Shown piece by piece: positions 1-64,000 of a stretch of DNA of 64,000 bases (its first letter is position 1; each line of letters starts with the position of its first letter). Below the pieces are notes generated by a model. That model did no database searches. It worked only from the letters and a program-made list of their open reading frames with translations, and was not told where the DNA came from. A program made the translations under genes and the position numbers. Location: assembly GCF_015191005.1 (NCBI RefSeq), contig NZ_CP040442.1, positions 372,001 through 436,000 of the forward strand, in the 5' to 3' direction. Source of the stretch: Kaistella flava (ex Peng et al. 2021). Lineage in GTDB: Bacteria > Bacteroidota > Bacteroidia > Flavobacteriales > Weeksellaceae.

Positions 1-275
1 CTGTAATTCAAATTAATTTACTTGATTGTAGCATGAGTACAAGTGACCATGTTTTTACTAAAAAAACTGTTGTTTTTCCTAATCCTGCACATGATTACAT
101 CTCAATAAATTCTAAAGAAAACTTTGCGCTGAAAGAAATTTATTCCTTAGATGGAAATAAAATTAAATCTTCTAAGGAAAATAAAATTTTTATATCCGAA
201 TTAAAACCAGGTGTTTATATTCTGAAATTATTGAAAAATAATAGTTTTGAAACCATTAAATTTATAAAACTATGA
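1..275 (+). CDS. C-terminal end of a secreted protein with T9SS type A sorting domain (partial)
   Basis: The frame is open to the left edge of the window, so this is the 3' end of a longer gene; the ATG at 33 is only an internal methionine. The last ~70 residues fit a type IX secretion (Por) C-terminal sorting domain: a VVFPNPAHD motif, then a YSLDG strand, ELKPGVYILKL and a basic end. This domain directs export through the outer membrane and is then usually removed or replaced by an anchor. The cargo part lies outside the window, so its function cannot be given. The stop overlaps the next start (ATGA). Confidence 0.85.
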   Translation, partial: VIQINLLDCSMSTSDHVFTKKTVVFPNPAHDYISINSKENFALKEIYSLDGNKIKSSKENKIFISELKPGVYILKLLKNNSFETIKFIKL

Positions 276-634
276 ATCCAGACGATTTAAAAAATATTGC
301 AAAACTTTGGTTTAAAGCATTTAATGAACATCAATTAGAAAACCTGCTGGAACTTTATGATGATAACGCAGAACATTTCAGTCCAAAATTGAAAATTCGC
401 GAACCTAAAACCAATGGATTAATAAAAGGAAAAGACTCGCTTAGAAATTGGTGGAAAGAATGTTTCGAAAGATTACCAACTTTGCAATATGAAGTAAATA
501 AATTAACCGCCGATTCTGAACAGGTTTTTATGGAATATACCAGAAAAGTTGAGGGAGAAGAAGATTTGCTAATTGGCGAAGTTTTGGAAATCAAGGACGG
601 AAAAATTATTTTCTCCAGAGTTTATCACGGTTGA
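272..634 (+). CDS. SnoaL-like / nuclear transport factor 2 family protein
   Basis: This 120-residue protein has the size and pattern of a single NTF2-like alpha+beta barrel. An N-terminal helix (LAKLWFKAFNEHQ-like, residues ~8-25) leads to ELYDDNAEHFSP, which is the usual 'Y.dDa.f..P' segment of SnoaL-like proteins, then GKDSLRNWW and a C-terminal strand LEIKDGKIIFSRVYHG. The fold serves small-molecule isomerases and hydrolases as well as non-enzymatic proteins, so no substrate can be named. Its ATG overlaps the stop of the upstream secreted protein by four bases, so the two are probably translationally coupled. No signal peptide is visible. Confidence 0.75.
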   Translation: MNPDDLKNIAKLWFKAFNEHQLENLLELYDDNAEHFSPKLKIREPKTNGLIKGKDSLRNWWKECFERLPTLQYEVNKLTADSEQVFMEYTRKVEGEEDLLIGEVLEIKDGKIIFSRVYHG

Positions 635-830
635 TTTTTAATAATTTAAAAAATAAAAACTCTCGCAGATTTAGCAAATCATGCAGATTTTTTTCAATGT
701 TATTTTAGGAATTAATTTGCTGAGTGGAACGCCTTTTCAAAAGTAATTTTAAGAAGAATAAAAGATGAAGTCTTTGCTTACTTTTCATTAAAATATTTTC
801 AGTTTATGATTTAGCATAAAAACTTATTTT

Positions 831-838
831 TATCTTTG
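831..838 (+). promoter_or_regulatory. Probable -7 promoter element (TATCTTTG)
   Basis: TATCTTTG matches the Bacteroidota -7 consensus TAnnTTTG exactly and ends 14 bases before the ATG of the acetyltransferase. I see no clear TTG at the -33 position. Confidence 0.45.
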
Positions 839-852
839 AAAAAACATCATCT

Positions 853-1398
853 ATGAATTTCTCCATGCAACCAACTTTAGAAAACGAACATATCAAATTA
901 GTTCCTTTGCTGGAAAGTGATTTAGAAAGATTATTTGCTGTTGCTTCTGATCCCGAAGTTTGGGCGATGCATCCAAATAAAGAGCGTTACAAAAAAGAAG
1001 TTTTTCAGAATTTCTTTAATGGTGCCATTGAAAGTAAAGGTGCTTTTTTAATCATCGACAAGCATTCGGAAGAAGTTTTAGGAAGCACAAGATTTTATGA
1101 CTTTAACGAAAATGATAAAAGCATTTTCATTGGTTATACTTTTTACGGCACAAAATCTTGGGGAAGAAACATCAATTCGCAAGTGAAGAAAATGATGTTA
1201 AATTATATTTTTCAATTCGTAAATAAAGTTATTTTCCATGTAGGAAAAGATAATATCCGCTCAGTAAAGGCGATGACTAAACTCGGTGCAGAAAATCTAG
1301 GTGAAGAAGAAGTTGCCTATTTTGGAGAGGCAACGAAAACGAATGTCGTTTTTCAAATCAAAAAAGAGGACTGGGAATTGAAGCAGAATTTACATTGA
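853..1398 (+). CDS. GNAT family N-acetyltransferase (RimJ/RimL-like)
   Basis: At 181 residues this is a single GNAT domain. The opening LENEHIKLVPLLESDLERLF is typical of the RimJ/RimL branch (Acetyltransf_3), followed by EVLGSTRFYDF, a central beta strand (IFIGYTFYG) and the acetyl-CoA-binding region around WGRNINSQVKKMMLNY. The late segment VGKDNIRSVKAMTKLGA corresponds to the conserved 'N..S..am.KlGf' near the cofactor pyrophosphate. It should transfer acetyl from acetyl-CoA to an amine, but the acceptor is unknown. A methionine five codons inside (868) is an alternative start. It stands alone and converges with a small minus-strand gene two bases beyond its stop. Confidence 0.85.
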   Translation: MNFSMQPTLENEHIKLVPLLESDLERLFAVASDPEVWAMHPNKERYKKEVFQNFFNGAIESKGAFLIIDKHSEEVLGSTRFYDFNENDKSIFIGYTFYGTKSWGRNINSQVKKMMLNYIFQFVNKVIFHVGKDNIRSVKAMTKLGAENLGEEEVAYFGEATKTNVVFQIKKEDWELKQNLH

Positions 1399-1400
1399 AA

Positions 1401-1559
1401 TTACTTTCCAGAGCAATCCTGAAATAACTCAGCTCCATAATAAAAGACAAAAAGCCACGCAATTCCTTTTACGGTGAAAAAAATAAGTCCGCCGATTCCG
1501 ACGCGCTTAAACCACTTTTTAAATTTCGAATTTTTATCTTCAGGTTGTAAATTTTCCAT
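1401..1559 (-). CDS. Small single-pass membrane protein (52 residues), hypothetical
   Basis: This complete reading frame is shorter than usual gene-calling cut-offs. It starts MENLQPEDKN and has a basic stretch (KFKKWFKRV, ~13-20), one hydrophobic segment (IGGLIFFTVKGIAWLFVFYY, ~22-41) and a short tail ending DCSGK. The layout is a type of tiny inner-membrane protein I have met in flavobacterial genomes, often left as hypothetical. It converges with the acetyltransferase, with only two bases between the stops, which argues that the space is used. Function is unknown. Confidence 0.6.
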   Translation of the reverse strand: MENLQPEDKNSKFKKWFKRVGIGGLIFFTVKGIAWLFVFYYGAELFQDCSGK

Positions 1560-1776
1560 GGAGAACTTTTTCCAAAATTAAGACTATTATTTAAGCCTTT
1601 AAAATTTAAGTATTAAAATAATTGATATTGATGCTTTTAGGTGGAATTATTGTATTCATCGTATTTGCGATATTGTTTTCTAAATCTTAAAATCATTTAA
1701 AATTCAATAAAACTCTGTTTAAATTTTTCTGATTTCAGTAATTTTTCTATCTTTAAGCATAATTCAAATTAATATT

Positions 1777-3327
1777 ATGTCCCAAACAAATCAGGATTTT
1801 GGAATAGAAAAATCCCTTTCTAATTTAGGTATTACAAAAGAAAATAAAGGCGTCTCTTCTGGCGGAAATTACTTTGCCAATGGTGATTTACTTGAAAGTT
1901 ACTCACCAACAGACGGAAAACTCATCGCAAAAGTTACAACAGCAAACGAAAGTGATTACGATCAAGTAATCGAAACTGCTAAAAAAGCGTATTTAGAATT
2001 TCGCCAAATCCCAGCACCAAAAAGAGGAGAATTAGTTCGTCAGTTTGGTTTAAAACTTCGTGAATACAAAGACGATTTAGGAAAACTCGTTTCTTACGAA
2101 ATGGGGAAATCTTTGCAGGAAGGTTTAGGTGAAGTTCAGGAAATGATTGATATCTGTGATTTCGCGGTAGGATTATCTCGCCAGCTTCACGGTTATACAA
2201 TGCACTCGGAAAGGCCTGGACACCGTATGTATGAGCAATATCATCCATTAGGAGTTATCGGAATCATTTCTGCTTTTAATTTCCCAGTTGCAGTTTGGTC
2301 TTGGAATACAGCACTTGCCTGGATTTGCGGAAACGTGACCATCTGGAAACCTTCAGAAAAAGCACCACTTTGTGGAATCGCTTGTCAAAATATCATCACC
2401 GAAGTTTTAAAAGAAAATAATCTTCCAGAAGGAATTTCCACTATGATTGTGGGCGACCATAAAATCGGGGAGAAAATGGTGAACGATAAAAATGTTGCCT
2501 TGATTTCATTTACTGGTTCTACCAAAGTTGGAAGAATCGTAGGAACAAATGTGGCGCAAAGATTCGGAAAATCGATCCTGGAATTAGGTGGAAACAATGC
2601 CATCATTTTTACTGAAAATGCAGATTTGAACATGTCGATTATTGGCGCAGTTTTCGGCGCAGTCGGAACTGCCGGACAAAGATGTACTTCTACGAGAAGA
2701 CTGATTATTCACGAATCTATTTTTGATGAAGTGAAAAACCGTTTGGTAAAAGCATACGGACAAATAAAAATAGGAAATCCTTTAGATGAAAATAACCACG
2801 TTGGACCTTTGATCGATAAACAAGCTGTTCAACAATATCTGGCTTCCATCGAAAAATGTAAAAACGAAGGCGGGAAATTCATCGTTGAAGGAGGAGTTCT
2901 TGAAGGAGATGAATTTTCTTCTGGATGTTATGTAAAACCATGTATCGCAGAAGTTGAAAATTCTTATAAAATTGTTCAGCACGAAACTTTTGCACCGATT
3001 CTTTATATAATGAAATATAAAACACTGGAAGAAGCAATTGCGATGCAAAACGATGTTCCACAAGGTTTAAGTTCCGCTATTATGACGACTGATATGCGTC
3101 AGGCAGAATTATTCCTTTCACAAAATGGTTCCGATTGTGGAATCGCGAATGTGAATATTGGGACTTCCGGTGCGGAAATCGGTGGCGCTTTTGGTGGCGA
3201 AAAAGAAACTGGCGGCGGTAGAGAATCCGGTTCTGATGTTTGGAAATATTACATGAGAAGACAAACCAATACCATTAATTATACCGACAGTTTACCTTTA
3301 GCACAAGGAATTAAATTCGATTTGTAA
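1777..3327 (+). CDS. pcd: Aldehyde dehydrogenase, ALDH7 type: probable L-piperideine-6-carboxylate / 2-aminoadipate-semialdehyde dehydrogenase
   Basis: This 516-residue aldehyde dehydrogenase should oxidise 2-aminoadipate 6-semialdehyde (in equilibrium with piperideine-6-carboxylate) to 2-aminoadipate with NAD+. The general base lies in LELGGN (E269) and the nucleophile in [10 protein letters not shown] (C303), at normal family spacing. [11 protein letters not shown] and WKPSEKAPL are the cofactor-side motifs. The N-terminal block and the end ([19 protein letters not shown]) are characteristic of the ALDH7/antiquitin branch. The substrate follows from context: lysine 6-transaminase lies 0.4 kb downstream on the same strand, and together they convert lysine to 2-aminoadipate. 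The protein is cytoplasmic, with no signal peptide. Confidence 0.88.
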
Positions 3328-3350
3328 AAATAACAGTTTTTTTTTAATTG

Positions 3351-3704
3351 TCAGTCTGAGCTTGTCGAAGACTTTTTCAAAAATGATTTTCTATTATGTG
3401 TACATATTAAAATGTTCTGACAATTCTTATTATACAGGAATTACAAATGATTTGTGTAGAAGAATTGAGGAACATAATAATGGAGTAAATCCAACGTGTT
3501 ATACTCATAATAGAAGACCTGTGCACTTGGCTTTTTCTTCTGAATTTATTGATGTTAATCTTGCGATTTTATTTGAAAAACAAATAAAGGGTTGGAGCAG
3601 AAAAAAGAAAGAAGCAATTATAAATGGTGATTGGAATTTATTACCAGAACTGTCTAAAAACAAAATGAAAAAATAATGAAGGCTTCGACAAGCTCAGCCT
3701 GACA
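3351..3704 (+). mobile_element. Candidate mini-element: GIY-YIG gene between 22-bp inverted repeats
   Basis: The left arm (3351-3372, containing GAGCTTGTCGAAG) and the right arm (3681-3704, containing CTTCGACAAGCTCAG) are inverted copies matching at about 20 of 22 positions. They enclose only the GIY-YIG nuclease gene, and the unit sits between two genes of one pathway. This repeat core is common between genes in Bacteroidota (family knowledge). A degenerate third copy occurs at 12361-12378. That the unit moves, and that the nuclease acts on the repeats, is inference; no target-site duplication was identified. Confidence 0.4.
3383..3676 (+). CDS. Single-domain GIY-YIG nuclease family protein
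   Basis: The protein has about 97 residues counted from the ATG at 3383; an upstream TTG in frame lies inside the repeat and is unlikely to be the start. The GIY-YIG motif is present as YYVYILKCSDNSYYTGIT (~3-20), followed by the conserved arginine in LCRRIEEHNNG and the late glutamate in AILFEKQIKGWSRKKKEAII. These features match the UvrC-like stand-alone family (YhbQ/COG2827 type). Such proteins are small metal-dependent nucleases, and no partner domain is fused here. It separates pcd from lat and is bounded by inverted repeats, so it looks like an insertion rather than a pathway gene. Confidence 0.85.
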   Translation: MIFYYVYILKCSDNSYYTGITNDLCRRIEEHNNGVNPTCYTHNRRPVHLAFSSEFIDVNLAILFEKQIKGWSRKKKEAIINGDWNLLPELSKNKMKK

Positions 3705-3734
3705 AAACTTTAAAGTAATTATAAAATTAAAAAT

Positions 3735-5069
3735 ATGAACAACGCAATAGCATCTCATCCAGAGCCGACCAATACGGTAAAAGAAACTTTGTCAAGACAT
3801 ATGCTTGCCGATGGTTTTGATTTCGTAATGGATTTCGATAAATCCCAGGGTTCGTGGATTCATGATAGAATTACTGGCAAAAATTATCTCGATATGTTTT
3901 CCATGTTTGCTTCGGCTTCCATTGGTTACAATCATGCTTATTTAATGGAAAAATCTGCGTGGCTTGGAAAAATGGCCATTAATAAACCAACTTTAGCTGA
4001 TGTTTATTCTCAGGAATTTGCAGACTTTATGACGGTTTTCGAAAGAGTGGCGATTCCAAAAGAATTACAATATTGTTTCTTTATCGAAGGCGGGACAATG
4101 GGCGTGGAAAATGCGATGAAAGCATGTTTCGACTGGAAAACCCGCAAGAATTTTGAAAAAGGAATCGATCACGAAGCTGGAATTTGTATTCATTTTAAAC
4201 AGGCATTCCACGGAAGAAGTGGTTATACATTGAGTTTAACAAATACTTCAGATCCTAGAAAATATCAGTATTTTCCTAAATTTGACTGGCCAAGAATTTT
4301 AAATCCTCATTTGAATTTTCCAATCACTGAAGAGAATTTAGAGGAAACTATTAAAAATGAAAATTTAGCTCTTTTAAATATTGAAGAAGCAATTCTTTCT
4401 AATCCTAATAAAGTGGCGTGTATCATTATTGAACCGATTCAGGCAGAAGGTGGTGATAACCATTTCCGTGATGAGTTTTTTGTCGGTTTAAGAAATCTTT
4501 GCGACCAAAATGAAGTTTTACTCATATTTGATGAAGTGCAAACTGGAGTTGGAATTACTGGAAAAATGTGGGCCTTCGAACATTTTAGTGCTAAACCGGA
4601 TATTATTTCTTTCGGAAAAAAAGCACAGGTTTGCGGCGTTTTGGCCAACAAAGAAAAGTTTGATGAAATCCCGAATAATGTTTTCAGAGAAAGTTCCAGA
4701 ATCAATTCAACCTTTGGTGGAAACTTTATTGATATTTTAAGATTTCAATTAATTTTAGAAGTAATTGAAAAAGAAAATCTGGTGGAAAATGCGAGAGTTG
4801 TTGGAGAATATTTATTGTTAGCCTTACAAGGTTTAGCTCAAAAATATCCAAACAAAATTTCCAATGCAAGAGGACGTGGCTTAATGTGTGCGATTGATTT
4901 GCCTACTGGCGAAGAGCGTAATAAGTTGCAGGAACTTTTATACCAGGAAAACGTGATTATTTTAGCTTGTGGCGATCATTCAATTCGATTCCGTCCACAC
5001 TTAAATGTGACGACTGAAGAAATTCAAATGGCAATCGATAAAATTGAAGTTTGTTTAGCTAAAATGTAA
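3735..5069 (+). CDS. lat: L-lysine 6-transaminase
   Basis: This 444-residue class III pyridoxal-phosphate aminotransferase moves the epsilon-amino group of lysine to 2-oxoglutarate, giving 2-aminoadipate semialdehyde and glutamate. Visible features are the cofactor phosphate region FFIEGGTMGVENAMK, the substrate-side FKQAFHGRSGYTLSLTNT, IIEPIQAEGGD, the ring-binding aspartate in IFDEVQTGVG and the Schiff-base lysine in SFGKKAQ (K295 or K296). EGGT in place of the usual SGTEA-like segment and the FPKFDWPRI block set lysine 6-transaminases apart from ornithine and GABA enzymes. With the upstream dehydrogenase it forms the lysine-to-aminoadipate route. Confidence 0.9.
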   Translation: MNNAIASHPEPTNTVKETLSRHMLADGFDFVMDFDKSQGSWIHDRITGKNYLDMFSMFASASIGYNHAYLMEKSAWLGKMAINKPTLADVYSQEFADFMTVFERVAIPKELQYCFFIEGGTMGVENAMKACFDWKTRKNFEKGIDHEAGICIHFKQAFHGRSGYTLSLTNTSDPRKYQYFPKFDWPRILNPHLNFPITEENLEETIKNENLALLNIEEAILSNPNKVACIIIEPIQAEGGDNHFRDEFFVGLRNLCDQNEVLLIFDEVQTGVGITGKMWAFEHFSAKPDIISFGKKAQVCGVLANKEKFDEIPNNVFRESSRINSTFGGNFIDILRFQLILEVIEKENLVENARVVGEYLLLALQGLAQKYPNKISNARGRGLMCAIDLPTGEERNKLQELLYQENVIILACGDHSIRFRPHLNVTTEEIQMAIDKIEVCLAKM

Positions 5070-5077
5070 TTACAGAA

Positions 5078-5119
5078 ATGGATTCAAGCTATTTTCAATA
5101 AAATTTAGTTTGAATCCAT
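5078..5119 (+). terminator. Weak hairpin after lat
   Basis: ATGGATTCAA (5078-5087) pairs with TTGAATCCAT (5110-5119) across a 22-base loop just after the lat stop. The following bases are T-rich but not a clean run, so this may be a weak terminator. Confidence 0.35.
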
Positions 5120-5193
5120 ATTTATTTTTCATTATTGATGCGTAAAATGTAATTAATTTTTTGTAGCTTTAACACTCGAAAATGAAATGAATT

Positions 5194-5436
5194 ATGGAAA
5201 GAGAAACGAGAGTCGCAGTTTTTGAAAGTGAAAAAACCGCAGAAATTCAATTAGTAAAATCAAAACTGGAAGCACAGAATATTACAAGTTTTTTAAATGA
5301 CAATTATATGTCTTTCACCACTACGCCAACTGCAAATACAGTTCGTGTAATGGTTAATCTGGCAGATGAGAAAAAGGCATTTGAAATTATCGATAAGATG
5401 CTAAAAGAGACAGAATTTAACCCAAGTAACAACTAA
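5194..5436 (+). CDS. DUF2007 domain-containing protein
   Basis: This is an 80-residue cytoplasmic protein. The pattern VAVFESEKTAEIQLVKSKLEAQNI, a short loop and VRVMVNLADEKKAFEIIDKML is the DUF2007 fold, which resembles the PII/ACT-like signal-transducing folds. Members are often annotated 'putative signal transducing protein', but no ligand or role is established for this kind. It is a single gene with about 120 bases upstream and a strong terminator downstream, so it is probably transcribed alone. Confidence 0.8.
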   Translation: MERETRVAVFESEKTAEIQLVKSKLEAQNITSFLNDNYMSFTTTPTANTVRVMVNLADEKKAFEIIDKMLKETEFNPSNN

Positions 5437-5474
5437 AACCATTTCATATTTTTTAAATTTTACGTTTTACAGAA

Positions 5475-5507
5475 ATCGGAATCAATCTAATTGGTTCCGG
5501 TTTTTTT
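5475..5507 (+). terminator. Rho-independent terminator after DUF2007 gene
   Basis: A 12-bp stem with G-T pairs, ATCGGAATCAAT against ATTGGTTCCGGT, and a 3-base loop is followed by seven T residues. Confidence 0.75.
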
Positions 5508-5594
5508 GTGATTTTTGGTTTGACCAAATTTAATCTATAAAAAGTTAATCGGTTAGAAGTCCGAAATTTTGTAAAATATAAATGAACCTGAGTT

Positions 5595-7319
5595 TTATAA
5601 TTTATCTTTCATCATTTTGATAAATACGGACGGTTTTAAATCGAATTTTCTTCTAAAATTATCTGAGAAATTTTCAGTACTCGAAAATCCTGCTATCATG
5701 GCAAGTTCCTTCACATCTTTATTAATATATTTCACATCATTTTTAAGATGATCAATAATATAATCTAAACGAAGGTCACTAATGTAAAGTGCGAAATTTT
5801 TACCTTTATAAGTATTGATAATTTTTGAAAAGTAAGTTGAATTAGTACCCAACTCTTCACTCAGCATTTTTTGGGAAACCTGCGAATCCAGAAACTTATT
5901 TTCATTTTCAAAGATTTCTAATTGCTTTAAAATAGTTTCTACAAAAACAGGATTGAGCCCAGGGATTTTATTGTAAAAATCGTAATCGAAGTCCCGCTTA
6001 AGTTGATTATCAGTTAAATCGACGATTGGTTTTTCTTCCTCTGTGTTTACTTCATTTTGTTGAGCAATAATTTCTTCGAATCTCGTTTTATACTTTTGCT
6101 TTTCCTTTTGGATACGTAAACCCCAAAATAGAGAAATAATCGCCAAAAGGATAATTAAGGTTATGAAAATACCTCTTTGATTGTGCAGCGAACTCTCAAT
6201 TCTGTTTTTTTCTGCTACCAATTTTTTGGTATCGTATTCTTTGACAATTTTTTCGTAAAGATATTTGTAGTTTTTTTCATAAGATTTATCGAGAAACATC
6301 AGCTTGTTAATATATTCCAACTGTTTTTCTGTGTTCCCTATGGACTTGTAATAGGTAATTAAGATTTCGTACGCTGATCGGAATTCAGGATCAAGCTTTT
6401 TGGTTTTATCATAATGTTTATCGATTTCCTCCAGGTATTTTACAGCTAATTTTTTCTTGCCGATATTCCAATAAGAAAGACCTAAATAAAAAACTTCAGT
6501 GTTGTGTGGCCATTGATCATTATATAATCTAATCGCTTCAGAAAATTTTGAAATTGCAGTGTTGTAATCTTTAGAGTAATATGCGGTCAACCCTTCGGAA
6601 GTAATAAAATAGGGGATGTACTGGTTAAGTTTGTTTTTTTCAAGATAGTCGAAAGCTTCTTTCAAAAGTGCTTTGTTGTATTTGCTTTGACCAAGTTTCG
6701 TATTAGAATCGATAAGACTCATCAGCGAATAAATATAATACATTTCATAGTTTTTTCCTAAAGATGTTTTGTTTTGTAAATTATCTTTAAAAAATTTTAA
6801 GCATATTAAAAGCTCTTTATTGGCATCTTTATATTGCCCAAGATAAATTTTATTTTGAGCGATGTTGTATATTGTTTTATTATAAATATAAATGTTACCA
6901 TATTCTTGTGACAACTTATTCGCAACCAAGACATCATCGAGTGCCCGTTGATAAAACTCTTCTGACATATTGATGTTGCCGCGATTAAGGTAAGCATCTA
7001 ATACTATTTTTTTAACCTCAGTTCTTTTTGCAGTAATTAATGCACTGTCTGCGTATTTTATATTAAATGGATAAGGTTGGGTAATACTAGCGTATCGATA
7101 TGCATAAAATAAAGCTTCGTTGTTGTGTTCTTTTTTAGATTTTTTGATATAGAAATTTACGAGTTCCCATGTTTTTGAAGGATTGCTGTTGTAGACATCT
7201 ATCTTTTTTTCAATTTCCTCATTGCTCATATGGGACTTTATCATGCTCTGAGCATTAAAATTTATTGATAAATTGAGCGAAATTAGAAATAGAACCGAGA
7301 AAATATATTTCAGCTGCAT
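5595..7319 (-). CDS. Membrane-anchored TPR / AraC-type transcriptional regulator
   Basis: This 574-residue protein has an N-terminal signal or anchor (LKYIFSVLFLISLNLSINFNA), a long region of TPR-like helices (~50-370), a transmembrane segment (IFITLIILLAIISLFWGL, ~385) and a cytoplasmic end with an AraC-type double helix-turn-helix (~490-574; ELGTNSTYFSKIINTYKGKNF and ELAMIAGFSSTENFSDNFRRKF). The topology suggests a periplasmic TPR sensor linked through the membrane to a DNA-binding domain. This architecture is frequent in Flavobacteriia; targets and ligand are unknown. It is divergent from a small lipoprotein gene whose promoter lies in the shared 185-base intergenic space, so autoregulation or control of that gene is plausible but unproven. 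Confidence 0.85.
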   Translation of the reverse strand: MQLKYIFSVLFLISLNLSINFNAQSMIKSHMSNEEIEKKIDVYNSNPSKTWELVNFYIKKSKKEHNNEALFYAYRYASITQPYPFNIKYADSALITAKRTEVKKIVLDAYLNRGNINMSEEFYQRALDDVLVANKLSQEYGNIYIYNKTIYNIAQNKIYLGQYKDANKELLICLKFFKDNLQNKTSLGKNYEMYYIYSLMSLIDSNTKLGQSKYNKALLKEAFDYLEKNKLNQYIPYFITSEGLTAYYSKDYNTAISKFSEAIRLYNDQWPHNTEVFYLGLSYWNIGKKKLAVKYLEEIDKHYDKTKKLDPEFRSAYEILITYYKSIGNTEKQLEYINKLMFLDKSYEKNYKYLYEKIVKEYDTKKLVAEKNRIESSLHNQRGIFITLIILLAIISLFWGLRIQKEKQKYKTRFEEIIAQQNEVNTEEEKPIVDLTDNQLKRDFDYDFYNKIPGLNPVFVETILKQLEIFENENKFLDSQVSQKMLSEELGTNSTYFSKIINTYKGKNFALYISDLRLDYIIDHLKNDVKYINKDVKELAMIAGFSSTENFSDNFRRKFDLKPSVFIKMMKDKL

Positions 7320-7458
7320 AAAACCTTAATAAGATGATTACTAATGATATAAGTTATTTTTATTCATTTGTTTTACAATAATACTGTTATTTTTTTAAAA
7401 AAACAGCACATAATTTACAATATGCTTGCGATTTTTTATAAACTAACGGTTCTCTTTT

Positions 7459-7490
7459 TTGCTTCATACCTGCTTTCCACAATACATTTG
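7459..7490 (+). promoter_or_regulatory. Bacteroidota-type promoter for the small lipoprotein
   Basis: TTG at 7459-7461 and TACATTTG at 7483-7490 are separated by 21 bases. This fits the TTG / TAnnTTTG arrangement of the Bacteroidota primary sigma factor. The start codon follows 14 bases after the -7 box. Confidence 0.6.
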
Positions 7491-7504
7491 TAAAAATTAA
7501 ACGA

Positions 7505-7735
7505 ATGAAAAGATTAGCACTTATCGCAGCAGTAGTATTTACTACACTTACATTACAATCTTGCAGAGAATCTGACGATGTATTATCTCCAGAAGAATCA
7601 GCAACATTGCTTAGAGTACAAGATTCCTCAAATACTTTATTATTGAAAAATAATGCTAATACTTTAAACACTCAACAAGACAATAATACAACTTCAGATC
7701 TTGATGGAGAATTATTGCCTCCACCAAGAAGATAA
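7505..7735 (+). CDS. Small lipoprotein, hypothetical (76 residues)
   Basis: The start MKRLALIAAVVFTTLTLQSC is a lipoprotein signal ending in a lipobox (LQSC, cysteine 20). The mature part is only ~56 residues: acidic and Ser/Asn/Thr-rich, with no recognisable domain, ending LLPPPRR. After acylation and maturation it should be tethered to a membrane. It is divergent from the TPR/AraC membrane regulator, has its own well-formed promoter, and is followed by a strong terminator, so it is a self-contained single-gene unit. Function is unknown; a role as signal or target of the neighbouring regulator is only a guess from position. Confidence 0.7.
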   Translation: MKRLALIAAVVFTTLTLQSCRESDDVLSPEESATLLRVQDSSNTLLLKNNANTLNTQQDNNTTSDLDGELLPPPRR

Positions 7736-7779
7736 CTATTCAAGTTAAATAATATTTTTTTTTTCATCATTTGTGTTGG

Positions 7780-7815
7780 TTCTTCCGCGGATTTATTCGC
7801 GGAAGAATCGTTTTT
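7780..7815 (+). terminator. Rho-independent terminator after small lipoprotein
   Basis: The 10-bp perfect stem TTCTTCCGCG / CGCGGAAGAA encloses an 8-base loop and is followed by TCGTTTTT. Confidence 0.8.
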
Positions 7816-8267
7816 GAGATACTTCTAATTTTGAAAATAACATTTTGATTACTTTCAAAATAATCAAAATGATTGATATGGAAATACTAAGAAAATCGGA
7901 AATAAATAATTATATTTTTTTTAAACTACAACAGAAATTTATATTTAGTAATCTCTATTAGTCATAAAAGGCATTAGACAAATTATCGCCAAACAAAAAC
8001 TTATAATCTCCCAAAATAATTTCGGTCACTAATCTTGATGATTTCCAAAGAAGTAAGAGTTTTAAATCAAAACAATATCAACCGGAAGTTCGTTTAATAT
8101 AGGTAGCTGTGTCTATTTGATGATTAGAATTTTAGATGTTATGCGTAAAATACAGATTATCAGATTTATAAAAAAGAGTAGTAAAAAATATAATATTATC
8201 AAAAAATTAAATTTCAAGCTTTTCGGATTCAATTCATTTATTTATCTTTGTAAAAATTCAGCTTTTT
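7816..8267. other. Non-coding stretch with a 10-bp dyad
   Basis: No gene with a start codon is supported here. A perfect dyad (ATTTTGATTA, 9-base spacer, TAATCAAAAT) lies at 7842-7870. On the minus strand a 38-codon open stretch without a start ends near 7956 and could be a gene remnant. A TATCTTTG box at 8243-8250 is a likely -7 element for the downstream dehydrogenase gene. Confidence 0.5.
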
Positions 8268-10697
8268 ATGGAGACTACCTATATTGAAACTCAGCAGATT
8301 ACCTTTCAAGACTTTAAAAACCAAATCTTAGAAGATTATAAACTGGGCAGAATTTCCAGAGAAATGTCTTACCTCGGAAGAAGGGAAGTATTGACTGGTA
8401 AAGCAAAATTTGGAATTTTTGGCGATGGTAAAGAATTACCGCAATTAGCCATGGCAAAGGTTTTTAAAGATGGTGATTTCCGATCTGGATATTACCGTGA
8501 TCAAACTTTTGCATTTGCAATTGGTGCAATAAGCGTGGAGAATTTTTTCGCACAATTATATGCAGATACCAATATTGAACGCGAACCCGCTTCTGCAGGA
8601 CGACAAATGAATGGGCATTACGCGACCAGAAGTTTGAATGAAGATGGAAGTTGGAAAGACTTAACAAAACAAAAAAATATATCCTCTGATATTTCCCCGA
8701 CAGCTGGACAAATGCCCAGATTATTAGGATTAGCACTGGCTTCGAAAGTGTATAAATCGGTAAAATTTGAAGGTTCAGAAAAGTTTTCAGATAACGGAAA
8801 TGAAGTTGCTTTCGGAACAATTGGAGATGCTTCAACTGCAGAAGGACATTTTTGGGAAACTTTAAATGCTGCTTGTGCATTGCAAGTTCCGATGATTACT
8901 TCGATTTGGGATGATGGTTACGGAATTTCAGTTCCTACTCACAATCAAAGAGCAAAAGCTGATATTTCAGAAATGCTTTCAGGTTTCCAGAGAAAAGAAG
9001 GGGAGAATCAAGGTTGTGAAATTATTCAGGTAAAAGCTTGGGATTACCCATCTTTATTAGATGCTTACGCAAGAGCAGAACATTTTGCCAGAACGGAAAG
9101 CGTTCCAGTTGTAGTTCATGTTATTGAAGTAACTCAACCTCAAGGTCATTCAACTTCTGGGTCTCACGAAAGATATAAAGATGAAGACCGATTGAAATGG
9201 GAGGGAGATTTTGATGGTTTGGTAAAATTTAAAGAATGGATTTTAGATTATTCTATTGAAATTGAAGGTGCTGAACAACAATTAGCAACGACAGAAGATC
9301 TAGAAAAAATAGAATCTGAAGCAAAGAAATTTGTGAAAGACGGCCAGAAAAAAGCTTGGGAAGATTATCAGAAAACCATTCAGGATTTGAAAGCTGCTGT
9401 ACTTCCTTTGGTTGAAAATTTAAAATCTCAGAATACTGAAGTTGCTGCAGAATTAGAAAAATTCAATACGGTGATTTCTGTGGCGAAAAAAGATATTTTC
9501 CATTTGGTGAGAAAATCTTTATTGTTGACAAGAGCAAATCAATCGGCAGAAAGACAAAACCTTCAAACAAAATTTGAAGAGGTTTTTGCCATTGAAAAAG
9601 AGAATTATTCTTCTCATTTATATTCGCAGTCAGAATGGAAAGCGACTAATGTTAAAGAAGTTGCTCCAATATTTTCTGATGCTTCAGAAACCGTTGACGG
9701 TAGAGTAGTTGTTAGAAATAATTTTGATAAAATTTTTCATAAATATCCAGAAACTTTAATCTTTGGTGAAGATGCCGGAAATATCGGTGATGTAAATCAA
9801 GGTTTAGAAGGACTTCAGGAAAAATATGGTGAGGTAAGAATCGCAGATACCGGAATTCGTGAAGCGACGATTCTTGGACAGGGAATCGGAATGGCAATGC
9901 GTGGTTTAAGACCAATTGCTGAGATTCAATATTTAGATTATATTCTTTATTGTTTGCAAGGAATGAGCGACGATTTAGCGACCGTTCAATACAGAACAAG
10001 AGGTGGACAAAAAGCTCCATTAATCATCAGAACTCGTGGTCACCGATTAGAAGGAGTTTGGCATTCAGGTTCACCGATGGCGGGAATTCTTAATCTTTCA
10101 AAAGGGATTTTAGTTTTGGTACCTCGTAACTTAACGATTGCAGCAGGATTTTATAATACGATGCTTCAAGCTGATGAACCTGCTTTAATTATCGAATGTC
10201 TAAACGGTTACCGTTTGAAAGAAAAGCAACCAGATAACATTGGAGAATTCACTATTCCTGTTGGGAAAATTGAAGTAACCAAAGAAGGAAAAGATGTTAC
10301 TTTAGTAACTTATGGTTCTACCTGGAGATTGGTAATGGAAGCGGCTGCAGAATTAGAAAAAATCGGAATCTCCGCGGAAGTGATTGATATTCAGTCATTA
10401 ATTCCATTTGATTTAAGTCATGAGATTTCTGAAAGTGTTAAGAAAACCAATCGATTAGTTATTATCGATGAAGATGTTGAAGGTGGAGCATCCGCATTTA
10501 TTCTTCAGCAGATTTTAGAAAAACAAAAAGCCTTTAGATATTTAGATTCTGATCCATTAACAATCAGTGCAGAAAATCACCGTCCGCCGTATGCGAGCGA
10601 TGGCGATTATTTCAGCAAACCAAGTGTTGATGATATGGTTGAGAAAGTATACGCATTATTTACAGAAACAAATCCGACGAAATTTCCGAAGATTTAA
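8268..10697 (+). CDS. 2-oxoacid dehydrogenase E1 component, fused alpha and beta subunits (probably branched-chain 2-oxoacid type)
   Basis: This 809-residue thiamine-diphosphate enzyme carries out the decarboxylation step of a 2-oxoacid dehydrogenase complex. The alpha half (~1-400) has the ThDP/Mg motif from GDASTAEGHFWE (D187) to WDDGYGIS about 30 residues later; the usual NN is DD here. After a helical linker the beta half (~470-809) has LIFGEDAGNIGDV, GIREATILGQGIGMAM and RTRGHRLEGVWHSGSP. The subunits are separate proteins in most bacteria, and the fused form is common in Bacteroidota. Branched-chain specificity is inferred from resemblance to fused 2-oxoisovalerate dehydrogenases; pyruvate is the alternative. 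The E3 gene follows, and no E2 is in the window. Confidence 0.85.
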   Translation: METTYIETQQITFQDFKNQILEDYKLGRISREMSYLGRREVLTGKAKFGIFGDGKELPQLAMAKVFKDGDFRSGYYRDQTFAFAIGAISVENFFAQLYADTNIEREPASAGRQMNGHYATRSLNEDGSWKDLTKQKNISSDISPTAGQMPRLLGLALASKVYKSVKFEGSEKFSDNGNEVAFGTIGDASTAEGHFWETLNAACALQVPMITSIWDDGYGISVPTHNQRAKADISEMLSGFQRKEGENQGCEIIQVKAWDYPSLLDAYARAEHFARTESVPVVVHVIEVTQPQGHSTSGSHERYKDEDRLKWEGDFDGLVKFKEWILDYSIEIEGAEQQLATTEDLEKIESEAKKFVKDGQKKAWEDYQKTIQDLKAAVLPLVENLKSQNTEVAAELEKFNTVISVAKKDIFHLVRKSLLLTRANQSAERQNLQTKFEEVFAIEKENYSSHLYSQSEWKATNVKEVAPIFSDASETVDGRVVVRNNFDKIFHKYPETLIFGEDAGNIGDVNQGLEGLQEKYGEVRIADTGIREATILGQGIGMAMRGLRPIAEIQYLDYILYCLQGMSDDLATVQYRTRGGQKAPLIIRTRGHRLEGVWHSGSPMAGILNLSKGILVLVPRNLTIAAGFYNTMLQADEPALIIECLNGYRLKEKQPDNIGEFTIPVGKIEVTKEGKDVTLVTYGSTWRLVMEAAAELEKIGISAEVIDIQSLIPFDLSHEISESVKKTNRLVIIDEDVEGGASAFILQQILEKQKAFRYLDSDPLTISAENHRPPYASDGDYFSKPSVDDMVEKVYALFTETNPTKFPKI

Positions 10698-10753
10698 TAA
10701 ATACAATTTATTTTGTCAAAGTTAAAAATCTTTTACAAAGTTTTTTAACAATC

Positions 10754-10789
10754 AACCCTTTCAGCCTTTTAAAGGCTGAAAGGGTTTTT
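10754..10789 (+). terminator. Rho-independent terminator after E1 gene
   Basis: A 16-bp perfect stem (AACCCTTTCAGCCTTT and its complement) with a one-base centre runs into five T residues. It separates E1 from the lipoamide dehydrogenase gene, so the latter probably has its own promoter. Confidence 0.85.
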
Positions 10790-10846
10790 ACTTATCGCTA
10801 TTAAACCTCAAAAAATTTCCGTAAATTCGCATCAAATTTTTAAATA

Positions 10847-12238
10847 ATGAACTACGATATTATTGTCATTGGGAGTGGACCTGGTGGTTACGTTACGGCA
10901 ATCAGAGCCGCACAATTAGGTTTTAAAACTGCCATTATTGAAAAAGAAAGCTTGGGCGGAATTTGCTTGAACTGGGGTTGTATCCCAACAAAAGCATTGT
11001 TAAAATCTGCGCACGTTTTTAAATATTTACAACAAGCCGAACAATATGGTTTAAATAAAGTAGAAAATCCAGGTTTCGATTTTTCTAAAGTCATCCAGAG
11101 AAGTAGAGGAGTTGCCACTAAAATGAGTGGTGGAATCGCTTTCTTGATGAAGAAAAATAAAATCGATGTCATCATGGGAACTGCGAAAGTTCAAAAAGGA
11201 AAAAAAGTTTCTGTAATCGATAAAGATGGAAAATTAACTGAATATTCTGGAGAACATATCATTATCGCAACTGGAGCTCGTTCCAGAGAATTGCCAAATA
11301 TTCCTCAAGATGGAAAAAAAATAATTGGATACCGTCAAGCGATGGTTCTTCCAGAGCAGCCAAAATCGATGATCGTTGTTGGTTCAGGAGCGATCGGAAT
11401 TGAGTTCGCTGATTTCTATAACACGATGGGAACGAAAGTAACCGTTGTTGAATTCATGCCAAACATCCTTCCTGTTGAAGACGAAGACTCTTCAAAACAC
11501 GTTGAGAAATCTTTGAAAAAATCAGGGATTGAGATCATGACCAACGCTTCCGTAGAATCTGTGGATACTTCCGGAAACGGCGTAAAAGCAACCGTAAAAA
11601 CGGCTACTGGAACGATTACTTTAGAAGCAGATATTTTACTTTCAGCAGTTGGAATCGCGTCCAATATTGAAGGTCAAGGTTTCGAAGAAGTTGGAATCCA
11701 GACGGATAAAGGAAAAGTTTTGGTGAACGAATGGTACGAAACTTCTGTTCCTGGCTATTATGCGATCGGTGATATTTTGCCAACCCAAGCTTTAGCACAC
11801 GTTGCGTCTGCAGAAGGGATTACTTGCGTTGAAAAAATCAAAGGACTTCACGTAGAAAAAATCGATTACGGCAATGTTCCGGGATGTACGTATTGTCATC
11901 CGGAAGTGGCGTCTGTTGGTTTAACTGAGAAGCAAGCGAAAGAAAAAGGCTACGAATTGAAAGTAGGTAAGTTCCCTTTCTCAGCTTCAGGAAAAGCTAC
12001 GGCAAACGGTGATACTGATGGTTTCATCAAGGTGATTTTCGATGCCAAATACGGTGAATGGCTTGGTTGTCACATGGTCGGAGACGGCGTTACCGATATG
12101 ATTGCAGAAGCAGTTGTAGCGCGTAAATTAGAAACAACCGGTCACGAAGTTTTAAAAGCGATTCACCCGCATCCAACCATTTCAGAAGCAGTGATGGAAG
12201 CAGTTGCCGCCGCTTATGGCGAAGTGATTCACATCTAA
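10847..12238 (+). CDS. lpdA: Dihydrolipoyl dehydrogenase (E3)
   Basis: This 463-residue FAD disulfide oxidoreductase reoxidises dihydrolipoamide on E2 or GcvH with NAD+. The N-terminal FAD site is IVIGSGPGGYVTAIRAAQ, the redox disulfide is C40-C45 in CLNWGC, the NAD site is VVGSGAIGIEFADFY, the second FAD motif is YAIGDILP, and the C-terminal active-site His lies in HPHPTISEA. Length and all motifs are normal for a functional enzyme. Placement after the E1 gene suggests it serves that complex, although a terminator between them argues for separate transcription. It may also supply other lipoate-dependent complexes. Confidence 0.93.
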   Translation: MNYDIIVIGSGPGGYVTAIRAAQLGFKTAIIEKESLGGICLNWGCIPTKALLKSAHVFKYLQQAEQYGLNKVENPGFDFSKVIQRSRGVATKMSGGIAFLMKKNKIDVIMGTAKVQKGKKVSVIDKDGKLTEYSGEHIIIATGARSRELPNIPQDGKKIIGYRQAMVLPEQPKSMIVVGSGAIGIEFADFYNTMGTKVTVVEFMPNILPVEDEDSSKHVEKSLKKSGIEIMTNASVESVDTSGNGVKATVKTATGTITLEADILLSAVGIASNIEGQGFEEVGIQTDKGKVLVNEWYETSVPGYYAIGDILPTQALAHVASAEGITCVEKIKGLHVEKIDYGNVPGCTYCHPEVASVGLTEKQAKEKGYELKVGKFPFSASGKATANGDTDGFIKVIFDAKYGEWLGCHMVGDGVTDMIAEAVVARKLETTGHEVLKAIHPHPTISEAVMEAVAAAYGEVIHI

Positions 12239-12262
12239 AATATTGAAAATATTGATATAGAA

Positions 12263-12290
12263 AACTCGAGTGATATGCTGGAGTTTTTTT
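12263..12290 (+). terminator. Terminator after lpdA
   Basis: An 8-bp stem with one mismatch (AACTCGAG / CTGGAGTT) and a 7-base loop is followed by a T run. Confidence 0.65.
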
Positions 12291-12360
12291 ATTGGGTAGA
12301 CTTTTTTAATTACAGGTTTTCTATTTTTATTTGGGCAGCTATTTCCTTCTGGAATTTTAT

Positions 12361-12378
12361 ACTGAGTTTGTCGAAGTA
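12361..12378 (-). repeat. Degenerate copy of the TTCGACAAGCTCAG repeat
   Basis: ACTGAGTTTGTCGAAGTA matches the arms flanking the GIY-YIG gene at 3.4-3.7 kb with about two differences. No nuclease gene accompanies this copy. It lies in the gap between lpdA and a lipoprotein gene. Confidence 0.5.
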
Positions 12379-12534
12379 CTCTCACTTTTTTGTTCCACTT
12401 CGTTCCACAAAAAGAGCTCCGTTCAAGCCGGGCTGTGAACATAGTAATTTTTAGATTTAGAATTATCGTATTTTTATCAAGATATTTTGTAACTATAAAA
12501 TAACTTAAAGATTAGCGCATCTATTTAATTGAAA

Positions 12535-13083
12535 ATGCTAAAAAAAATGAAAAGAAATAAGTGTATCCATAATATATTATTAGTTCTGGTTTTAGTAGTT
12601 TTTTATTATTCGTGCACGAATGATAGATCCAGAAATCTCTATTTTACCCAAATTAAAAATGATGAGGAGTTGCAAAGTTCTTATATATTTAGCAATAAGG
12701 ATGACAGTATATCTGCAGTTCAGTTTAATGTTTTAGAAGGTTTCTATAATGAACAAAAAAAGGATTTTTCATACAAAGATTTAGATCATCTGCTAGTTCA
12801 TCTAAATTCCTTATCTAGGAAGGACAAAGATTTATTGTATTTTTCGAAAAGTTATAAAATTGATAATAAATTTTCAACTTTACTAGAGTTATCTACAGAT
12901 CAAATTGGAAGCAATTTGAATCTGGAAAAGACAGAACAGAATCATTATATTTTATCAGGTTCTAAATACAAAAAGGAGAAACTTTTTACTATTTTATATG
13001 CCTTTTACATAAAAGACAATTATATTTTATATGATGATAATAAAGGTATTTATATAATTGTACCCGATGTCGCGGATTTGTAA
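12535..13083 (+). CDS. Putative lipoprotein, hypothetical
   Basis: This protein has about 182 residues from the ATG at 12535. The basic start and hydrophobic core (ILLVLVLVVFYYSC) form a lipoprotein-like signal with a loose lipobox (YYSC). The mature part has no domain I recognise; it is rich in Lys, Asp, Leu and Tyr. The last seven codons (VPDVADL) and the stop come from a dispersed repeat that begins at 13063. The natural C-terminus may therefore have been replaced when the repeat arrived, or the gene may simply use it. It stands alone and is terminated by the hairpin inside the repeat. Confidence 0.55.
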   Translation: MLKKMKRNKCIHNILLVLVLVVFYYSCTNDRSRNLYFTQIKNDEELQSSYIFSNKDDSISAVQFNVLEGFYNEQKKDFSYKDLDHLLVHLNSLSRKDKDLLYFSKSYKIDNKFSTLLELSTDQIGSNLNLEKTEQNHYILSGSKYKKEKLFTILYAFYIKDNYILYDDNKGIYIIVPDVADL

Positions 13084-13186
13084 TCCATGCCGTTATTATA
13101 AACAAAACCACACCTCCTAAGTTGTGGTTTTTTAATTCCCAAAAATTTCCCTCGCTACCGCACGAATCCTTTCGTGTGGTCCCGTA
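13063..13186 (+). repeat. Dispersed hairpin/terminator repeat, copy 1
   Basis: The head CCCGATGTCGCGGATTTG contains the hairpin CGGATT-TGT-AATCC. It is followed by a terminator hairpin (AAAACCACA / TGTGGTTTT with T run, 13104-13133), then TTAATTCCCAAAAATT and a second hairpin, CACGAA-TCCT-TTCGTG (~13160-13177). Related copies are at 14403, 15259 and, inverted, 47365. The GTCG head followed by a short hairpin resembles REP sequences. Confidence 0.7.
13104..13133 (+). terminator. Terminator inside repeat copy 1
   Basis: AAAACCACA pairs with TGTGGTTTT and a T run follows. It serves the lipoprotein gene directly upstream. Confidence 0.65.
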
Positions 13187-13226
13187 AATAATCAAAGGTT
13201 GGAAATTTTTCTCAGTGGTAGATAAG

Positions 13227-13638
13227 TTATAATTCTTTAAATTTCAAAATTGCTTCCTCAAAATCATCTTTTATAAATTCCCAATGTTTCCCATGAAGAC
13301 AAATAGGAGTGAAGTCATCATCTGCAATACTGAAATTAGTAAAATTCTTTAAAATTAGTTCTCTATCGTGACTATTTGGATAGCGCTCCAAATGTAGTTT
13401 CCAGCATTTTGTTGATGCTGTAATTACGAAGAACTTCGTGGAGATCGCAAAAATCTTTTTTGCGTCCGCCTCTTTGTACGACATCAATTTTCATTACAAT
13501 AATTTCCTCTATTGTTACAAAACGAATTTCATCTTCTATTTTTGCTGGTTGTATAAAAGGGTCGGTGTAATACAAATCTAATTTTACCGAATTTTCTTTG
13601 TCTGTTCCTATGAAAATAAGACTTTCCCAATGCAGGTT
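13227..13638 (-). pseudogene. Frameshifted AbiEii/AbiGii-type nucleotidyltransferase fragment
   Basis: Two overlapping frames join into one protein: an upstream part with SLIFIGTDKENSVKLDLYYT, then IRFVTIEEIIVMKIDVVQRG and GRKKDFCDLHEVLRNYSINK, and a second-frame part with LHLERYPNSHDRELILKNF and a C-terminal GKHWEFIKDDFEEAI. The joint is near 13400, where one extra A shifts the frame. The 'MK.D...RG.RKKDF.DL' block is the C-terminal pattern of AbiEii-like nucleotidyltransferases, the toxin class of type IV toxin-antitoxin modules. The catalytic N-terminal GSxxxD part is missing: an in-frame TAG lies just upstream at 13639-13641. It is broken at both ends and probably inactive. Confidence 0.65.
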
Positions 13639-13765
13639 CTACATCGGAAATAGCATCTACACAACCACCGCTGCTGTGCGAATTCATTTGCGCAAAGTCT
13701 CCAAACTTTGAGCTGTTATATCAAAATCATATCTTTGATTAAATTTGTGAACCGATTTTAAAAAA

Positions 13766-14224
13766 ATGAGAGTAGAGAAATATCATTTAAAAACTGAAAG
13801 TACATTCACTCGCTTTGAATTTGTGAGTGAAGGTCCAAAAGGTGCAATTAGAAAATTAATTGAATTTCAGGAAACAACCAATTCACAGATTTTTAATTTG
13901 GCATTTGGAGATTATGATCCTCAAACTAAAGAAATTAACGATTTGGCTGTTTCTGATAATGGAGATACTGAAAAAATTTTAGGGACAGTTGTTTCTGCAC
14001 TTTATGTTTTCTTAAACGAATTTCCAGATGTTTATGTTTATGCAGCAGGAAGCACAAAAGCAAGAACGAGACTTTATAGAATGGGAATTACGAAATTTTA
14101 TGAACAAATGAAAAATGATTTCTATCTTTACGGACAAATTGGCGATGAATTCCCTGATTTTGAGATTGGTATAGATTATGAAGGATTTTTAGCGCAAAGA
14201 AAATTTAAAAAAAAGGAGTTATGA
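13766..14224 (+). CDS. DUF6934 family protein
   Basis: This 152-residue protein opens VEKYHLKTESTFTRFEFVSE and contains FNLAFGDYDPQTKEINDLAV, then DNGDTEKILGTVVSALYVFL and YAAGSTKARTRLYRMGITKF, the hallmark blocks of the DUF6934 family found in Bacteroidota. No biochemical function is known to me. It overlaps the next small gene by four bases (ATGA) and lies beside a broken AbiEii gene and hairpin repeats, an accessory setting. The two-gene coupling suggests a toxin-antitoxin-like or other small module, which is inference from layout only. Confidence 0.75.
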   Translation: MRVEKYHLKTESTFTRFEFVSEGPKGAIRKLIEFQETTNSQIFNLAFGDYDPQTKEINDLAVSDNGDTEKILGTVVSALYVFLNEFPDVYVYAAGSTKARTRLYRMGITKFYEQMKNDFYLYGQIGDEFPDFEIGIDYEGFLAQRKFKKKEL

Positions 14225-14379
14225 AAAATGCAGAAATTTTAGACAAAAAAATACCTCTTGTCGCTATTGATAGGAGTTTGGATAAATTACGCAATAAAAT
14301 AATGTTTCCAAAAAAACTTGAAAAAGCCAACGAAATGTTATTGACTGCAAAGTTGCCGAAAAACAAACATGTAGTATAG
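14221..14379 (+). CDS. Small partner of the DUF6934 protein (52 residues)
   Basis: The ATG overlaps the stop of the DUF6934 gene (ATGA). The product begins MKNAEILDKKIPLVAIDRSL and ends KLPKNKHVV; it is strongly basic and helical. I recall similar short proteins next to DUF6934 genes, usually somewhat longer, so this one may be shortened at its 3' end by the arrival of the repeat that starts at 14403. Function is unknown. The coupling to the upstream gene is the main support that it is translated. Confidence 0.55.
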   Translation: MKNAEILDKKIPLVAIDRSLDKLRNKIMFPKKLEKANEMLLTAKLPKNKHVV

Positions 14380-14402
14380 AGATTGCTTCAGCTAACTTTG
14401 CC

Positions 14403-14488
14403 CCCGATGTCGCGTATTTGTAATCCGTGCCATCACCTACAAAGAAAACCACACCTTCAAGCTGTGGTTTTTTAATTCCCAAAAATTA
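14403..14488 (+). repeat. Dispersed hairpin/terminator repeat, copy 2
   Basis: The head CCCGATGTCGCGTATTTG has one change from copy 1, so the first hairpin is weaker. The AACCACA...TGTGGTT terminator hairpin (14445-14473) and the TTAATTCCCAAAAATTA tail are kept. It lies 23 bases after the stop of the DUF6934 partner. Confidence 0.7.
14445..14473 (+). terminator. Terminator inside repeat copy 2
   Basis: AACCACA, a mismatch and CTT pair with AAG, a mismatch and TGTGGTT, followed by six T residues. Confidence 0.65.
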
Positions 14489-14793
14489 CTATTTTAAAAG
14501 AATTTAATCAAGTCGTATTGAGAACCAGAGTAATTTATCATTTAGATATGATCGCGTTTGTTAAAGAGAACTTATTTTGATCAATATATTATTAATCAAA
14601 AAAGCCCGAAATCTGGAGGCTTTATGTAGAGAGATTGCACACAAGATTCTGATGATTTACCTGAAATACTTATAGAACTTCCGTAACTTTGAGAGTTAGC
14701 AGCAAAAGATGTCGAACAATTCTGCTTAAGGCAGAAGCAGGCAAACGACATCAATGAATAGCGACAGACTTTTTAGAATCAACTACCTATACA
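14489..14793. other. Intergenic stretch without a supported gene
   Basis: There is no complete gene. A TAACTTTG box at 14684-14691 may be the -7 element for the membrane protein downstream. A short open stretch on the plus strand ending ENLF (stop near 14579) has no start and may be a remnant. Confidence 0.4.
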
Positions 14794-15252
14794 ATGGAAA
14801 ACAAAGCTAAAACGCAACAAGCTAACCAACTAATTTTCCTTGGACTAATTCTATTTCTAGTTGGGCTTCTTGTAGGACTTTTTGTTCAAAAGATGACAAA
14901 CCCGCGTATGGCATTGTCTGCGCACTTGGAAGGAATTATGAATGGAATGTTTTTAGTGATTCTTGGAATTATTTGGACTCGGTTTGTCCTTTCTAAAATT
15001 ATTTTTAGGGTTATTTTTTGGCTGGTAATTTATGGAACGTTTGCGAATCTTGTGGCAGTTATTTTAGCCGCATATACTGGCTTTGGAAAAATGATGCCAA
15101 TTGCTGGCGGACATGAAGGGACAGGAATAATTGAAGATCTAATAACGTTCCTGCTTTTATCGTTAGCTTTAAGCATGATAACTGTTTGCGTCATCATTTT
15201 GGTAGGATTTTATAAACACATGAAACAACTTTCAAAAGAAACTGCATATTAA
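14794..15252 (+). CDS. Hydroxylaminobenzene mutase (HabA)-like membrane protein
   Basis: This 152-residue protein has four hydrophobic helices (~13-30, 45-62, 68-92, 112-140). The block NPRMALSAHLEGIMNGMFLV is very close to the conserved region of the hydroxylaminobenzene mutases HabA and HabB, which rearrange hydroxylaminobenzene to 2-aminophenol. Related sequences are widespread in organisms not known to degrade nitrobenzene, so the native substrate may differ. No nitroreductase or ring-cleavage gene is nearby. It stands alone, between two copies of the hairpin/terminator repeat. Confidence 0.65.
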   Translation: MENKAKTQQANQLIFLGLILFLVGLLVGLFVQKMTNPRMALSAHLEGIMNGMFLVILGIIWTRFVLSKIIFRVIFWLVIYGTFANLVAVILAAYTGFGKMMPIAGGHEGTGIIEDLITFLLLSLALSMITVCVIILVGFYKHMKQLSKETAY

Positions 15253-15258
15253 CAAGTT

Positions 15259-15340
15259 CCCGATGGCGCGGATTTGTAATCAGTGCCGTTATTATAAACA
15301 AAACCACAATTTTAGTTGTGGTTTTTTATCTCCCAAAAAT
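15259..15340 (+). repeat. Dispersed hairpin/terminator repeat, copy 3
   Basis: The head CCCGATGGCGCGGATTTG is followed by TAATCAGTGCCGTTATTATA, nearly as in copy 1, and the terminator hairpin. The repeat also extends the reading frame of the S9 peptidase upstream of its true start, which must not be taken as coding. Confidence 0.7.
15302..15327 (+). terminator. Terminator inside repeat copy 3
   Basis: An AACCACAA / TTGTGGTT stem with a 6-base loop and a T run lies 50 bases after the HabA-like gene. Confidence 0.7.
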
Positions 15341-15373
15341 TCTTATCTTGACATCAAATTATTATATATGCAC

Positions 15374-17308
15374 ATGAAATCTTTTATTCCGGTTTTTTTA
15401 TTGACTGGAGCAGCATTTTTTGCTCAAACTAAGAACGATATTGTCGTTCCTAATGAAAATTTAATAACTGAGAATATTCCGGCGATTCCGAAAAGTTTAA
15501 ATACGACAATCAAGAAATATACGGAAAGCAGAAGCGCCAACTTTACCGCAATTCATCCCAACGGAAAAGAGTTGATTATGGTAACCAGATTTGCTTCTAC
15601 CAATCAACTGCATCATTTAACACAACCTTTAGGGAACAGAAAACAAATTACGTTTTTTGATGAACCCGTAAACTCTGCAGATTTCGACCCAATAAAAGGA
15701 GAGTATTTGGTTTATTCTAAAGACATTGGTGGAAATGAATTCGGTCAACTCTTTAGACTGAATTTGAACACCATGGAATCTACAATGCTAACCGATGGTG
15801 GAAGATCCCAAAACGGTGGAATGCGCTGGAAGAAAGATGGTTCAGGATTTTACTTTTCATCGACCAAAAGAAATGGTGGCGACCGAGATGTTTATTACAT
15901 GAATCCTTTGAAACCAGAAGAAACCAAATTGATTTTGGAAGTGAAAGGCGGCGGTTGGGGTATTTCTGACATTTCTGAAGATGGCAAAAAACTCATCATC
16001 GGAGAATATGTCTCTGCCAATGAATCTTATTTATATTTATTCGATACCGAAACCAAAAAACTGGAACCAATCACCGATAGAAGCGAAAAACAAATCGTGC
16101 AAGCGAGTGCGAAGTTTGCCAAAAACCCAGATGAGATCTGGTACGTAACCGATCGTGATAATGAGTTTAAAAGATTGGCTTTAATGAATTTGAAAACGAA
16201 AAAGATAAACTATTTCACCACTGAAATTCCATGGGAAGTTTCGGGTTTATCTTTATCGAAAGACAAATCAAAAATCGCTTTTGAAATTAATGAAAGTGGC
16301 TTGAATAAATTGTATTTAATGGATACTTCTACGAAGAAATATTCTGAAATTAAATTGCCAGTTGGTTTAATCAACAGCACTGCTTTTACAAAAGACGGAA
16401 AGTCCCTCTTTTTCTCGCAATCAACTTATGATTCTTCTTCAGACATTTACCGTCTTGATTTAGCCACCAACAAAATCGAAAGATGGACAGACAGCGAACA
16501 GGGGGAAATGCCGAAAGCCGAAATGGCAAAACCAAAATTGATTGAATGGACGAGTTTTGACAAGATGAAAATCTCTGGATTTTATTATCCTGCGTCTAAG
16601 AAGTTTACAGGAAAAAGACCAGTAATGATCAATATTCATGGTGGTCCAGAAGGTCAGTCGATGGCATCTTCTTTAGGTGCAAATAATTATTATACCAATG
16701 AAATGGGCGTTGCGGTAATTTATCCGAATGTTCGTGGTTCTTCAGGTTTCGGTAAAACATATATCGCAAGCGACAACGGTTTCAACAGAATGGATTCGGT
16801 ACAGGATATCGGAGCATTATTAGATTGGATTGCGAAACAACCAGAATTAGATAAAGACCGAATTATGATCATGGGCGGAAGTTATGGCGGTTTCATGACC
16901 TTGGCGACGGCTTATGAATATGCAGATCGAATCAGATGCTCAGTTGATGTGGTTGGAATTTCTGACTTTAATACCTTCCTTAAAAATACCGAAGAATACC
17001 GACGTGATTTAAGAAGAGCAGAATATGGTGACGAGCGCGATCCGAAAATGAGCGCTTTTTTTACCAAGATTGCTCCGTTAAACAATACCGATAAAATTAA
17101 AAAACCAATGTTCATCATCCAGGGAACTAACGATCCAAGAGTTCCGGTAACTGAGGCGATGCAAATGCGTGATAAATTAAAAGCACAAGGAAATACGGTT
17201 TGGTATTTAGAAGCTAAAAATGAAGGACACGGTTTCCGTAAAAAAGAAAATGTAGATTTTCAGAGATTGGCAGTAATTCAGTTTATGCAGGAATATCTTT
17301 TAAAATAG
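15374..17308 (+). CDS. S9 family peptidase (acylaminoacyl/dipeptidyl peptidase-like), secreted
   Basis: Counted from the ATG at 15374 the protein has ~644 residues and begins with a signal peptide (MKSFIPVFLLTGAAFFAQT). Translation further upstream would only read the repeat. The N-terminal ~380 residues form a TolB/WD-like beta-propeller (repeated DxxxGKEL-type strands such as AIHPNGKELIMV and FDTETKKLEPIT). The C-terminal alpha/beta hydrolase has the serine in MGGSYGGFM, the aspartate in GTNDPRVP and the histidine in NEGHGF. It should cleave short peptides in the periplasm or outside the cell. Flanking terminators make it a single-gene unit. Confidence 0.88.
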   Translation: MKSFIPVFLLTGAAFFAQTKNDIVVPNENLITENIPAIPKSLNTTIKKYTESRSANFTAIHPNGKELIMVTRFASTNQLHHLTQPLGNRKQITFFDEPVNSADFDPIKGEYLVYSKDIGGNEFGQLFRLNLNTMESTMLTDGGRSQNGGMRWKKDGSGFYFSSTKRNGGDRDVYYMNPLKPEETKLILEVKGGGWGISDISEDGKKLIIGEYVSANESYLYLFDTETKKLEPITDRSEKQIVQASAKFAKNPDEIWYVTDRDNEFKRLALMNLKTKKINYFTTEIPWEVSGLSLSKDKSKIAFEINESGLNKLYLMDTSTKKYSEIKLPVGLINSTAFTKDGKSLFFSQSTYDSSSDIYRLDLATNKIERWTDSEQGEMPKAEMAKPKLIEWTSFDKMKISGFYYPASKKFTGKRPVMINIHGGPEGQSMASSLGANNYYTNEMGVAVIYPNVRGSSGFGKTYIASDNGFNRMDSVQDIGALLDWIAKQPELDKDRIMIMGGSYGGFMTLATAYEYADRIRCSVDVVGISDFNTFLKNTEEYRRDLRRAEYGDERDPKMSAFFTKIAPLNNTDKIKKPMFIIQGTNDPRVPVTEAMQMRDKLKAQGNTVWYLEAKNEGHGFRKKENVDFQRLAVIQFMQEYLLK

Positions 17309-17334
17309 AAAATAACGCTATAAAATTCAAAATT

Positions 17335-17363
17335 AAACCGCAACATTCGCTTGCGGTTTTTTT
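17335..17363 (+). terminator. Terminator after S9 peptidase
   Basis: AAACCGCAA pairs with TTGCGGTTT across a 7-base loop and ends in a T run. It lies only 21 bases before the patatin start. Confidence 0.75.
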
Positions 17364-17384
17364 AATTATGACTAACTTATACTT

Positions 17385-18170
17385 ATGAAAAAATTCAAAC
17401 TTGGACTCGTGCTTTCCGGTGGCGGTACAAGAGGAGTTGCACATGCAGGCGCTTTAAAATTTTTGATGGAAAAAAATATTCATCCGGATGTTTTGGCGTG
17501 CTGTAGTGCGGGTTCCATTGTTGGTACGCTCTATGCGATCGGAAAATCACCCTTGGAAATTTTGGATTTTTTCAAGTCTATTTATTTTTTTAACTGGCAT
17601 CATTTCGCCTTCAATAAGCCAGGTTTTATTTCCTCTGAGGTCTTTTCTGATTATCTGAATCCAGTTTTTGGAGAAATGACCCTTGGTGAATTGGAGGTAG
17701 AAGTGCAAATTATTGCGACGGAATTGATTTCTGGAAAACAGAAAATTTTTGGGGAGAAGGATAAAATTGTAGATGCCGTGATTGCGTCCTGTTCCATTCC
17801 GGGAATTACGGTTCCTTATATTGTTGGTGACGAAATGTTCAGTGATGGTGGCGTGCTTAATAATTTTCCGGTAGATATTATTCATCAGGATTGCGAAAAA
17901 TTAATTGGTATTTTTGTTTCGCCGCTGCAAGAAGTAACAGTCAATGATTTAAATTCTATAAGATCAGTCACGACCAGAGCCTACGAACTTTTATCGCACC
18001 GAACTGAATTGCATAAATTTTCATTCTGTGACTGGCTTATTACCTCTAAGAAATTAGCGAATTATGGGATTTTCGAAAGTAGTGCAGAGCGACTGGAGGA
18101 GATTTTTGAAATCGGTTATCAGGCAGCAAAAACTTCTTATGATGACAGTATCTTTAAAACTGAAATTTAG
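17385..18170 (+). CDS. Patatin-like phospholipase family protein, copy 1
   Basis: This 261-residue serine acyl hydrolase keeps the glycine-rich oxyanion loop (SGGGTRG, 11-17) and the Ser-Asp dyad: S41 in CCSAGS and D154 in SDGGVLNNFP. The usual nucleophile elbow is G-x-S-x-G; here the first glycine is Cys39. It is cytoplasmic by sequence, with no signal peptide. Members of this bacterial class hydrolyse membrane lipids or acyl esters; the substrate here is unknown. A close paralogue follows 191 bases downstream in the same orientation. Confidence 0.85.
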   Translation: MKKFKLGLVLSGGGTRGVAHAGALKFLMEKNIHPDVLACCSAGSIVGTLYAIGKSPLEILDFFKSIYFFNWHHFAFNKPGFISSEVFSDYLNPVFGEMTLGELEVEVQIIATELISGKQKIFGEKDKIVDAVIASCSIPGITVPYIVGDEMFSDGGVLNNFPVDIIHQDCEKLIGIFVSPLQEVTVNDLNSIRSVTTRAYELLSHRTELHKFSFCDWLITSKKLANYGIFESSAERLEEIFEIGYQAAKTSYDDSIFKTEI

Positions 18171-18361
18171 AATATAGGAAACTTGTATGGTTTCAAACTC
18201 TTCTCATTTTTACTAAACGATTAATGTAACGTTGTTTTAAAGGATATATTTTATTTCAGAGCTATTTTTTAATGAAATGAGATATTGGGTTTAGCATCTT
18301 AAAATTCTGAAAATACAGCAAAGTTTCAATGCGGTTTCTTATTTTTGACTAACTTTTTAAA

Positions 18362-19147
18362 ATGGAAAAATATAATTTGGGTTTGGTTCTTTCGGGGGGT
18401 GGGACAAAAGGACTTGCTCATGCCGGAGTTCTAACCTTTTTAGCAGAGAAAAATATTACTGCAGATGTTTTGTCATGTTGCAGTGCAGGTTCGATTGTTG
18501 GTGCATTACACGGTGTCGGCAAATCGGGCGAAGAAATTCTGGACTTTTTTAAATCGGTCTATTTTTTCAACTGGCGACATTTTGCGTTTAACAAACCGGG
18601 TTTGGTTTCCTCTAAAATTTTCTCAACGTATCTGTATCCTATTTTCAAGGATATGACGATTGGAGAACTTGATATCAATTTGAAAATCATTGCTACAGAA
18701 CTGGTTTCAGGTGAGCAGAAAATATTTGAAGGAAAGGACAAAATCGTAGATGCGGTAATTGCCTCCTGTTCAATTCCGGGAATTACAGTTCCTTATATTG
18801 TTGGTAATGAAATGTTTAGCGACGGCGGAGTTTTGAATAATTTCCCAGCAGATATTATTCATCAGGATTGTGAAAAACTGATTGGTGTTTATGTATCACC
18901 ACCGCAAGATGTTGAAATTGGGGATCTTAACACTATAAAATCCGTGACTACAAGAGCGTATGAGTTAATGTCGCACCGAACAGAAATCCATAAATTCTCC
19001 TATTGTGACTGGATTATTACTTCCAAAAAATTAGCTAATTATGGAACGTTTGAAAGAAATGCGTCTCGTTTAGAAGAGATTTTTGAAATCGGATATCAAG
19101 CTGCGAAAATGTCTTACGACCATACTTTATTTAAAGAAGATATTTAG
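18362..19147 (+). CDS. Patatin-like phospholipase family protein, copy 2
   Basis: The product has the same length (261) as copy 1 and is roughly three-quarters identical by eye along its whole length, with the same oxyanion loop (SGGGTKG), S41 in CCSAGS with Cys39, and D154. This indicates a tandem duplication with both copies intact. Both share the segment CDWxITSKKLANYGxFE near the C-terminus, which is not a general patatin feature. The 191-base gap can hold a separate promoter. The 3' end overlaps the convergent diacylglycerol kinase gene by 17 bases. Confidence 0.85.
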   Translation: MEKYNLGLVLSGGGTKGLAHAGVLTFLAEKNITADVLSCCSAGSIVGALHGVGKSGEEILDFFKSVYFFNWRHFAFNKPGLVSSKIFSTYLYPIFKDMTIGELDINLKIIATELVSGEQKIFEGKDKIVDAVIASCSIPGITVPYIVGNEMFSDGGVLNNFPADIIHQDCEKLIGVYVSPPQDVEIGDLNTIKSVTTRAYELMSHRTEIHKFSYCDWIITSKKLANYGTFERNASRLEEIFEIGYQAAKMSYDHTLFKEDI

Positions 19148-19484
19148 CATAAATTAAAACCCCGACAACGACGGAACCGATCGCCATTAAGAATACCGAC
19201 CCTGCGGCCATATCTTTAATGATTTTTATACGTTCATCATAATCCGGTTGGATGATGTCACAAATTTTTTCTACGCACGTATTTAAGATCTCTAAACTTA
19301 AAACCGAGAAGGAAACGACTAATATAATAGTCGCTTCAAACTCGGTTACTTTTAAATAAACGATTAAAAAAAGATTGACAAGCAACGCCAAAACTTCGAT
19401 CTGAAAATTACGTTCAGATTTCAGCATTAAGATTAATCCTTTGATTGCATTGCCAAAACTTCTGTGAATCGGAGGTTTTCTCAT
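19131..19484 (-). CDS. dgkA: Diacylglycerol kinase family protein
   Basis: This 117-residue integral membrane kinase is of the DgkA/undecaprenol kinase type. It has three hydrophobic helices, and the catalytic segment LEILNTCVEKICD carries the spaced Glu-Asn-Glu of the family, with SFGNAIKG near the start. It phosphorylates diacylglycerol or undecaprenol with ATP in the inner membrane. Its start codon overlaps the stop of the upstream M28 peptidase by one base (TAATG), so the two are co-translated. Its 3' end overlaps the patatin gene on the other strand. Confidence 0.87.
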   Translation of the reverse strand: MRKPPIHRSFGNAIKGLILMLKSERNFQIEVLALLVNLFLIVYLKVTEFEATIILVVSFSVLSLEILNTCVEKICDIIQPDYDERIKIIKDMAAGSVFLMAIGSVVVGVLIYAKYLL

Positions 19485-20848
19485 TACCAGTTTTTATCGA
19501 CCATATAAATTAATTGTCCCATTGCAGCAGCACCTAACAATAATTCTCTGCGATTTACTTTGTCAAAAGTATCTTCGTCGGAATGGTGAATTTCAAAATA
19601 TCTTTGAGAATCAGGAATCAATTCTGCTAAAGGAACTCCCAAAGGTTCCATCGGCTCGATATCAGTTCCTGCGTATTGAACCTCGAAATTATGAACTCCA
19701 TAGGGTAAGAAAAGATTTCTCCAGGATTGAACTTGTTGACGTTTCTCAGGACTCATAACCAACCCAAAACCACGTGGTGTAAAACCACCACCATCACTTT
19801 CGATAGCGAAGATATGTTTTTCATTATTTTTCTTAATATTTGCTGCGTATTGGTTTCCACCTCTAACGCCGTTTTCTTCATTGGCAAAACAGACAACTCG
19901 AATGGTGTGGTTATTATTAATTCCTAATTTTTTGAAAGTTCTTAAAACTTCAATGCTTTGAACAATTCCGGCTCCGTCGTCTTGCGCACCTTCACCAACG
20001 TCGCAAGAATCCAAATGTCCACCAACTACGATGACGCTTTGATCTTTCTTACCGGTAATTTCTCCAATAACAGAATAGGTGAGTTTGTCGCCTTTCATGG
20101 TGGCGTTGGAATTTAATTTAGCAAATACTTTTTGCGTTTTTAAAGTTTTTTCAAGCTCATCTGCACTTTTTGGTCCAATGGCAACCGCTGCGATTTTCGC
20201 CGTGTCATCTTTATCATAACTCATCATTCCAGTATGCGGAACATCATCAAATGCCGACGAAAGCGACCGGATGATTACTGCTTTTGCGCCTCTTTTTCCA
20301 GCCCAGGAAGCTGCACTTCTTCTATATTTACCGGCATCGCCATAAGCTTGACCCGTAGAAATGAACTTCTGATTGAACGCATAATTAAAGAATATAATTT
20401 TTCCTTTAATTGCTGCATCCGGTAGTTTGTCAAAATCTTCTTTATTCTTTACAAAGACAATTTCTGCTTCTACATCTTTTCCTTTCGTTCCTTCAGAATT
20501 TCCTAAAGAAAGCATTCGCAGCGATTTCCATTTTCCGTTTCCTTCTTTTATTTGAAGAGATTCTTTGCCACGTTCCCAGACCGGAACCATTACTTCTTCT
20601 TTCCAGACTTTATCTGCGCCGGCTTCTTTTAATTTTAGAACAGCCCAATCAGTCGCTTTTTCGTAAGCCGCAGAACCGCTCAAACGATGACCGATATTTT
20701 GGGTTAAATCTCTTAAGTTTTCATACGCAGTTCCATTCACCAACATTTCATCAGAAATATTTTTGAATTGAAGAGAATCAGCTGATTGTTGCGCAAATAA
20801 AAATCCGCCCAAAAAGAGCGGAAGTATTTTTATAATAGAATATTTCAT
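19484..20848 (-). CDS. M28 family metallopeptidase (aminopeptidase/carboxypeptidase Q-like), secreted
   Basis: From the chosen start (20848) the signal peptide MKYSIIKILPLFLGGFLFAQ is directly N-terminal; eight codons of open frame lie upstream. A PA-like insert (~130-240) precedes the zinc peptidase core: VVGGHLDSCD (His, Asp), GAQDDGAG (bridging Asp), FANEENG (Glu base and Glu ligand), ESDGGG (Asp) and EIHHSDEDT (His), a full co-catalytic set for two zinc ions. It should remove N-terminal residues or split dipeptides outside the cytoplasm. It is coupled to the diacylglycerol kinase gene, which has no evident functional link. Confidence 0.87.
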   Translation of the reverse strand: MKYSIIKILPLFLGGFLFAQQSADSLQFKNISDEMLVNGTAYENLRDLTQNIGHRLSGSAAYEKATDWAVLKLKEAGADKVWKEEVMVPVWERGKESLQIKEGNGKWKSLRMLSLGNSEGTKGKDVEAEIVFVKNKEDFDKLPDAAIKGKIIFFNYAFNQKFISTGQAYGDAGKYRRSAASWAGKRGAKAVIIRSLSSAFDDVPHTGMMSYDKDDTAKIAAVAIGPKSADELEKTLKTQKVFAKLNSNATMKGDKLTYSVIGEITGKKDQSVIVVGGHLDSCDVGEGAQDDGAGIVQSIEVLRTFKKLGINNNHTIRVVCFANEENGVRGGNQYAANIKKNNEKHIFAIESDGGGFTPRGFGLVMSPEKRQQVQSWRNLFLPYGVHNFEVQYAGTDIEPMEPLGVPLAELIPDSQRYFEIHHSDEDTFDKVNRRELLLGAAAMGQLIYMVDKNW

Positions 20849-20902
20849 AGGTTTCAAAATTGATAGACCCAAATTTAAAAAAAATTAATAACAAAAAGTA
20901 AA

Positions 20903-22147
20903 TTATTGCTTCATATCGTACATTATTAATGCAGTAACAAGTTTCGGTTCAATATAAGTACATTTTGGTGGCATGATGATCTTGTTATCCGAAACCTTTA
21001 ATAAATCATTAAAACTTACTGGATAAATTCCGAAACCTACTTTAAATTCGCCAGAATCTACTTTTGCTTTGATGGTTTTAATTCCTTCAATATTCGAAGT
21101 TCCTTTGATATAAGTAATCTTCTCGGTTGTTTTCGCATCGGCAATTCCTAGAATATCTTTAAAAATATATTCTTCTAATAAATAATGATCCAAATCATTC
21201 ATTTCACCTTGTTGGATTCGTAAATCATGCTTCACGTGAAGGGAATAAAATTTTCCGCCCAAATACATCGAGATGTGAAATTTCTGTGAAGGATAATATG
21301 GCTCTTCTCCTTTTTCATGAATCCGGAAACTCTTTTCAATTTCTTGAATAAATTCTTTTTCACTCAAACCATTCAAATCACTCAATAATCTGTTATAATC
21401 ATGAATCTTGATCGATTGGTTGGATACTACAAAACTGAAGACATAATTGTAATGTTCTGTCCCCGTATGTTTTTTATTTTTATCCTTTTGATTTTGTGCG
21501 TTCAGTGCAGTAGATCCAATTCTGTGATGACCATCGGCAATATAAAAAGAATCAATCTGCTCTAAAACTTCTTTAAACTGAAGCATCTTCAGACGATTGT
21601 CAATTTTCCAAACCTTATGTCTGATTCCGCTGTCATCTAAATAATTAAGAATCGGAACATTCTTTTCCTCATGATTCATCAGCATTTCCACTTTTGGATT
21701 TGCCAAATAAGTAAGCAAAACCGGTTCTGCCTGAATATTCACTTTATCTAAATAATAAGCAAGTTTTTCTTTTCTATAAGTAAGGGTAGATTCGTGCTTT
21801 TTAATTTTTCCATTTCTAAAATCTTCAACACTTACCAAACCTAACAGTCCACGGAATACCGTTTTATTAGGCAAAATTTGTTCATATAAATAATACGACG
21901 AATTATCCTGCACCAATTTTCGGTCATCCAAAAGTTCTTCGAAATTCGTTCTGATTTTTCGAAGGTTTCGGTCAATATCTTTCGATTTACTTACCACGTA
22001 CGGCTTGACCATCTGAATGTAGGAGGAGTCAACCTGAGCTTTTTTATTAATTTCATCCTGGGAATAATTATCCAGTGGATGTGTTGGGAAAATATCTACG
22101 TAATCTTCGCTTGGGCGAATTCCTCGAAATGGTTTAAATATAGGCAT
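20903..22147 (-). CDS. DUF1015 family protein
   Basis: This 414-residue cytoplasmic protein has the DUF1015 signature IADGHHRIGSTAL (~200), an N-terminal FRGIRPSEDYVDIF and YEQILPNKTVFRGLLGLVSV. Members are often called 'SerB-like' or HTH-type proteins, mostly because they sit beside serine genes. Here it follows serA by three bases in the order serC, serA, DUF1015, which is conserved in flavobacteria. A missing or alternative phosphatase role in serine synthesis has been suspected from such context, but nothing in the sequence proves it. Confidence 0.85.
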   Translation of the reverse strand: MPIFKPFRGIRPSEDYVDIFPTHPLDNYSQDEINKKAQVDSSYIQMVKPYVVSKSKDIDRNLRKIRTNFEELLDDRKLVQDNSSYYLYEQILPNKTVFRGLLGLVSVEDFRNGKIKKHESTLTYRKEKLAYYLDKVNIQAEPVLLTYLANPKVEMLMNHEEKNVPILNYLDDSGIRHKVWKIDNRLKMLQFKEVLEQIDSFYIADGHHRIGSTALNAQNQKDKNKKHTGTEHYNYVFSFVVSNQSIKIHDYNRLLSDLNGLSEKEFIQEIEKSFRIHEKGEEPYYPSQKFHISMYLGGKFYSLHVKHDLRIQQGEMNDLDHYLLEEYIFKDILGIADAKTTEKITYIKGTSNIEGIKTIKAKVDSGEFKVGFGIYPVSFNDLLKVSDNKIIMPPKCTYIEPKLVTALIMYDMKQ

Positions 22148-22150
22148 ATA

Positions 22151-23113
22151 CTACTGTAGTTTCTTTTTAATTTCAATAATTTGCTCTGCAAGTTCCTGGC
22201 CAATTTTCTTTTGAGCATCCTGCGTATTTCCGCCTAAATGCGGTGAAAGTGACAAGTTGGGATTCATTAAAAGGGCAAGTTCAGGGCTCGGTTCATTTTC
22301 AAAAACATCCAAAGCAGCTCCTGCAACTTTTCCATTTTCAATGGCATCCAATAAAGTGACTTCGTTGATAACGCCACCTCTGGCAGTGTTGACAATAAAA
22401 ACGCCGTCTTTCATTTTTTCAAACTGTGGTGCATCTAAAAGATATCCGCTCGTTTTCGGTGTGTTAACGGTTAGGAAATCCAAATCGCTAAGGAATTGAT
22501 CCATATCAGTTTCAGAAGAAATTTCGAAATGTAATTTTTGTCCGTCAAAAAAGTCCAAAGTAACTTTTTCAGTTTTCGGTTTTCTGGTCAGAACTTTCAC
22601 TTTCATTCCTAAAGAGATTCCCATTTTCACGACTTCTCTTCCGATACCACCAAAACCGATGACGCCTAAAGTTTTTCCTTCTAATTCTACCGCACTTGAA
22701 AAAGATTTTTTCAAAGCTTTGAAATGAGTTTCACCTTCCAGCGGCATTAATCTATTCGATTCATGAAGAAATCTCGCTAAAGAGAAGAAGTGCGCAAAAA
22801 CCATTTCTGCAACCGAACGCGAAGATGCTTTCGGCGTATTGATCACATAGATTCCTTTCTCAATCGCGTGTTCTACATCGATATTATCCATACCAACGCC
22901 ACCACGACCAATGATTTTCAAACCTGGACAAGCGTCGATTAAATCGGTTCTCACTTTTGTAGCGCTTCGAACTAACAATACATCTACCTTATTTTCATTA
23001 ATGAAATTGATAAGATGTTCCTGTGAAACTTTCGCTTCCAAAATTTCGATTCCCGCGTCTTTCAGCAGTTGTTCTCCGGCTTTTGAAATACCGTCATTAG
23101 CAAGAACTATCAT
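22151..23113 (-). CDS. serA: D-3-phosphoglycerate dehydrogenase
   Basis: This 320-residue D-isomer-specific 2-hydroxyacid dehydrogenase oxidises 3-phosphoglycerate to 3-phosphohydroxypyruvate, the first step of serine synthesis. It is the short form without the ACT regulatory domain. Visible motifs are [13 protein letters not shown], the NAD loop [14 protein letters not shown], the catalytic arginine in [10 protein letters not shown] and the Glu-His pair ending in SPHLGGNT. The start abuts the serC stop, and the DUF1015 gene begins three bases later, so serC-serA-DUF1015 is one operon. Lack of an ACT domain suggests no direct serine feedback through that domain. Confidence 0.9.
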
Positions 23114-24178
23114 TTATTTTAAATTTTGCATTACGTCAACTAAAACTTGAACACTTTCGATGGGCAATGCATTATACATGCTCGCTCGGTAACCACCTAA
23201 ACTTCTGTGGCCATTCAAACCATTGATTCCTGCTTCTTTCCAAGCATTATCGAATTCTTCTTTTTTAGACTCATCCATTAATTTGAAAGAAACATTCATT
23301 AACGAACGATCTTCTTTCACACAGAAGGTTTCGAATAAAGGATTGCGGTCGATTTCACCGTATAATAATTTTGCTTTCGCTTCATTTCTTATTTCTGCTG
23401 CAGCAATTCCTCCATTGTTTTCTAAATGTTGTAATGTTAAAAGCGATGCGTAAATCGGGAAAACAGGTGGCGTATTATACATTGATTCTTTGGCGATGTG
23501 CAAAGAATAATCCAACATTGAAGGAATATCTCTTCCTGTTTTGCCTAAGATCTCTTTTTTCACAACCACTAAAGTTGTTCCTGCAGGACCCATGTTTTTT
23601 TGAGCGCCAGCATAAATTAAATCAAATTGGGAGAAATCAATAACACGACTGAAAATATCAGAACTCATATCGCAAACCATCAACGTATCTACTTTCGGAA
23701 ATTCTCTCATTTGAGTTCCGTAAATAGTATTGTTAGAAGTGCAATGATAATAATCGTATTCGTTTCCTACTTTATAATCTTTCGGAATAAAAGAATAATT
23801 CTCCTCTTTGGAAGAACCAACAACATCAACTTTCCCTAGCTTTTTAGCTTCTTTGATTGCACCTGCAGCCCATGTTCCGGTATCTACATAAGCCGCTTTT
23901 CCGTTTTCTGATTTCATTAAATTAAACGGAACCATTGCAAACTGCATACTGGCACCACCACCTAAATATAAAACTTCGTAATCATCACCTAGATTCATCA
24001 GTCTCTTCACGATTGCTCTGGCTTCGTCCATTACGGCTACGAAATCTTTGCTGCGATGAGAAATTTCTAAAAGTGATAATCCGCTTCCATTAAAATCGAG
24101 AATTGCTTCTGCAGATTTCTGGAAAACTTCTTGAGGTAAAATGCAGGGTCCTGCACTGAAGTTGTGTTTTTTACTCAT
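23114..24178 (-). CDS. serC: Phosphoserine aminotransferase
   Basis: From [11 protein letters not shown] (start 24178) the protein has 354 residues; thirty codons of upstream open frame do not look coding. It is a class V aminotransferase that makes O-phosphoserine from 3-phosphohydroxypyruvate and glutamate. [11 protein letters not shown] is the universal N-terminus, HRSKDF and GGASMQF lie in the substrate and cofactor pocket, the PLP lysine is in [11 protein letters not shown], and [15 protein letters not shown] near the end is the family signature. It heads serC-serA-DUF1015. A terminator between the ferredoxin gene and serC suggests serC has its own promoter. Confidence 0.92.
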
Positions 24179-24252
24179 ACTTTTTGATTTTTTAAGAATT
24201 CGAGCGGCAGGGTGGTCGTTGATATTCTTATATTTGATTGGTGTTAAATATG

Positions 24253-24285
24253 AAAAAAAAACGCCCACAAATTTATTTGTGAGCG
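24253..24285 (-). terminator. Terminator after the ferredoxin gene (minus strand)
   Basis: On the minus strand CGCTCACAAAT pairs with the complementary arm ending GTGGGCG, and nine T residues follow. It sits between the ferredoxin gene and serC. Confidence 0.75.
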
Positions 24286-24292
24286 AGTTTAA

Positions 24293-24643
24293 TTATTCTC
24301 CGTGTAAAAAGGCTTTTTTCTCGAGTAAACTTTCTTCCGATTCCACATGGTCTTCATCTGGAATACAGCAGTCAACTGGGCAAACCGCCGCACATTGAGG
24401 TTCTTCGTGGAAGCCGATACATTCGGTACATTTATCGGTGACAATGAAATATACATCGTCGCTTACGGGTTCTTGTGGGTCATCAGCATCAATAGATAAT
24501 CCTGATTTCAAAACTACTTTTCCTTTGAGGGCAGTTCCATCTGAGGCTTTCCAATCTACTGCTCCTTCATAGATCGCGTTGTTCGGACATTCCGGCTCAC
24601 AAGCGCCACAATTAATACATTCGTCTGTTATTTTAATAGCCAT
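24293..24643 (-). CDS. 4Fe-4S dicluster ferredoxin
   Basis: This 116-residue electron carrier has two clusters. The first ligand set is CINCGACEPECP (~9-20); the second is CTECIGFHEEPQCAAVCPVD (~73-92), with the longer spacing of the Fdx/YfhL-type 2[4Fe-4S] ferredoxins. A ~40-residue insertion between them and the acidic tail match the form common in Bacteroidota. The redox partner is unknown. It is divergent from an acyl-CoA reductase gene and upstream of serC, an order I recognise in flavobacteria, although the terminator makes it a separate transcript. Confidence 0.88.
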   Translation of the reverse strand: MAIKITDECINCGACEPECPNNAIYEGAVDWKASDGTALKGKVVLKSGLSIDADDPQEPVSDDVYFIVTDKCTECIGFHEEPQCAAVCPVDCCIPDEDHVESEESLLEKKAFLHGE

Positions 24644-24703
24644 TGCTACTTTATTTTTTTAAATTTGTACAAAATTACTAAAAATACCTCAATTTTCCAT
24701 ACA

Positions 24704-25738
24704 ATGAACATAGAAAAACAAATTTCAGGACTTTGTAAACTAAGTGCTTATATTAAAGATTATTTAGCAAAAGATCCTGCTAATTTTAATGAAGATGATG
24801 AAAATTTCTCTTCTGTTTTAAGAAGATCAGAAATTGAAAATTCATGGTTTACCCTTGAGAATCAAAAAATTGCATTGAATCAGTGGGCGAATTTGTTAAC
24901 TGAAAATAATATCAAACATTGGCTTTCTAAATATCAGGTTGTTAAAACTCCTAAAAAAGTAGGATTAATTTTAGCAGGAAATATTCCACTGGTTGGATTT
25001 CATGATGTGATTTCAGTGATTTTAAGTCAACACATTCCGATGATAAAGTTGTCTTCAAAAGATAAAAGGATGTTGCCGTTTTTATTAAATAAATGGAATG
25101 ATTTTTCTGAAGGAAATGTGCCTTTTGAATTCGTTGAAAGATTAAATGATTTTGATGCGGTAATTGCAACCGGAAGTAATAACACTGCAAGATATCTTGA
25201 ATATTATTTTAAGGATTCACTAAGCATTATCCGTAAAAACAGAACATCAGTCGCTGTTTTAAAAGGGGATGAAACGGAAGCGGAATTGCAACTTTTAGCA
25301 GAAGATATTTTTAGATATTTTGGGTTAGGCTGTCGTAACGTGACCCGACTTTTTATTCCTCAAGATTTTTTAATTGATAAAATATTTGAAAGTTTCCTGA
25401 ATTTTAAAGACGTTATTAATCATAACAAATACGCCAATAATTACGAATACAATCGTGCGATTTATTTGTTGAATGCAGAACGTTTTTGGGATAATAATTT
25501 CGTGATGCTCAAAGAAGATGAAGCGTTGTTTTCGCCACTTTCCGTGTTGAACTTTACTCGATACAATGACATTGAAGAAGTGCGAACTTTTATTAATGAA
25601 AACAAACAAGATATTCAGGCCATTGTTGCAAAACCAGAGTTGGGGTTCGACTCCATTAATTTCGGAGAAGCTCAAAATCCAGGCTTAGATACTTACGCTG
25701 ATAACGTGGATACGATGGAGTTTTTAAGTTTAATATAA
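24704..25738 (+). CDS. Acyl-CoA reductase (LuxC-like)
   Basis: This protein has about 344 residues from ATG 24704; thirteen upstream codons starting at a TTG overlap a TAAATTTG promoter-like box (24660-24667), so the later start is preferred. It belongs to the LuxC acyl-CoA reductase family within the aldehyde dehydrogenase fold. VGLILAGNIPLVGFHDVIS and IKLSSKDKRMLPFL resemble the cofactor-side motifs, and GLGCRNVTRLFIP carries the likely nucleophilic cysteine. It would reduce an acyl-CoA to the aldehyde with NADPH. The physiological substrate in non-luminous bacteria is not known. It is divergent from the ferredoxin gene. Confidence 0.8.
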   Translation: MNIEKQISGLCKLSAYIKDYLAKDPANFNEDDENFSSVLRRSEIENSWFTLENQKIALNQWANLLTENNIKHWLSKYQVVKTPKKVGLILAGNIPLVGFHDVISVILSQHIPMIKLSSKDKRMLPFLLNKWNDFSEGNVPFEFVERLNDFDAVIATGSNNTARYLEYYFKDSLSIIRKNRTSVAVLKGDETEAELQLLAEDIFRYFGLGCRNVTRLFIPQDFLIDKIFESFLNFKDVINHNKYANNYEYNRAIYLLNAERFWDNNFVMLKEDEALFSPLSVLNFTRYNDIEEVRTFINENKQDIQAIVAKPELGFDSINFGEAQNPGLDTYADNVDTMEFLSLI

Positions 25739-25772
25739 TTTTATTTATATTCGTTTACTCAATTAATAAACT

Positions 25773-26459
25773 ATGAATTCATCAGTAATTATTTCTCACG
25801 CTGCTGCCTCTGACCGAGCAGATTTTTATAAAAAAACCTATACGCATGTTGCGATGGCAATTTTGGCTTTCATCGTGGTAGAAAGTTTTTTGATACAAGT
25901 GGTTCCGGAAGAATTTATTCTGGGAATGTTAGGCGGTCGTTTCCTTTGGTTAGGAATTCTAGGTTTATTTTGGCTGGGTTCTTATGTGTCTGAAAAATGG
26001 ACATTATCGCAAAGCAAAACGGTGCAATATGCAGGTTTAGGATTTTATGTTCTACTGGAAGCTGTAATTTTTTTACCATTAATTTATATGGCCGCTACTT
26101 ATGCGGGTATTGATGTTATCAAACAGGCTGGCATGATTACGCTGGCGCTTTTTGTAGGTTTAACAGCGGTTGTTTTTATGACCAATAAGGATTTCTCCTT
26201 TTTACGAACGGCAATTGTAGTGGGCGGATTTATCTCTTTAGGATTAATCGTTGCCGGTGCTATTTTTGGTTTTAATCTGGGACTTTGGTTTTCAGTTGGA
26301 ATGGTTATTTTAGCTGGTGCAAGTATTTTATACCAAACGAGTAAGTTAAAGGATGCGTATTCTACCGATCAATACGTCGGAGCAGCCCTTCTTTTGTTCT
26401 CTTCTGTAATGTTGTTGTTTTGGTATGTCTTAAGGATTTTAATGTCCAGAAGAAGCTAG
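25773..26459 (+). CDS. Bax inhibitor-1 / YccA family membrane protein
   Basis: This 228-residue protein has seven predicted hydrophobic helices and the N-terminal pattern RADFYKKTYTHVAMAILAFI. LSQSKTVQYAGLGFYVLLEA and FVGLTAVVFMTNKDFSFL match the BI-1/TMBIM core. Bacterial relatives such as BsYetJ conduct a calcium leak in a pH-dependent way; the role here is unknown. It follows the acyl-CoA reductase by 34 bases and could share its transcript. A strong terminator follows. Confidence 0.85.
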   Translation: MNSSVIISHAAASDRADFYKKTYTHVAMAILAFIVVESFLIQVVPEEFILGMLGGRFLWLGILGLFWLGSYVSEKWTLSQSKTVQYAGLGFYVLLEAVIFLPLIYMAATYAGIDVIKQAGMITLALFVGLTAVVFMTNKDFSFLRTAIVVGGFISLGLIVAGAIFGFNLGLWFSVGMVILAGASILYQTSKLKDAYSTDQYVGAALLLFSSVMLLFWYVLRILMSRRS

Positions 26460-26491
26460 AAATATAAAGATGATTTTATCTAAAAAATATA

Positions 26492-26520
26492 AAAACCCAG
26501 ATATTACTTCTGGGTTTTTT
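26492..26520 (+). terminator. Terminator after the BI-1 family gene
   Basis: AAACCCAGA pairs with TCTGGGTTT over a 7-base loop and ends in TTTTTT. Confidence 0.8.
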
Positions 26521-26589
26521 GTTGATTGATATCGTTTTTTTAAACTGAATATTTGTAATTATAGATCGAATTTCTATCAAGGACAATAT

Positions 26590-26904
26590 CTACAATCTCG
26601 ATTTTTTCGGATTCAAATAGGTTTTAAAAATCATCACGTTTTGACCAAATTCTTTTAAAATTCTCTCGGTAATATTCGTCAATTCAATTTCGACGAAATC
26701 CTGGCGTTTTTCTTCATTTTCAAAAATCAAAAGCAGGTTCGTGTTTTTACCTTCTGAGATCATCTCGCTTTCAACTTCTGAAAGGATGTATTTTTCGGCG
26801 TCGATTAAATTTTCAACCATTTGATGAAGGTCGGATTTCATGTATTGATCCCACTCTTTACTGATGCTTTCGGTGGTGTGAAAGGTGATGCTTAAAACGC
26901 TCAT
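26590..26904 (-). CDS. DUF4286 family protein
   Basis: This 104-residue cytoplasmic protein has the pattern SVLSITFHTTESISKEWDQY ... EVESEMISEGKNTNLLLIF ... FGQNVMIFKTYL, as in the DUF4286 family, a small ferredoxin-like alpha/beta fold found mostly in Bacteroidota. No biochemical role is known to me. It is a single gene convergent with the BI-1 family gene and divergent from gyrA. Confidence 0.75.
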   Translation of the reverse strand: MSVLSITFHTTESISKEWDQYMKSDLHQMVENLIDAEKYILSEVESEMISEGKNTNLLLIFENEEKRQDFVEIELTNITERILKEFGQNVMIFKTYLNPKKSRL

Positions 26905-27050
26905 TTTTTTAACTTTTTTTATGATTCTCGGAGGAAATTATAGCGCAAAAATCGGGATTTTTTTCGTACTTTAGCACGTTATTAAAATCTGAATTATAAG
27001 AAAAGTCAAGTCTAATTGTAAGTGCTTGATTTTCATTTTATTAAAATATT

Positions 27051-29681
27051 ATGCATACAGAAGGAGAAAGGTTAATTCCTATCAACATTGTTGATGAAAT
27101 GAAATCCTCTTATATCGATTATTCGATGTCGGTAATTGTTTCCAGAGCGTTACCCGATGTAAGAGATGGCTTGAAGCCGGTTCACAGAAGAGTTCTTTAC
27201 GGAATGTACGGATTGAACGTTTTTTCAAACAGAAAACATTTAAAGTCAGCGAGAATCGTAGGAGATGTTCTCGGTAAGTATCACCCACACGGTGATACCT
27301 CCGTTTACGATGCGATGGTAAGAATGGCGCAGCCTTGGAGTTTGCGTTATCAACTGGTTGACGGACAGGGTAACTTTGGGTCTGTAGATGGTGATCCGCC
27401 AGCAGCAATGCGTTATACTGAAGCAAGAATGAAAAAGATTTCAGATGAAATTTTAGCAGATCTTGATAAAGATACCGTTGACTTTCAAAATAACTTTGAT
27501 GATTCCATGACGGAACCTTCTGTTATGCCAACGAAAATCCCTAACCTTTTGGTGAATGGAACTTCGGGTATTGCAGTGGGAATGGCGACCAATATGGCAC
27601 CGCATAACCTTACTGAATCTATCGACGCCATTTGTGCGTATATCGATAATCCAGAAATTACGATTGATGAGTTGATGAAACATATCAGCGCTCCCGATTT
27701 TCCAACTGGTGGAATTATATATGGTTACGACGGTGTTCGTGATGCTTTACATACTGGACGTGGACGAATTGTCTTGCGTGCAAAAGTGGGTTTTGAAGAA
27801 ATTGGAAATAGAAATGCAATTATCGTAACCGAGCTTCCTTATCAGGTGAACAAGGCGGATATGATTGCCAGAACAGCAGAACTTGTAAAAGATGACAAGA
27901 TTATTGGGATTTATGAAATCCGTGATGAATCTGACAGACAAGGAATGCGTGTCGTTTATGAACTTAAACATGATGCGATACCGAATGTAGTTTTAAATAT
28001 GCTTTATAAATATACGGCATTACAAACTTCATTCAGTGTTAATAATATTGCCTTGGTTAAAGGGCGTCCGGTACAGTTAAATGTTAAGGATTTAATTCTT
28101 CATTTTGTAGATCACAGACATGAAGTAATTGTTCGTAGAACGAAATATGATTTAAGAAAAGCGAGAGAAAGAGCGCATATTCTTGAAGGTTTCATGAAAG
28201 TGATTGGAACTCAAGATTCTTTAGATAAAGCAATTGCAATTATTCGTCACAGTTCAAATCCAGCGGAAGCAAAAGAAGGTTTGATGAACGAATTCGAGCT
28301 TTCTGACATTCAGGCGCAAGCAATCTTAGATTTAAGGTTAGCTCGTTTGACTGGGATGGAACTCGATAAGATCCGTGCAGAATATGATGAGATCATGGCG
28401 TTAATTAATGATTTAGAAGATATTTTGGCCAATGAGCCAAGAAGATATCAGATCATTAAAGACGAAATGTTAGACATGAAAGAAAAGTACGGTGACGAAA
28501 GAAGAACGGAAATTGATTATTCAGGAGGCGAAATGTCGATTGAAGATTTAATTCCAGACGAAAAAGTAGTTCTTACGATTTCTCATGCAGGTTATATTAA
28601 AAGAACTTCGCTTTCAGAATATAAAGTACAGAGTAGAGGTGGCGTAGGAAACCGTGCAGCAACAACCAGAGATGAAGATTTCCTGGAATATATTGTAGCG
28701 GCAACCAATCACCAGTACATGCTCTTCTTTACCGAAAAAGGTAAATGTTTCTGGTTAAGAGTATTTGAAATTCCTGAAGGTTCTAAAATTTCAAAAGGTA
28801 GAGCTGTTCAGAATTTAATTAATATCGAACCGGATGATAAAATTAAAGCCTACATCAGAACCAATGATTTAAAGGATCAAGAATATATTAATAAAATGAA
28901 TGTCGTGATGATTACCAAAAACGGAACCATCAAGAAAACTTCATTAGAAGCCTATTCAAGACCTAGAACAAATGGGGTGAATGCTATAGAAATTAGAGAA
29001 AACGATCAACTTCTAGGTGCAAGATTAACAGATGGAAATTCTGAAATCATGATTGCAACCAAAGATGGTAAATGTATTCGTTTCCCAGAAGAGAAAGCCA
29101 GAGCGGTAGGACGTGGTTCCATCGGTGTTCGTGGTATTTCTTTGGGAGAAGGTGACGAAGTTATTGGTATGATCGTTGTGAACGATGTCGAGAATGAAAC
29201 CGTTTTAGTGGTTTCTGAAAAAGGATACGGGAAACGTACGGCGGTAGAAGACTACCGAATTACCAACCGTGGCGGGAAAGGAGTAATTACTTTAAATGTT
29301 ACCGAGAAAACTGGTAATCTGATCGCAATTCAAATGGTAACCGACGAAGATGGTCTAATGATCATCAACAAGTCTGGTGTTGCAATTAGAATGGGAATGG
29401 ATGAAATGCGGGTAATGGGTAGGAATACTCAAGGTGTGAAAGTAATCAACTTGAAAAAGAATGATGAAATTGCTGCCATCGCGAAAGTAGAAATGGATAA
29501 AGAAGTAATCATTGAAGAAGGAGAAATAGTGGAAGGTGCAGAAGATGCGGAAGGAACTCCAATCGCGGAAACTGACTCAACGACTGAAACTGATTTAACT
29601 ACCGAAGCTGACCCAACTATTGAGATCGAAAACAATCAAAACGAAGAAAATGAAGATTCAGAAGACGAATCTGCCGAATAA
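27051..29681 (+). CDS. gyrA: DNA gyrase subunit A
   Basis: This 876-residue subunit cuts and rejoins DNA in the A2B2 gyrase that introduces negative supercoils. Numbering runs parallel to E. coli: the catalytic tyrosine is Y122 in [10 protein letters not shown], and the quinolone region reads [12 protein letters not shown] with Thr83 and Asp87. Where E. coli has Ser83, threonine occurs here; it is the wild-type residue in some other bacteria. The C-terminal pinwheel carries gyrase-type boxes ([24 protein letters not shown]). The last ~45 residues are a low-complexity Thr/Glu/Asp-rich acidic tail. gyrB is not in the window. Confidence 0.95.
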
Positions 29682-29710
29682 TAAATTACCCAATTTTTAA
29701 TTAAAATAAA

Positions 29711-31099
29711 ATGAAAAAAATATTTTTAAGCGCCGCAATGCTTGCCGTTGCATTAGCATTTGGACAAAAAAAGGAAATCGCAGCAGCCGTAAAAGCAATT
29801 GATGCTGGAGATATCGCTACTACAAATGCACAAGTTGCACAAGCAGAAAGTGCGATGGGAAACAAAACTTATCTTTTGGAACCTGCTGTTTTAGAGCAAT
29901 ATTATTATGCGAAAGGTTTGTCACTTTTAAAATCAGGAAAGACTGCAGAAGGTGCTTCTTATTTGGCAAAGATTAATGATTTGGCAAAGAATAAAATCTA
30001 TGTCGGAAAAGATTCTTCGAAAAATAAAGTGTATTACGTTGGTAAAACAGCTGCTGATGAATCAGGAGTACAAGGTTTAAAAGAGGAATCTTATGTTCCG
30101 ACTTTAACTACTAAGTTATCTGCATCAATTAATCCGGTTATCGAATCTGCCAATAAAGCAGCTTTAGATGCGTATAATGCAAAAAAATATGCAGACGCTG
30201 CTCCTAAGTTTCAAGAAGTTTATGACTTATTGAAAGCTGCAGGACAGGACAATAAAAAATACTTGTATTATGCAGGTTTAACTTATGCACTTGCTGACAA
30301 GAAAAAAGAAGCTACAGAGATTTATCAGAATTTGATTAATTCTGGCTATACCGGAGTTGAAACAACTTATACTGCAAAAAATAAAAAAAGCAATGAAGTT
30401 GAGAATTTGGAGAAATCTACTTGGGAACTCTATAAAAAAATGGGTGCAACTGGAGAATATACTGAGTTTAAAACAGAAGTTTCTAAAAGTTTAGAGCAGG
30501 AATTATATGAAACTACAGCGGCTTTGCTTATCGATACAGATAAATCTGAAGAAGCTTTAGCATTAATCGAAAAAGGATTAAAAAAATTCCCAACAAGTTC
30601 TAAATTAACTGAAAATCAAGGAACAGCTTATTTTAAATCAGGGAAAACAAATGAATTTGTTGGAAACTTGAAAGCCCAATTGGCGAAAAATCCAAATGAT
30701 GCTAACAACTGGTACAATTTAGGAGTTTTACAAAGTAAAGATCCTGCGACTGAAGCAGATGCTTTGGCTTCTTACAAAAAAGCAGTAGAAATAAATCCAA
30801 ACTTGGCTGTAGCTTGGCAAAACCTTACCTACACTACGATGGGTGACGACGCCAAAGCAGTTGATGATTATAACGCGGCCAGAAAAGCAGGAAAAACTGA
30901 GCTGGCTAATAAAATCATTGAAGGACGAAGAGTGAGATTAGCAGCGACTTTACCTTATGCAGAAAAATGGTATCAAAGTGATATGAATAATTTAGATGCA
31001 GTAAGTCTTTTAAGAGGATTGTATTTATCCAATAAAAACGACGCTAAGTATCAGGAATTTAAAGCAAAAGAAGCAGCGATGAAAGCAGCTCAAAAATAA
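29711..31099 (+). CDS. Secreted tetratricopeptide repeat protein
   Basis: This 462-residue protein begins with a signal peptide (MKKIFLSAAMLAVALAFGQ). TPR-like helical pairs are seen at ~155-200 (AYNAKKYADAAPKFQEVYDL) and ~325-375, including NDANNWYNLGVLQSKDPATE followed by ALASYKKAVEINPNL. It is rich in Ala, Lys and Glu. It probably acts as a periplasmic or surface scaffold; the partner is unknown. It starts 29 bases after gyrA, so read-through is possible, and it ends at a strong terminator. Confidence 0.8.
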   Translation: MKKIFLSAAMLAVALAFGQKKEIAAAVKAIDAGDIATTNAQVAQAESAMGNKTYLLEPAVLEQYYYAKGLSLLKSGKTAEGASYLAKINDLAKNKIYVGKDSSKNKVYYVGKTAADESGVQGLKEESYVPTLTTKLSASINPVIESANKAALDAYNAKKYADAAPKFQEVYDLLKAAGQDNKKYLYYAGLTYALADKKKEATEIYQNLINSGYTGVETTYTAKNKKSNEVENLEKSTWELYKKMGATGEYTEFKTEVSKSLEQELYETTAALLIDTDKSEEALALIEKGLKKFPTSSKLTENQGTAYFKSGKTNEFVGNLKAQLAKNPNDANNWYNLGVLQSKDPATEADALASYKKAVEINPNLAVAWQNLTYTTMGDDAKAVDDYNAARKAGKTELANKIIEGRRVRLAATLPYAEKWYQSDMNNLDAVSLLRGLYLSNKNDAKYQEFKAKEAAMKAAQK

Positions 31100-31123
31100 G
31101 ATCTAAAAAAATAGATTTAATCA

Positions 31124-31160
31124 AAGTATATCGAATTCATTTTCGATATACTTTTTTTTT
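31124..31160 (+). terminator. Terminator after the TPR gene
   Basis: The 12-bp perfect stem AAGTATATCGAA / TTCGATATACTT with a 6-base loop is followed by nine T residues. Confidence 0.85.
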
Positions 31161-31251
31161 GAAGTGAATGACCAAATATTATTAAAACTTTAAGACACAT
31201 CCTTTTTTAAACTCTCAATTTCTTCGTAAATTCACAACCAAATTATATATT

Positions 31252-33024
31252 ATGACTTCATCAGAAAAAATAGTGGCACTTCGCCAAAAAATGTCAGAAA
31301 ATAATATAGATGCTTTTATTGTTTATTCTGCAGACCCTCACATGAGTGAATATTTGCCCGCAGAATGGCAAGAGAGATCGTGGCTTTCTGGTTTTACTGG
31401 GTCAGCTGGATTCGTTGTTATTACCCATGATAAAGCAGGATTATGGACCGATGGTAGATATTTTGTACAAGCACCAATTGAACTGAAAGATTCCGGAATT
31501 GATCTTTTTAAAGATGGAATGGAAGGAACTCCGAATTATATCGACTGGATTATTTCTGAAATCCCGGATAACGGAACTGTAGCAGTTAACGCCATTGCAA
31601 CTTCAAATGCCAACTGGGAATTGTTGACCGAAAAACTTTCAGCAAAAGGAAGAAAATTAGTTGATTTACCATTATTAAAAGAAATCTGGACCAACAGAAA
31701 TCCAGAAGCTAAAAAGAATCCAATTTTCGTACAGCCAGTAGAAAGAGCAGGAAAGTCAGTCAATGATAAGTTGGTTGATATTCGTAATAAAATGGAAGAA
31801 CTGGATGCTTCAGTTCATATTATTTCCAGTTTAGATGATGTAGCCTGGACTTTAAATTTACGCGGAAGTGATGTTCAGTCCAATCCCGTATTTTTAGGAT
31901 ATATTATTTTGACTAAAAATGAAGCGAAACTATATGTGGATTTAGAAAAGCTGGATGTTGACTCCAGAAAACAAATGGATGAATCTTGTGTTAAGATGCT
32001 TCCTTACGAAGAATTCTACAATGATCTAAAAAACATTAGCGACGAAAAAGTATTGATTTCACCGAACAGTAATCAATTGATTTTTGAAGCTTTGAAAAAT
32101 AATAACACTTTTATTAAAGCACCCGTTCCAGGAAATTTAATGAAAGCGATTAAAAATGAAACCGAGTTAGAAGGTTTCAGAATCGTGATGCAGAGAGATG
32201 GAGTAGCGATGGTGAAATTCCTTTATTGGTTAACCCATCAAGCTGGAAAAGAACCGATGACCGAATTTTCTATCGGTGAAAAATTAAGAGGTTTCCGTGC
32301 AGAAGGTAAAAACTTCGTGGGCGAAAGTTTCGGCAGTATCGTCGGTTACAAAGAAAATGGTGCAATTATGCATTATTCAGCAAAAAGTGAAGGAAGTAAA
32401 GAAGTAACCAATGAAGCGACAATTCTGGTAGATTCCGGCGGTCAATATTTAGAAGGAACTACCGATATCACCAGAACTTTGGCTTTGGGAACCCCTTCTG
32501 ATGAATTTAAAGAAAACTGTACTTTAGCTTTAAAAGGATTAATCCAACTTTCAATGGTGAAATTCCCGAAAGGCACTCGTGGTGTTCAACTGGACGCATT
32601 TGCAAGGATGGCACTTTGGAAAGAAAACAAAGATTTCAACCACGGAACCGGACATGGAGTAGGAAGTTTTATGAATGTACATGAAGGTCCGCAGAATATC
32701 AGAAAAGACATGAATCCGCAGGAATTAATTCCAGGAATGGTTTTGTCAAATGAACCAGGGTTCTACTACGACTACCATTATGGGATCCGTCACGAAAACT
32801 TAATTGCCGTGAAGGAAACAGAAACCACAGACTTCGGAACATTTTATGAATTCGAAACATTAACACTTTGTCCATTCGACAAGAAAGTAATCAATGCTGA
32901 TTTATTGACGCCACCAGAAAAAGAATGGCTGAACAATTATCACCGTTGGTGCGAAGAAAAGCTCGCCGCAGATTTGCAGGGAGACATCAAGGAATGGTTC
33001 TTAGAACTTGTAAAACCGATCTAA
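31252..33024 (+). CDS. pepP: Xaa-Pro aminopeptidase (aminopeptidase P, M24B)
   Basis: This 590-residue protein is the long three-domain form of aminopeptidase P (two creatinase-like N-terminal domains and a C-terminal pita-bread domain), as in eukaryotic XPNPEP1. Metal ligands are visible: ILVDSGGQY and GTTDITRT (two Asp), HGTGHGVGSFMNVHEGP (His), LSNEPGFY (Glu) and the last Glu in RHENLIAV. It removes an N-terminal residue preceding proline. No signal peptide is visible, so it is cytoplasmic. It stands alone between two terminators. Confidence 0.9.
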   Translation: MTSSEKIVALRQKMSENNIDAFIVYSADPHMSEYLPAEWQERSWLSGFTGSAGFVVITHDKAGLWTDGRYFVQAPIELKDSGIDLFKDGMEGTPNYIDWIISEIPDNGTVAVNAIATSNANWELLTEKLSAKGRKLVDLPLLKEIWTNRNPEAKKNPIFVQPVERAGKSVNDKLVDIRNKMEELDASVHIISSLDDVAWTLNLRGSDVQSNPVFLGYIILTKNEAKLYVDLEKLDVDSRKQMDESCVKMLPYEEFYNDLKNISDEKVLISPNSNQLIFEALKNNNTFIKAPVPGNLMKAIKNETELEGFRIVMQRDGVAMVKFLYWLTHQAGKEPMTEFSIGEKLRGFRAEGKNFVGESFGSIVGYKENGAIMHYSAKSEGSKEVTNEATILVDSGGQYLEGTTDITRTLALGTPSDEFKENCTLALKGLIQLSMVKFPKGTRGVQLDAFARMALWKENKDFNHGTGHGVGSFMNVHEGPQNIRKDMNPQELIPGMVLSNEPGFYYDYHYGIRHENLIAVKETETTDFGTFYEFETLTLCPFDKKVINADLLTPPEKEWLNNYHRWCEEKLAADLQGDIKEWFLELVKPI

Positions 33025-33031
33025 AATAAAG

Positions 33032-33063
33032 AAGTGCAGCTGATTATAGCTGCACTTTTTTTA
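33032..33063 (+). terminator. Terminator after pepP
   Basis: AAGTGCAGCT pairs with AGCTGCACTT over a 6-base loop, followed by a T run. It may also serve the convergent gene on the minus strand. Confidence 0.85.
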
Positions 33064-33077
33064 TAGTAATGTGGTGA

Positions 33078-33371
33078 TTATTTCACTGGAACTGTTTTTA
33101 CCTCTTTGTCCATTTCACCTACTTTTTTGGTTTTAATGGTGGCGGTTTTATCTTCCGTATTCACTCTTTTAACGTACTTATTGCCTCTTTTGGTTTTTTT
33201 CTTAACCTTGTAGCCATTATGTTCTGGGTGTTTCGGATGTACGATATTATGAATATCCTGTGTGATTGTGGCCGTTTTTTTTACTTCATCTTTTTCTTTT
33301 GGTTTTACTTCCTGTGCTTGTGCCAGAGCCAATCCGCCAAAGAAAATCATTAAGACAACTAATTTTTTCAT
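33078..33371 (-). CDS. Small secreted basic protein, hypothetical
   Basis: From the ATG at 33371 the protein has ~97 residues and a clear signal peptide (MKKLVVLMIFFGGLALAQAQ). The mature part is short and Lys/Thr/Val-rich (VKKTATITQDIHNIVHPKHP, then YKVKKKTKRGNKYVKRV), without cysteines or a recognised domain. It would be exported to the periplasm or beyond. Seventeen upstream in-frame codons are not used in this call because the signal peptide begins at the later methionine. Function is unknown. Confidence 0.65.
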   Translation of the reverse strand: MKKLVVLMIFFGGLALAQAQEVKPKEKDEVKKTATITQDIHNIVHPKHPEHNGYKVKKKTKRGNKYVKRVNTEDKTATIKTKKVGEMDKEVKTVPVK

Positions 33372-33815
33372 ACTGTTATTTTTTAATTTGTTATCATATG
33401 CTTTAAACAATGTTAATGCCATTTGATTATTAAAGTTTTGTTAATTTACATATAATGTTAAATAATCAATAACGTATTTGATTTGTCGATGAAGAATCTT
33501 AATTTGATAGAGTCTTTCTAATATCATCAGATCTTAAATGCTGCCTCATTTAGCAGTGAATTCTATATGGTACTTTTTAGATATATTGAATCAACTTCTT
33601 TAGGAGCAAGAATATTTTATCTTCTTTGAAAAAGCAGTCCCGCTGTCCACTATATCCCAAGCAGCAGCAAACCCTTCTCTTTTGGGGATGCCGTTTCCAT
33701 CGGGGCTAAAAGTTCAGTCAGTTTCTATTTTCGATGATGATGCGTTCATAAAATATCAATTATAGATTTTTATTAAATGCGTTCTTAGAGAACTATTCAC
33801 AACAAATCAATTAAC
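33372..33815. other. Non-coding stretch with a dispersed repeat
   Basis: No gene is supported over about 440 bases. It holds the promoter region of the small secreted protein, AT-rich filler and the minus-strand repeat copy listed at 33630-33712. Confidence 0.5.
33630..33712 (-). repeat. Dispersed ~90-bp repeat (AGCCCCG...CGGGAC), copy 1
   Basis: On the minus strand it reads AGCCCCGATGGAAACGGCAT, then a purine-rich middle, TGGGATATAGTGGA and CAGCGGGAC. It aligns with the plus-strand sequence at 39607-39699 through most of its length. I recognise this as a family common in Chryseobacterium-like genomes; function is unknown. Confidence 0.65.
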
Positions 33816-33853
33816 AAAACCGCCTCAAAATAGTTGTATTTTGAGGCGGTTTT
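33816..33853 (-). terminator. Hairpin terminator after the deaminase gene
   Basis: A perfect 17-bp stem (AAAACCGCCTCAAAATA and its complement) with a 4-base loop. The arms end in A and T tracts on both strands, so it can work in either direction. Confidence 0.7.
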
Positions 33854-33874
33854 ACTTTAGAAAATATTCAATAT

Positions 33875-34366
33875 TTATTTTTTAGTCCATGCTTTTTGAT
33901 GCAATTTCTTAATCTCTTCCAGCAAATCACCTTCCGCCGGGCCACGAATTTCTATATTTTTAATGATATCTTCAACAGGTAAAAAATTAATTTTAGCTTC
34001 TGGAAGATTGTATTCTTTTTGCCATTCTCCCAACTGTCTGGCAGAACTCAAATAAACCAAGGCTCCCAAACCAACCCAGCCATGCGCCGCCGAACACATC
34101 GGGCAATGTTCACCGGTGGTGTACATCGTTGTCTTTGCTCTTTCTTCCTCCGATAAATTCTCTGCAGCCCAATAGGCGAGATCAATTTCGGGATGTGCCA
34201 GAATCGTTTTTTCATTCACACGGTTTCGCGCTTCTTCGATAATCTTTCCGTCTTCATCGACCAAAATAGAACCGAATGCTTCATCACCAGCTTCCACCGC
34301 TTCTTTAGCCAGTTCCAAACATCTTCTTAAATATTTACCGTCTATTTCTTTTAATTGTTGCGCCAT
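33875..34366 (-). CDS. Nucleoside/base deaminase (cytidine-deaminase fold)
   Basis: This zinc deaminase has about 163 residues from MAQQLKEIDG (start 34366). The first zinc motif is H-P-E (LAHPEIDL) instead of the common HAE, with the catalytic glutamate kept. The second is EHCPMCSAA, giving the two cysteine ligands. The segment DEAFGSILVDEDGKII is typical of the guanine/cytosine deaminase branch (CMP/dCMP deaminase family). The substrate cannot be decided from sequence; guanine, cytosine or a modified nucleoside are possible. It is a single gene with a strong hairpin behind it. Confidence 0.8.
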   Translation of the reverse strand: MAQQLKEIDGKYLRRCLELAKEAVEAGDEAFGSILVDEDGKIIEEARNRVNEKTILAHPEIDLAYWAAENLSEEERAKTTMYTTGEHCPMCSAAHGWVGLGALVYLSSARQLGEWQKEYNLPEAKINFLPVEDIIKNIEIRGPAEGDLLEEIKKLHQKAWTKK

Positions 34367-34540
34367 TTTTTTCTTTTTAATTTTCAAAAAATCAATAGGA
34401 ACGGGCTTAAGACCGTTTTCAAAATAATAAATTATTCATTGGCTTTAGCCGAAACTTATTCGGTTTTGGCTAAAGCTAATTCTCTTAATTAATTCTTACA
34501 TCGGGTTGTAACCCGATGCTATTCAATCGCTTCTCACGAA

Positions 34541-35521
34541 TTACTTCCAAATCCGTTCAATAAACTCCAAAGCATTCTGATTGCTTATTTTATTCGTTTG
34601 TTCAGCACCAAATTGCTGTTCCAAAACTTTATTAATCTCGGGATAACAACCAGCATTTTCATGTGCTGCAAAATAGAAAGGAATTCTGGATTTGTCTGGA
34701 TTGTCTTTCGTATAGAAATAATCTGCACCATAACAGATTGCATTTTCTGCGCCCAAGCTAAGTCCATGCGCAACATGTTCTTCAAGTGCTTCGACCTTTT
34801 CTGGATTTACAAAAGCCCGCACAAAGTTGAGTCCTATTAAACCTTGTTTGTTAATGATTTCTTTCGCAACATCATCGGGTAAATTCCGTTTATGATCAAA
34901 AACCGGACGGTAATTGGAATGACTCGCGATAATCGGAACGTTGATATTTTCTTTCGAAATATAATTTAAAATGTCATACGCCAAACCATCACTCGTATGC
35001 GAAAAATCGATGGCGATGTTTCTATTATGCATATAATCGATTAACGCTTTTCCGTCATTTTTTAAGCCGGCAGTGGAGTAGTTGCCGCCACCAAATCTGT
35101 TTTCAGCATGATGTGTAAAACTGATATACAGAATTGATCCAACATTTTCAATAATCTTTTCTAAGTTTTCAAAACCTTCTTTCAAAGAAATATTCTCGTC
35201 ACAGAAAGCGGAACCACTTTCTACGGAAGCCAACATTCCGATATTTTCATTGGTTTGAAAAGTGGCTAAATGTTGTTTTTCAAAACGGTATAATTCATTT
35301 TCTTCCGCATTTAAATTCTTGAAAATTTCGCTTTGCTTTAATCCATATTGATGACTGTTCGCTTCTACCGGCGCAAAAATGGCCATGATTTGTAACTTCA
35401 CATTTGCTTCTTTCAAATAGGGAACTGCGCAACCAACATCTTCGGTATTGTAAATGCTGGAATTCGGTCGCGTGAGATAACTGAGTAGATCGCAGTGAAG
35501 ATCGATTACAGGTTGATTCAT
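34541..35521 (-). CDS. Membrane dipeptidase family protein (M19)
   Basis: This 326-residue zinc dipeptidase of the renal dipeptidase family (amidohydrolase-like barrel) shows the first metal pair in IDLHCDLLSYL, a Glu ligand in MLASVESG, and the family blocks IAIDFSHTSD, PIIASHSN and ICYGADYF. No signal peptide is visible, which suggests a cytoplasmic enzyme despite the family name. It would cleave dipeptides, possibly including those with a D-residue. It stands alone. Confidence 0.85.
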   Translation of the reverse strand: MNQPVIDLHCDLLSYLTRPNSSIYNTEDVGCAVPYLKEANVKLQIMAIFAPVEANSHQYGLKQSEIFKNLNAEENELYRFEKQHLATFQTNENIGMLASVESGSAFCDENISLKEGFENLEKIIENVGSILYISFTHHAENRFGGGNYSTAGLKNDGKALIDYMHNRNIAIDFSHTSDGLAYDILNYISKENINVPIIASHSNYRPVFDHKRNLPDDVAKEIINKQGLIGLNFVRAFVNPEKVEALEEHVAHGLSLGAENAICYGADYFYTKDNPDKSRIPFYFAAHENAGCYPEINKVLEQQFGAEQTNKISNQNALEFIERIWK

Positions 35522-35877
35522 AATTTTATTGTCTTTTATAAATACTGCTTTCCGTTTTTAGTGAAAAGTAGATTTGGTAATTTAATTTTACTAAAATACC
35601 ACTTTTTAATGACCCTGGCTTTTTTTGTGATTCGAGAATTTTTTCACGTAAAGACGTAAAAAGGTTTCACGCAAAGGCGCAAAGGGTTTTTCGCAAAGGC
35701 GCAAAGGGTTTTTCGCAAAGACGCAAAGGTTTTAACGCAAAGGCGCAAAGGGTTTTACGCAAAGACGCAAATGTTTTAATGCAAAGACGAAATGGTTTAA
35801 TGAAAAAGAAGATTCCGGAGGAATCATATCTCTGTAGATTTTGTTTCAATTGACATTGGAAGCGTTCCAGAGGAACG
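35522..35877. other. Non-coding stretch with a ~22-bp tandem array
   Basis: No gene is supported. The stretch contains the array at 35645-35800 and a few AT-rich flanks. Open frames through the array (repeated LRKTLCAFA-like peptides) are artefacts of the repeat. Confidence 0.5.
35645..35800. repeat. Tandem array of ~21-23 bp units (ACGCAAAGGCGCAAAGG)
   Basis: Seven imperfect, directly adjacent units have the core CGCAAAGRCGCAAAGG followed by TTTT(A). There are no unique spacers, so it is not a CRISPR. Arrays with this core occur in other Bacteroidota. Divergence increases toward both ends, and the middle units are the most alike. Confidence 0.8.
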
Positions 35878-36417
35878 CTATCTTACTAATCCGTCGATTT
35901 GTTCCATCCTCAATAAATTCTTAGCTCGATTCAAATCAATTTGCTCGGTATCAGATAAATCTAAAAAATATTCAGTTTGCCAGACTTGGGTTTTCTGTGC
36001 CTGTTTGCTGGTCGTTTCATCCCAACTTGGATAAACTCTTATACCGCGTTTCCCGTCTCTTTTGTGATCGGATAAAACTTTATTTTCGTGCAAGACCTTT
36101 TTCGGAAATATGAAAATGCCGAAGTTTGTTGGAGTTTTTGTTGCAATTAGGTAAAGATTTAATTTGTCTGTGATATCAAAAGGTTCTGTAATTCCTTTCT
36201 CATTTCTTTTCCAAAGGGTTACAAATTGTCCTGTTTTTGTTGGAGTGATTTTGGCTTTTCGAAACAGGACTTTATATTCATTGAGTTGAAAAATTTGGGC
36301 AGCATATTCCTGGCTTTCTGATTCGGGTTGAATGTTTTTCAAACTAAAACTACACGGTTTAAAAACCAATTCATCAATTGATTCAAGGTCGGGAAATGGT
36401 GTTTTTTTTAAAGTCAT
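35878..36417 (-). CDS. MepB family protein
   Basis: The 179-residue product matches the MepB family: NEYKVLFRKAKITPTKTGQF, VTLWKR and then FDITDKLNLYLIAT, FGIFIFPKKVLHENKVLSD and a KRGIRVYPSWDETTSKQAQK block. MepB is encoded with the multidrug exporter MepA in Staphylococcus, but its own function is unknown and most homologues, like this one, stand without an exporter. No membrane segment is visible. It is a single gene in a repeat-rich area. Confidence 0.8.
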   Translation of the reverse strand: MTLKKTPFPDLESIDELVFKPCSFSLKNIQPESESQEYAAQIFQLNEYKVLFRKAKITPTKTGQFVTLWKRNEKGITEPFDITDKLNLYLIATKTPTNFGIFIFPKKVLHENKVLSDHKRDGKRGIRVYPSWDETTSKQAQKTQVWQTEYFLDLSDTEQIDLNRAKNLLRMEQIDGLVR

Positions 36418-36434
36418 ACTATTTCTAGTGGAAG

Positions 36435-36484
36435 TTTTCTAACGAATTAAATTTCAATTTTCTTAACGACTCCGTTTCCTTAGG
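36435..36484 (+). repeat. Direct repeat, left copy
   Basis: TTTCTAACGAATTAAATTTC and the following TTAACGACTCCGTTTCCT recur at 36796-36846 with few changes. The two copies bracket about 310 bases of non-coding DNA. Confidence 0.65.
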
Positions 36485-36795
36485 CATTAAAAGACGAGTA
36501 TGTATAATATCAACCAATTTTGTCATTCAGAGCGTAACGGAGTGGAGTGTGGAATCTCAACAGTCCTTATCTTAAATAATTTTTTTATTCTTCATTCTTT
36601 TTTCTTGATAAAAAAGAACCAAAAAATCAAGACTGGAAACTCACCTAAAAATTAGAACTTGATCCTAAAATTTCCAAACTCGGGCGGAAACTTAATTGTT
36701 TCTTCGATTAAAAATTTTTGCCGCCACTCAAACACTGGAAGTTTGCCTCACCATTTATTTATTGTTTTATTTGAATCGGCGAACCTCCGTTGTCG

Positions 36796-36846
36796 GTTTC
36801 TTAACGAATTAATTTCCAATTTTTTTAACGGCTCCGTTTCCTAGGT
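36796..36846 (+). repeat. Direct repeat, right copy
   Basis: TTTCTTAACGAATTAATTTC and TTAACGGCTCCGTTTCCT match the left copy at 36435-36484. Confidence 0.65.
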
Positions 36847-36866
36847 CAGTAAAAATTAATTTTCAT

Positions 36867-36930
36867 ATTCACATATTCACATATTCACTTATTCACCCAG
36901 TCACCCATTCACCCATTTACTCATTCACAT
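36867..36930. repeat. 8-bp tandem array (ATTCACNN x 8)
   Basis: Eight adjacent octamers: ATTCACAT twice, ATTCACTT, ATTCACCC, AGTCACCC, ATTCACCC, ATTTACTC, ATTCACAT. The array ends a few bases before the stop of the quinone oxidoreductase gene. Confidence 0.8.
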
Positions 36931-36937
36931 ATCTCCG

Positions 36938-37912
36938 TTAATCCATCGTCAACAAAATCTTGCCGATATGTTCGCTGCTTTCCATTAATCGGTGTGCTTC
37001 GGCGGCTTCTGCGAGGGGGAAGGTTTTGTAGATTATGGGATAGATTTCTTTTGAATGAAACATTGGCCAGATATTTTTTTCGACGTCTTTGGCAATCTGG
37101 GTTTTTACGTCGGCGGTTTGGGGTTTTAGAAAACTTCCGGTGAGGGTGAGATTCTTGGCCATTATGGTGCGCAGATTAATATTGACATCCATGCTTTTCA
37201 TTCCGTTGATGTAACAAAGGCGGCCTTTTTTATTGAGGATGTCGAGATTTTTTTGGGTGTAATCTCCGCCAACCATATCTAAAATAACATCAATTTTCTC
37301 GTCTTTAAGAACTTCTTCGAAAGCCTCTTTTTTGTAGTTGATGACTTTGTCAACGCCCATTTTTTGGAGGAAATCGACCTTATCTTCACTTCCGGCGGTG
37401 GTGTAGGTTTTGCAGCCCCACGCTTTTGCCATTTGCAAACCCATGGTTCCGATACCGCTGGTTCCGCCGTGGATCAATAATTTTTCACCCGGTTGTAGTT
37501 TGCCCAAATGAAAGACGTTGAACCAAACCGTAAAAACCGTTTCTGGAATTGCAGCAGCGTCGGTTAAACTGATTCCTTCGGGGATGGGAAGACAGTGAGA
37601 ACTATCGACTGTCACATATTCGGCATAACCGCCGTCTGAAATCAATGCGCAGACTTTGTCGCCGACTTTTTTATCTTTTACTGCGGAACCGATTTCTGTT
37701 ATTTCGCCGGAAACTTCTAAGCCGGGAATTAAAGTGGTAGGCGAACCTTTGCCGTAAGTGTCTGTGTTTTTTCGCGTGATAATATCACTGCGATTGACTC
37801 CGGCGGCTTTTACTTTAATAAGAACCTGGTTTTCTGTCGGTATTGGTTTTGGAGTTTCCTGTAATTGTAAAACTTCCGGTCCACCGGATTTTGTAATGTG
37901 GATTGCTTTCAT
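36938..37912 (-). CDS. NAD(P)H-quinone oxidoreductase, zinc-free MDR family
   Basis: This 324-residue medium-chain reductase has a GroES-like N-terminal domain (MKAIHITKSGGPEVLQL, VKVKAAGVNRSDIITRKN) and a Rossmann domain (LLIHGGTSGIGTMGLQMAKA). The zinc ligands of alcohol dehydrogenases are absent. It resembles the PIG3/QOR branch, which reduces quinones with NADPH. It is cytoplasmic and stands alone. A decayed second copy of its first ~17 codons lies at 38645-38696. Confidence 0.87.
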   Translation of the reverse strand: MKAIHITKSGGPEVLQLQETPKPIPTENQVLIKVKAAGVNRSDIITRKNTDTYGKGSPTTLIPGLEVSGEITEIGSAVKDKKVGDKVCALISDGGYAEYVTVDSSHCLPIPEGISLTDAAAIPETVFTVWFNVFHLGKLQPGEKLLIHGGTSGIGTMGLQMAKAWGCKTYTTAGSEDKVDFLQKMGVDKVINYKKEAFEEVLKDEKIDVILDMVGGDYTQKNLDILNKKGRLCYINGMKSMDVNINLRTIMAKNLTLTGSFLKPQTADVKTQIAKDVEKNIWPMFHSKEIYPIIYKTFPLAEAAEAHRLMESSEHIGKILLTMD

Positions 37913-38176
37913 TTAGTTAATTTTTTATATAGAGCAGTTGTGGGAGTTTTAAACCACAAAAGTCACAAAAGTTTTATTTTGCACTATACTGTTTAAAGTT
38001 AATAAAAAACTATTTTAAACGACATTAGTTTAAGAAAAATAATACTTTTAAAAGTGCACAAAAGTTCTGAAAATCAAAGATTTTCAACTTCGTGATTTAA
38101 TAGAATGCAAGTTTATAATAGCTGTAATTGTTGTTTTAAAATTGATTCTGCATTTTAGTTAATGCCTTAGTTTTAA

Positions 38177-38623
38177 TTAAGGAATCACTTTATATACTGT
38201 ACTGTCATTATTTCCAAAAACTTCCTTTTGAATGCGTTTTGCTAAATCGACCGTTTCCGTGATATTCGTGTTTGTTTCAAGGCTTAAATACGGGATTCTA
38301 TCCAGTTTTTCTGTTTCAAACTTGATATTGTGTTTCGAAGCAAATTCTTCTAATGGTTCTAAGTAAGGAAGCTGAATCTTTTTAAGTGCCCTAAACTCTA
38401 AATTAAAATTCTGGTCATTCCTGACAAAAAAGAGACTGTCGTATCCATTTGCAGTGATTCCAATAAAATTAAAGTCTGTTTTTCCTTCCAAAACCCTATT
38501 GAGTTCTTCAGCTAACTCTTCCAATTGAATTTGCTTTGCAGTAAATCGATCTCTGCGTTTTTCGGTGCCAGCATTTGTAGTTAACGTCTTGAAGACTTTG
38601 ATAATGGATTTAAATATATTCAT
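38177..38623 (-). CDS. Hypothetical protein (148 residues)
   Basis: No family is recognised. The protein has an amphipathic basic N-terminus (MNIFKSIIKVFKTLTTN), a helical stretch (QIQLEELAEELNRVL), a mixed alpha/beta middle (FNFIGITANGYDSLFFVRND) and ends TVYKVIP. No signal peptide or clear membrane segment is visible. It lies between the intact quinone oxidoreductase gene and a broken duplicate of that gene's start, so it may have arrived with, or between, the duplicated segments. Confidence 0.6.
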   Translation of the reverse strand: MNIFKSIIKVFKTLTTNAGTEKRRDRFTAKQIQLEELAEELNRVLEGKTDFNFIGITANGYDSLFFVRNDQNFNLEFRALKKIQLPYLEPLEEFASKHNIKFETEKLDRIPYLSLETNTNITETVDLAKRIQKEVFGNNDSTVYKVIP

Positions 38624-38644
38624 ATTTTTATTTCAGGGATAAAT

Positions 38645-38696
38645 TGAATTGTAAAACTTTAGGTCAGCCGGATTTTGTGATATGGATGGCTTTCAT
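38645..38696 (-). pseudogene. Duplicated 5' fragment of the quinone oxidoreductase gene
   Basis: Read on the minus strand from 38696 it encodes MKAIHITKSG, then a stop, then PKVLQFN, nearly identical to the first 17 codons of the oxidoreductase (MKAIHITKSGGPEVLQLQ). Nothing of the rest of the gene follows. It is about 780 bases from the intact gene's start, in the same orientation. Confidence 0.75.
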
Positions 38697-38764
38697 TGCT
38701 TTCTTTTTTTTGGGAGTACTAAAGATAGAATATTTTGAAATGATAAAGGATGAAGTATTTTAAC

Positions 38765-39490
38765 TTAGCACTCATCCCCTAAATCAAAGTCAACTATCAA
38801 AGGGGTATGATCACTGTATTCTATCCAATTGTCGAAAGTACCTACTTCTACATTTTTTACTTTAGCATACATTTCGTTTGATGCAAAACAATAGTCAATA
38901 TGATAAGGTTTTGTGAGATTACGTTGGAGAAAAAATGTCGGATTTTTTTCTTCTCCTTGTTTCTGTTCAAAATATTTGTGATAAACGCTGTAGATTTCTT
39001 TCCTCAATAAACTTTCGACAACTGTTGAATGATTTCCAACTCTATGTTTTTTATCCCAAATTTTATTGCTGTTGAAATCTCCAGTTAATATTAAATTTTT
39101 ATTATTTAATAGATGTTCGTAATAGTTTACTGCTTTCCAAACTTGCTCGATGTATTGTCCTTGAGGATCTTTTCGGTTATTTGCCCAAATTGCAAAAAGT
39201 ATAAAATCAGTTTTGCCATTGGTCACCAAAATCGGAGCGACTAATTTTATGTCTGTATTATGATTATCAGTGAGTTGAAACGTGAAGTCACTGTATGAAA
39301 ATATTCCCAGTCCTTTATTTTTATTTTCGCCAAACCATAGAAAATCTTTTGGACGCTCAGTATTTGAATTAAAAATCAGTTTGTTTGGATGCTCGCATTC
39401 TTGAATAACTAAAATATCTGGTTCCCTTGCAAGAATGAACTCTGCTTTTTTTCTAAATGCTCCTTGACAATTCCAAGTAATTAATTTCAT
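38765..39490 (-). CDS. Endonuclease/exonuclease/phosphatase family protein
   Basis: This 241-residue protein has the EEP fold. LITWNCQGAFRKK and VIQECEHP carry the Asn and Glu that hold the metal, LTGDFNSNKIWD has the catalytic Asp-x-Asn, and EYSDHTPLIVDF is the C-terminal SDH motif with the active histidine. Members cleave DNA, RNA or phosphoesters; the substrate is not predictable here. There is no signal peptide, so it is probably intracellular. It stands alone, divergent from mnmE. Confidence 0.82.
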   Translation of the reverse strand: MKLITWNCQGAFRKKAEFILAREPDILVIQECEHPNKLIFNSNTERPKDFLWFGENKNKGLGIFSYSDFTFQLTDNHNTDIKLVAPILVTNGKTDFILFAIWANNRKDPQGQYIEQVWKAVNYYEHLLNNKNLILTGDFNSNKIWDKKHRVGNHSTVVESLLRKEIYSVYHKYFEQKQGEEKNPTFFLQRNLTKPYHIDYCFASNEMYAKVKNVEVGTFDNWIEYSDHTPLIVDFDLGDEC

Positions 39491-39606
39491 TTTTAGGATA
39501 ATTCATTATCAGTTAACATTCAATATCAATCTCAAATATACAAAACACTTGTATAAAATAATCCTAAATATTTCCTAACCTCGAAAAGAAAAACTTTCCT
39601 TTATTC

Positions 39607-39699
39607 TAGCCCCGGTTGCAGCGGCATCCTTTTTTTTGGGAGGGAATTTTGCGGCTGGGAAAAAAGATATAGCGGAAAACGGGACGGGTCTTCGAAAGA
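39607..39699 (+). repeat. Dispersed ~90-bp repeat (AGCCCCG...CGGGAC), copy 2
   Basis: It begins TAGCCCCGGTTGCAGCGGCA, passes through TTTTGGGAGGGAATTTTGCG and ends GATATAGCGGAAAACGGGAC. It aligns with the minus-strand copy at 33630-33712. It lies about 50 bases before mnmE, so any mnmE promoter must lie in or just after it. Confidence 0.7.
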
Positions 39700-39738
39700 G
39701 GCGAAATCTTGGTGCTCCTAAAAATAGGAATAATTCCG

Positions 39739-39746
39739 TAATTTTG
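39739..39746 (+). promoter_or_regulatory. TAATTTTG box just before mnmE
   Basis: It matches TAnnTTTG but ends only four bases before the ATG. Transcription from it would give a leaderless or nearly leaderless mRNA, so either this box is fortuitous or the start is unusual. Confidence 0.3.
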
Positions 39747-39750
39747 CAGC

Positions 39751-41154
39751 ATGAACGTGAATTTAAATCAAGATACAATCTGTGCAATCGCCACGGCAAA
39801 CGGAGTTGGAGCTATTGGAATTATAAGAATTTCGGGTAACGAGGCTTTTAAAATTGCAGCCAAAATTTTTGAAGGTAAGAATCTGGAGGAGGTGAAAACG
39901 CACACCATTCATTATGGTTTTATAAAAGATGAAACGGAAGTGATTGATGAAGTGATGGTTTCGGTCTTTAAAGCGCCGAAAACCTTTACGGCAGAAGATT
40001 CTGTGGAAATTTCTTTTCATGGTTCGCCGCATATTGCGAAGAAAATTCTGGAAGTTTTGGTGAAGAATGGGGCGCGACTGGCGAAAGCTGGGGAATTTAC
40101 GATGCGTGCTTTTATGAACGGCAGAATTGATCTGGCGCAGGCGGAATCGATTGCTGATCTGATTGCTTCGGAAAATGAGGCGTCGCGGAAAGTGGCTTTG
40201 AATCAGTTGAAAGGGGGAATTACGAATGAGATTTCAATCCTTAGAAATGACTTGCTGAATTTTACGTCGCTGATTGAACTGGAACTGGATTTCGGGGAAG
40301 AGGATGTGGAATTTGCGGACCGCACCGCCATGAATAAACTGCTGCTCAACCTGCGCCATAAACTGAGCGCTTTAATTGAGAGTTTCCAATATGGAAATGC
40401 GTTGAAAAATGGAGTGGAAGTCGCCATTATCGGGAAACCGAACGCCGGAAAATCGACGCTTTTGAACGCTTTGTTGAAAGAGGAAAGAGCCATTGTTTCT
40501 GAAATTGCGGGTACGACGCGCGATACGATTGAGGAAGTGATTCATTTGAAAGGAACGGCTTTTCGGTTTGTGGATACGGCGGGACTTCGGGAAACGACGG
40601 ATATCATTGAGAAAATTGGCGTGACGAAAGCGAAGGAGAAAATTGCTTCGGCGAAAGTGCTGTTGTATCTCTACGATGAGCAGGATTCTACGACTGAAGA
40701 AGTGATTGCTTTTGTGAAGGAATTCCACCGCGAGGATTTGAAAATTGTGCTGGTTCATAATAAAGTGGATCTGACCAACGACGAAACGCCAAACGAATTT
40801 GACGCTACTTTAAACCTGGAATTGTTTCCGGATTACTGTGATGAATTGTTGAGGATTTCCGCGAAAGATCAAACAGGAATTGAAGCCGTGAAAACGGTTT
40901 TGATTGATTACGTTGAGAATTTGAAAGATCAGGAAAGTAATGTGATTATTACGAATCAAAGGCATTTTGATGCGTTGCAGAAATCGTTGCAATCTGTTCT
41001 TCAGGTGGAGGAAGCGGTGAGTTCCGGGATTCATACCGAATTGTTGGCGTATGAGTTGAGAAATGCATTGGAGCAGTTGGGTGAGATTTCCGGGGAGTTT
41101 ACGAATGATGAAGTGTTGGGGAATATTTTTTCTAAGTTTTGTATTGGAAAGTAA
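39751..41154 (+). CDS. mnmE: tRNA modification GTPase MnmE
   Basis: This 467-residue protein works with MnmG to modify the wobble uridine (C5) of certain tRNAs. An N-terminal folate-binding domain (DTICAIATANGVGAIGIIRIS) precedes a helical domain holding a G domain: GKPNAGKSTLLNALL (P-loop), IAGTTRDTIEE (switch I), VDTAGLRET (G3) and NKVDL (G4). It ends with the FCIGK motif whose cysteine is universal. The gene uses visibly more G-rich codons than its neighbours (for example GCGAAAGTG, GGGACTTCGGG). It is followed by a clear terminator. Confidence 0.95.
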   Translation: MNVNLNQDTICAIATANGVGAIGIIRISGNEAFKIAAKIFEGKNLEEVKTHTIHYGFIKDETEVIDEVMVSVFKAPKTFTAEDSVEISFHGSPHIAKKILEVLVKNGARLAKAGEFTMRAFMNGRIDLAQAESIADLIASENEASRKVALNQLKGGITNEISILRNDLLNFTSLIELELDFGEEDVEFADRTAMNKLLLNLRHKLSALIESFQYGNALKNGVEVAIIGKPNAGKSTLLNALLKEERAIVSEIAGTTRDTIEEVIHLKGTAFRFVDTAGLRETTDIIEKIGVTKAKEKIASAKVLLYLYDEQDSTTEEVIAFVKEFHREDLKIVLVHNKVDLTNDETPNEFDATLNLELFPDYCDELLRISAKDQTGIEAVKTVLIDYVENLKDQESNVIITNQRHFDALQKSLQSVLQVEEAVSSGIHTELLAYELRNALEQLGEISGEFTNDEVLGNIFSKFCIGK

Positions 41155-41176
41155 TACCAACTCAATATATAAAAAG

Positions 41177-41207
41177 CCTCCAGATCATCATGTTCTGGAG
41201 GTTTTAT
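41177..41207 (+). terminator. Terminator after mnmE
   Basis: CCTCCAGA pairs with TCTGGAGG over a 9-base loop, flanked by A tract and TTTTATTTT. Confidence 0.8.
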
Positions 41208-41318
41208 TTTGGTTGAATATCATTGCTGTTGCTATTTCTTATAAAAAATGAATATTTCAAACATAATTTACATATTTTTGATCATCTAAATAATTTTCTA
41301 ATCGATATCATTCCAAAT

Positions 41319-43328
41319 ATGAAAAACATCCTAATCGTCCTCATTGCCCTATTTACATTTTCTGGAGTCAAAGCTCAGGACAAAAAACTGAATGATATCA
41401 ATGGTTTCGATACCTCCATTAAACCTGGTGATAACTTTTTTATGTTCGTTAACAAGAAATGGTATGACGCCACACCCATCCCTTCCACGCAAGCTGGAGT
41501 TGGTGCCTATATGTTTATGAACTTTCCCCAAAGAATTCGGTTGCAGGGAATTTTGGAGAATGTTTCGCAGAGTAAGCAACCTGCGGGAAGTATCGAGCAA
41601 AAGGTCGGAGATTTTTATGCGTCCGGAATGGATACGATCACCATTGACAAACGAGGTTATGATCCGATCAAGCCCACTTTAAAACGTATTGAAGCCATTA
41701 AAGATATTTCCTCTTTAATGAAATTTGTTGCGAATGAAATTAAAGTCGGCAATGGCTCAATCATGTCTTTTGGAGTTGGACCCGATGATAAAAACAGCAG
41801 TATTAACATCGCTCACAGCTACCAAACAGGAATCGGATTGCCGGATCGGGATTATTATTTTAAAGCAGATGCACCAACCGTTGCCATTCAAAATGCCTAC
41901 AAAACCTACCTTTCTACATTGTTTCAATTGACAGGTACTGATGCAGCAACTTCTAAAAAGGATGCGGAGCTTGTTTATAATATCGACCAACAAATTGCGG
42001 CTTCCCATAAAACAAGAGTTGAACGTCGGGATGTTCATGCGAATTATAATTTGATGGCCATCTCAGATTTAGAAAAAAGCCAACCCAATATTGGCTGGAC
42101 TGCTTTTCTAAAAAACTTGGGTGCTCAAACGGATTCCATTGATGTGGCTCAACCTGCCTATTATGACCAATTGAATTCTCTCTTAAAAACCGTTCCTCTT
42201 AAAAACTGGAAATTGTACCTGAAAGCAAAAACCATTAGAAACTATGCGGGTGATTTAAGTAAACCTTTTGTAGATGCCAGCTTTAATTTTAATAAAGTGA
42301 TTTCGGGACAGGCTGTTCAAAAAACGCGTGGAGAATTGATGGCCACTGCGGTTGATAATTATTTGGGTGAAGCCCTGGGACAATTGTATGTGAAGAAATA
42401 TTTTTCGGAAGCAGCAAAGAAACGGATGGCGGTTTTAGTGGATAATGTACAAAAGGCTTATGCAGCAAGGATTGACAAACTGGACTGGATGAGTGATTTG
42501 ACCAAAGTAAAAGCGAAAGAAAAGCTGTTTGCCATCACCAAGAAAATAGGATATCCGGATCAATGGAAAGATTACAGCAATGTGAAAATTTCAAGAGGTA
42601 CTTTTTTTGAAAATTTGATGAATGCTTCTGAGGCCGAATTTCAACTTGAAATTGCAAAATTAGGCAAGCAAGTTGATAAGTCGGAATGGTTTACAACGGT
42701 TCCTACTGTTACTGCTTATAACAATCCGTCTGCCAATGAAATTGTGTTTCCGGCGGGAATTTTACAAGCTCCTTACTTTGATAATGAGGCCGATGATGCT
42801 TTGAATTATGGCGGCATTGGAATGGTGATTGGGCACGAATTAACGCATACTTTTGATGACCAAGGTGCGCAATATGATAAAGAAGGAAATGTGAAAGATT
42901 GGTGGACCAAGGATGATTACACGCAGTTTAAATCAAGAATACAGCAAGTAATCAACCAGTATGATCAATTTACTGTTTTAGATAATTTACCTATTAATGG
43001 CGCGATGACGGTGGGCGAGAATACAGCAGATATTGCTGGAATCGCAGTAGCTTATGATGCTTTTAAAATGACAAAAGAAGGACAAAGCGCTACAAAAATT
43101 GATGGTTTGACGCCAGATCAAAGATTCTTTCTTTCTGTTGCTAAAATATGGAGAGTGAAGATGAAGGATGAATTTTTACGTTTGTGGATCGAAACCAATC
43201 CGCATTCCCCACCAAGCTGGAGAGTTAATGGTCCACTCATGAACAGCACTCCCTTTTATAATGCATTTGAGGTGAAGGAAGGCAATGAAATGTTTTTACC
43301 GGAAAAGGATCGCATTACGATTTGGTAA
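41319..43328 (+). CDS. M13 family metallopeptidase (neprilysin/PepO-like), secreted
   Basis: From the ATG at 41319 the protein has 669 residues and a signal peptide (MKNILIVLIALFTFSGVKAQ). The upstream open frame is not preceded by an export signal. The zinc site is VIGHELTHTFDDQG (HExxH), with the third ligand in GENTADIAG, and the substrate-binding strand is NPSANEIVFPAGILQ. The pattern is full-length for M13 oligopeptidases, which cut peptides below about 40 residues. It should act in the periplasm or on the cell surface. Monocistronic by spacing. Confidence 0.9.
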   Translation: MKNILIVLIALFTFSGVKAQDKKLNDINGFDTSIKPGDNFFMFVNKKWYDATPIPSTQAGVGAYMFMNFPQRIRLQGILENVSQSKQPAGSIEQKVGDFYASGMDTITIDKRGYDPIKPTLKRIEAIKDISSLMKFVANEIKVGNGSIMSFGVGPDDKNSSINIAHSYQTGIGLPDRDYYFKADAPTVAIQNAYKTYLSTLFQLTGTDAATSKKDAELVYNIDQQIAASHKTRVERRDVHANYNLMAISDLEKSQPNIGWTAFLKNLGAQTDSIDVAQPAYYDQLNSLLKTVPLKNWKLYLKAKTIRNYAGDLSKPFVDASFNFNKVISGQAVQKTRGELMATAVDNYLGEALGQLYVKKYFSEAAKKRMAVLVDNVQKAYAARIDKLDWMSDLTKVKAKEKLFAITKKIGYPDQWKDYSNVKISRGTFFENLMNASEAEFQLEIAKLGKQVDKSEWFTTVPTVTAYNNPSANEIVFPAGILQAPYFDNEADDALNYGGIGMVIGHELTHTFDDQGAQYDKEGNVKDWWTKDDYTQFKSRIQQVINQYDQFTVLDNLPINGAMTVGENTADIAGIAVAYDAFKMTKEGQSATKIDGLTPDQRFFLSVAKIWRVKMKDEFLRLWIETNPHSPPSWRVNGPLMNSTPFYNAFEVKEGNEMFLPEKDRITIW

Positions 43329-43513
43329 ATGTTGAGGGCAAGAGCAAAGTAGGATAAGTTTAAATATTTGTAAAGCTTTAATGTTTTTCTGAAGTAAATT
43401 TTAGAATTACTTGCAGATATTTAAAAGTTAGTTGCTTCCTTACAATTGCCATTTTCAATAGGTCCAAAACCGATCATTTTTAAGTGCTTTTTCAATTGAA
43501 GTAAACTAAACTT

Positions 43514-43559
43514 AAATAATATTTTTGAAATATTATTTTGCTGTTGTTTCGCAAAATAA
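43514..43559. promoter_or_regulatory. Two overlapping inverted repeats upstream of the lycopene cyclase
   Basis: Hairpin 1 is AAATAATATTT / AAATATTATTT (43514-43538, 3-base loop). Hairpin 2 is TTATTTTGC / GCAAAATAA (43533-43559, 9-base loop). The right arm of the first shares bases with the left arm of the second, so they cannot form together. Low GC raises the chance of accidental dyads. Confidence 0.3.
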
Positions 43560-43613
43560 CTTAGCCTATATTGAACTTCTTTTTATAGCATTTTAAGATT
43601 ACCTTACTGAAAT

Positions 43614-44771
43614 ATGACAGTTACCGACCTAAAATACGATTATATCATTGCCGGCTCTGGGTGTGCTGGGTTAAGTTTGCTCTACCGATTGCTCATCGAT
43701 CCTGTTTTACAATCAAAAAAAATCCTGGTGATTGATCGCGTTCAGAAAAATGAAAATGATCGAACCTGGTGTTTTTGGGAGGAAGGGAAAGGTCTTTTTG
43801 AATCGGTGGTCACGCATGACTGGAAATCTTTAATTTTTAAAAATGAAGACTTTACGCGGCAATTTGATCTGGAAAAGTACCGCTACAAAATGATACAGGG
43901 AAAAGATTTTTATGAGTTCGTCCTTTCGTATGCGGCCAATTTTGAAAATGTAACCTTTAAAAATGAAAATATAAAAGGAATTACGTCAGACAGTCTTGAA
44001 GTAACTGTAGAAACGGAGGAGAATAGCTATAAATCTGAATATTTATTCAATTCGACCTCACTGTTTAATCCGAAAATTACCGAAGAAAATTCATTGCTTC
44101 AACATTTTACGGGTTGGGTCATTAAAACGAAAGAAGATACTTTCGATTCAAAGGTTGGGACGTTAATGGACTTTACTTTAGATCAAAAACATGGCGCAAC
44201 CTTCATGTATGTTTTACCAACAAGCTCCACGGAAGCTTTGGTAGAATACACCTTATTCAGTAAAAGTGTTTTGCCAAAAGAAGACTATCAAACGGCGTTG
44301 ACGCATTACATTGAAAATGATCTTCAAATCACTGATTACGAAATAACGCATACCGAGTTTGGTATCATACCAATGTCTCTGGCCAAGTTTGAGCGGAATA
44401 GCGATGCTTTTAGTCGCATCATCAACATTGGAACAGCGGGCGGTTACACCAAGGCAAGTAGTGGCTATACTTTTCAGTTTGTACAGAAAAACACGGCGCA
44501 AATTGTCAAAAATTTAGTACAACAGAAAAATCCTAATCCTGAAAAATCTTTTGATGACAAGCGGTATGAATGGTACGACCGCACTTTGCTGGAAGTTATT
44601 CTGTCTGGAAAGATGCAAGGAAAAGAAATTTTTTCACTGATGTTTTCAAAACGTTCGCCCGAACATATTTTAAAATTTCTGGGGAATGAAAGTACAATTT
44701 GGGATGATTTGAAAATTGTTACCGCACTACCAATTGGACCGTTTATGAGGGCTGGCTTGAAGCAATTGTAA
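43614..44771 (+). CDS. crtY: Lycopene beta-cyclase family protein
   Basis: This 385-residue FAD-dependent cyclase has the dinucleotide-binding start DYIIAGSGCAGLSLLYRLL, the signature NDRTWCFWEE and further family blocks GWVIKTKED, FMYVLPTSSTEALVEYTLFS, EFGIIPM and IGTAGGYTKASSGYTF. It should close the ends of lycopene to beta rings, on the way to beta-carotene or zeaxanthin, the usual yellow pigments of Weeksellaceae. No other carotenoid gene (crtB, crtI, crtZ) lies in the window, so it sits apart from the main cluster. An odd pair of inverted repeats lies 55-100 bases upstream. Confidence 0.88.
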   Translation: MTVTDLKYDYIIAGSGCAGLSLLYRLLIDPVLQSKKILVIDRVQKNENDRTWCFWEEGKGLFESVVTHDWKSLIFKNEDFTRQFDLEKYRYKMIQGKDFYEFVLSYAANFENVTFKNENIKGITSDSLEVTVETEENSYKSEYLFNSTSLFNPKITEENSLLQHFTGWVIKTKEDTFDSKVGTLMDFTLDQKHGATFMYVLPTSSTEALVEYTLFSKSVLPKEDYQTALTHYIENDLQITDYEITHTEFGIIPMSLAKFERNSDAFSRIINIGTAGGYTKASSGYTFQFVQKNTAQIVKNLVQQKNPNPEKSFDDKRYEWYDRTLLEVILSGKMQGKEIFSLMFSKRSPEHILKFLGNESTIWDDLKIVTALPIGPFMRAGLKQL

Positions 44772-45002
44772 AGATGATGGAATTGTTTTTTTTTGCCACT
44801 TCTAAATTTATTATCAATCTATAAGAAATCATCTATTTTGATACTATATTGTTGTTTATGAGTAACTGATTAATAGATTGTTATGGTTGTTCGTGTCGGC
44901 AAATGAAATACCGAGTAAAATAGTTTGTATTTATCTTAATTAAAATAAATTCATTTACTAAGACTATAAATATGTTTTAAATAAACTCCATTCTTGCCAG
45001 TG

Positions 45003-45035
45003 AAAAACGGCTCCAAAGTCAGGAGACTTTGGAGC
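45003..45035 (-). terminator. Terminator for the small minus-strand gene
   Basis: The 11-bp perfect stem GCTCCAAAGTC / GACTTTGGAGC with a 4-base loop is followed, on the minus strand, by CGTTTTTC. Confidence 0.75.
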
Positions 45036-45064
45036 GTTAGGTCCACTATTTTTTTAGAGATTTA

Positions 45065-45358
45065 TTAATGGTGTCTTATGCCTCTTTGATGGTGCTGAAC
45101 TTTTTGAACCGGTGCATTATAATTATTAGCGGGTGTAATATCGTTCAGGGCGATGTTTCCATGCTCCGTAATAAATTTATCCTTTGTTTTTTCATGATGA
45201 AATTCCTGATTGGGTGACTTATGTTCAGCTTTACGATAGGTATTTCTATCTGAAGCATCTTGCTGTTCTTTGTTTTTCTTGTTCCTTAAAACAGTCAGTG
45301 CAAGCACTCCTGCTGCAGTTGCTGTGAAGCCGACGGCTATTTTTACTAGTGTGTTCAT
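45065..45358 (-). CDS. Small membrane-anchored protein, hypothetical
   Basis: From the ATG at 45358 the product has 97 residues. A single hydrophobic segment near the N-terminus (KIAVGFTATAAGVLALTVL) is followed by a highly charged, His- and Asn-rich tail (NKKNKEQQDASDRNTYRKAE; end KVQHHQRGIRHH). The layout resembles YtxH-like stress proteins anchored in the inner membrane, but there is no firm family match. Upstream in-frame codons would add a second hydrophobic stretch and are not included. A strong terminator follows. Confidence 0.6.
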   Translation of the reverse strand: MNTLVKIAVGFTATAAGVLALTVLRNKKNKEQQDASDRNTYRKAEHKSPNQEFHHEKTKDKFITEHGNIALNDITPANNYNAPVQKVQHHQRGIRHH

Positions 45359-45614
45359 ATGCTGTAATTTAGGTTGTAAGGACACAAAATACTTGCCAAC
45401 AAGTTCCAGGCCGGCATAAAAAATATTAATTTTCACCAGTTTTAAGAAATTTAATAGCACTAAACGACTAAAAAATAATGAATTATAAAGACGAATAGTT
45501 CTGTTTTATCGACCGTTCAAAGAGAGATTACGCGTGATGAAATAACGATACAGATAAATAAATTCTGTTAGCGCAATACAAGACCACTTAAGTTTTTATC
45601 ATATAATTGAATGT

Positions 45615-46109
45615 TCACCTTTCAATTTCCCTCAATAAATCATCAATATCAAGTGCATTGGTAAACATATCTAAAGAGCCATCTATTTTCGTAGGCCAAA
45701 GTTCTTTAGGTCTGTCCCAGTACAATTCGACCCCATTGCCATCAGGATCATCAAGGTATAATGCTTCCGAAACTCCGTGATCGCTTGCACCTGTTAAAGG
45801 ATAATGTGATTTTTGAATTCGATTATAAATTAAAGCGAGATCTTTTCTGGTCGGATATACAATTGCGGTGTGATACAAACCTACACTATGAATAGGCGCC
45901 GGTGGTAAATCTTTGCTATGCCACGTATTTAAACCGATATGATGATGATAGCCACCAGCAGATATAAAAGCTGCTTGACTGCCAAACCTCATCGTTACCT
46001 CAAAACCCAATAAATCACGATAAAACGCAAGAGAGCGTTCGAGATCGGCTACTTTAAGATGCACATGTCCAATGCGTGTTTGTGCAGGAATTTTGTAATT
46101 TTCATTCAT
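45615..46109 (-). CDS. VOC family protein (glyoxalase / extradiol dioxygenase-like)
   Basis: This 164-residue protein has the vicinal-oxygen-chelate pattern: RIGHVHLKVADLERSLAFYR, DLLGFEV, then HHHIGLNTWHS, VGLYHTAIVYP and YLDDPDGNGVELYWDRP. Candidate metal ligands are the first His (GHVHLKV), the second-half His (YHTAIVY) and the late Glu (VELYW). The layout is close to CatE-like catechol-2,3-dioxygenase relatives of Bacillus. The reaction is not assigned, since VOC proteins include lyases, dioxygenases and resistance proteins. It stands alone. Confidence 0.82.
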   Translation of the reverse strand: MNENYKIPAQTRIGHVHLKVADLERSLAFYRDLLGFEVTMRFGSQAAFISAGGYHHHIGLNTWHSKDLPPAPIHSVGLYHTAIVYPTRKDLALIYNRIQKSHYPLTGASDHGVSEALYLDDPDGNGVELYWDRPKELWPTKIDGSLDMFTNALDIDDLLREIER

Positions 46110-46177
46110 CTTTTTCAGAGTTGATTATATAAAGTTACTGTTTTTTCTTTTTGTCCCCGTTGGATTTTGGATTATTT

Positions 46178-46226
46178 ATGGGTGATGGGTGATGGATGAT
46201 GGGTGATGGATGATGGATGATGGGTG
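46178..46226. repeat. 7-bp tandem array (ATGGRTG x 7)
   Basis: Seven adjacent heptamers, ATGGGTG or ATGGATG, without spacers. The complementary core (CACCCAT) also appears in the octamer array at 36867-36930. Confidence 0.8.
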
Positions 46227-46382
46227 AAGGGGTCTTGAGAAAAGTGTATAGGTTAAGCCCTAAAACCTGGTAACTATACGGTATTGAGTTGAGGTATTTG
46301 AGTGATCATCTTCTATAGCCAGTTTAGCATTCTGAAGTCAGATCATTATGATTTTTTTTGGTAGATTTCACAGTACCCTTTT

Positions 46383-46448
46383 CATGAACTCCTCATGAAC
46401 TATCCATGCTTTATCCATGAAGTATCTATGGAGCATCCATGAAGCGTC
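46383..46448. repeat. 11-bp tandem array (CATGAASTATC-like x 6)
   Basis: Six adjacent 11-base units: CATGAACTCCT, CATGAACTATC, CATGCTTTATC, CATGAAGTATC, TATGGAGCATC, CATGAAGCGTC. The period is close to one DNA helical turn. It lies about 170-240 bases before the next gene. Confidence 0.75.
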
Positions 46449-46620
46449 CGTTAAGGTGAATTTTGGGCGACCCACATCGAATTGAAGATATGAATTGTTG
46501 AATAAATTCGATGATGCCTATTTTTTCTAAAATGATTTTTAATAACTATTTTTACAAAAAGGGAATACTGATCAATCACGAGAAAGAGTTTTCATGGGTT
46601 CTCTATTTCAACTATTTCTT

Positions 46621-47118
46621 ATGACGCCAAAACAGATCGAAAGGATACAAATTAAAATTGGAAAAATTAAAAAGGAACTTGCTGCCGATAAAAAAAGATG
46701 GGGTGGGTTTTATGATGACAGTAAAGGTCTGAGGTATCTCCCACCTGAGCTTTACCTGAAAATCCAGGATTATTCTGGTGCTTTGAGGTATTTCAATTGG
46801 TTTAATAAAAACTTCCCTGAGGATTGTGGATTTCCTATCTTTCTGTTGGAGTGGACGATCACCCTCTTTAAAAAAGGAAAGGTTGAAAATGCAGAAGATA
46901 AAATTATAGAGGTCGACGATGCAGATGGCCATCTCATCTCTGCTTTTCTAGAGATTGAGAGCGATTTTCAGGCTGATTCTGAATCTTCAACCTGGCAAAC
47001 ATCTTCTATTGCAGAATACCTTCTTTATTCGAAAAATGATGTTGAGCTCCTGGATTTTGCAGAGTGGCTCACCGCTTTTGTACAAACGGAAAAATATACT
47101 GCTTCCCATGGCAGATGA
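46621..47118 (+). CDS. Hypothetical protein with TPR-like features
   Basis: From the ATG at 46621 it has ~165 residues. It is mostly helical, with LRYLPPELYLKIQDYSGALR followed by a YFNWFNKNFPEDCG segment and LEWTITLFKKGKVENAEDKI, reading like degenerate TPR pairs. I recall similar proteins in Chryseobacterium genomes but no assigned role. The C-terminus (FVQTEKYTASHGR) may be altered: an alternative frame stays open past the stop, and another short frame (47171-47257) ends in a Lys-rich helix, so a late frameshift is possible. No signal peptide or membrane segment is visible. Confidence 0.55.
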   Translation: MTPKQIERIQIKIGKIKKELAADKKRWGGFYDDSKGLRYLPPELYLKIQDYSGALRYFNWFNKNFPEDCGFPIFLLEWTITLFKKGKVENAEDKIIEVDDADGHLISAFLEIESDFQADSESSTWQTSSIAEYLLYSKNDVELLDFAEWLTAFVQTEKYTASHGR

Positions 47119-47796
47119 CGCCATGTTGGGGTTGAAAATGTAAGAATCACACTTCCCACACTTCCGAGAAATGAATATCATAGATCATTATAAAAAGAAT
47201 AAAGCGCTGCTACTTTTTTTAAAGAAATCCAAAGCAGACGCTGATGGTTCTTCCTAACAAACCAATCAGCGGTAACTAGTACTATTATTTGAAAGAAAAG
47301 GAAAAGACTCTAAGAAATCATGATCCACCAAATCTATAATAGAACTGTTTGATCGTTAAGACGACCACACGAAAGGATTCGTGCGACGGGAGCGACACGG
47401 ATTACAAATCCGCGACATCGGCTGTGGTGTATTTCAGAAAACGTACCAATCGAGCTCTGTATTTATAGTGTTTGATATTAATTAGTTGATTAACAACTTG
47501 TTGTATTGTGTTGTTTTGTAAAAAAGACGGTATTTTGGCTTTTTAGATCAGAAACATCACGGAAGTCACTCAAAATGAAAGGTCTGTGTGATTGTGGAAA
47601 ACTTTTACCGCTAAAGTGCTGTCTTTTAACAATTTGTCACAATATTCTATTCCTTTATCTTTGATTGTGCTGCAAAATGATCGGATTGTATCAAAAGTTT
47701 AGTCGCAAAATACTGATAATGTGTTATTTATAAAGTTTCCATTATTTTAGAGTCAAAAGCAGCAGGTAGCCAACGTAGAATTAGTGTATTTCAAAT
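47119..47796. other. Long intergenic stretch with an inverted repeat copy
   Basis: Over ~680 bases I see no complete gene of normal size. It holds the minus-strand hairpin repeat (47365-47421), a 28-codon frame at 47171-47257 that may be a displaced gene end, and the AT-rich promoter region of the following regulator. Confidence 0.45.
47365..47421 (-). repeat. Dispersed hairpin repeat, copy 4 (compact, inverted)
   Basis: On the minus strand it reads CGATGTCGCGGATTTG, TAATCCGTGTCGCTCCCGTC and GCACGAATCCTTTCGTGTGG. The two hairpins seen far apart in copy 1 are adjacent here, each preceded by GTCG, and the terminator segment is absent. This paired form looks like a REP doublet. Confidence 0.7.
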
Positions 47797-48054
47797 ATGA
47801 ATGAACGGAATAAGAAAGAAAACCGACCCTCTTTTAGAAAAAAGCCGGAGCAAACGCCGACTGGAAGACAAGCCGGTGAAAAAAAGTTTTATGACAATGC
47901 CGATATGATGCAGTTGTTTAATGTGACTTCCAGAACTTTGCAACGATGGCGAGATGACAAACTCGTTCCCTTTAAAAAGCTGGGTGGCAAAATCTACTAT
48001 CTCGCTCATAAAGTCGATGATCTGATGGAAGCAGAGGACGAGAATGCCGATTAG
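47797..48054 (+). CDS. Helix-turn-helix DNA-binding protein (excisionase-like)
   Basis: The 85-residue protein has a charged N-terminus (~35 residues) followed by an HTH_17/MerR-like domain: NADMMQLFNVTSRTLQRWRD, DKLVPFKKLGGKIYYLAHKV, and a short acidic end. Domains of this type act as excisionases or small regulators and are frequent in conjugative elements and integrated islands of Bacteroidota. No integrase is in the window. It is followed by a strong bidirectional terminator shared with the convergent DUF6266 gene. Confidence 0.8.
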   Translation: MNERNKKENRPSFRKKPEQTPTGRQAGEKKFYDNADMMQLFNVTSRTLQRWRDDKLVPFKKLGGKIYYLAHKVDDLMEAEDENAD

Positions 48055-48076
48055 GAGGCCCATTTAAAGAAAAATA

Positions 48077-48112
48077 AAGACCGCAGAATCAACTGATTCC
48101 GCGGTCTTTTGC
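48077..48112. terminator. Bidirectional terminator between HTH and DUF6266 genes
   Basis: AAAGACCGC pairs with GCGGTCTTT, and inner bases GAATCA and TGATTC extend the stem with one bulge. A and T tracts flank both sides. Confidence 0.8.
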
Positions 48113-48134
48113 ATGAGGTGCTCGCTACCGTTTC

Positions 48135-48776
48135 CTACTGTACCACCACCGTGCTCAGGTACAGCGAGTTGCACGCCGCATCCTGTTCTACCGTCTGGAA
48201 GAAGGCATAGACATACACCGTTTTACCTGCCCATCCTTCTGGCAGTACCACCGAAGCAGTTCCGCCATCGCGTTGTTCCGGTCCTTCCATGATCGCAAAC
48301 TCCGCCGCTTCCTCCTCGTAAATTGCCGTACAGAAAATATCTGTAGCCTTGGCGAGCATCTGGGCGCTGTTGTCCACCCAGGTGAAGTTCAGAGTTTGAT
48401 CTGCAGCCGCTGTTACAGCAAGATTCTGAAATCCGGTGAGAGTCCCTTTCGTCACAATGACTTTTTCCATCATCAGGATGGCTTGGTCATTTTCGTACGC
48501 GACCACTTCGCGCAGCAGATAACTTGCTGCGAGATTCACCCTCGATTTTACGCCGGCATTTTCGCCGTAAAGGCGGCTTTGCATAGCGCGCAACGAGTTT
48601 TGAAATTTAATCGCCAGAGCAAACTTTGCCCGCTGCATGATTTGCAACGGCGTGGGTTTGCCGCCTGAAGATTTCGGACGGCTTCTGATGACGTCCATTC
48701 CGCGCCACGTGGCGCCTACTACCGTACCTACGGTTCCGCTGAATCCTCCCAGGATTCCTTTTTTAATTGTTCCCAT
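48135..48776 (-). CDS. DUF6266 family protein
   Basis: The 213-residue product begins MGTIKKGILGGFSGTVGTVV, followed by GATWRGMDVIRSRPK and PTPLQIMQRAKFALAIKFQN, the marker blocks of DUF6266. The family is abundant in Bacteroidota, often in several copies per genome, and has no known function. The second half is beta-rich (VTAAADQTLNFTWVDNSAQ, a fibronectin-like strand pattern). Base composition is near 50% GC, well above its neighbours, which suggests acquisition from elsewhere. No signal peptide is visible. Confidence 0.82.
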   Translation of the reverse strand: MGTIKKGILGGFSGTVGTVVGATWRGMDVIRSRPKSSGGKPTPLQIMQRAKFALAIKFQNSLRAMQSRLYGENAGVKSRVNLAASYLLREVVAYENDQAILMMEKVIVTKGTLTGFQNLAVTAAADQTLNFTWVDNSAQMLAKATDIFCTAIYEEEAAEFAIMEGPEQRDGGTASVVLPEGWAGKTVYVYAFFQTVEQDAACNSLYLSTVVVQ

Positions 48777-49523
48777 AATTATATAAATTTTAATTATTGA
48801 GACAAATATAGATTAAGAAACAATACGACGCAAGTGTTTGATAGTCAATGACTTATATTTGCGCTAACTTGCTTTTATTCTCATTTCTTTTCCTTGAATT
48901 TCTTGATATTTCCTCTGAAAACAGGCGGTTTCGTTCCTTGTCTTTGTCTTGCTGTTTTTGGCCTCAGATTGCACCGATTGCCCACAACTTTCTGCCGGCG
49001 TCCTGGCAAGTCGATCATTGTCTTTACCTGTCTTAGACTATCCGCTCATTTCCATTAAAGGGTTTAAATATCCGCCAATGTCACTCTTTGTCCGCTAAAG
49101 TCTGTTACAAAAAAAGTTTTGGTTCGGAATTCTTGCCAACCTCTTGCCGACTGTTTCCGAAAAACGAGGTTTTTGGAAAGAAATGTCGAAGGAGAGTGGG
49201 AGGAGGTTGCTCGGATTTATAGCAACAACGCCACCGATAAATCGCCGTGCAACAGCAGTGATCTCGGCTTGCTCACTATCCTTTAACACGAAACCGTACT
49301 TGCGAAAGTGGCGTTTTTTTTATGGATAACCAGCATTATCAAAGGTTTAAATAAAAACTTTGAGAAATTAAAAGCGTATTTCAGAAGAAGGTTGATCATC
49401 AAAAAACAATAGATCAATCAACTTTGTCAAAGTTCTTTCTTCCTGAATTTTAAAAAAGTATTTTTGCAAACTTTAAGACGATAATAGAAATTTCATCTTC
49501 ACATCTGCCTGAAACAAAGAAAA
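48777..49523. other. Long intergenic stretch, no supported gene
   Basis: Nearly 750 bases without a convincing gene. Short open frames (for example at 48848 and 49144) have no start context or domain. A hairpin-like motif TACTTGCGAAAGTGGCG with a T run (49291-49320) resembles the terminator at 49984-50012 but pairs poorly. Confidence 0.45.
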
Positions 49524-49919
49524 ATGATAAAAACCTCTGCACTCAACAAATCCGTCAATCTCTTATTTGTAGCCCTCTTGAGTATCGCCTTATATTCCTG
49601 TTCCGCAAACAGAGGCAACGCCAACGCTTCCTATCAATCTACCACCGTTTCTTATTACGCAAAAAAATATAATGGTAAAAAAACGGCCAGCGGAGAGGTT
49701 TACAGGCCTACTAAAATGACCGCCGCCCACAAAACATTGTCTTTCGGCACCAAAGTGGAAATCATCAATATCGAAAATTCAAAAAAAGTAATTGTTACGA
49801 TCAATGACCGGGGTCCACTAAAAGCAGGCAGGGCATTCGATCTTAGTCAGGGTGCATTCAAAAAAATAGGGAATCTGAACGATGGTATTCTAAAGGTGAA
49901 GTATAAAGTACGTAAGTAA
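49524..49919 (+). CDS. RlpA-like septal ring lytic transglycosylase family lipoprotein
   Basis: This 131-residue protein has a signal ending in a lipobox (LSIALYSC, cysteine 27), then a single double-psi beta-barrel: VSYYAKKYNGKKTASGEVYR, MTAAHKTLSFGTKVEI, VTINDRGPLKAGRAFDLSQG and an end GILKVKYKVRK. RlpA proteins cut glycan strands lacking stem peptides; the Asp in NDRGP and the His in AAHKTL are conserved here. It lacks the C-terminal SPOR domain of the E. coli form, so septal targeting would need another partner. It is likely outer-membrane anchored. Confidence 0.87.
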   Translation: MIKTSALNKSVNLLFVALLSIALYSCSANRGNANASYQSTTVSYYAKKYNGKKTASGEVYRPTKMTAAHKTLSFGTKVEIINIENSKKVIVTINDRGPLKAGRAFDLSQGAFKKIGNLNDGILKVKYKVRK

Positions 49920-50421
49920 AGGTTAGATTTTAACAAAGTTGAAATAGCTTGTTACTTGTGATCATTACTTGTCTTTAAAATGGAATTCTACTTGCGAAAG
50001 TGGAGTTTTTTTGTGGAAGTATTATTGGCCTGTTTGGCTATCGAGAAATAAATAGAAGTCACTGTTAATACTACGACGTATTTTGGCATTGTTGCTCTTT
50101 ACCTTTACTTCAAACTAAGAATCTAAAATCAGCCATATTTTACCTTCTGACAAATATTGTTTTTTCGCAAAACCTGAACTGTCTGATGAAATAAGATGGA
50201 GTTATGAACTCGTGTAAACTATACAAAATGGAAAGGAAGTCAACCTCATAATTGAACTCAATTTTGAACTTTTTTTACAATTATTATTCAGTAAGAACTT
50301 CGCAAAAGTTGCTCTCTTCAATTGTACAATATTGTATCATTTTTAACCGCAATCATATCTTAATTTTTCTTAAATTTCAACTTCTATAAAAAATTATACG
50401 AACTCAATTTTCACTTTTTAA
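49920..50421. other. Intergenic stretch before the defence island
   Basis: No gene is supported over ~500 bases. It contains the terminator at 49984-50012 and the AT-rich upstream region of hsdM. No attachment site or tRNA was recognised at this left edge of the island. Confidence 0.45.
49984..50012 (+). terminator. Terminator after the RlpA-like gene
   Basis: AATTCTACTT pairs with AAGTGGAGTT (two G-T pairs) around the tetraloop GCGA and is followed by a T run. Confidence 0.75.
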
Positions 50422-52860
50422 ATGGCCATTAAAAAAACAGAACTATACCGCTCACTTTGGGCGAGTTGTGACGAATTACGAGGCGGAATGGACGCCTCTC
50501 AATATAAAGATTATGTACTCACGATGTTATTCGTAAAGTATATTTCAGACAAAGCGAAATCAGATCAGGATTTTGCCATCGAAATTCCAGAAGGTGCCTT
50601 CTTTGAGGATATGGTGAACCTGATCGGCAATACCGAGATTGGTGATAAAATCAATAAGCAGGTTTTGAATCCGATTAAAGAAGCCAATGGTCTGAATGAT
50701 TTCCCCGACTTTAATGACGAAAGCAAATTAGGCAAAGGAAAAGATCTGGTAGAAACCGTTTCTAATCTGGTCAGAATCTTTAATGATAACAGTTTAGATT
50801 TTTCTAAAAACTCCGCGGAAGGCGATGATATTCTGGGCGATGCTTATGAATATTTGATGCGACCTTTTGCGACAGAATCAGGAAAATCCAAAGGTCAATT
50901 TTATACGCCTGCCGAAGTTTCAAGGATTTTAGCAAAAGTTATTGGGATTACTTTTAATAATGCTACTACGCAAACTACGGCTTATGATCCGACCTGTGGA
51001 TCGGGATCGTTATTGTTGAAAGTGGCGAACGAAGCCGGAAAAGCCATTACGCTTTACGGTCAGGAAAAAGAAACCACCACCGCCAACTTAGCGCACATGA
51101 ACATGATTTTGCATGGTGCGGAAACAGCAGAAATTGTTGCCGATAATACGTTGACAAGACCCGCGTACAAAGAAGCCGATGGCAGTTTGAAACGTTTTGA
51201 TTACGTGGTTGCCAATCCGCCTTTTTCTTTGAAGAGTTGGAGCAATGGCGTGAATATCGAAAGTGATGAATACGACCGATTTACTTTAGGCGTTCCTCCC
51301 GAGAAGAATGGAGATTATGCTTTTCTACTGCATATTTTACAATCGATGAAAGCCAATGGAAAAGCCGCAGTAGTTTTGCCACATGGCGTTTTGTTCCGTG
51401 GAAATGCAGAAGGTGAAATCCGTAAAAACATTTTAAAGAAAGGTTATATCAAAGGGATTATCGGTTTGCCGGCGAATTTATTTTACGGTACGGGAATTCC
51501 GGCCTGTATAATTGTGCTCGACAAAGAAAATGCAGAACATCGTAAAGGAATTTTCATGATGGATGCCAGCAAAGGTTTCCTGAAAGATGGGAACAAAAAC
51601 CGTTTGCGTGAACAGGATTTGCGTAAGATTACCGATGTCTTTACCCAAATGCAGGAAGTTCCCAAATACAGCCGCATGGTTCCGATGAGCGAAATCGCCG
51701 ATGCTAAAAACGATTACAATTTAAATATTCCGCGATATATCGATATGCAGGAAAGTGAAGATATTCAGGATTTATTGGCGCATTTGCAAGGTGGCATTCC
51801 GGTGCGTGATCTGGAAGCGATGCAAACGTACTGGAACGCTTATCCGAAACTAAAACATGATTTATTCTCGCCGTTGCGGGAAGGTTATGTGAAACTGAAT
51901 GTTGCAGTTGCCGATATTAAAAGCACTATTTATAATCATCCAGAATTCAAGGCATTTAATGCAACTTTAGACCAAACCTATCACGATTGGTTAGACGGTC
52001 AAATGAAAATTTGGGAAACCTTGGCGGAACATTCCAACGGTAAAGATATGATTGCCCAAATGAGCGAAAGTCTGCTCAAAGCCTTTGAAAATAATACTTT
52101 GGTGAATGGTTACGATTTATACCAATACGCGATGACCTATTGGCAGGAAACCATGCAGGATGATGTGTATTCGGTTTCTTTGGACGGCTGGAAAGCCGGC
52201 AATGAATGGGAACGAACCATCATTAAAGGAAAGAAAGGCAAAGATGGCAAACCCGGAAAAGATAAAGAAGTGGCAGGATTAGCTGGCGTGGAAGGACGAA
52301 TGATTTCGCCGGAATTGATGGTCGAAGTTTATTTTAAAGAACTAAATGATAAACTAAATGACCTTGAAAATCAATACAACTTAACCCAAGAAGCTTTAAA
52401 AGAAATTGAAGATGAGAATCAAGATGACGATTCGATCTTTGCAGAATTAGATAAAATTAATCTAAAGAATGCTAAAGTTTTATATAAAGACAGGAAGGCA
52501 GTAAAAGCGCCAAAAGAAGAACTGAGTTATATTAAAAGCTATATTGATTCTCAAGAAGCATTAGCCGGAATAGGAAAATTAATTAAAATTGCTAAAGATA
52601 ACATTGAAGCAAAAATTGTTGAGAAATATCCTAAACTGACCGAAGCCGATATTAAAGATCTGGTTTTGAATCACAAATGGAAAGCGCATCTCTTAACGAC
52701 TTTGCACCAGGAACAGGATAAAATCTCGCAGGGTTTAACCCAAAGAATTAATGCTTTGGCAGAACGCTATGCGACGACTTTGGCAAGTTCGCAAACGGAA
52801 TTGGCAGCAGCCGAAACCAAAGTGATGGCGCATTTAGAAAAAATGGGATTGGTATGGTAA
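50422..52860 (+). CDS. hsdM: Type I restriction-modification system, methylase subunit HsdM
   Basis: This 812-residue N6-adenine DNA methyltransferase subunit has a helical N-terminal domain (KTELYRSLWASCDELRGGMD), the S-adenosylmethionine motif DPTCGSGSLLLK (~189-200), and catalytic motif IV NPPF (265-268). It is longer than the usual ~500 residues: after residue ~480 comes an extra helical, coiled-coil-rich region with a short Gly-Lys stretch (GKKGKDGKPGKDKE, ~600-615). It overlaps hsdS by 7 bases. With HsdS it modifies host DNA; with HsdR it restricts unmodified DNA. Confidence 0.92.
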   Translation: MAIKKTELYRSLWASCDELRGGMDASQYKDYVLTMLFVKYISDKAKSDQDFAIEIPEGAFFEDMVNLIGNTEIGDKINKQVLNPIKEANGLNDFPDFNDESKLGKGKDLVETVSNLVRIFNDNSLDFSKNSAEGDDILGDAYEYLMRPFATESGKSKGQFYTPAEVSRILAKVIGITFNNATTQTTAYDPTCGSGSLLLKVANEAGKAITLYGQEKETTTANLAHMNMILHGAETAEIVADNTLTRPAYKEADGSLKRFDYVVANPPFSLKSWSNGVNIESDEYDRFTLGVPPEKNGDYAFLLHILQSMKANGKAAVVLPHGVLFRGNAEGEIRKNILKKGYIKGIIGLPANLFYGTGIPACIIVLDKENAEHRKGIFMMDASKGFLKDGNKNRLREQDLRKITDVFTQMQEVPKYSRMVPMSEIADAKNDYNLNIPRYIDMQESEDIQDLLAHLQGGIPVRDLEAMQTYWNAYPKLKHDLFSPLREGYVKLNVAVADIKSTIYNHPEFKAFNATLDQTYHDWLDGQMKIWETLAEHSNGKDMIAQMSESLLKAFENNTLVNGYDLYQYAMTYWQETMQDDVYSVSLDGWKAGNEWERTIIKGKKGKDGKPGKDKEVAGLAGVEGRMISPELMVEVYFKELNDKLNDLENQYNLTQEALKEIEDENQDDDSIFAELDKINLKNAKVLYKDRKAVKAPKEELSYIKSYIDSQEALAGIGKLIKIAKDNIEAKIVEKYPKLTEADIKDLVLNHKWKAHLLTTLHQEQDKISQGLTQRINALAERYATTLASSQTELAAAETKVMAHLEKMGLVW

Positions 52861-54059
52861 AGGAAAGGAAAATGAAGCAGACGGAGATTGGTTTGATTCC
52901 GGAGGATTGGAACGTTATTAAACTTGGAGATTACTCTAAACTAAAAAATGGCTTTGCATTTAAAAGTGAATATTTTTCTGATAAAGGTCCAATCGTTGTA
53001 ACTCCAGGGAACTTTAAATTGGAAGGAGGATTAAAATTTGAATCAAACAAAACGATAAGATATAAAGGTCCAGTTGATGATTTCATGAAGTTTTCAAATG
53101 GTGATTTAATAATGGTAATGACTGATTTAACGCCAGATTGCAATTTGTTAGGCAAATCTGGGATAGTTAATACTGATGAAGTTTTACTGCACAATCAAAG
53201 GATTGGAAAACTTATTTTGAAGAAAGATTTAAATTCATTGTACTTAAGTTATTTTTTGAATTCCAGTATGTTTTCAAATAGAATGAAAAATACTGCAACT
53301 GGTTCAACTGTTAGACATACTTCAAGTCCCACAATTAAAAATACTTATTTATCACTTCCACCACTCGCCGAACAAGAAGCCATTGCAACAGCCTTAAGTA
53401 ATTGCGATTCCTGGATTGACAGCATCGAAGAAGTTCTAGCCAAAAAACGCCTCATCAAACAAGGTGCGATACAGGAATTGTTGACGCCGAGAGAGGATTG
53501 GGAAGTGAAAAAGTTGGGGGAAATAATCAATTTTAAAAATGGTGCTGCTCACGAAAACGTTGTTGATGAAAATGGTGATTATGTAATTGTCAACTCAAAA
53601 TTTATTTCGCAAGAAGGTAGAGTCAGAAAGTATTCAAACGCCTTTTTGTGTCCTTTATATAAAAATGAAATTGTAATGGTAATGAGTGATATCCCTAATG
53701 GGAAAGCACTTGCCAAATGTTTTATTATTGACCATAACAATACTTATACTTTAAATCAAAGAATTTGTGCTTTTGAAGCAAAAGATAATTTTAATCCAAA
53801 GTTTCTATTTTATAAAATAAATAGAAATGATTATTTCTTATCGTTTGATAGTGGAAGTGGACAAACCAATTTGAGAAGAGATGAAGTTCTAAATTGTCCA
53901 ATTGATTTCCCATCCCTTTCGGAGCAAATGCGTATCGCCACGATCTTATCGGATATGGATGTAGAAATCGAAGTGCTGGAAGAAAAACTGCACAAGGCCC
54001 GCCAAATCAAGCAAGGCATGATGCAGGAACTGCTGACGGGGAGAGTGAGGTTGGTGTAA
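52854..54059 (+). CDS. hsdS: Type I restriction-modification system, specificity subunit HsdS
   Basis: This 401-residue subunit has two target-recognition domains and two conserved helical spacers. Half 1 begins TEIGLIPEDWNVIKLGDY and ends LPPLAEQEAIATALSNCDSW, then IDSIEEVLAKKRLIKQGAIQ. Half 2 begins EDWEVKKLGEIINFKNG and ends FPSLSEQMRIATILSDMDVE, then IEVLEEKLHKARQIKQGMMQ and ELLTGRVRLV. Each domain reads one half of a split DNA target. The first start overlaps hsdM; an internal ATG at 52872 has a purine-rich sequence before it. No invertible repeats or recombinase gene are nearby, so shuffling of specificity is not indicated. Confidence 0.9.
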   Translation: MVKERKMKQTEIGLIPEDWNVIKLGDYSKLKNGFAFKSEYFSDKGPIVVTPGNFKLEGGLKFESNKTIRYKGPVDDFMKFSNGDLIMVMTDLTPDCNLLGKSGIVNTDEVLLHNQRIGKLILKKDLNSLYLSYFLNSSMFSNRMKNTATGSTVRHTSSPTIKNTYLSLPPLAEQEAIATALSNCDSWIDSIEEVLAKKRLIKQGAIQELLTPREDWEVKKLGEIINFKNGAAHENVVDENGDYVIVNSKFISQEGRVRKYSNAFLCPLYKNEIVMVMSDIPNGKALAKCFIIDHNNTYTLNQRICAFEAKDNFNPKFLFYKINRNDYFLSFDSGSGQTNLRRDEVLNCPIDFPSLSEQMRIATILSDMDVEIEVLEEKLHKARQIKQGMMQELLTGRVRLV

Positions 54060-54088
54060 CTATTAAAAATTAAAAAAACAATAAAACT

Positions 54089-54403
54089 ATGCAAAGAGAA
54101 GAATTTAAAAATTGGCTTGTAAATGATTATAAAAATGGCGAGGGAATGAGCGAGGGCTCTGCTGATAATAGAATTAGTAATGCCCAAAAAGTCGAAAATA
54201 TTTTTGGTGATTTTGATGAGCTTTATGATCAAAATAGATTAGAAGATATTCTTGATTTATTAAAATATTCTGTAGATGACGAAACATCATGCAAGGAACT
54301 TCCTAAAGGTTTACAAATAGATGGAAATAAATATGATGGTATGGCTACGCTTAGACAGGCAGTCAAGAGATATCTTGAATTCAAAAAGTTTAAAAGCAAA
54401 TGA
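54089..54403 (+). CDS. Small protein of the DUF262 module, hypothetical (104 residues)
   Basis: The protein begins MQREEFKNWLVNDYKNGEGM and continues SADNRISNAQKVENIFGDFD, ELYDQNRLEDILDLLKY and a C-terminal LRQAVKRYLEFKKF. I recognise this helical arrangement as similar to a short domain found at the N-terminus of some HNH or restriction-related proteins, where it may bind DNA or partner proteins; here it is a stand-alone protein. It lies 29 bases after hsdS and 54 before the first DUF262 gene, within the same run of genes. Function is unproven. Confidence 0.6.
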   Translation: MQREEFKNWLVNDYKNGEGMSEGSADNRISNAQKVENIFGDFDELYDQNRLEDILDLLKYSVDDETSCKELPKGLQIDGNKYDGMATLRQAVKRYLEFKKFKSK

Positions 54404-54457
54404 ACTACAGATTATATCAATCCTACAGCAACAATTAATAAATTCAATCCAGAATAT

Positions 54458-56371
54458 ATGAATCAAAACACTTTACTTTTACTACCAATAAAAAATCTCC
54501 ATGGGAAAGAATTTATCATCGAAAAATACCAGCGAGGATACAAATGGGGGAAAAAAGAAATTCTAGAACTTTTAAATGATATCAATGAATATGAGCCAAG
54601 TAAAGGAGTTTACTGTATTCAACCAATTATATTAAAACCACTTAATGTTCTTAATAAAGAAGATATAACAATTGAAGACCTGACTTATACAATTTACAAT
54701 GAAAATGAGGTGATTGATGGTCAGCAGAGAACAACATCAATTTATCTTATTTTAGAATACTTAAGATATCTAGGTTTAGTTGATGAAAAAATTAAATATT
54801 CAATTAACTATAAAATAAGAGATAAAAGTGGTGCTTTTTTATCTGAACAAATAAGAGGTCTATTCGAAGATTTATCAACAGACATTATTGAAAAATTAGC
54901 TGAAAAAAATTATAAAGATTTATCCGAAGTTCAAACTTTTTGGTCAAATTACATATTAAAAAACGAAGGAAAAGGATATGATAATGTAGACATCTATCAT
55001 TTTTTTACGGCATCTTATTATATTAAAAACTGGTTCAAGCAGTATATTGGAGAAAATCACGAACAAAGAAAATCGTTTGTAGATAAATTGATTAATCATA
55101 TTCATTTTATTTGGTATTCTTTAGACGATTCAATTGAAAGTAAAGATGTGGTTAATGTATTCCTAAATAATAATAAAGGAAAAATTTCTCTAACAACTTC
55201 TGAATTAATAAAAGCATTATTTATTTTAGATATTTCAAATAAAGAAAGTAAAGCGATAGCAGAGTATAAAATCAATCGTTTTGCTTTAGAATGGGATATG
55301 ATAGAGAAGAAGTTGCAGGATGACACCTTTTGGTATTTTATTCAACCGGATAAAGAAAAATATAATAAAGGAACTAGAATTGATTTTTTATTTGATTTAA
55401 AATTCGAAAGAAAAAATAAGGATGATGACTCTTTCTCTTACCGAAAGTATGAGCAGCTTTTTAATGAATTAAAAAACGATAGGGAAGGGAGTTTTGAAAG
55501 TAAATGGAGTGATATTATTCAATTGTATAATAAACTTATCGATTGGTACAATGAACCATTCACTTACAATTACATAGGTTATTTAACTGCCACTAAAATA
55601 TTAAATTTACAGGGGATTTTATCTCTAAGTGTAGGTAGAAGGAAACAAGAATTCAAGCAAGATTTAAAAGATTGTATAAAAACAGAATTTGCAAAAACTA
55701 TTAGAAAAGATAATAAACAAATCCTTCCATATCATATAGATAATTTACATTATAAAGATTTTTATCGCCAATCACAGAATGTGATTTTGTTATATAACGT
55801 TCTTTACCATGTTGAAAGAATGGCTCAAAATAAATTTCCTTTCGAGCTGTATGTAAAAGAGAAATGGAGTATTGAGCATATCATACCTCAAACGCCAAAA
55901 GACATCGATGATTTCGTGGAATATAAATTATGGTTTGAGGATCAAATTAAATATAAAAATCCTGAAAACGAGATTACGTCGGAAGAAAAAGATATCCTTG
56001 AAAAGTTAAAAAAAATTAATGGTTTTGAAGATTTGAAAATTGATATAGAATTACAAGATCGTGTAAATAAGCTTGCGGAAAGTTTTGAAAATAAAACTCA
56101 TTTGATTTCAAATTTATTATTATTAGATAGAAATACAAATAGTGCATTAAGTAACCACAGGTTCTTAGATAAGCGAACAAAAATTCTAGAATTTGACCGT
56201 CATGGAAAAAACGATGAAAATGAACGGGTCTTTATTCCTATGGAAACTCTTAATGCGTTTAATAAAACCTTCTCTGAAAATCTTGAACTTAAACAGTGGT
56301 CTAATGAAGACGGCCAAGATTACAAAGATGCTATTGAAGCGCGTTTAGAATACTTTTTACCAAAAAACTAA
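54458..56371 (+). CDS. DUF262 and DUF1524 (HNH) protein, GmrSD-like
   Basis: This 637-residue protein has an N-terminal DUF262 domain with IIEKYQRGYKWGKKEI (~18-33) and DGQQRTTS (87-94), a ParB/Srx-like nucleotide-binding signature. The C-terminal domain fits DUF1524: WSIEHIIPQTP (470-480; catalytic His474) followed by HLISNLLLLDRNTNSALSNH and a final KR pair, an HNH nuclease. The domain pair is that of GmrS and GmrD, the type IV restriction enzyme that attacks glucosylated phage DNA. It sits inside a type I locus immediately before a second DUF262 gene (10-base gap to its preferred start), which suggests joint action. Confidence 0.85.
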   Translation: MNQNTLLLLPIKNLHGKEFIIEKYQRGYKWGKKEILELLNDINEYEPSKGVYCIQPIILKPLNVLNKEDITIEDLTYTIYNENEVIDGQQRTTSIYLILEYLRYLGLVDEKIKYSINYKIRDKSGAFLSEQIRGLFEDLSTDIIEKLAEKNYKDLSEVQTFWSNYILKNEGKGYDNVDIYHFFTASYYIKNWFKQYIGENHEQRKSFVDKLINHIHFIWYSLDDSIESKDVVNVFLNNNKGKISLTTSELIKALFILDISNKESKAIAEYKINRFALEWDMIEKKLQDDTFWYFIQPDKEKYNKGTRIDFLFDLKFERKNKDDDSFSYRKYEQLFNELKNDREGSFESKWSDIIQLYNKLIDWYNEPFTYNYIGYLTATKILNLQGILSLSVGRRKQEFKQDLKDCIKTEFAKTIRKDNKQILPYHIDNLHYKDFYRQSQNVILLYNVLYHVERMAQNKFPFELYVKEKWSIEHIIPQTPKDIDDFVEYKLWFEDQIKYKNPENEITSEEKDILEKLKKINGFEDLKIDIELQDRVNKLAESFENKTHLISNLLLLDRNTNSALSNHRFLDKRTKILEFDRHGKNDENERVFIPMETLNAFNKTFSENLELKQWSNEDGQDYKDAIEARLEYFLPKN

Positions 56372-56381
56372 TTTGACTAAC

Positions 56382-58820
56382 ATGACTGACACAAAATATA
56401 CAACTTTCTGGAATGTATTAAATAATATAGGAATAGAAATTCCAGCGATACAACGTGATTATGCACAAGGAAGAGAAGTCGGAAGGATACCGATTATTAG
56501 AAAAAAATTCATCAATACATTATTATCGGCTATTGAAGATAATACACCGACGAGATTAGATTTTATTTATGGAAAAATTTATGGTGAAAAGAACATTGAA
56601 GAATTACGAAAAAACACACATTCTATTAAATCTTTGTTAGATAGTATACGTGAATATGCTGACAGTATTGATTTGATAGTTTCTGAAAATGACATAGTTG
56701 AAAAGGGTAATAATAAAGGAGAAACAGTTTTTTTAATTCCTTTAGATGGACAACAGCGCTTGACTGCTTTATTTCTGATTCACTGGTTTATTAATTCAAA
56801 CCTTGAAAAAAATGAATGTTATAAAAACTTACAACAACTTAAAAGATTTAGGTATAAAACAAGAAAAAGTACAGAGTTATTTATTGAAATGCTATGCGAT
56901 GAAACCGTAAGTTTTAATTTTACCAAAAATTTGTACGAGGAAATTGTTAATCATGAAAGATTTTCTACCACTTGGAAAGATGATCCGACGGTTAAGTCAA
57001 TGTTAGTCGTAATTAATGAAATTCAACAGTACTTTAATAATAAAGAAGAGAAAATCCTGTCAGAAGATTATTCTTCAATTTGGAAGAACCTTACCGAGAA
57101 TGAAATTTTACATTTTGATTTTTTAAACTTAAAGAATTTTAGTTTATCTGATGATCTATATGTTAAGATGAATGCGAGAGGAAAAGAGTTAAGTGATTTC
57201 GAAAATTTTAAGGCGTGGCTCATAGGTAAAATTGAGAATGATGAATGGTTGGAAAGTGAGTTATGGAATGAGTATTCATTAAAATTCGATGTAGAATGGA
57301 ACGATTTATTTTGGGCTCAAAAAAGCGAAAACGTTTATGAAATAGACGATGCATACTTTAATTATTTTAAAATTCTTTATTTAACTGATTTAGTGTCCGA
57401 AGCCAAAATAATGAAAAGTGCATTTAAGGCAGGCGAAATTAATGATGTAATCGAATCGATTATTAAAAATTCGCCCGATTTTGACTTTGAAAAGATATAT
57501 AATGAAAAATTTAAAAACCAATTAAGTAGATATTTTAAAATCATAGATTTTTGTGGTGATAATAAACTTAAGAGTGAGAAAAACAGAGTTGCTATTCAAG
57601 AATTTAAAAAATTCTTATTTAATAGTACATCTGAAATATCATGGATAGATTTAATTAAGAATTATATAATCATTTCATTTGTTGAAGCCAATTCAAAGAA
57701 CGCATTAAATCAATTTAATTTTGAATCATATTTTAGAGTATTAAGTAATCTATTTAATAATCAAACCTTTGATAGTGCTTCATTATATCAGAATGCGATA
57801 AATGATATTAATAGTATAAACGAAGATTTAATTGGTAATGATTATAATATATACGACTGGTTAATTAATTTAGAAGAAGAGACATATAGTTCTGTGTTTA
57901 CTAAAGGACAAATTTCGGAGGACAAATTAAAAACATCTTTAATTTATCAAGGAGATCAAAAAGTAATTGACGAACAATGGTTAGCATTAATAGAAGAGGC
58001 TGAATCGCATGAATATTTTAATGGTAAAATAGGATTTCTTTTAACCTTTTCAAATAAAGATAAAAATTTGTTTAGAAAATATTTAGACAAAATTTCTCCG
58101 TTATTTACAAGTAAAATTTTAAATATTGAAAATTATTTGCTTCAAAGATCGTTGTTAACTTACGGGAATTATTTTGGTTCAAGAGGCGGTGATAAGGTTT
58201 CATTTTTTAAAAATGATAATACCAGTTATAGATCTCGTAGAGAGAACTGGTTAGGTTTTTTATTGGATTATAATCAGAATTTATTATTAAAAAATTTAGT
58301 TGATGATGAGTTATATGATGAAAGTAATGTCATAGATTCCTTAAATAAAATAATCGATCGCTTTATTGAAAATAATTCTGAAATTGACATGATAAATACA
58401 AACATATCAAATATTGATTATTACAAACTGTATATTTATTGTCCTGATTTATTTAAATATGGCAGTTCTAATTTAATCCAGTTAGATCAAAAAAAGTATG
58501 CTTATCAATTAAATGCAACAAATACCGGCGGATATTTTAATGATGTTTTGCTGGAGTATATTAAAAAAAAATATTTCAGTAAATGTGAAGTGGTTGAAGT
58601 TAAAAGAACTTTAGGCTGGGATAATAGTCCTAATATAGTATTAGGTAATAAAATATTTAGAGTTGTACCAAAAAATAATAATATCCTCGTTGAAGAAGTA
58701 GAAAACGGTGATGTCATTGAAGAATTTAATACATTACGAGAATTGATTAATTTTATAGAAATTAACCTTATTTCAAATCATGATTTGCCCGCATCAAATG
58801 CATTGCCCAAAACCGTATAA
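56382..58820 (+). CDS. Second DUF262 protein, large, without visible HNH domain
   Basis: From the ATG at 56382 it has ~812 residues; an upstream in-frame TTG is less likely as the start. The DUF262 motifs are clear (IEIPAIQRDYAQGRE near residue 20 and PLDGQQRLTALFLIHW near 125), and MNARGKELSDFENFK (~270) is another family block. The remaining ~500 residues are acidic, Asn- and Ile-rich and largely helical, and I find no EHxxP HNH motif. A possible role is a regulatory or substrate-sensing subunit for the preceding GmrSD-like nuclease. AT-richness is higher than in hsdM and hsdR, which fits a separate origin. Confidence 0.8.
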   Translation: MTDTKYTTFWNVLNNIGIEIPAIQRDYAQGREVGRIPIIRKKFINTLLSAIEDNTPTRLDFIYGKIYGEKNIEELRKNTHSIKSLLDSIREYADSIDLIVSENDIVEKGNNKGETVFLIPLDGQQRLTALFLIHWFINSNLEKNECYKNLQQLKRFRYKTRKSTELFIEMLCDETVSFNFTKNLYEEIVNHERFSTTWKDDPTVKSMLVVINEIQQYFNNKEEKILSEDYSSIWKNLTENEILHFDFLNLKNFSLSDDLYVKMNARGKELSDFENFKAWLIGKIENDEWLESELWNEYSLKFDVEWNDLFWAQKSENVYEIDDAYFNYFKILYLTDLVSEAKIMKSAFKAGEINDVIESIIKNSPDFDFEKIYNEKFKNQLSRYFKIIDFCGDNKLKSEKNRVAIQEFKKFLFNSTSEISWIDLIKNYIIISFVEANSKNALNQFNFESYFRVLSNLFNNQTFDSASLYQNAINDINSINEDLIGNDYNIYDWLINLEEETYSSVFTKGQISEDKLKTSLIYQGDQKVIDEQWLALIEEAESHEYFNGKIGFLLTFSNKDKNLFRKYLDKISPLFTSKILNIENYLLQRSLLTYGNYFGSRGGDKVSFFKNDNTSYRSRRENWLGFLLDYNQNLLLKNLVDDELYDESNVIDSLNKIIDRFIENNSEIDMINTNISNIDYYKLYIYCPDLFKYGSSNLIQLDQKKYAYQLNATNTGGYFNDVLLEYIKKKYFSKCEVVEVKRTLGWDNSPNIVLGNKIFRVVPKNNNILVEEVENGDVIEEFNTLRELINFIEINLISNHDLPASNALPKTV

Positions 58821-58967
58821 TCCAATTGTTAACCGAATAAGATTACATCAATTATAGTGATTAGGACGATCTTCTTAAATGATAAATCTTTTCAGCTTAT
58901 CTGTGTTTAAGCATAGGATATAAACTATGTAAATTATCACATAAAAAATAAATTGTAATTTGGTGTA

Positions 58968-59618
58968 ATGGATAAATACAAAAATAAATACCGCATACAA
59001 TCTGCCCGCGCCACCTGGTGGAATTACGGATGGGCGGGTGCGTATTTTATTACCATTTGTACCAAAAACAGGAATCATTATTTTGGAGGAATTAATCAGG
59101 GCGAAAAAAACAAAATGAATTTATCAAATTGCGGGATATTGGCAGATGTATTTTGGCATGAAATAAAAAATCATGCCCAGAATGTAGAATTGGGCGCATT
59201 TGTGGTAATGCCGAATCATATTCATGGGATATTGATATTAGGCGAGGATTCGGAATCTGGCGCAGATTCTGAAGATACGGGGGATATGCGGGATACGCGC
59301 GATATTGCAGAGACGGGGCATGCCCCGTCTGTACCGCGATTGGGATTGCGATCGCAATTAAAATCCAATGATAATTCCCAATTCAATGAGGATTTCGAAT
59401 CTATAAAATCGCCATCAAGGATGGGGAAAAATACCGTATCATCGATTATAGGATCCTATAAATCTGCCGTAACCAAAAATGCGAATCGTTTGGGATTAGA
59501 ATTTGCGTGGCAAGAGCGATTTCATGATCATATCATCCGCAATGATGGTGAATATCAACGGATCAATGATTATATAGAATCTAATATTAATCATTGGAAT
59601 GAGGATAAATTTAGATAA
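58968..59618 (+). CDS. REP-associated tyrosine transposase (RAYT, IS200-like Y1)
   Basis: This 216-residue HUH single-strand transposase has its metal-binding motif in VVMPNHIHGILI (H84, H86), and the likely nucleophile is Y202 in RINDYIESN near the end. The opening RIQSARATWWNYGWAGAYF and FITICTKNRNHYFG match the Bacteroidota RAYT pattern. These enzymes cut and join at REP hairpins. The palindrome AGACGGGGCATGCCCCGTCT occurs twice: once in frame inside the gene (59311-59330, encoding ETGHAPS) and once immediately after the stop. It sits between the DUF262 pair and hsdR, so it interrupted the island. Confidence 0.88.
   Translation: MDKYKNKYRIQSARATWWNYGWAGAYFITICTKNRNHYFGGINQGEKNKMNLSNCGILADVFWHEIKNHAQNVELGAFVVMPNHIHGILILGEDSESGADSEDTGDMRDTRDIAETGHAPSVPRLGLRSQLKSNDNSQFNEDFESIKSPSRMGKNTVSSIIGSYKSAVTKNANRLGLEFAWQERFHDHIIRNDGEYQRINDYIESNINHWNEDKFR
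59311..59330. repeat. REP-type palindrome inside the RAYT gene
   Basis: AGACGGGGCATGCCCCGTCT is a perfect 20-bp palindrome. It is read in frame as part of a variable loop of the transposase. Confidence 0.85.
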
Positions 59619-59638
59619 AGACGGGGCATGCCCCGTCT
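59619..59638. repeat. REP-type palindrome directly after the RAYT stop
   Basis: This is the same 20-bp palindrome as at 59311-59330, starting at the base after TAA. A further GC-rich segment with GCCGCGTCTGTACGGC follows before hsdR. Confidence 0.85.
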
Positions 59639-59700
59639 CAACAGGAGCCGCGTCTGTACGGCAAGCGCCCTGCAAATAATGAAAATAAAAAACACACGAA

Positions 59701-62700
59701 ATGATTAACCCAATCGAACGCATCACCCAAAATCGTATCATCAAATTGTTCACCGATCAATTGGGTTACATCTACTATGGGAATTGGGAAGATCGTCCTA
59801 CTAACAGCAATATAGAATCAACCGATCTCAAGAAATTTTTGATAAAGAAAGGGTATGCAGATTCTTTGGTAGAAAAAGCCATCACTGAATTAACGCAATT
59901 AGCCAGTTCCAACACCGGCAATTTATATGAACGGAATCAAAAGATGTACAATCTTTTGCGTTATGGCGTAAAGGCAAGACCTGAACTAGGGGAACAGTTT
60001 GAAACTATTTTTCCGATTGATTGGAAGAATTGGGAAGAGAATGAATTTGGTATTGCGGAAGAAGTAACGCTTTATAATCACAAACACAATCGCCGTCCGG
60101 ATCTCGTTCTTTATATTAATGGAATTGCTTTTGGGGTGCTCGAATTAAAAAGAGGAACAGTGGATATTGCAGAAAGTATTCGTCAGAATATTTCTAATCA
60201 ACAGGAATTGTTTTCACAAAGATTTTTTACGACGGTCCAAATGATTTTGGCGGGAAACAATACCCAGGGTTTACGCTATGGAACGATAGAAACACCAGAG
60301 AAATATTACCTTTCCTGGAAAGAAGATGAGCAGGATAATGACGATTACAAACTCGATAAATACCTGAAGAAATTATGCGAGAAATCGCGTGTCATTGATT
60401 TGCTATACAATGGCGTTATCTATGATGCCGGCATAAAAAAACTGCCTCGTCCTCATCAATATTTTGGTTTGAAGGCGGCACAGGATTTTGTGAAGCGTAG
60501 AGAAGGTGGCATTATTTGGCATACCCAAGGTTCGGGCAAATCTCTAATGATGGTGATGATTGGAAAGTGGATTTTAGAAAACATTCCGAATTCCAGAATT
60601 GTTATCTTAACCGACCGTACGGAATTAGACGATCAAATCGAGCGGGTTTTTAATGATGTTGGTGAAACGGATATTGCTAAAACAAAATCGGGAAAAGAAT
60701 TAATGCATTATTTGCAGGCTTCTAAACCGCGTTTAATCTGTTCTTTGATTCACAAGTTTGGGAATAAAGGCGAAGCAGATTTTGATGTCTTCATTAAAGA
60801 ATTAAAAGATAATCCGATTACAACCCAAGGTGAGATATTTGTTTTTGTAGATGAATGTCACCGGACGCAAAGTGGGAAACTCAATGAAGCCATGAAAGCT
60901 ATTTTGCATAATGCAGTATTTATTGGTTTCACCGGAACGCCTTTATTGAAAGTCGATAAGAAAACAACGATGGATGTTTTCGGACGATATATTCATACTT
61001 ACAAGTTTAATGAAGCAGTTCAGGATGGTGTTGTAAAAGATTTGATGTATGAAGGCCGAATGATTGAACAGAATTTGACTTCACAGAAAAAAATAGATCA
61101 ATGGTTTGATGCTAAAACAAAAGGACTGAATGATTTCCAGCGGAATGCTCTAAAAAAGCAATGGGGTAAGATGCAGCATATCTTAAGTTCGAAAGGACGC
61201 ATGGAGAAAATTGTAGCAGACATTGTCGTTGATTTCAGTACCAAAGCACGTTTAGCCAATCAAAATGGAAATGCCATATTGGTGGCGGGAAGTATTTATG
61301 AAGCCGCGAAATATTACAGTCTATTTCTTCAAACCGAATTAAAAGGAAAGTGCGCTTTGGTCACTTCCTACAATCCAAATGCGAGCGATATTTCTAAAGA
61401 AGATACCGGTGCGGAAACAGAAACGGACAAAGAATTCATTTATAAAATCTACACTGAACTATTAGAAAACGTAAGTGCGACAGGCAATAAATCAAAAACC
61501 GAAACCTACGAATCTGAGGTAAAAGAATTATTCCGAAAGCAGCCCGCCAAGATGAAATTGCTGATTGTAGTTTCTAAACTCTTAACAGGATTTGATGCGC
61601 CACCGTGCAGTTATATTTACATCGATAAAAAGATGCAGGATCATACTTTATTTCAGGCGATTTGCCGCGTAAACCGTTTAGATACCGATGATAAAGATTA
61701 TGGCTATATCGTAGATTACATGGAATTATTTGGAAATGTAACCGATGCAATTGACGTTTATACTTCGGAGTTGGATAGTGAAGGTTTTACAAAAGAAGAG
61801 GTTTCTATTCAGTTGAAAGATCGGTTGAAAGTTGCGGCAGATCGGTTAGAAGTCGCTTTGGAAACCGTAGAAGCCTTGTGTGAAAATGTTCCAAATAAAA
61901 AAACAGATTTAGATTTCATTAAATATTTCTGTGGAAATACGGAAAACCCAGACGATTTGAAAGCAAATGAATATAAACGGATGGCTTTGTATAAAGCAAT
62001 TGTCGAATATATTCGTGCTTTTGCCAATATGACGACCGATTTTGAATTGGCTGGTTATCAGGAAAAGGAAATTAAACATTTTAAAGACCGTTTGGATTTC
62101 TATTTAAATGTTCGCGAAGTGATCAGAATTGCAAGTAATGAAATAATTGATCTGAAAGTCTACGAAGCAGATATGCGTTTCCTTTTGGATACTTATATCC
62201 GCGCTGAAGAATCAGAAGTAATTTCTCCATTTGAAGATATTTCTTTATTAGATTTAATGGAAACCGATATGGACAAAGCGATTGATTCTTTACCTAAATC
62301 TGTGAAAGGAAATAAAGAAGCCGTCGCTGAGGTTATTGAAAATAATGTAAGAAGTAAGATTGTAGAAGATCATTTGCTGGATCCTAAATATTTTGATGAA
62401 ATGTCGGTTCTTTTAGCGGAACTCATTGAGGCAAGAAAACGGGATTCAATTCTGTATCAGGAATATTTATTGAAAATGGCGGAGTTAATTCGCATGGTGA
62501 ATAAAGGTCAGAAAGATGATGTTCCAAAATCATTAAATACAAAAGGCAAAGTTGCTTTATATCATACTTTGGAAGATGAAGAATTGGCGCTGGTTTGTGA
62601 TCGCGAAGTTCAATATGCAAAACAGGAAGGTTTTAGGGATAATTTGATGAAGCAAAGGAAAGTTAAAAAAGCAATTAAGAAGGTTGTTGAAGATGATGCT

Positions 62701-62751
62701 TTAGCAGAACAGGTTTATCAGATTATAGAACAGAATAAAGAAGATTATTAA
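59701..62751 (+). CDS. hsdR: Type I restriction-modification system, endonuclease/translocase subunit HsdR
   Basis: This 1016-residue motor and nuclease subunit has an N-terminal nuclease of the PD-(D/E)xK type: D134 in RRPDLVLYIN and E148-x-K150 in VLELKRG. Helicase motifs follow: TQGSGKS (275-281), DECH (384-387), FTGTPLL (motif III), LLIVVSKLLTGFDAPP and ICRVNR (motif VI). The C-terminal ~300 residues are helical and would contact HsdM. It pulls DNA toward the bound complex and cuts at collision. It is separated from hsdS by 5.6 kb of other genes. Confidence 0.93.
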   Translation: MINPIERITQNRIIKLFTDQLGYIYYGNWEDRPTNSNIESTDLKKFLIKKGYADSLVEKAITELTQLASSNTGNLYERNQKMYNLLRYGVKARPELGEQFETIFPIDWKNWEENEFGIAEEVTLYNHKHNRRPDLVLYINGIAFGVLELKRGTVDIAESIRQNISNQQELFSQRFFTTVQMILAGNNTQGLRYGTIETPEKYYLSWKEDEQDNDDYKLDKYLKKLCEKSRVIDLLYNGVIYDAGIKKLPRPHQYFGLKAAQDFVKRREGGIIWHTQGSGKSLMMVMIGKWILENIPNSRIVILTDRTELDDQIERVFNDVGETDIAKTKSGKELMHYLQASKPRLICSLIHKFGNKGEADFDVFIKELKDNPITTQGEIFVFVDECHRTQSGKLNEAMKAILHNAVFIGFTGTPLLKVDKKTTMDVFGRYIHTYKFNEAVQDGVVKDLMYEGRMIEQNLTSQKKIDQWFDAKTKGLNDFQRNALKKQWGKMQHILSSKGRMEKIVADIVVDFSTKARLANQNGNAILVAGSIYEAAKYYSLFLQTELKGKCALVTSYNPNASDISKEDTGAETETDKEFIYKIYTELLENVSATGNKSKTETYESEVKELFRKQPAKMKLLIVVSKLLTGFDAPPCSYIYIDKKMQDHTLFQAICRVNRLDTDDKDYGYIVDYMELFGNVTDAIDVYTSELDSEGFTKEEVSIQLKDRLKVAADRLEVALETVEALCENVPNKKTDLDFIKYFCGNTENPDDLKANEYKRMALYKAIVEYIRAFANMTTDFELAGYQEKEIKHFKDRLDFYLNVREVIRIASNEIIDLKVYEADMRFLLDTYIRAEESEVISPFEDISLLDLMETDMDKAIDSLPKSVKGNKEAVAEVIENNVRSKIVEDHLLDPKYFDEMSVLLAELIEARKRDSILYQEYLLKMAELIRMVNKGQKDDVPKSLNTKGKVALYHTLEDEELALVCDREVQYAKQEGFRDNLMKQRKVKKAIKKVVEDDALAEQVYQIIEQNKEDY

Positions 62752-62752
62752 A

Positions 62753-63448
62753 ATGCGAACAGAGCATTTACAAATTGGGAGTTTAGAGGTTGAAGTTAAA
62801 TTTAAACCTATTAAAAACCTGCACTTAAGCGTTCATCCACCACATGGAAAAGTGACGGTTTCCTCTCCGGAATATTTTGATCTTGAAAAAGTTCGGGTTT
62901 ATCTCACCACGAAAATTGGCTGGATCAAACGCGAACAAAAGAAAATTGCCAGCCAGGAAAGAGAAGGTGAGAAATTAATGATTACGAGGGAAAGTCATTA
63001 TTTTCTGGGTAAAAGATATTTGCTAAAAGTTACAGAAGCTAAAAGAGCGTATGTTGAAACTCATCATCACGTAATAGAACTCTTTTCTCCTGCGCATTAC
63101 ACCACTGCACAGAAACAGAAACAACTTGACAATTGGTACCGCAGAGAACTGAACACCATTTTAGGTAAACTGTTAATGCACCATTTACCAATTATGAATC
63201 TTACGGTTGATACTTACAGCGTGCGTAAGATGAAAACCAAATGGGGGAGTTGTAACAATGAAAATAGAACTCTGAATTTTAATATTGAACTCATCAAAAA
63301 GCCCATAGAATGCATCGAATATATTGTTGTGCATGAACTGGTTCATTTATTAGAAAGGAATCATAACAAGAATTTCATTATTCTCATGGATCGATATTTA
63401 CCGAATTGGAGAACTCAGAAAAAAATCTTAAACGAATTACCAATCTAA
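62753..63448 (+). CDS. YgjP-like (DUF45) metallopeptidase domain protein
   Basis: This 231-residue protein begins one base after the hsdR stop. The N-terminal part (IKNLHLSVHPPHGKVTVSSP) and the zinc motif IVVHELVHLLERNHNKNF, with KMKTKWGSCNNENRTLNFN before it, fit the YgjP/WLM-like metallopeptidase family (M48-related). Genes of this type commonly follow hsdR, and a role in processing or turnover of restriction subunits has been suspected from context only. The close spacing indicates co-translation with hsdR. No signal peptide is visible, so it is cytoplasmic. Confidence 0.87.
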   Translation: MRTEHLQIGSLEVEVKFKPIKNLHLSVHPPHGKVTVSSPEYFDLEKVRVYLTTKIGWIKREQKKIASQEREGEKLMITRESHYFLGKRYLLKVTEAKRAYVETHHHVIELFSPAHYTTAQKQKQLDNWYRRELNTILGKLLMHHLPIMNLTVDTYSVRKMKTKWGSCNNENRTLNFNIELIKKPIECIEYIVVHELVHLLERNHNKNFIILMDRYLPNWRTQKKILNELPI

Positions 63449-63586
63449 GTAATCTAATTTAATTTTATTAATGGCATTTATAAGCTTTCTTATAACTGGA
63501 TTTTCAATTTTAGAAAAACATTAAAAATTATAAAGAAAACAAAAATCAAACTTACATTCAATTAATAAATGCAACGGTTAATAAAA

Positions 63587-63636
63587 GACTGCTGGGATAG
63601 CTTCTGTTCCTAGGAACAGAAGCTATCCCAGCAGTC
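63587..63636. repeat. Perfect 50-bp palindrome before an IS30-type gene
   Basis: GACTGCTGGGATAGCTTCTG plus TTCCT (63587-63611) is followed without spacer by its exact reverse complement (63612-63636). The centre is CCTAGG. The right arm has the length of an IS30-family terminal inverted repeat and lies 47 bases before the transposase ATG. Confidence 0.9.
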
Positions 63637-63683
63637 GGCGAAAAATTTCATCTTATCTTTGGGTTGCAAAACTCTAAAAACAG

Positions 63684-64000
63684 ATGGCTCATTTAACGTT
63701 GGAACAAAGATACCAAATAGAAACTTATAGAAGTACTGGAATCAGCATTTCTGAAATAGCCAACTTTGTAGGCAAAGACAAAAGTGTAATTTCCAGAGAA
63801 ATCAAGCGAAATGCGGATCAAAGAAGTGGGACATACAAAGCAAAATTAGCCGATAAAAAGGCTCAAAATAGGCATCAAATAAAAAGGAAAAAATGCTCAT
63901 TAACAGCAGAGATAGAAGTGAATATTTTGTGTTATTTGATTAAGGATTATAGCCCAGAACAGATCGTGGGTAGATCTAAAGTTGATAAGGTAAGTATGGT
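63684..64000 (+). CDS. IS30 family transposase, N-terminal part (runs off the window)
   Basis: The frame MAHLTLEQRYQIETYRSTGI stays open to the right edge (about 105 codons) and continues beyond it. ISEIANFVGKDKSVISREIK is the N-terminal helix-turn-helix of IS30 transposases, followed by KADKKAQNRH-like basic residues and ILCYLIKDYSPEQIVGR, the usual block before the DDE core. The catalytic domain is outside the window. It lies downstream of the hsdR-metallopeptidase pair and may mark the right border of the island. Confidence 0.88.
   Translation, partial: MAHLTLEQRYQIETYRSTGISISEIANFVGKDKSVISREIKRNADQRSGTYKAKLADKKAQNRHQIKRKKCSLTAEIEVNILCYLIKDYSPEQIVGRSKVDKVSM

Follow-up and report, generated by a model that had tools for sequence, protein, structure and literature searches.

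Genes A and B, which sit between hsdS and hsdR of a host type I operon in a 64,000-nucleotide stretch of the Kaistella flava genome (the window), probably encode the two proteins of a GrwAB-like type IV restriction enzyme, one that depends on NTP and on DNA modification, and are carried there as a cassette. The two genes are consistently paired in one order, retain intact NTPase and His-Me motifs, diverge together and independently of the type I genes, and B is under purifying selection. By analogy with published relatives, the pair probably destroys chemically modified phage DNA. Restriction enzymes of this two-gene kind are already known, and the A/B pair is a divergent addition to them: the GmrSD-like type IV systems TgvAB (PMC11411939), GrwAB (PMC12137116) and GmrSD-ECOR17 (PMC12373910) were published in 2024-25, and these accounts describe both proteins as required and modified phage DNA as the target.

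The host operon, all on the forward strand, begins with hsdM (50422..52860) and hsdS (52854..54059) and continues with hsdR (59701..62751), each an open reading frame (ORF) with a profile match; a YgjP-like metallopeptidase gene (62753..63448; ORF and Pfam match) follows hsdR. The interval between hsdS and hsdR is filled by four genes of the same strand: a small gene (54089..54403; 104 aa), gene A (54458..56371; 637 aa), gene B (56373..58820; 815 aa from a TTG at 56373 or 812 aa from an ATG at 56382) and a 216-aa gene (58968..59618) with a weak, sub-threshold match to Y1/IS200 transposases (E 0.068). The sequence-only reading had described the first three as a same-strand trio between hsdS and hsdR, and this layout was borne out, with all three ORFs intact. 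The 216-aa gene, which that reading overlooked, has no counterpart in the sister operon L055, and its slot in L104 holds an ORF 52% identical to it; two GGGGCATGCCCC palindromes, likewise overlooked, lie at 59315 and 59623. GC content in the window is 27.3% for A, 26.5% for B and 31.1% for the small gene compared to 39.9% for hsdM and 36.3% for hsdR, and this contrast between cargo and host is slight or absent in some of the other embedded loci, L064 among them (A 33.2%, HsdR 33.5%). No combination of the Bacteroidetes-type promoter elements TTG/TAnnTTTG was found ahead of the trio within 49901-63400, and sigma-70-like and terminator-like matches around it did not exceed shuffle level.

Pfam confirms the architecture proposed earlier for the first large protein, A, with GmrSD_N (DUF262; 2.7e-27) at residues 17-255 and GmrSD_C (DUF1524, a His-Me nuclease domain; 1.4e-7) at residues 428-631. 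Q25 R26, DGQQR at 87-91, F235xxxN239, E473 H474, N552, N561 and N566 are invariant across 16 of 16 aligned A proteins, as is a spacing of 9 between the two asparagines of the nuclease motif. A profile search of the PDB matched SspE and other DUF262 chains to the DUF262 part of A, and PADLOC yielded weak matches to HEC-06 (5.2e-10), Orf5 and SspE. Single-chain GmrSD, BrxU, SspE and PADLOC HEC-06 have the same DUF262+DUF1524 architecture. By the literature, each of these acts through a single kind of protein; A, unlike them, is found with a partner.

That partner, B, matched GmrSD_N (2.6e-17, residues 15-283) and not GmrSD_C, in agreement with its earlier description as a DUF262 protein lacking the nuclease motif. 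The ~500 residues after DUF262 match no Pfam family above threshold and are predicted to form a long helical region followed by a beta-rich domain at the C-terminus; a PDB profile search found no solved relative by sequence beyond DUF262, and PADLOC gave no match to B at 0.01. We considered whether this C-terminus is a decayed DUF1524 domain and found no support for the idea, as a profile comparison of A with B aligns the DUF262 part only and the PDB search matched only profile positions 7-93. The QR and DGQQR motifs are intact in the window protein, DGQQR is unchanged across all 26 B proteins of the alignment, and the third motif reads YxxxN in 15 of 15 (Y260xxxN264 in the window). Window B and several relatives carry ~45 extra residues between QR and DGQQR compared to other family members. 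For two locus pairs, dN/dS was 0.16 and 0.33 over the whole of B and 0.18 and 0.36 after DUF262. Because the NTPase motif is kept and selection is purifying, we reject the possibility, raised in the sequence-only reading, that B is a broken relic.

The pairing of A and B extends well beyond the window. In all 15 loci of a genome scan, A immediately precedes B, with a gap of -50 to +12 bp. Among 395 Bacteroidota genomes, searched by scoring the best two (B) or best three (A) candidates per genome, A stands in the same position just before B in all 12 genomes in which A scored at least 246 bits, and it does so too in each of the ten plasmid loci inspected, out of 15 records and in six phyla. Five of the 12 Bacteroidota pairs occupy an hsdS-hsdR slot, one directly follows hsdR, and six have no hsd gene labelled in the stretch; in L002 and L003 the pair is likewise embedded in a type I locus. 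A first count of B in the 395 genomes, 32 at E <= 0.001, was too high because the DUF262 domain is common to other proteins: nine of these candidates scored at least 351 bits and two scored 96-106 bits. One further B (in G353), overlooked by the profile, was recovered by BLAST. The trio had been proposed as a single defense module, with the question of whether its DUF262 genes are rarely neighbors elsewhere; A adjoined B in every locus examined, inside and outside type I loci, so the module holds for the pair, while the 104-aa gene is an irregular companion.

The order of the genes, their domains and the spacing of key residues suggest that GrwAB, compared through its published description and residue numbers, is kin of the A/B pair. 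GrwAB likewise has the nuclease gene first and the DUF262 partner second; GrwA, like A, is described as DUF262+DUF1524 with QR, DGQQR, FxxxN and H-N-N, and GrwB, like B, as DUF262 with a long C-terminus of unknown domains (PMC12137116). Among 16 A proteins, that of L011 fits the GrwA numbers best, with R81, H431, N520 and N529 against R81, H431, N521 and N530 in print (PMC12137116). Window A has R91, H474, N552 and N561, so that its R-H spacing is 383 compared to 350 in GrwA; H-N spacing is 61-89 in A proteins and 90 in GrwA, and N-N spacing is 9 in both (PMC12137116). The GrwB arginine is printed as R86, whereas B relatives have it at R76-R84 or R120-R131 (R126 or R129 in the window, depending on the start codon), and the Extended Data Fig. 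8 legend assigns FxxxN to both Grw proteins, whereas all 15 aligned B proteins have YxxxN (PMC12137116). In WASA Vibrio cholerae, GrwAB is placed on the VSP-II island, where a Shedu gene adjoins it (PMC12137116); the window pair lies within a type I operon and has the 104-aa gene in addition. Searches with L011 as well as the window found no match to either B protein in phage records, and the L011 pair gave no DNA match in E. coli genomes.

TgvAB resembles the window pair in that two neighboring genes for DUF262 proteins, one of which also has DUF1524, lie between hsdS and hsdR, but in opposite order: tgvA (VC1767, DUF262 only) precedes tgvB (VC1766, DUF262+DUF1524) (PMC11411939). The H571-N602 spacing of TgvB is 31 compared to 61-89 in A proteins, although these asparagines may not be equivalent (PMC11411939). 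Two Tgv-ordered pairs in hsdS-hsdR slots, L081 and L097, carry Pfam DUF7834 on their first protein, which window B lacks. GmrSD-ECOR17 and other two-gene enterobacterial GmrSD groups are similar by description, with two DUF262 (ParB_n) proteins, one of them with HNH, and both needed (PMC12373910). As for McrBC, no protein of the trio matches AAA or McrC in Pfam; the one link is the 104-aa domain, which recurs as a McrB-type N-terminus. Most relatives are ~20-35% identical to A and B, so the modification that the window pair recognizes may differ.

The pair behaves as a cassette, since A and B diverge together and not with the surrounding HsdM and HsdR. Across 27 loci the co-divergence of A and B had r 0.918, which was reached in 0 of 2000 permutations, and in 20 of the 27 loci A and B had the same nearest neighbor. 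For the seven embedded loci (the window, L055, L002, L003, L056, L060 and L064), r was 0.93 for A-B and 0.97 for HsdM-HsdR compared to -0.17 for A-HsdR and -0.06 for B-HsdR. The window and L055 share 73% identity in HsdM and 76% in HsdR but 30% in A and 29% in B; the window and L002 share 49% in A and 42% in B but 27% over 283 residues in HsdM and 25% over 169 in HsdR. Sister operons hold other cargo, or none, in the hsdS-hsdR slot. The A-B pair thus seems to pass as one piece between unlike host operons.

Could the trio instead be a functional part of the type I enzyme, such as a modulator of HsdR, with no system of its own? It is embedded in the operon with gaps of only 29 and 54 bp at its front, the genes overlap in L055, and tgvAB alone is reported as 10 to 100 times weaker than its five-gene cluster against several phages (PMC11411939). 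We regard this as highly improbable, as the pair does not co-diverge with HsdM and HsdR, sister operons fill the slot differently or not at all, half of the 12 Bacteroidota pairs have no labelled type I gene alongside, and plasmid pairs occur without an annotated hsd gene in the stretch shown, although the PLSDB tables are incomplete. The same account has tgvAB protecting alone, and the complete cluster also protecting when hsdR is mutated (PMC11411939). It is also decidedly unlikely that A alone is a working GmrSD-type nuclease and B a regulator, an immunity factor or a decoy for a phage inhibitor. A does have the complete single-chain GmrSD architecture, and the TgvAB authors allow a regulatory, structural or anti-phage-inhibitor role for the partner (PMC11411939). 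However, B stands beside every strong A match in our sample with its DGQQR unchanged (26/26), a single protein is reported to give no protection in TgvAB, GrwAB and GmrSD-ECOR17 (PMC11411939, PMC12137116, PMC12373910), and both NTPase motifs are described as required in TgvAB and GrwAB (PMC11411939, PMC12137116).

The place of the 104-aa gene is less regular. Its product has no match in Pfam, NCBIfam or PADLOC, is predicted to be a helical bundle, and has homologs as N-terminal domains in a McrB-type AAA ATPase (with McrC following) and in a NucS-type nuclease (NucS_C). Its earlier standing as a regular member of the module was not upheld, and a core role is unsupported: it matched in 3 of 395 Bacteroidota genomes, in two of them beside the pair, and accompanies 2 of the 12 Bacteroidota pairs. 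It is an optional accessory and not a standard part, perhaps a DNA-binding or adaptor domain. That the protein is a genuine third subunit, one that reads DNA or ties A and B to the type I enzyme, is unlikely, even though the gene is retained by the window and L055 (60% identical) despite their differing pairs, shows the low GC3 of the cargo in both, encodes a domain otherwise fused to McrB-type and NucS_C proteins, and has a dN/dS of 0.14 over 101 codons, with dS saturated (2.2). Against such a role, one of the three Bacteroidota matches has no pair detected nearby, only 2 of 237 class genomes matched (the window's own and a weak match inside a longer frame), and among the seven embedded loci it occurs in the window and L055 and not in L002, L003, L056, L060 or L064. 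A 103-aa gene at the same position in L002 has no detectable likeness to it. As a long shot, the protein could be a free-standing form of this helical N-terminal domain that stays with one type I operon lineage while unlike GrwAB-type pairs swap; it would then be a constant reader or adaptor serving exchangeable type IV cassettes and, if this is true, would link two restriction systems.

For the two-protein type IV enzyme, published relatives suggest that A and B would act jointly: their DUF262 domains would both use NTP as they sense hypermodified bases, and DNA would be cut by the DUF1524 domain of A. Candidate bases are sugar-modified hydroxymethylcytosine and perhaps 7-deazaguanine. The earlier proposal that one protein cuts and the other senses goes further than the evidence, as TgvAB and GrwAB are described as needing the NTPase motif of both proteins (PMC11411939, PMC12137116). 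Unmethylated DNA would fall to the type I enzyme, and modified DNA that escapes it to the A/B pair; such complementation is plausible and has already been proposed for TgvAB (PMC11411939).

Together our results add a divergent Bacteroidota branch to the published two-gene GmrSD-like enzymes and show that the hsdS-hsdR slot hosts pairs in GrwAB order and not TgvAB alone. Exchange of the pair as a unit, independent of the type I scaffold, provides paired natural experiments, in which the same scaffold carries another pair or the same pair lineage sits in another scaffold. These may be used to ask why the system requires a pair of DUF262 proteins and what the second of them recognizes.

The three genes that fill the space between hsdS and hsdR in the window are intact open reading frames, as the sequence-only reading had claimed: a small gene encoding a 104-residue protein (54089..54403), gene A (54458..56371) and gene B (56373 or 56382..58820), all on the forward strand. 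Pfam matched both GmrSD_N (DUF262) and GmrSD_C (DUF1524) in the 637-residue A protein and GmrSD_N without GmrSD_C in the 815-residue B protein, and the 104-residue protein had no match in Pfam, PADLOC or NCBIfam. In PADLOC, B had no match, while those of A (HEC-06, Orf5 and SspE) were weak. The trio is preceded by hsdM and hsdS and followed by hsdR and a YgjP-like gene. GC3 of the cargo is about 21%, compared to 38.5% for hsdM and 33.3% for hsdR, a gap that is smaller or absent at other embedded loci, those in which a pair lies between hsdS and hsdR.

The same reading had proposed that the three genes form a module, and for the two DUF262 genes their distribution bears this out. Scanning genome contigs with B as query yielded 15 loci, all with an A homologue directly upstream on the same strand at a distance of -50 to +12 bp (the B of L015 is cut short by the contig end). 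Searching 395 Bacteroidota genomes with an A profile, scoring at most the best three candidates per genome, identified 12 genomes at 246 bits or above, with the remaining listed matches at or below 94 bits. B adjoins A in all 12, including one (G316) in which A is split over two frames; nine were strong and two weak matches to a B profile, scored on at most the best two candidates per genome, and the last, in G353, was missed by the profile and recovered with BLAST. B also matched 15 plasmid records, and A lay upstream in all 10 that we inspected, from Bacteroidota, Bacillota, Actinomycetota, Spirochaetota, Campylobacterota and Pseudomonadota (in one, A is split over two frames); the other five were second strains of the same genera. 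With the B of another locus, L011, as query, 16 plasmid records were found, the extra one being from Prevotella and outside the inspected 10. Phage records returned no match to either B query. Together these results establish the A-B pair as a module.

Inclusion of the 104-residue gene in this module was not supported. Of the 395 Bacteroidota genomes, three gave homologues: that of the window itself; G095, where the gene has the same place; and G197, where no pair is nearby. Across 237 class genomes we detected the window's own gene and one weak match inside a 344-residue frame, and two of seven embedded loci carry it. On plasmids, the same domain forms the N-terminus of an AAA ATPase that has McrC after it and of a NucS_C protein. 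Modeling from three sequences gave a bundle made up of helices alone, with a pLDDT of 87 for the best of five models but no more than 54-63 for three of them. We read the small gene as an optional accessory.

B itself appears functional and distinct, and the possibility that it is an inactive relic is contradicted by its conservation: all 26 B proteins in the alignment keep DGQQR unchanged, and dN/dS of the part after DUF262 is 0.18 between L003 and L004 (with dS above 1) and 0.36 between L005 and L007. Modeled with AlphaFold2 on 26 sequences (mean pLDDT 78.9, pTM 0.62), B starts with a domain of mixed structure, continues as a long helical stretch (about 272-692) and ends in a beta-rich domain (698-799); by sequence, the part after DUF262 resembled no solved chain at E <= 0.1.

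Among the 12 pairs from Bacteroidota genomes, five occupy the hsdS-hsdR interval (window, L055, L056, L060, L064), one directly follows hsdR (L059), and six have no hsd gene labelled within the fetched 17 to 20 kb, so that the pair recurs outside type I loci. The pairs of L002 and L003 are likewise embedded. In L005, from a Vibrio genome, the pair directly follows OLD-TOPRIM and UvrD genes (L005:4628-7949), which are Gabija-like by their domains, and a divergent type I operon is close by. The ORFs of L007 are arranged in the same way, those upstream being of equal lengths.

Distances among A proteins closely track those among B proteins (r 0.918 over 27 loci, reached by none of 2000 label permutations; L015, with B cut, and L062, with A broken, were left out), and the nearest neighbour is identical for both in 20 of 27 loci. 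As joint inheritance of neighbouring genes would also produce such a correlation, the weight falls on the contrast with the host operon. Over the 21 comparisons among seven embedded loci, r was 0.93 for A-B and 0.97 for HsdM-HsdR, but -0.17 for A-HsdR and -0.06 for B-HsdR. The clearest case of an unlike pair in a like operon is L055, whose HsdM, HsdR, YgjP and small protein are 73%, 76%, 66% and 60% identical to those of the window whereas A and B are 30% and 29% identical. L002 is the reverse, with A at 49% and B at 42%, and with HsdM and HsdR distant, at 27% over 283 and 25% over 169 residues, respectively. The pair thus moves independently of its host type I operon.

HsdR of the window's clade (E <= 1e-100) occurs in 44 of the 395 genomes. 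Besides the window and G095, we fetched 32 of the other 42, and tallied the hsdS-hsdR slot in the 21 stretches with hsdS labelled upstream, leaving out 11. The slot is empty or nearly so (at most about 155 bp) in five (L083, L102, L103, L107, L110) and elsewhere holds, along with other kinds of cargo, KilA-N (L082), a REase-ARP protein (L084), or a Y1-like gene with a NucS_C protein (L104). In L081 and L097, of the same type I clade as the window, it holds DUF262 pairs in the order of the published TgvAB, whose DUF262-only gene leads; Pfam assigns DUF7834 to the first protein and DUF1524 to the second, and we found no paper on DUF7834 in the open-licence literature searched. The slot is thus a cargo site in this HsdR clade, a position already suggested as a potential defence-gene hotspot (PMC12255303), and GmrSD homologues and RloF are known to occur near type I genes (PMC4619093). 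Between B and hsdR in the window, a weak, sub-threshold match marks a Y1/IS200-like transposase gene accompanied by GGGGCATGCCCC palindromes (58968-59700 in all). As an ORF in the L104 slot (L104:11708-12313) is 52% identical to it, this gene may take part in cargo turnover.

Separately, a YgjP-like metallopeptidase gene lies directly 3' of hsdR in the window (62753-63448), L003 and L055, and directly after hsdR in all 32 fetched HsdR-clade stretches (L080-L111; both genes are fragmented in L109), making it a nearly fixed partner of these operons.

Two-gene GmrSD-like enzymes are already published: TgvAB, which lies inside a type I operon (PMC11411939), GrwAB (PMC12137116) and GmrSD-ECOR17 (PMC12373910), with a review (PMC12409362). 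According to these sources, both proteins are needed and the target is phages with modified DNA. The A-B pair has the gene order and domain plan of GrwAB. The printed GrwA residues R81, H431, N521 and N530 fall within one position of residues in L011, the best-fitting of 16 A proteins, and all 16 share the spacing of 9 between the two asparagines. A proteins have an H-N spacing of 61-89, compared to 90 in GrwA and 31 in TgvB (H571 to N602). All 15 aligned B proteins have YxxxN as their third motif, whereas the GrwAB legend names FxxxN; for this reason, and because L011 was picked as the best-fitting relative, our confidence is slightly reduced. From architecture, order and printed residue numbers, we nevertheless consider it probable that A-B is a modification-dependent restriction enzyme of the GrwAB kind. 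Elsewhere on the window's chromosome, a 603-residue protein with DGQQR and LEHIIP (G000:C1:1129628-1131439; L066:7629-9440) is apparently a single-chain GmrSD.

By homology, the pair likely works by a two-protein modification-dependent restriction mechanism. Relative to the open-licence literature searched, what seems new is the divergent Bacteroidota branch, the occurrence of GrwAB-order pairs within type I operons, the exchange of the pair as a cassette and the link of the small gene, through its domain, to the AAA ATPase and NucS_C proteins.
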